Shown: positions 1-5,365 of the stretch, in pieces
Layout of the letters: each line of letters starts with the position of its first letter
Position numbering within the stretch: the first letter of the stretch is position 1
Assembly: GCA_947377705.1 (NCBI GenBank)
Contig: CANCGU010000187.1
Span: 1 to 5,365, forward strand
Reading direction: 5' to 3'
Source: Comamonadaceae bacterium
Lineage (GTDB): Bacteria; Pseudomonadota; Gammaproteobacteria; Burkholderiales; Burkholderiaceae
Length of the DNA: 5,365 bases
The notes under the pieces: model-generated
Told to the model about the DNA's origin: nothing
What the model saw: the letters and a program-made list of their open reading frames with translations, nothing else
The model's database searches: none
Position numbers and translations under genes: made by a program

Positions 1-72
1 CAGCGTGTCGCAGGCCGGGTGGCTTAGCGCGTGTCTCAAACGTTGAAAAAATTTCCACCCGAAGGATTCATC
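1..72 (+). promoter_or_regulatory. upstream leader of rpsP with ribosome-binding site
   Basis: No gene is seen here. GAAGGA at 61-66 is a good Shine-Dalgarno, six bases before the rpsP ATG at 73, and it settles that start. No convincing sigma70 promoter is visible in these 72 bases, so the operon promoter probably lies to the left of the window. CGGGTGG (16-22) can pair with CCACCCG (55-61), a 7-bp stem around a 32-base loop whose right arm touches the first base of the Shine-Dalgarno. That could be a translational control structure, but the long loop makes it weak. The ribosome-binding site is solid; the stem is speculative. Confidence 0.5.
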
Positions 73-327
73 ATGGTCGTCATCCGACTTTCACGCGGCG
101 GTTCTAAAGCCCGTCCGTTTTTTAACATTGTTGTAGCCGACAAGCGCGACCGTCGCGACGGCCGCTTCATCGAGCGCATTGGTTTTTACAACCCAATCGC
201 CAAAGGTCAAGCCGAAACTTTGCGCGTTGCACAAGACCGTTTGACACACTGGACCAGCGTGGGCGCTCAATGCTCTCCTACCGTGATCCGTTTGATCAAA
301 CAAGCTGCTAAAACAACTGCGGCTTAA
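73..327 (+). CDS. rpsP: 30S ribosomal protein S16
   Basis: Small-subunit ribosomal protein that binds 16S rRNA in the body of the 30S subunit and helps its assembly. The 84-residue product has the usual family length (E. coli 82) and carries the S16 signature: [17 protein letters not shown] at residues 1-17, VVAD at 20-23, then [14 protein letters not shown] at 30-43 and DRLTHW at 55-60. A GTG at position 31 would add 14 residues, but family members begin at the MVVIRL-type strand and a good Shine-Dalgarno (61-66) lies just before the ATG, so 73 is chosen. It is the first gene seen of the rpsP-rimM-trmD-rplS operon, 18 bases before the rimM ATG. Identity is certain. Confidence 0.98.
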
Positions 328-345
328 TTGCACAAAGGCATTGCA

Positions 346-909
346 ATGACGCTGGACCTTGAGTCCGCAGAACTTCCTGCGGACGCCATCGAAGTCGGGC
401 GCATTGCAGATGCTTGGGGCATCAAAGGCTGGTTCAAGGTCTTGCCCTATAGCGCTTCTCCGGAAGCGCTTTTTTCTTCCAAGCGTTGGTTTTTACAACC
501 CGCTGAACGAGGTGCCAAAACATTTGCCGGCACCGTGCTTCTGAAAGTCAAAGAAGCTAAAGAACACTCTGATTCTGTGGTGGCCACATCGGCCGAAGTG
601 CCAGACCGCAACGCCGCAGAACTGCTCAAAGGCGCACGCATTTTTGTCTCGCGTGCCAGCTTTCCTACCCCCGAACCCGACGAGTACTACTGGGTCGATC
701 TGATTGGCCTCGATGTGGTGAATCGCGAAGGCGTGGCCTTGGGAGCTGTCCGTGAGTTGCTGCATACGGGTCCACAAACCGTGTTAGTGCTTGCTTACGA
801 GGAAGAAGCTAAAACCAAAGAGCGCATGATTCCCTTCGTGTCTGCCTACATCGACACCGTCGATTTGGCTGGGCGCCGCATCACTGCCGATTGGCAAACC
901 GATTACTGA
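346..909 (+). CDS. rimM: ribosome maturation factor RimM (16S rRNA processing protein)
   Basis: Assembly factor that binds S19 and the head of the immature 30S subunit; it acts in the cytoplasm and is not a ribosomal protein. The 187-residue product has the two expected domains. The N-terminal RimM barrel has the signature VGRIADAWGIKGWFKV at residues 17-32. The C-terminal PRC-barrel begins around EYYWVDLIGL at 113-122 and ends with MIPFV at 161-165 and the final ITADW strand. A TTG directly after the rpsP stop (328) would add six residues but has no Shine-Dalgarno. The ATG at 346 has AAAGG at 334-338 with a 7-base spacer, so it is chosen. Codons 36-44 encode a terminator-like hairpin in the RNA (451-475), which may hold this gene and trmD below rpsP. 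Identity is very secure. Confidence 0.97.
   Translation: MTLDLESAELPADAIEVGRIADAWGIKGWFKVLPYSASPEALFSSKRWFLQPAERGAKTFAGTVLLKVKEAKEHSDSVVATSAEVPDRNAAELLKGARIFVSRASFPTPEPDEYYWVDLIGLDVVNREGVALGAVRELLHTGPQTVLVLAYEEEAKTKERMIPFVSAYIDTVDLAGRRITADWQTDY
451..475 (+). terminator. intrinsic-terminator-like hairpin inside rimM (possible operon attenuator)
   Basis: AGCGCTTC (451-458) and GAAGCGCT (463-470) form a perfect 8-bp stem. The loop is TCCG (459-462), an UNCG-type tetraloop closed by C-G, a class known to be extra stable. The right arm runs straight into T at 470-475, six in a row. This has the form of a Rho-independent terminator on the coding strand, about 105 bases into rimM. Function is inferred. 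A closely following ribosome would stop the hairpin from forming, so it may act only when rimM is poorly translated. Confidence 0.55.
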
Positions 910-932
910 TGTGATCTGCCCAAGGCCTCGCC

Positions 933-1694
933 GTGCGCTTTGACGTCATTACCCTGTTCCCAGAGCTGTTTGAGCCGTTTCTCAAAATTGGCATCACACG
1001 ACGCGCCTACGAAGCCGGTTTGGTGGATGTGCGCTTATGGAACCCCCGCGATTACGCCGAAGGCAACTACCGTCGTGTGGACGACCGCCCGTTTGGTGGG
1101 GGCCCTGGCATGGTCATGATGGCCGAGCCCTTGGCGGCTTGCTTGTCAGCGATTCGTGCCGACCGTGGTCAAGGTCGCGAGATTGCCCCGTTGGTGTTGT
1201 TTTCGCCGATTGGCGAAACCTTGCGCCACGCCGCTGTGCAGCATTGGTCCGATAGCCAAGGCGCCGTGCTGTTGTGTGGCCGCTATGAGGGCATTGACCA
1301 GCGTTTCATCGACACCCATGTGGATATGCAAATCAGCGTGGGCGACTTTGTGTTGTCTGGCGGCGAGTTGGCCGCCATGACTTTGTTGGATGCCGTGGCC
1401 CGTTTGCAGCCTGGTGTGCTCAACGATGAAGGCAGTCACCAGCTGGATAGCTTTAACCCTGCCTTAGATGGGCTGCTCGATTGCCCGCATTACACCCGCC
1501 CAGAGCAATGGGAAGGGCAGGGCGTGCCTGCTGCGCTGGTGTCTGGCCACCACCTCAACATCGAGCGCTGGCGCCGTGACCAGCGTTTGCTTTTGACCGC
1601 CCGCCTACGCCCAGAGTTAATTGAAGTCGCCCGGGCCGCTGCTAAGCTAAGCCCGCAGGATGAGGCTGTTTTAAAGGCTAAAAACTCGCTATAA
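933..1694 (+). CDS. trmD: tRNA (guanine-N1)-methyltransferase TrmD
   Basis: Methylates N1 of G37, next to the anticodon, in tRNAs read by CNN-type codons, using S-adenosylmethionine; this prevents +1 frameshifting. The 253-residue product is typical of the family (E. coli 255). It is a SPOUT enzyme: RPFGGGPGMVMM at 52-63, the trefoil-knot cofactor site with CGRYEGID at 115-122 and VGDFVLSGGELAAMTLLD at 136-153, R157, and LDSF at 171-174. D172 aligns with the E. coli general base D169 and R157 with R154; both are kept. CPHYTRP at 184-190 begins the C-terminal tRNA-binding domain. The start is GTG, with AAGG at 922-925 and a 7-base spacer; it lies 23 bases after rimM. The stop codon TAA (1692-1694) is part of a TATAAT hexamer. 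Identity is certain. Confidence 0.98.
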   Translation: MRFDVITLFPELFEPFLKIGITRRAYEAGLVDVRLWNPRDYAEGNYRRVDDRPFGGGPGMVMMAEPLAACLSAIRADRGQGREIAPLVLFSPIGETLRHAAVQHWSDSQGAVLLCGRYEGIDQRFIDTHVDMQISVGDFVLSGGELAAMTLLDAVARLQPGVLNDEGSHQLDSFNPALDGLLDCPHYTRPEQWEGQGVPAALVSGHHLNIERWRRDQRLLLTARLRPELIEVARAAAKLSPQDEAVLKAKNSL

Positions 1695-1695
1695 T
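1690..1695 (+). promoter_or_regulatory. likely -10 box of an internal promoter for rplS
   Basis: A perfect TATAAT covers the last bases of trmD, including its TAA stop. A start site about seven bases downstream (near 1702) would give rplS a leader of roughly 100 bases. The -35 is poor: with 17- or 18-base spacing only TGTTTT (1667-1672) or CTGTTT (1666-1671) is available. Placement in the only long gap of the operon, just before the gene that most needs extra expression, supports it. A perfect hexamer is expected about once by chance in this much DNA, so the case rests on position. Confidence 0.55.
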
Positions 1696-1805
1696 GGTGG
1701 GCTTTTCGATCCTCTGGTCGGCCGCTTTGGGCACTGCGTTCTAAACTTGAACGTTGCGTTTCAAGGCCTTTTGTGTAGCGCGATCAAGATCTTTTAGAGG
1801 AAAAC
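1695..1805 (+). promoter_or_regulatory. trmD-rplS intergenic leader with small hairpin and ribosome-binding site
   Basis: This 111-base gap is the longest inside the operon and contains no gene. CTTGAACG (1746-1753) can pair with CGTTTCAAG (1757-1765) around a TTG loop with one bulged base, followed by GGCCTTTTG. That is a modest stem with only four T, so it is not a convincing terminator. GAGGA at 1797-1801 is the rplS Shine-Dalgarno, four bases before the ATG. The leader may take part in L19 control, but nothing here matches a leader motif that I recognise. Confidence 0.4.
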
Positions 1806-2201
1806 ATGAACCTGATCCAAACTCTCGAGGCAGAAGAAATTGCTCGTCTCGGCAAAACAATTCCCGAATTCGCACCTGGCGACACAGTCATTGTGAGCGT
1901 CAACGTGGTTGAAGGTACACGCAAGCGTGTGCAGGCCTACGAAGGTGTTGTGATTGCTAAGCGCAACCGTGGCCTCAACAGCGGCTTCACCGTGCGTAAG
2001 ATCTCTAGCGGCGAAGGCGTGGAGCGTACGTTCCAAACTTACAGCCCATTGATCGCTAGCATCGAAGTCAAGCGTCGTGGCGATGTGCGCCGTGCCAAGT
2101 TGTATTACTTGCGCGACCGTAGCGGTAAGTCTGCTCGTATCAAAGAAAAATTGGTCAGCAAATCGGCCGCAGCTTCTAAAGCCGCAGCAGCTGCTCAATA
2201 A
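1806..2201 (+). CDS. rplS: 50S ribosomal protein L19
   Basis: Large-subunit ribosomal protein at the 30S-50S interface. The 131-residue product shows the full L19 fold: [12 protein letters not shown] at 1-12, [16 protein letters not shown] at 22-37, [19 protein letters not shown] at 41-59, [16 protein letters not shown] at 61-76, and [20 protein letters not shown] at 95-114. It is about 16 residues longer than E. coli L19 (115), because of an Ala/Lys/Ser tail from about residue 115 onward, a low-complexity extension that I associate with betaproteobacterial L19. Arginine codons are mostly CGT/CGC, fitting a highly expressed gene. It is the last gene of the rpsP operon, with its own likely promoter upstream and a strong terminator 19 bases after the stop. 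Identity is certain. Confidence 0.98.
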
Positions 2202-2218
2202 GCTGACATTGGTCAGCT
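2201..2218 (+). other. stem-loop at the rplS stop codon
   Basis: AGCTGAC (2201-2207) and GTCAGCT (2212-2218) form a perfect 7-bp stem around the loop ATTG; the first base is the last base of the rplS stop codon. It has no T-run of its own and stands one base before the terminator stem. It may stabilise the 3' end of the ribosomal mRNA or pause polymerase, but the role is inferred. Confidence 0.45.
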
Positions 2219-2219
2219 C

Positions 2220-2256
2220 AAAAGCCACCCAGGTGAAAGCTTGCGGTGGCTTTTTT
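2220..2256 (+). terminator. Rho-independent terminator after rplS
   Basis: AAAAGCCACC (2220-2229) pairs perfectly with GGTGGCTTTT (2245-2254) around a 15-base loop; the T-run covers 2251-2256. The GC core is GCCACC/GGTGGC. It closes the rpsP-rimM-trmD-rplS operon. The T-run ends one base before the ATG of the next gene (2258), so the Nudix ribosome-binding region is the right arm of this stem. Confidence 0.88.
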
Positions 2257-2257
2257 C

Positions 2258-2932
2258 ATGTCTAAACTTCCTGCCTTTGACCCACAGCAAGTGCCCGTGT
2301 TCCAAGTGGACACGCACTTGGACGCCGTGCCTGCGCAGCACCTCACCCCTGCGGCTTTGCAGGCGCGTTTTGCCAATCCGCCGCTGTGGAAGCCCGAGCT
2401 GGTGCGTGAACGCAATTTTTTAGACCGATCTCCTGCCCAAGCGGCGGTGTTGTTGGGTGTGGTCATGCGCGATGAACCCACGGTGCTCTTAACTCAGCGT
2501 CCGGCTCACATGTCCACGCATGCAGGTCAAATTGCTTTTGCCGGTGGCAAATGTGATGAAGGGGATGCTGACGTAACGGCCACCGCCTTACGCGAGGCGC
2601 AAGAGGAGGTGGGGTTGGCATCCTGCCATGTACAAGTGCTAGGCACGCTGCCTGAGTACGTGACGGGCTCTGCATTCCATGTGACGCCTGTGGTGGCGCT
2701 GATTTCTTCCGACATGACGCTGCATCTCAACACCGAAGAGGTTTCCGCCGCTTTTGAGGTCCCTTTGGCCTTTTTGATGAATCCAGCGCACCACCGATGG
2801 CACCGCTACACGCATGAAGGCGTGACGCGTGAATGGCTATCGATGCCCTACGAAGACGGTGAGCAGTTGAGGTTTGTTTGGGGTGCCACGGCGGGTATGT
2901 TGCGCAACTTTTACCGATTCTTGCGTGCTTGA
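2258..2932 (+). CDS. Nudix hydrolase, coenzyme A pyrophosphatase type (NudL/NUDT7-like)
   Basis: Probably cleaves the pyrophosphate bond of coenzyme A or acyl-CoA species to 3',5'-ADP and phosphopantetheine, using Mg2+ or Mn2+. The 224-residue protein has LLTQR at residues 77-81, HAGQIAFAGG at 88-97, and a Nudix helix REAQEEVGL at 112-120. As in other CoA-type members the classical first Glu of the Nudix box is absent, replaced by a D-rich GGKCDEGDADV stretch (96-106). The usual FPGG reads FAGG here. VWGATAGML near the C terminus (207-215) is also typical. The ATG at 2258 is chosen because the MSKLPAFDP start looks family-like; GTG at 2246 would add four residues. The only Shine-Dalgarno-like run, GGTGG (2245-2249), lies in the rplS terminator stem. 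The Nudix fold is certain; CoA as substrate is inferred from motifs. Confidence 0.92.
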   Translation: MSKLPAFDPQQVPVFQVDTHLDAVPAQHLTPAALQARFANPPLWKPELVRERNFLDRSPAQAAVLLGVVMRDEPTVLLTQRPAHMSTHAGQIAFAGGKCDEGDADVTATALREAQEEVGLASCHVQVLGTLPEYVTGSAFHVTPVVALISSDMTLHLNTEEVSAAFEVPLAFLMNPAHHRWHRYTHEGVTREWLSMPYEDGEQLRFVWGATAGMLRNFYRFLRA

Positions 2933-2959
2933 CGCCGCAGAACCGCGTCTACGGCCCGC

Positions 2960-2965
2960 TATCAT
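2960..2965 (+). promoter_or_regulatory. possible -10 box of a leaderless promoter for the AmpE-like gene
   Basis: TATCAT matches TATAAT at five of six bases and ends six bases before the ATG at 2972, so a start site at the usual distance would fall on or next to the start codon. No Shine-Dalgarno precedes that ATG, only GAG at 2968-2970, right against it. No good -35 is present at 16-18 bases. Suggestive only. Confidence 0.3.
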
Positions 2966-2971
2966 CCGAGT

Positions 2972-3928
2972 ATGAGTTTTCTTGCCCTGCTCCTTGCCCT
3001 GTTGATTGAACAAACTCGCCCCTTGGTGCGCGGTAATTGGGTGCATCGCAGCGTGAGAGCATGGATTTCTTGGATTAGCCAGACATTGGATGCTGGTCAC
3101 CCTCGTTTGGCGTGGACAACGTGGTCTTTGGCTGTCGGTGTGCCTGCCGTGATCGCGACGGTGATGCATTGGGTCTTGATCTGGCTATTTGGTTGGCCTA
3201 TTGCCATGGTTTGGAGTGTCGCCGTGCTCTATGTGACCTTGGGCTTTAGACAGTTCAGTCATTACTTCACAGATATTCGCGATGCCCTAGATGTGGGTGA
3301 TGAACGCTTGGCGCGTGAGTTATTGGCCGAATGGCAACATGTTGAAGTAGGTAGCCTGCCGCGCAGCGAGTTGCTGCGTCATGTGATTGAGCATTCAGTG
3401 CTGTCCGCGCATCACCATGTGTTTGGGGTTTTGACTTGGTTCTCCGTTTTGGCCGCCTTGGGGTTTGGTCCTGCGGGTGCTGTGATTTATCGCATGAGTG
3501 AAATGGTTTCGCGTGCGTGGCAGGCTTCTCCTAAACCTTCCAAAGGCTGGGTGAGTGACACCTTGCAAAATGCAGCGCGCGATGCTTGGCATCGTATCGA
3601 TTGGTTGCCCGCACGCTTGACGGCCGTGGCATTTGCCGTGGTGGGTAACTTTGAAGAAGCCATCGATTGCTGGCGCAATCACGCGCAGCGTTTCCCTGAT
3701 GACAACGATGGCGTCGTTCTGGCTGCGACAGCGGGCGCTTTGAATGTGCGCTTGGGTGGAGAGGCTTTGCGAGCAGATGCTGAAGACCAGGTACAGGACA
3801 GCGAAAGCACGCCGGGTCGCACGCCTGAAATGGCGCATCTGCCCAGCGTGGTGGGCTTGGTCTGGCGCACTGTGGTGCTGTGGATGGTCTTGTTGGCGTT
3901 GTTGACTTTGGCCCGTTTGCTGGGTTAA
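2972..3928 (+). CDS. AmpE-like / CobD-CbiB family integral membrane protein
   Basis: A 318-residue inner-membrane protein. Hydrophobic segments lie at about 1-18, 50-72, 74-92, 150-172, 213-226 and 294-317; the last is a C-terminal anchor. From memory, residues 119-160 (AEW.HVEVGSLPRSELLRHVIE..) and 208-234 (RIDWLPARLTAVAFAVVGNF and following) resemble E. coli AmpE, in which the matching stretch reads LDWVPVRLAGVVYALIG. Such proteins are often annotated CobD/CbiB, but no cobalamin genes are nearby, so a direct role in adenosylcobinamide synthesis is doubtful. AmpE itself is tied to beta-lactamase regulation with AmpD; neither ampD nor ampC is in view. A charged loop (about 267-288) precedes the final anchor. 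It lies 39 bases after the Nudix gene and may have its own leaderless promoter. Family placement is good; function is not known from sequence. Confidence 0.82.
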   Translation: MSFLALLLALLIEQTRPLVRGNWVHRSVRAWISWISQTLDAGHPRLAWTTWSLAVGVPAVIATVMHWVLIWLFGWPIAMVWSVAVLYVTLGFRQFSHYFTDIRDALDVGDERLARELLAEWQHVEVGSLPRSELLRHVIEHSVLSAHHHVFGVLTWFSVLAALGFGPAGAVIYRMSEMVSRAWQASPKPSKGWVSDTLQNAARDAWHRIDWLPARLTAVAFAVVGNFEEAIDCWRNHAQRFPDDNDGVVLAATAGALNVRLGGEALRADAEDQVQDSESTPGRTPEMAHLPSVVGLVWRTVVLWMVLLALLTLARLLG

Positions 3929-3938
3929 GCCTCGCCCA

Positions 3939-4826
3939 TTAATAGTTCACAGGCTGCGTGAGTTCGGCAAACAACATGCCGTAGAGCTTGTAACGCGAGG
4001 GGCTGATGGCCCCAGTGGCCACCGCATCTTGTACCCCGCATGAAGGCTCGTGCAAATGCGTGCAGTTGTAAAACTTGCAATTCGCCACATGCGGTTTGAA
4101 GTCGGGCATGTAGGCGGCCAGCTGCATGGCATCAATGTGATGCACGCCAAACTCTTGAAATCCGGGTGAATCAATCAAGCCTGTTTTGCGCTCCGCATCC
4201 ACCCAATGCCACGTCGTTGATGTGGTGGTGTGTTTGCCTGAGTTCAGGGCTTGTGAAATTTCAGCCGTGGCCACATTGGCATGTGGCACGAGGGCGTTGA
4301 TGAGGGTGCTTTTGCCTGTGCCTGAAGGGCCGAGTACCAGCGTGGTTTTGTGCTTCAAGCGTTCAGGCAAGTCTCCCAAATCACCCGACCTGAAGGCGCC
4401 TTGCAGCACGGTGTAGCCCATCGCCACGTAAGGCGCTAGGCGGGCGAAGGCGCGTGCATGCAGCTCGGTTAAATCGCGCTTGTTGAGCACGATGATGGGC
4501 GTGATGTGCTCGGCCTCGGCTGCAATGAGTGCGCGTGTGAGCTGCATTTCAGAGAATTCAGGCTCGGCCGCCAACAGAATTAACACTTGGTCTAAATTGG
4601 CCGCAAACGACTTCGTGCGAATCTCGTCTTGCCGGTAAAACAAGTTGTGGCGAGGCTCTACTTTTTCGATGGTGCCTTCGTCAGTGCTGGCTAGCCATTG
4701 CACGCGGTCACCCACCACCACTTGGCTTTTCTTGCCACGCGGGTGGCAAATACGACGTTCGCCATCAGGAGTTTCTACCACGCAGTGTCGTCCGTGGCTG
4801 GCCACCACCAAGCCGCTTTGTTTCAT
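3939..4826 (-). CDS. rsgA: ribosome small-subunit-dependent GTPase RsgA (YjeQ/EngC)
   Basis: Circularly permuted GTPase that binds the 30S decoding region late in assembly and is stimulated by the 30S subunit. The 295-residue product has an N-terminal OB-fold (about 1-70). The permuted G domain follows: NKRD (G4) at 115-118, the P-loop GPSGTGKST (G1) at 166-174, KHTTT (G2) at 198-202 and DSPG (G3) at 219-222. The C-terminal zinc site has C250, C255, H257 and C263, all present. A longer frame would start 21 residues upstream, but that extension lies inside the M48 gene and looks unlike the family. The ATG at 4826 is chosen because MKQSGLVV begins the OB-fold and its ATG overlaps the M48 stop as ATGA. 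Only a weak GGATGG precedes it, so translational coupling is likely. Identity is certain. Confidence 0.97.
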   Translation of the reverse strand: MKQSGLVVASHGRHCVVETPDGERRICHPRGKKSQVVVGDRVQWLASTDEGTIEKVEPRHNLFYRQDEIRTKSFAANLDQVLILLAAEPEFSEMQLTRALIAAEAEHITPIIVLNKRDLTELHARAFARLAPYVAMGYTVLQGAFRSGDLGDLPERLKHKTTLVLGPSGTGKSTLINALVPHANVATAEISQALNSGKHTTTSTTWHWVDAERKTGLIDSPGFQEFGVHHIDAMQLAAYMPDFKPHVANCKFYNCTHLHEPSCGVQDAVATGAISPSRYKLYGMLFAELTQPVNY

Positions 4827-5365
4827 GCGGCCATCCGCGCCAAGCGTTGTGAAGCGGGTGGGTGTGAGTAGTAAAACGCTACATACCAAGGGTCGGGCGT
4901 GAGAGTGGAGGCGTTGTCTTGGTAAAGCTTGAGCAAGGCGCTGGCAAGCGACTTGCCATCACTGTTGGCGACGGCGTAAGCGTCGGCTTCAAACTCAAAT
5001 GTGCGGGAACGGCGTGCCGACAAGGGAGAGACAAAGAAAGTGAACAAAGGCAGCACCAGCATGAACAGTAACAAGGCCAATGCGCTGTTGTTGCCGTTGA
5101 GGTTAGGCATCACGCCCAAGCCGGTGTAAAACCAAACCTGTTGCGATACCCAGCCGAGCAAGGCCAAGCCCGCCAGACTGGTGGCAAAGCTGGTGGCCAT
5201 CATTTTTAAAATGTGGCGATGCTTGAAGTGGCCTAGCTCGTGCGCCAGTACAGCCTCCATTTCATCGCCATTGAGTTGGGCCAGCAGCGTGTCGAAAAAC
5301 ACCACGCGTTTGGCCGCGCCAAAGCCTGTGAAGAATGCATTGGAGTGGGCCGAGCGGCGGCTGCC
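4823..5365 (-). CDS. M48/Ste24-type membrane zinc metalloprotease (5' end beyond the window)
   Basis: Partial gene: the last 180 codons and the stop are present, and the N-terminal part lies beyond position 5365. The reading frame is open to the edge, beginning GSRRSAHSNAFFTGFGAAKR, a stretch typical of Ste24/CAAX-protease-1 relatives. The zinc site HELGH is at visible residues 42-46. The third ligand is Glu126 in EFEADAYA (124-131), with Asp128 two residues on. YYSHPPASQRLARM (165-178) is the usual C-terminal SHPP element. Two hydrophobic segments lie at about 56-83 and 95-112. The protein would sit in the inner membrane and may take part in protein quality control; the bacterial substrate is unknown. 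The internal GTG at 5305 is not the start, because conserved family sequence continues upstream. The stop overlaps the rsgA start by four bases. Confidence 0.93.
   Translation of the reverse strand, partial: GSRRSAHSNAFFTGFGAAKRVVFFDTLLAQLNGDEMEAVLAHELGHFKHRHILKMMATSFATSLAGLALLGWVSQQVWFYTGLGVMPNLNGNNSALALLLFMLVLPLFTFFVSPLSARRSRTFEFEADAYAVANSDGKSLASALLKLYQDNASTLTPDPWYVAFYYSHPPASQRLARMAA

Follow-up and report, generated by a model that had tools for sequence, protein, structure and literature searches.

Two conserved hairpins within rimM as a probable transcription attenuator of the rpsP-rimM-trmD-rplS operon in Comamonadaceae

The operon and the hairpin within rimM

The DNA analysed here, a stretch of 5,365 nucleotides from a Comamonadaceae bacterium (hereafter, the window), carries on its forward strand rpsP (ribosomal protein S16; 73-327), rimM (16S rRNA processing and 30S assembly factor; 346-909, 187 codons from an ATG start), trmD (tRNA m1G37 methyltransferase; 933-1694) and rplS (ribosomal protein L19; 1806-2201). 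All four were recognized as open reading frames, and rpsP was also placed in relatives by tblastn. A spacer of 18 nt (328-345) separates rpsP from rimM. The closest relatives of the window's rimM are locus L001 (98%) and Limnohabitans sp. Jir61 (94%), and the host is a Limnohabitans-like member of the Comamonadaceae. Among 263 loci, 231 showed all four genes arranged in this way; for the remaining 32, the sequence covered left out rplS or both trmD and rplS. Behind rplS, a terminator-like site with a 9-bp stem, a 15-nt loop and T6 (2221-2256) was found by eye; its loop exceeds the limits of our scans. Further downstream (2246-5365) are genes that, judging from their translations, we take to encode a NUDIX hydrolase and a CobD/CbiB-like membrane protein and, on the minus strand, presumably an RsgA GTPase and an M48 peptidase cut by the window end. 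Nowhere in the operon is codon choice as unusual as at the start of rpsP (73-97), where codon 5 is CGA in 159 of 177 sequences.

A preliminary description of the window had pointed to a hairpin resembling an intrinsic terminator within rimM, and it placed the site correctly: a stem, a UCCG loop and six T occupy 451-475, in rimM codons 36-44. The hairpin itself (451-470, codons 36-42) has a GC-rich stem of 8 bp with arms AGCGCTTC (451-458) and GAAGCGCT (463-470), a loop of 4 nt (TCCG, 459-462), five G-C pairs among its eight and an energy of -13.5 kcal/mol. The T-run (470-475) adjoins the stem, and its first T closes the stem by pairing with A451, which leaves the five T that had been described as following it. 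The run opens a longer U-tract, TTTTTTCTTCC (470-480, codons 42-45), that is kept at synonymous sites. The terminator sits at codon 42 of 187, 125 nt inside the gene.

How readily such a site would arise by chance depends on how strictly it is defined. A loose terminator pattern was not enriched in the window (8 found, against a shuffle mean of 8.0, sd 3.0), and the fold of 440-490 taken alone was modestly unusual (z -2.10; 6 of 200 shuffles). The strict class (8-bp Watson-Crick stem, loop of 3-10 nt, then T5, plus strand) was found once in the window and twice in 400 Markov-1 windows. The earlier estimate that an 8-bp stem of this kind is expected somewhat under once per window agrees with our simulations (1.01 per window); the roughly thousandfold reduction then allowed for the T-run was too large, as simulated windows give about 200-fold. 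When synonymous codons were permuted within the window's rimM, an equal site appeared in 2 of 1000 trials. For the 6-bp version seen in relatives, the same permutation gave a match in up to 131 of 1000 trials (L068); the argument against chance alone is weaker there, and the case for these relatives therefore rests on conservation.

Conservation and covariation among relatives

In three surveys, 7 of 299, 7 of 114 and 3 of 150 genomes gave no rimM match. From the 292 matching genomes of the first survey, 30 gave loci directly and 80 more were taken; a further survey yielded loci from 30 of 40 genomes, and those of 114 and 150 genomes contributed their best 30 matches each, leaving distant groups thinly sampled. 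The 282 rimM loci collected reduced to 263 distinct ones. Of these, 206 share at least 50% identity with the RimM of the window, and 57 are more distant. The site was scored as intact when none of the five core stem pairs was broken and T occupied at least five of the seven tail bases. By this rule stem and T-run are intact in 120 of the 206, and in none of the 57 rimM sequences below 50% identity. Genera with an intact site include Limnohabitans, Rhodoferax, Ramlibacter and Caenimonas. A run of six T occurs in 105 of the 120, a count favored by the rule itself, which already requires 5 T in 7. The five core pairs were present in 120 of 129 sequences with the T-tail versus 14 of 77 without it, a contrast partly fed by amino acid changes. 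Among the intact sequences with all eight pairs, 28 of 79 have the TCCG loop, which shows that a UNCG loop is not essential.

Codon choice tells a similar story in a set free of the intact rule, namely the 178 sequences at 55% identity or more, which differs from the set of 206 (50% or more, with extra loci). Here, codons 36-45 of rimM show the most unusual choice in the four genes after the rpsP start, and 8-codon windows around codons 42-45 are second only to that start. Of 539 columns, those of codons 42, 44 and 45 rank with the most unusual (CTT in 114/177, TCT in 109/146 and TCC in 123/143, respectively). Forty-two of the intact sequences are GC-rich (trmD GC3 of at least 0.8); elsewhere in the operon, CTT makes up 3.5% of their Leu codons, TCT 2.4% of Ser and TTT 15.6% of Phe, with the reservation that codon counts at 42-44 within the intact set are helped by the tail rule.

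Positions 456 and 465, the third positions of codons 37 and 40, are paired in the stem, and they covary. In 138 sequences the pair has a phi of 0.77, the highest among the 693 Ala x Glu column pairs of the operon, the next reaching 0.41. Among GCY/GAR sequences chosen by their tail alone (n=117), the combinations were CG 73, TA 37, TG 6 and CA 1; without the tail (n=21) they were CG 13, CA 7 and TA 1. Both the phi ranking and the tail-only selection are free of choosing by intact terminator. The eight C-A cases, all non-intact, follow from the intact rule and were not counted as evidence. On the tree, on which 192 of the 206 sequences were placed (15 of 263 were left off for short alignments), the two positions changed the same way in 4.7 and the opposite way in 0 of 5 independent pairs (median p 0.06), too few pairs for significance. 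Loss of the pairing through synonymous changes in close relatives, which had been named as the outcome that would speak against the site, is not what we observed: the pairs covary and the T-run is kept. Based on these comparisons, we conclude that the site is not a product of chance and consider it likely that the predicted terminator is kept by selection within rimM.

Folding the stretch before the terminator revealed a very stable structure over the rimM start. Its inner stem, here called P1 (363-384, codons 6-13), pairs 363-370 with 377-384 around a loop at 371-376, is conserved beyond close kin and covaries at synonymous sites. Positions 369 and 378, the third positions of codons 8 and 11, are Watson-Crick paired in 88 of 106 intact sequences versus 32.9 expected, using four types of pair (CG 41, AT 25, TA 15, GC 7). 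Over the 154 usable sequences, no other of the 38,780 fourfold-site pairs shows so large an excess of Watson-Crick combinations. In spacer-terminator sequences (described below) it is Watson-Crick in 9 of 26 (5.6 expected), and in sequences with neither terminator in 15 of 22 (7.8 expected). A scan of 13,066 position pairs across rimM codons 1-75 in the 120 intact sequences ranked 366x381 first, 369x378 second and the terminator pair 456x465 fourth. That fourth rank is weak by itself, since the third-ranked pair (544x551) and others near it match no known structure and the set was chosen for an intact terminator.

Taken together, the two hairpins scored 0.215 for covariation versus 0.098 when shuffled (none of 500 shuffles reached it) and no more than 0.104 when slid along the alignment, in a gap-free set of intact sequences only (74 sequences, 73 distinct rows, from L001-L080 plus the window) in which related rows inflate the scores and only the P1 counts are unselected, since the set was chosen for an intact terminator. 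Two of five measures did not beat shuffles in this set: double-change pairs (4 vs 3.4; 222/500) and further pair types (15 vs 13.9; 104/500). RNAalifold predicted both hairpins unaided. By a five-pair rule, P1 is present in 88 of 120 intact sequences (failing in 32), 2 of 32 with a spacer terminator, 6 of 54 with neither form and 1 of 57 below 50% identity. On the tree, P1 and the terminator changed the same way in 3.3 and the opposite way in 0.2 of 7 pairs, which is not significant (median p 0.25).

The start region of the window's rimM is strongly folded, with z values of -7.5 and -5.2 in two runs, the whole forming a long imperfect hairpin over the start codon (336-415). In 47 sequences at 78% identity or more, the mean z was -2.78, versus -0.98 and 0.08 for controls further into rimM. 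Outside these close kin, the fold does not separate the 75 other intact sequences (-1.15) from the 54 with neither terminator (-1.23); means were -1.02 in the 57 distant and +0.61 in the 32 spacer-terminator sequences. The outer stem over the start codon is thus local to the window and its close kin. Compensatory changes in this hairpin were seen by eye in L004, L010 and L020, all close kin.

Terminators in the spacer and a putative restart before rplS

Many relatives in which the rimM site is not intact carry a strong hairpin with a U-tract in the rpsP-rimM spacer, at the place corresponding to 328-345 of the window. This was found in 32 of 86 non-intact versus 2 of 120 intact sequences, one of the latter weak; a second rule gave 30 and 1. 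Two loci (L064, by two other rules, and L110) have spacer terminators by other rules and fail the tail rule behind the count of 32, and L089 and L090 enter only through the rule behind that count. In the tree as drawn, one block holds 28 of the 31 spacer-terminator sequences by the second rule, together with the Acidovorax loci L064 and L067; L059, within this block, has the rimM form. Codon 42 of rimM in the 32 spacer-terminator genomes is CTG or TTG in 28 and CTT in 2. On the tree, the spacer and rimM terminators changed the same way in 0.0 and the opposite way in 2.7 of 5 pairs, which is not significant (median p 0.25), and independent evolutionary switches are few. From the distributions of the spacer terminators and P1, we read the stop between rpsP and rimM as existing in two forms, with P1 accompanying the coding form. 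Neither form was found in 54 of the 206 sequences at 50% identity or more and in 54 of the 57 more distant ones, indicating that the operon can do without the stop.

Several individual loci deserve mention. L119 (G022) has both a spacer and a rimM terminator, the sole clear case, and is a possible intermediate. The spacer terminators of L089 and L090 have AA between stem and T7, unlike the Acidovorax type, and lie outside its block, possibly representing another independent replacement. L109 combines a spacer terminator with a rimM stem that has a poor tail, the spacer hairpin of L066 is weak and irregular, and the assignment of L127 is doubtful. A relaxed terminator scan proved noisy, with, for example, 186 minus-strand matches in rplS and a class of 11 with both forms resting mostly on one doubtful match; its classes were for this reason left unused.

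The rimM stem is the weakest of the three kinds compared, with a median energy of -13.5 kcal/mol (n=120) versus -18.3 after rplS (160 matches) and -24.7 in spacers (n=32). This is what one would expect of a leaky stop placed in a gene whose remainder still has to be transcribed, and fits partial termination, but it also fits weak or no termination.

At the other end of trmD, a TATAAT overlapping the stop codon (1690-1695) is a putative -10 element of an rplS promoter. We compared it in the 178 of the 206 sequences that have trmD and rplS within the stretch. It was the best -10 in 166 and present before rplS in 167, regardless of the state of rimM (96/102 intact, 28/28 spacer, 43/48 neither), and in 6 of 53 sequences below 50% identity. 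A good -35 is absent in the window (at most 2/6 match at spacing 16-18), the relatives' is often poor (best match of at least 4/6 in 55 of 167), and a promoter scan of the window found none; for these reasons we treat the rplS promoter as putative. It is needed by the scheme proposed below if S16 and L19 are to match.

Between this element and rplS lies a conserved leader (1696-1805) with blocks GATCCTCT, found in 162 of 167 sequences, and GCGCGG.CA.GATC....GAGG; over 1690-1805 the blocks also read GGCTTTTCGATCCTCTG..CCGGC and GCGCGG.CA.GATC....GAGGAAA. Six of the 167 leaders, each over 175 nt, were left out of this comparison. A CCTCT could pair with AGAGG before the rplS start, and a short helix of four pairs with some covariation is predicted. 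The leader has no Rfam match in the window, and we regard it as a candidate bL19 leader. The trmD-rplS gap has a median of 117.5 nt in the 178 sequences and 43 nt in the 53 distant ones.

Proposed attenuation and comparison with known systems

Our studies of these sequences show two hairpins, a T-run, their conservation and covariation, and their joint distribution. The preliminary description had suggested attenuation between rpsP and rimM-trmD, and the covariation and the kept T-run favor that suggestion. We consider it likely that an attenuator embedded in the coding sequence, kept by selection, parts the output of S16 from that of RimM and TrmD, with rplS restarted separately. Having passed rpsP, RNA polymerase would transcribe P1, followed by the terminator hairpin and U-tract. 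Some polymerases would stop near 471-476, giving a short rpsP mRNA, and the rest would read into rimM-trmD; rplS would be restarted from its own putative promoter at the trmD stop. The predicted outcome is abundant S16 and L19 but scarce RimM and TrmD. The location is that of an intra-operon attenuator, with the highly needed rpsP before it and the less needed rimM-trmD after it, and the two conserved hairpins in the first quarter of rimM probably let many relatives make much S16 and little RimM and TrmD. Since a stopped message would end in rimM codon 43 without a stop codon, a ribosome that had started on rimM should need rescue.

Translation of rimM might usually mask the terminator hairpin, and this is where P1 may come in. 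It lies 18-39 nt into rimM, a short way past the region that a ribosome covers during initiation. Most likely it slows ribosome entry, so that no trailing ribosome masks the terminator, and probably this is how P1 keeps the stop effective. The observation that P1 is mostly missing where the stop precedes the rimM start fits such a role in ribosome exclusion. A close-following ribosome can prevent intrinsic termination, as demonstrated with a pyr-leader reporter in E. coli (PMC5021804).

P1 could instead act as a pause hairpin or be bound by a factor such as S16 or RimM, with P1 and the terminator together setting read-through according to ribosome supply. Such regulated attenuation is possible, and we hold it to be doubtful. 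P1 has the best-supported covarying helix, stands upstream of the terminator as the elements of leader attenuators do, and largely goes with it; against this, its loop varies, following the codons, and folding five stretches of the window gave no competing fold that would exclude the terminator, which pairs at a probability of 0.78-1.0. Codon 18 was considered as an antiterminator partner of the stem. It reads GGG in 87 of the 120 intact sequences and in 36 of the 86 others, and in close kin it belongs to the outer stem that covers the rimM start; folding of the window did not favor its pairing with the terminator stem. Nor does the window match a known RNA family: Rfam gave 0 matches at gathering threshold (best, 17.1 bits vs 43), and two matches below the threshold, to which the terminator contributed most, were rejected. 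A bolder form of the idea, to which we give some room without expecting it to hold, is that P1 and the terminator are one dedicated cis-regulatory RNA lying wholly in coding sequence. This RNA would sense ribosome supply, either by way of rimM translation or by binding a protein, and would tie the dose of RimM and TrmD to S16 synthesis; one group has a plain spacer terminator instead.

The site could also act with little termination at all, if P1 and the start fold throttle rimM translation while the hairpin and U-tract serve as a 3'-end stabilizer or a ribosome brake. The buried rimM start of the window and close kin speaks for this, and it recalls the translational control reportedly exerted on E. 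coli rimM; neither decay nor braking, however, predicts a T-run, and the one observed adjoins the stem, accompanies it and is maintained through rare codons. In other genomes, the corresponding position of the operon is occupied by a plain spacer terminator instead. We therefore judge this account improbable. The chances are slimmer still that CTT TTT TCT is kept as a slow-codon cluster at which ribosomes pause, or as a site where they slip on T6. These codons are indeed uncommon in the 42 GC-rich intact sequences, but a pause would not predict that codon 37 covaries with codon 40, and frameshifting was rejected because the shifted frames are not conserved: across the intact sequences, the distance to a stop varies from 5 to 120 codons in the +1 frame and from 2 to 567 in the -1 frame. 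Least credible is that the site reflects chance, or an SA.PEALFSS peptide written with ordinary codons. The peptide is well conserved and the permutation matches for the 6-bp version (L068) show how often a short stem can arise, yet the window's own permutation result, the unusual and covarying third positions, and the same PEALFSS peptide in spacer-terminator genomes (L118, L121 and L172), members of the group that mostly uses CTG or TTG, all argue against it.

Partial stops behind ribosomal protein genes are already known, as are terminators inside coding sequences. In the rplL-rpoB and rpsU-dnaG pairs of E. coli, a partial stop after the ribosomal protein gene lowers the non-ribosomal genes that follow; those stops lie between genes, whereas the one in the window lies inside rimM. 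Control of E. coli rimM, reportedly by mRNA folding at the level of translation, likewise gives low RimM in the same operon, and the start region of the window is folded too. The excess of S16 and L19 in E. coli and its cause, which the preliminary description had brought up, were not found in the literature matched on rimM and trmD. In literature on these two genes, searched mostly outside subscription papers, we found no report of a terminator inside rimM. Nor was any paper found that brings together Term-seq, Burkholderia and betaproteobacteria. According to a 2024 review, information on how this operon is regulated is lacking (PMC10931766).

In brfA of B. subtilis and arfA of E. coli, a stem-loop within the ORF stops transcription and leaves an mRNA without a stop codon; the arfA stem-loop is also cut by RNase III, and synonymous mutations abolish the brfA terminator (PMC8012679, PMC3989581). 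There, the shortened protein is itself the active rescue factor, and termination occurs near the ORF end. In contrast, the stop in rimM comes at codon 42 and its product would be wasted, so that neither the position nor the gene is that of arfA/brfA-type non-stop regulation. ORF-internal 3' ends, some by predicted intrinsic termination, have been found in E. coli by RNA sequencing, whereas the evidence for the rimM terminator is evolutionary; the main text of that study does not name rimM, rpsP or trmD (PMC7815308). The sub-threshold Rfam match RF02871 (ncS54), a Burkholderia sRNA whose consensus ends in nearly the same hairpin and U-run, has a 3' end marked as defined in dRNA-seq data, but it comes from a list of sRNAs found in intergenic regions, and the match is terminator-based (PMC5688073).

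If our reading holds, many Comamonadaceae use a transcription stop hidden in codons and a restart before rplS, and a regulatory RNA that acts on an operon can be housed in one of the operon's own genes, at no cost in extra DNA. We would then predict that ribosome rescue has to deal with a burden of non-stop rimM messages, and that trmD expression could shift when rimM is recoded synonymously. In the B. subtilis operon, a terminator separates rpsP-ylqC from rimM, rplS is preceded by a promoter that gives a monocistronic rplS mRNA, and the trmD ORF contains a potential terminator or attenuator (PMC10100781). There, the stop lies between genes, after ylqC; here, it is written in codons inside rimM, with a second covarying hairpin upstream. 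Taken together, the two operons would show the same expression logic built from different parts.
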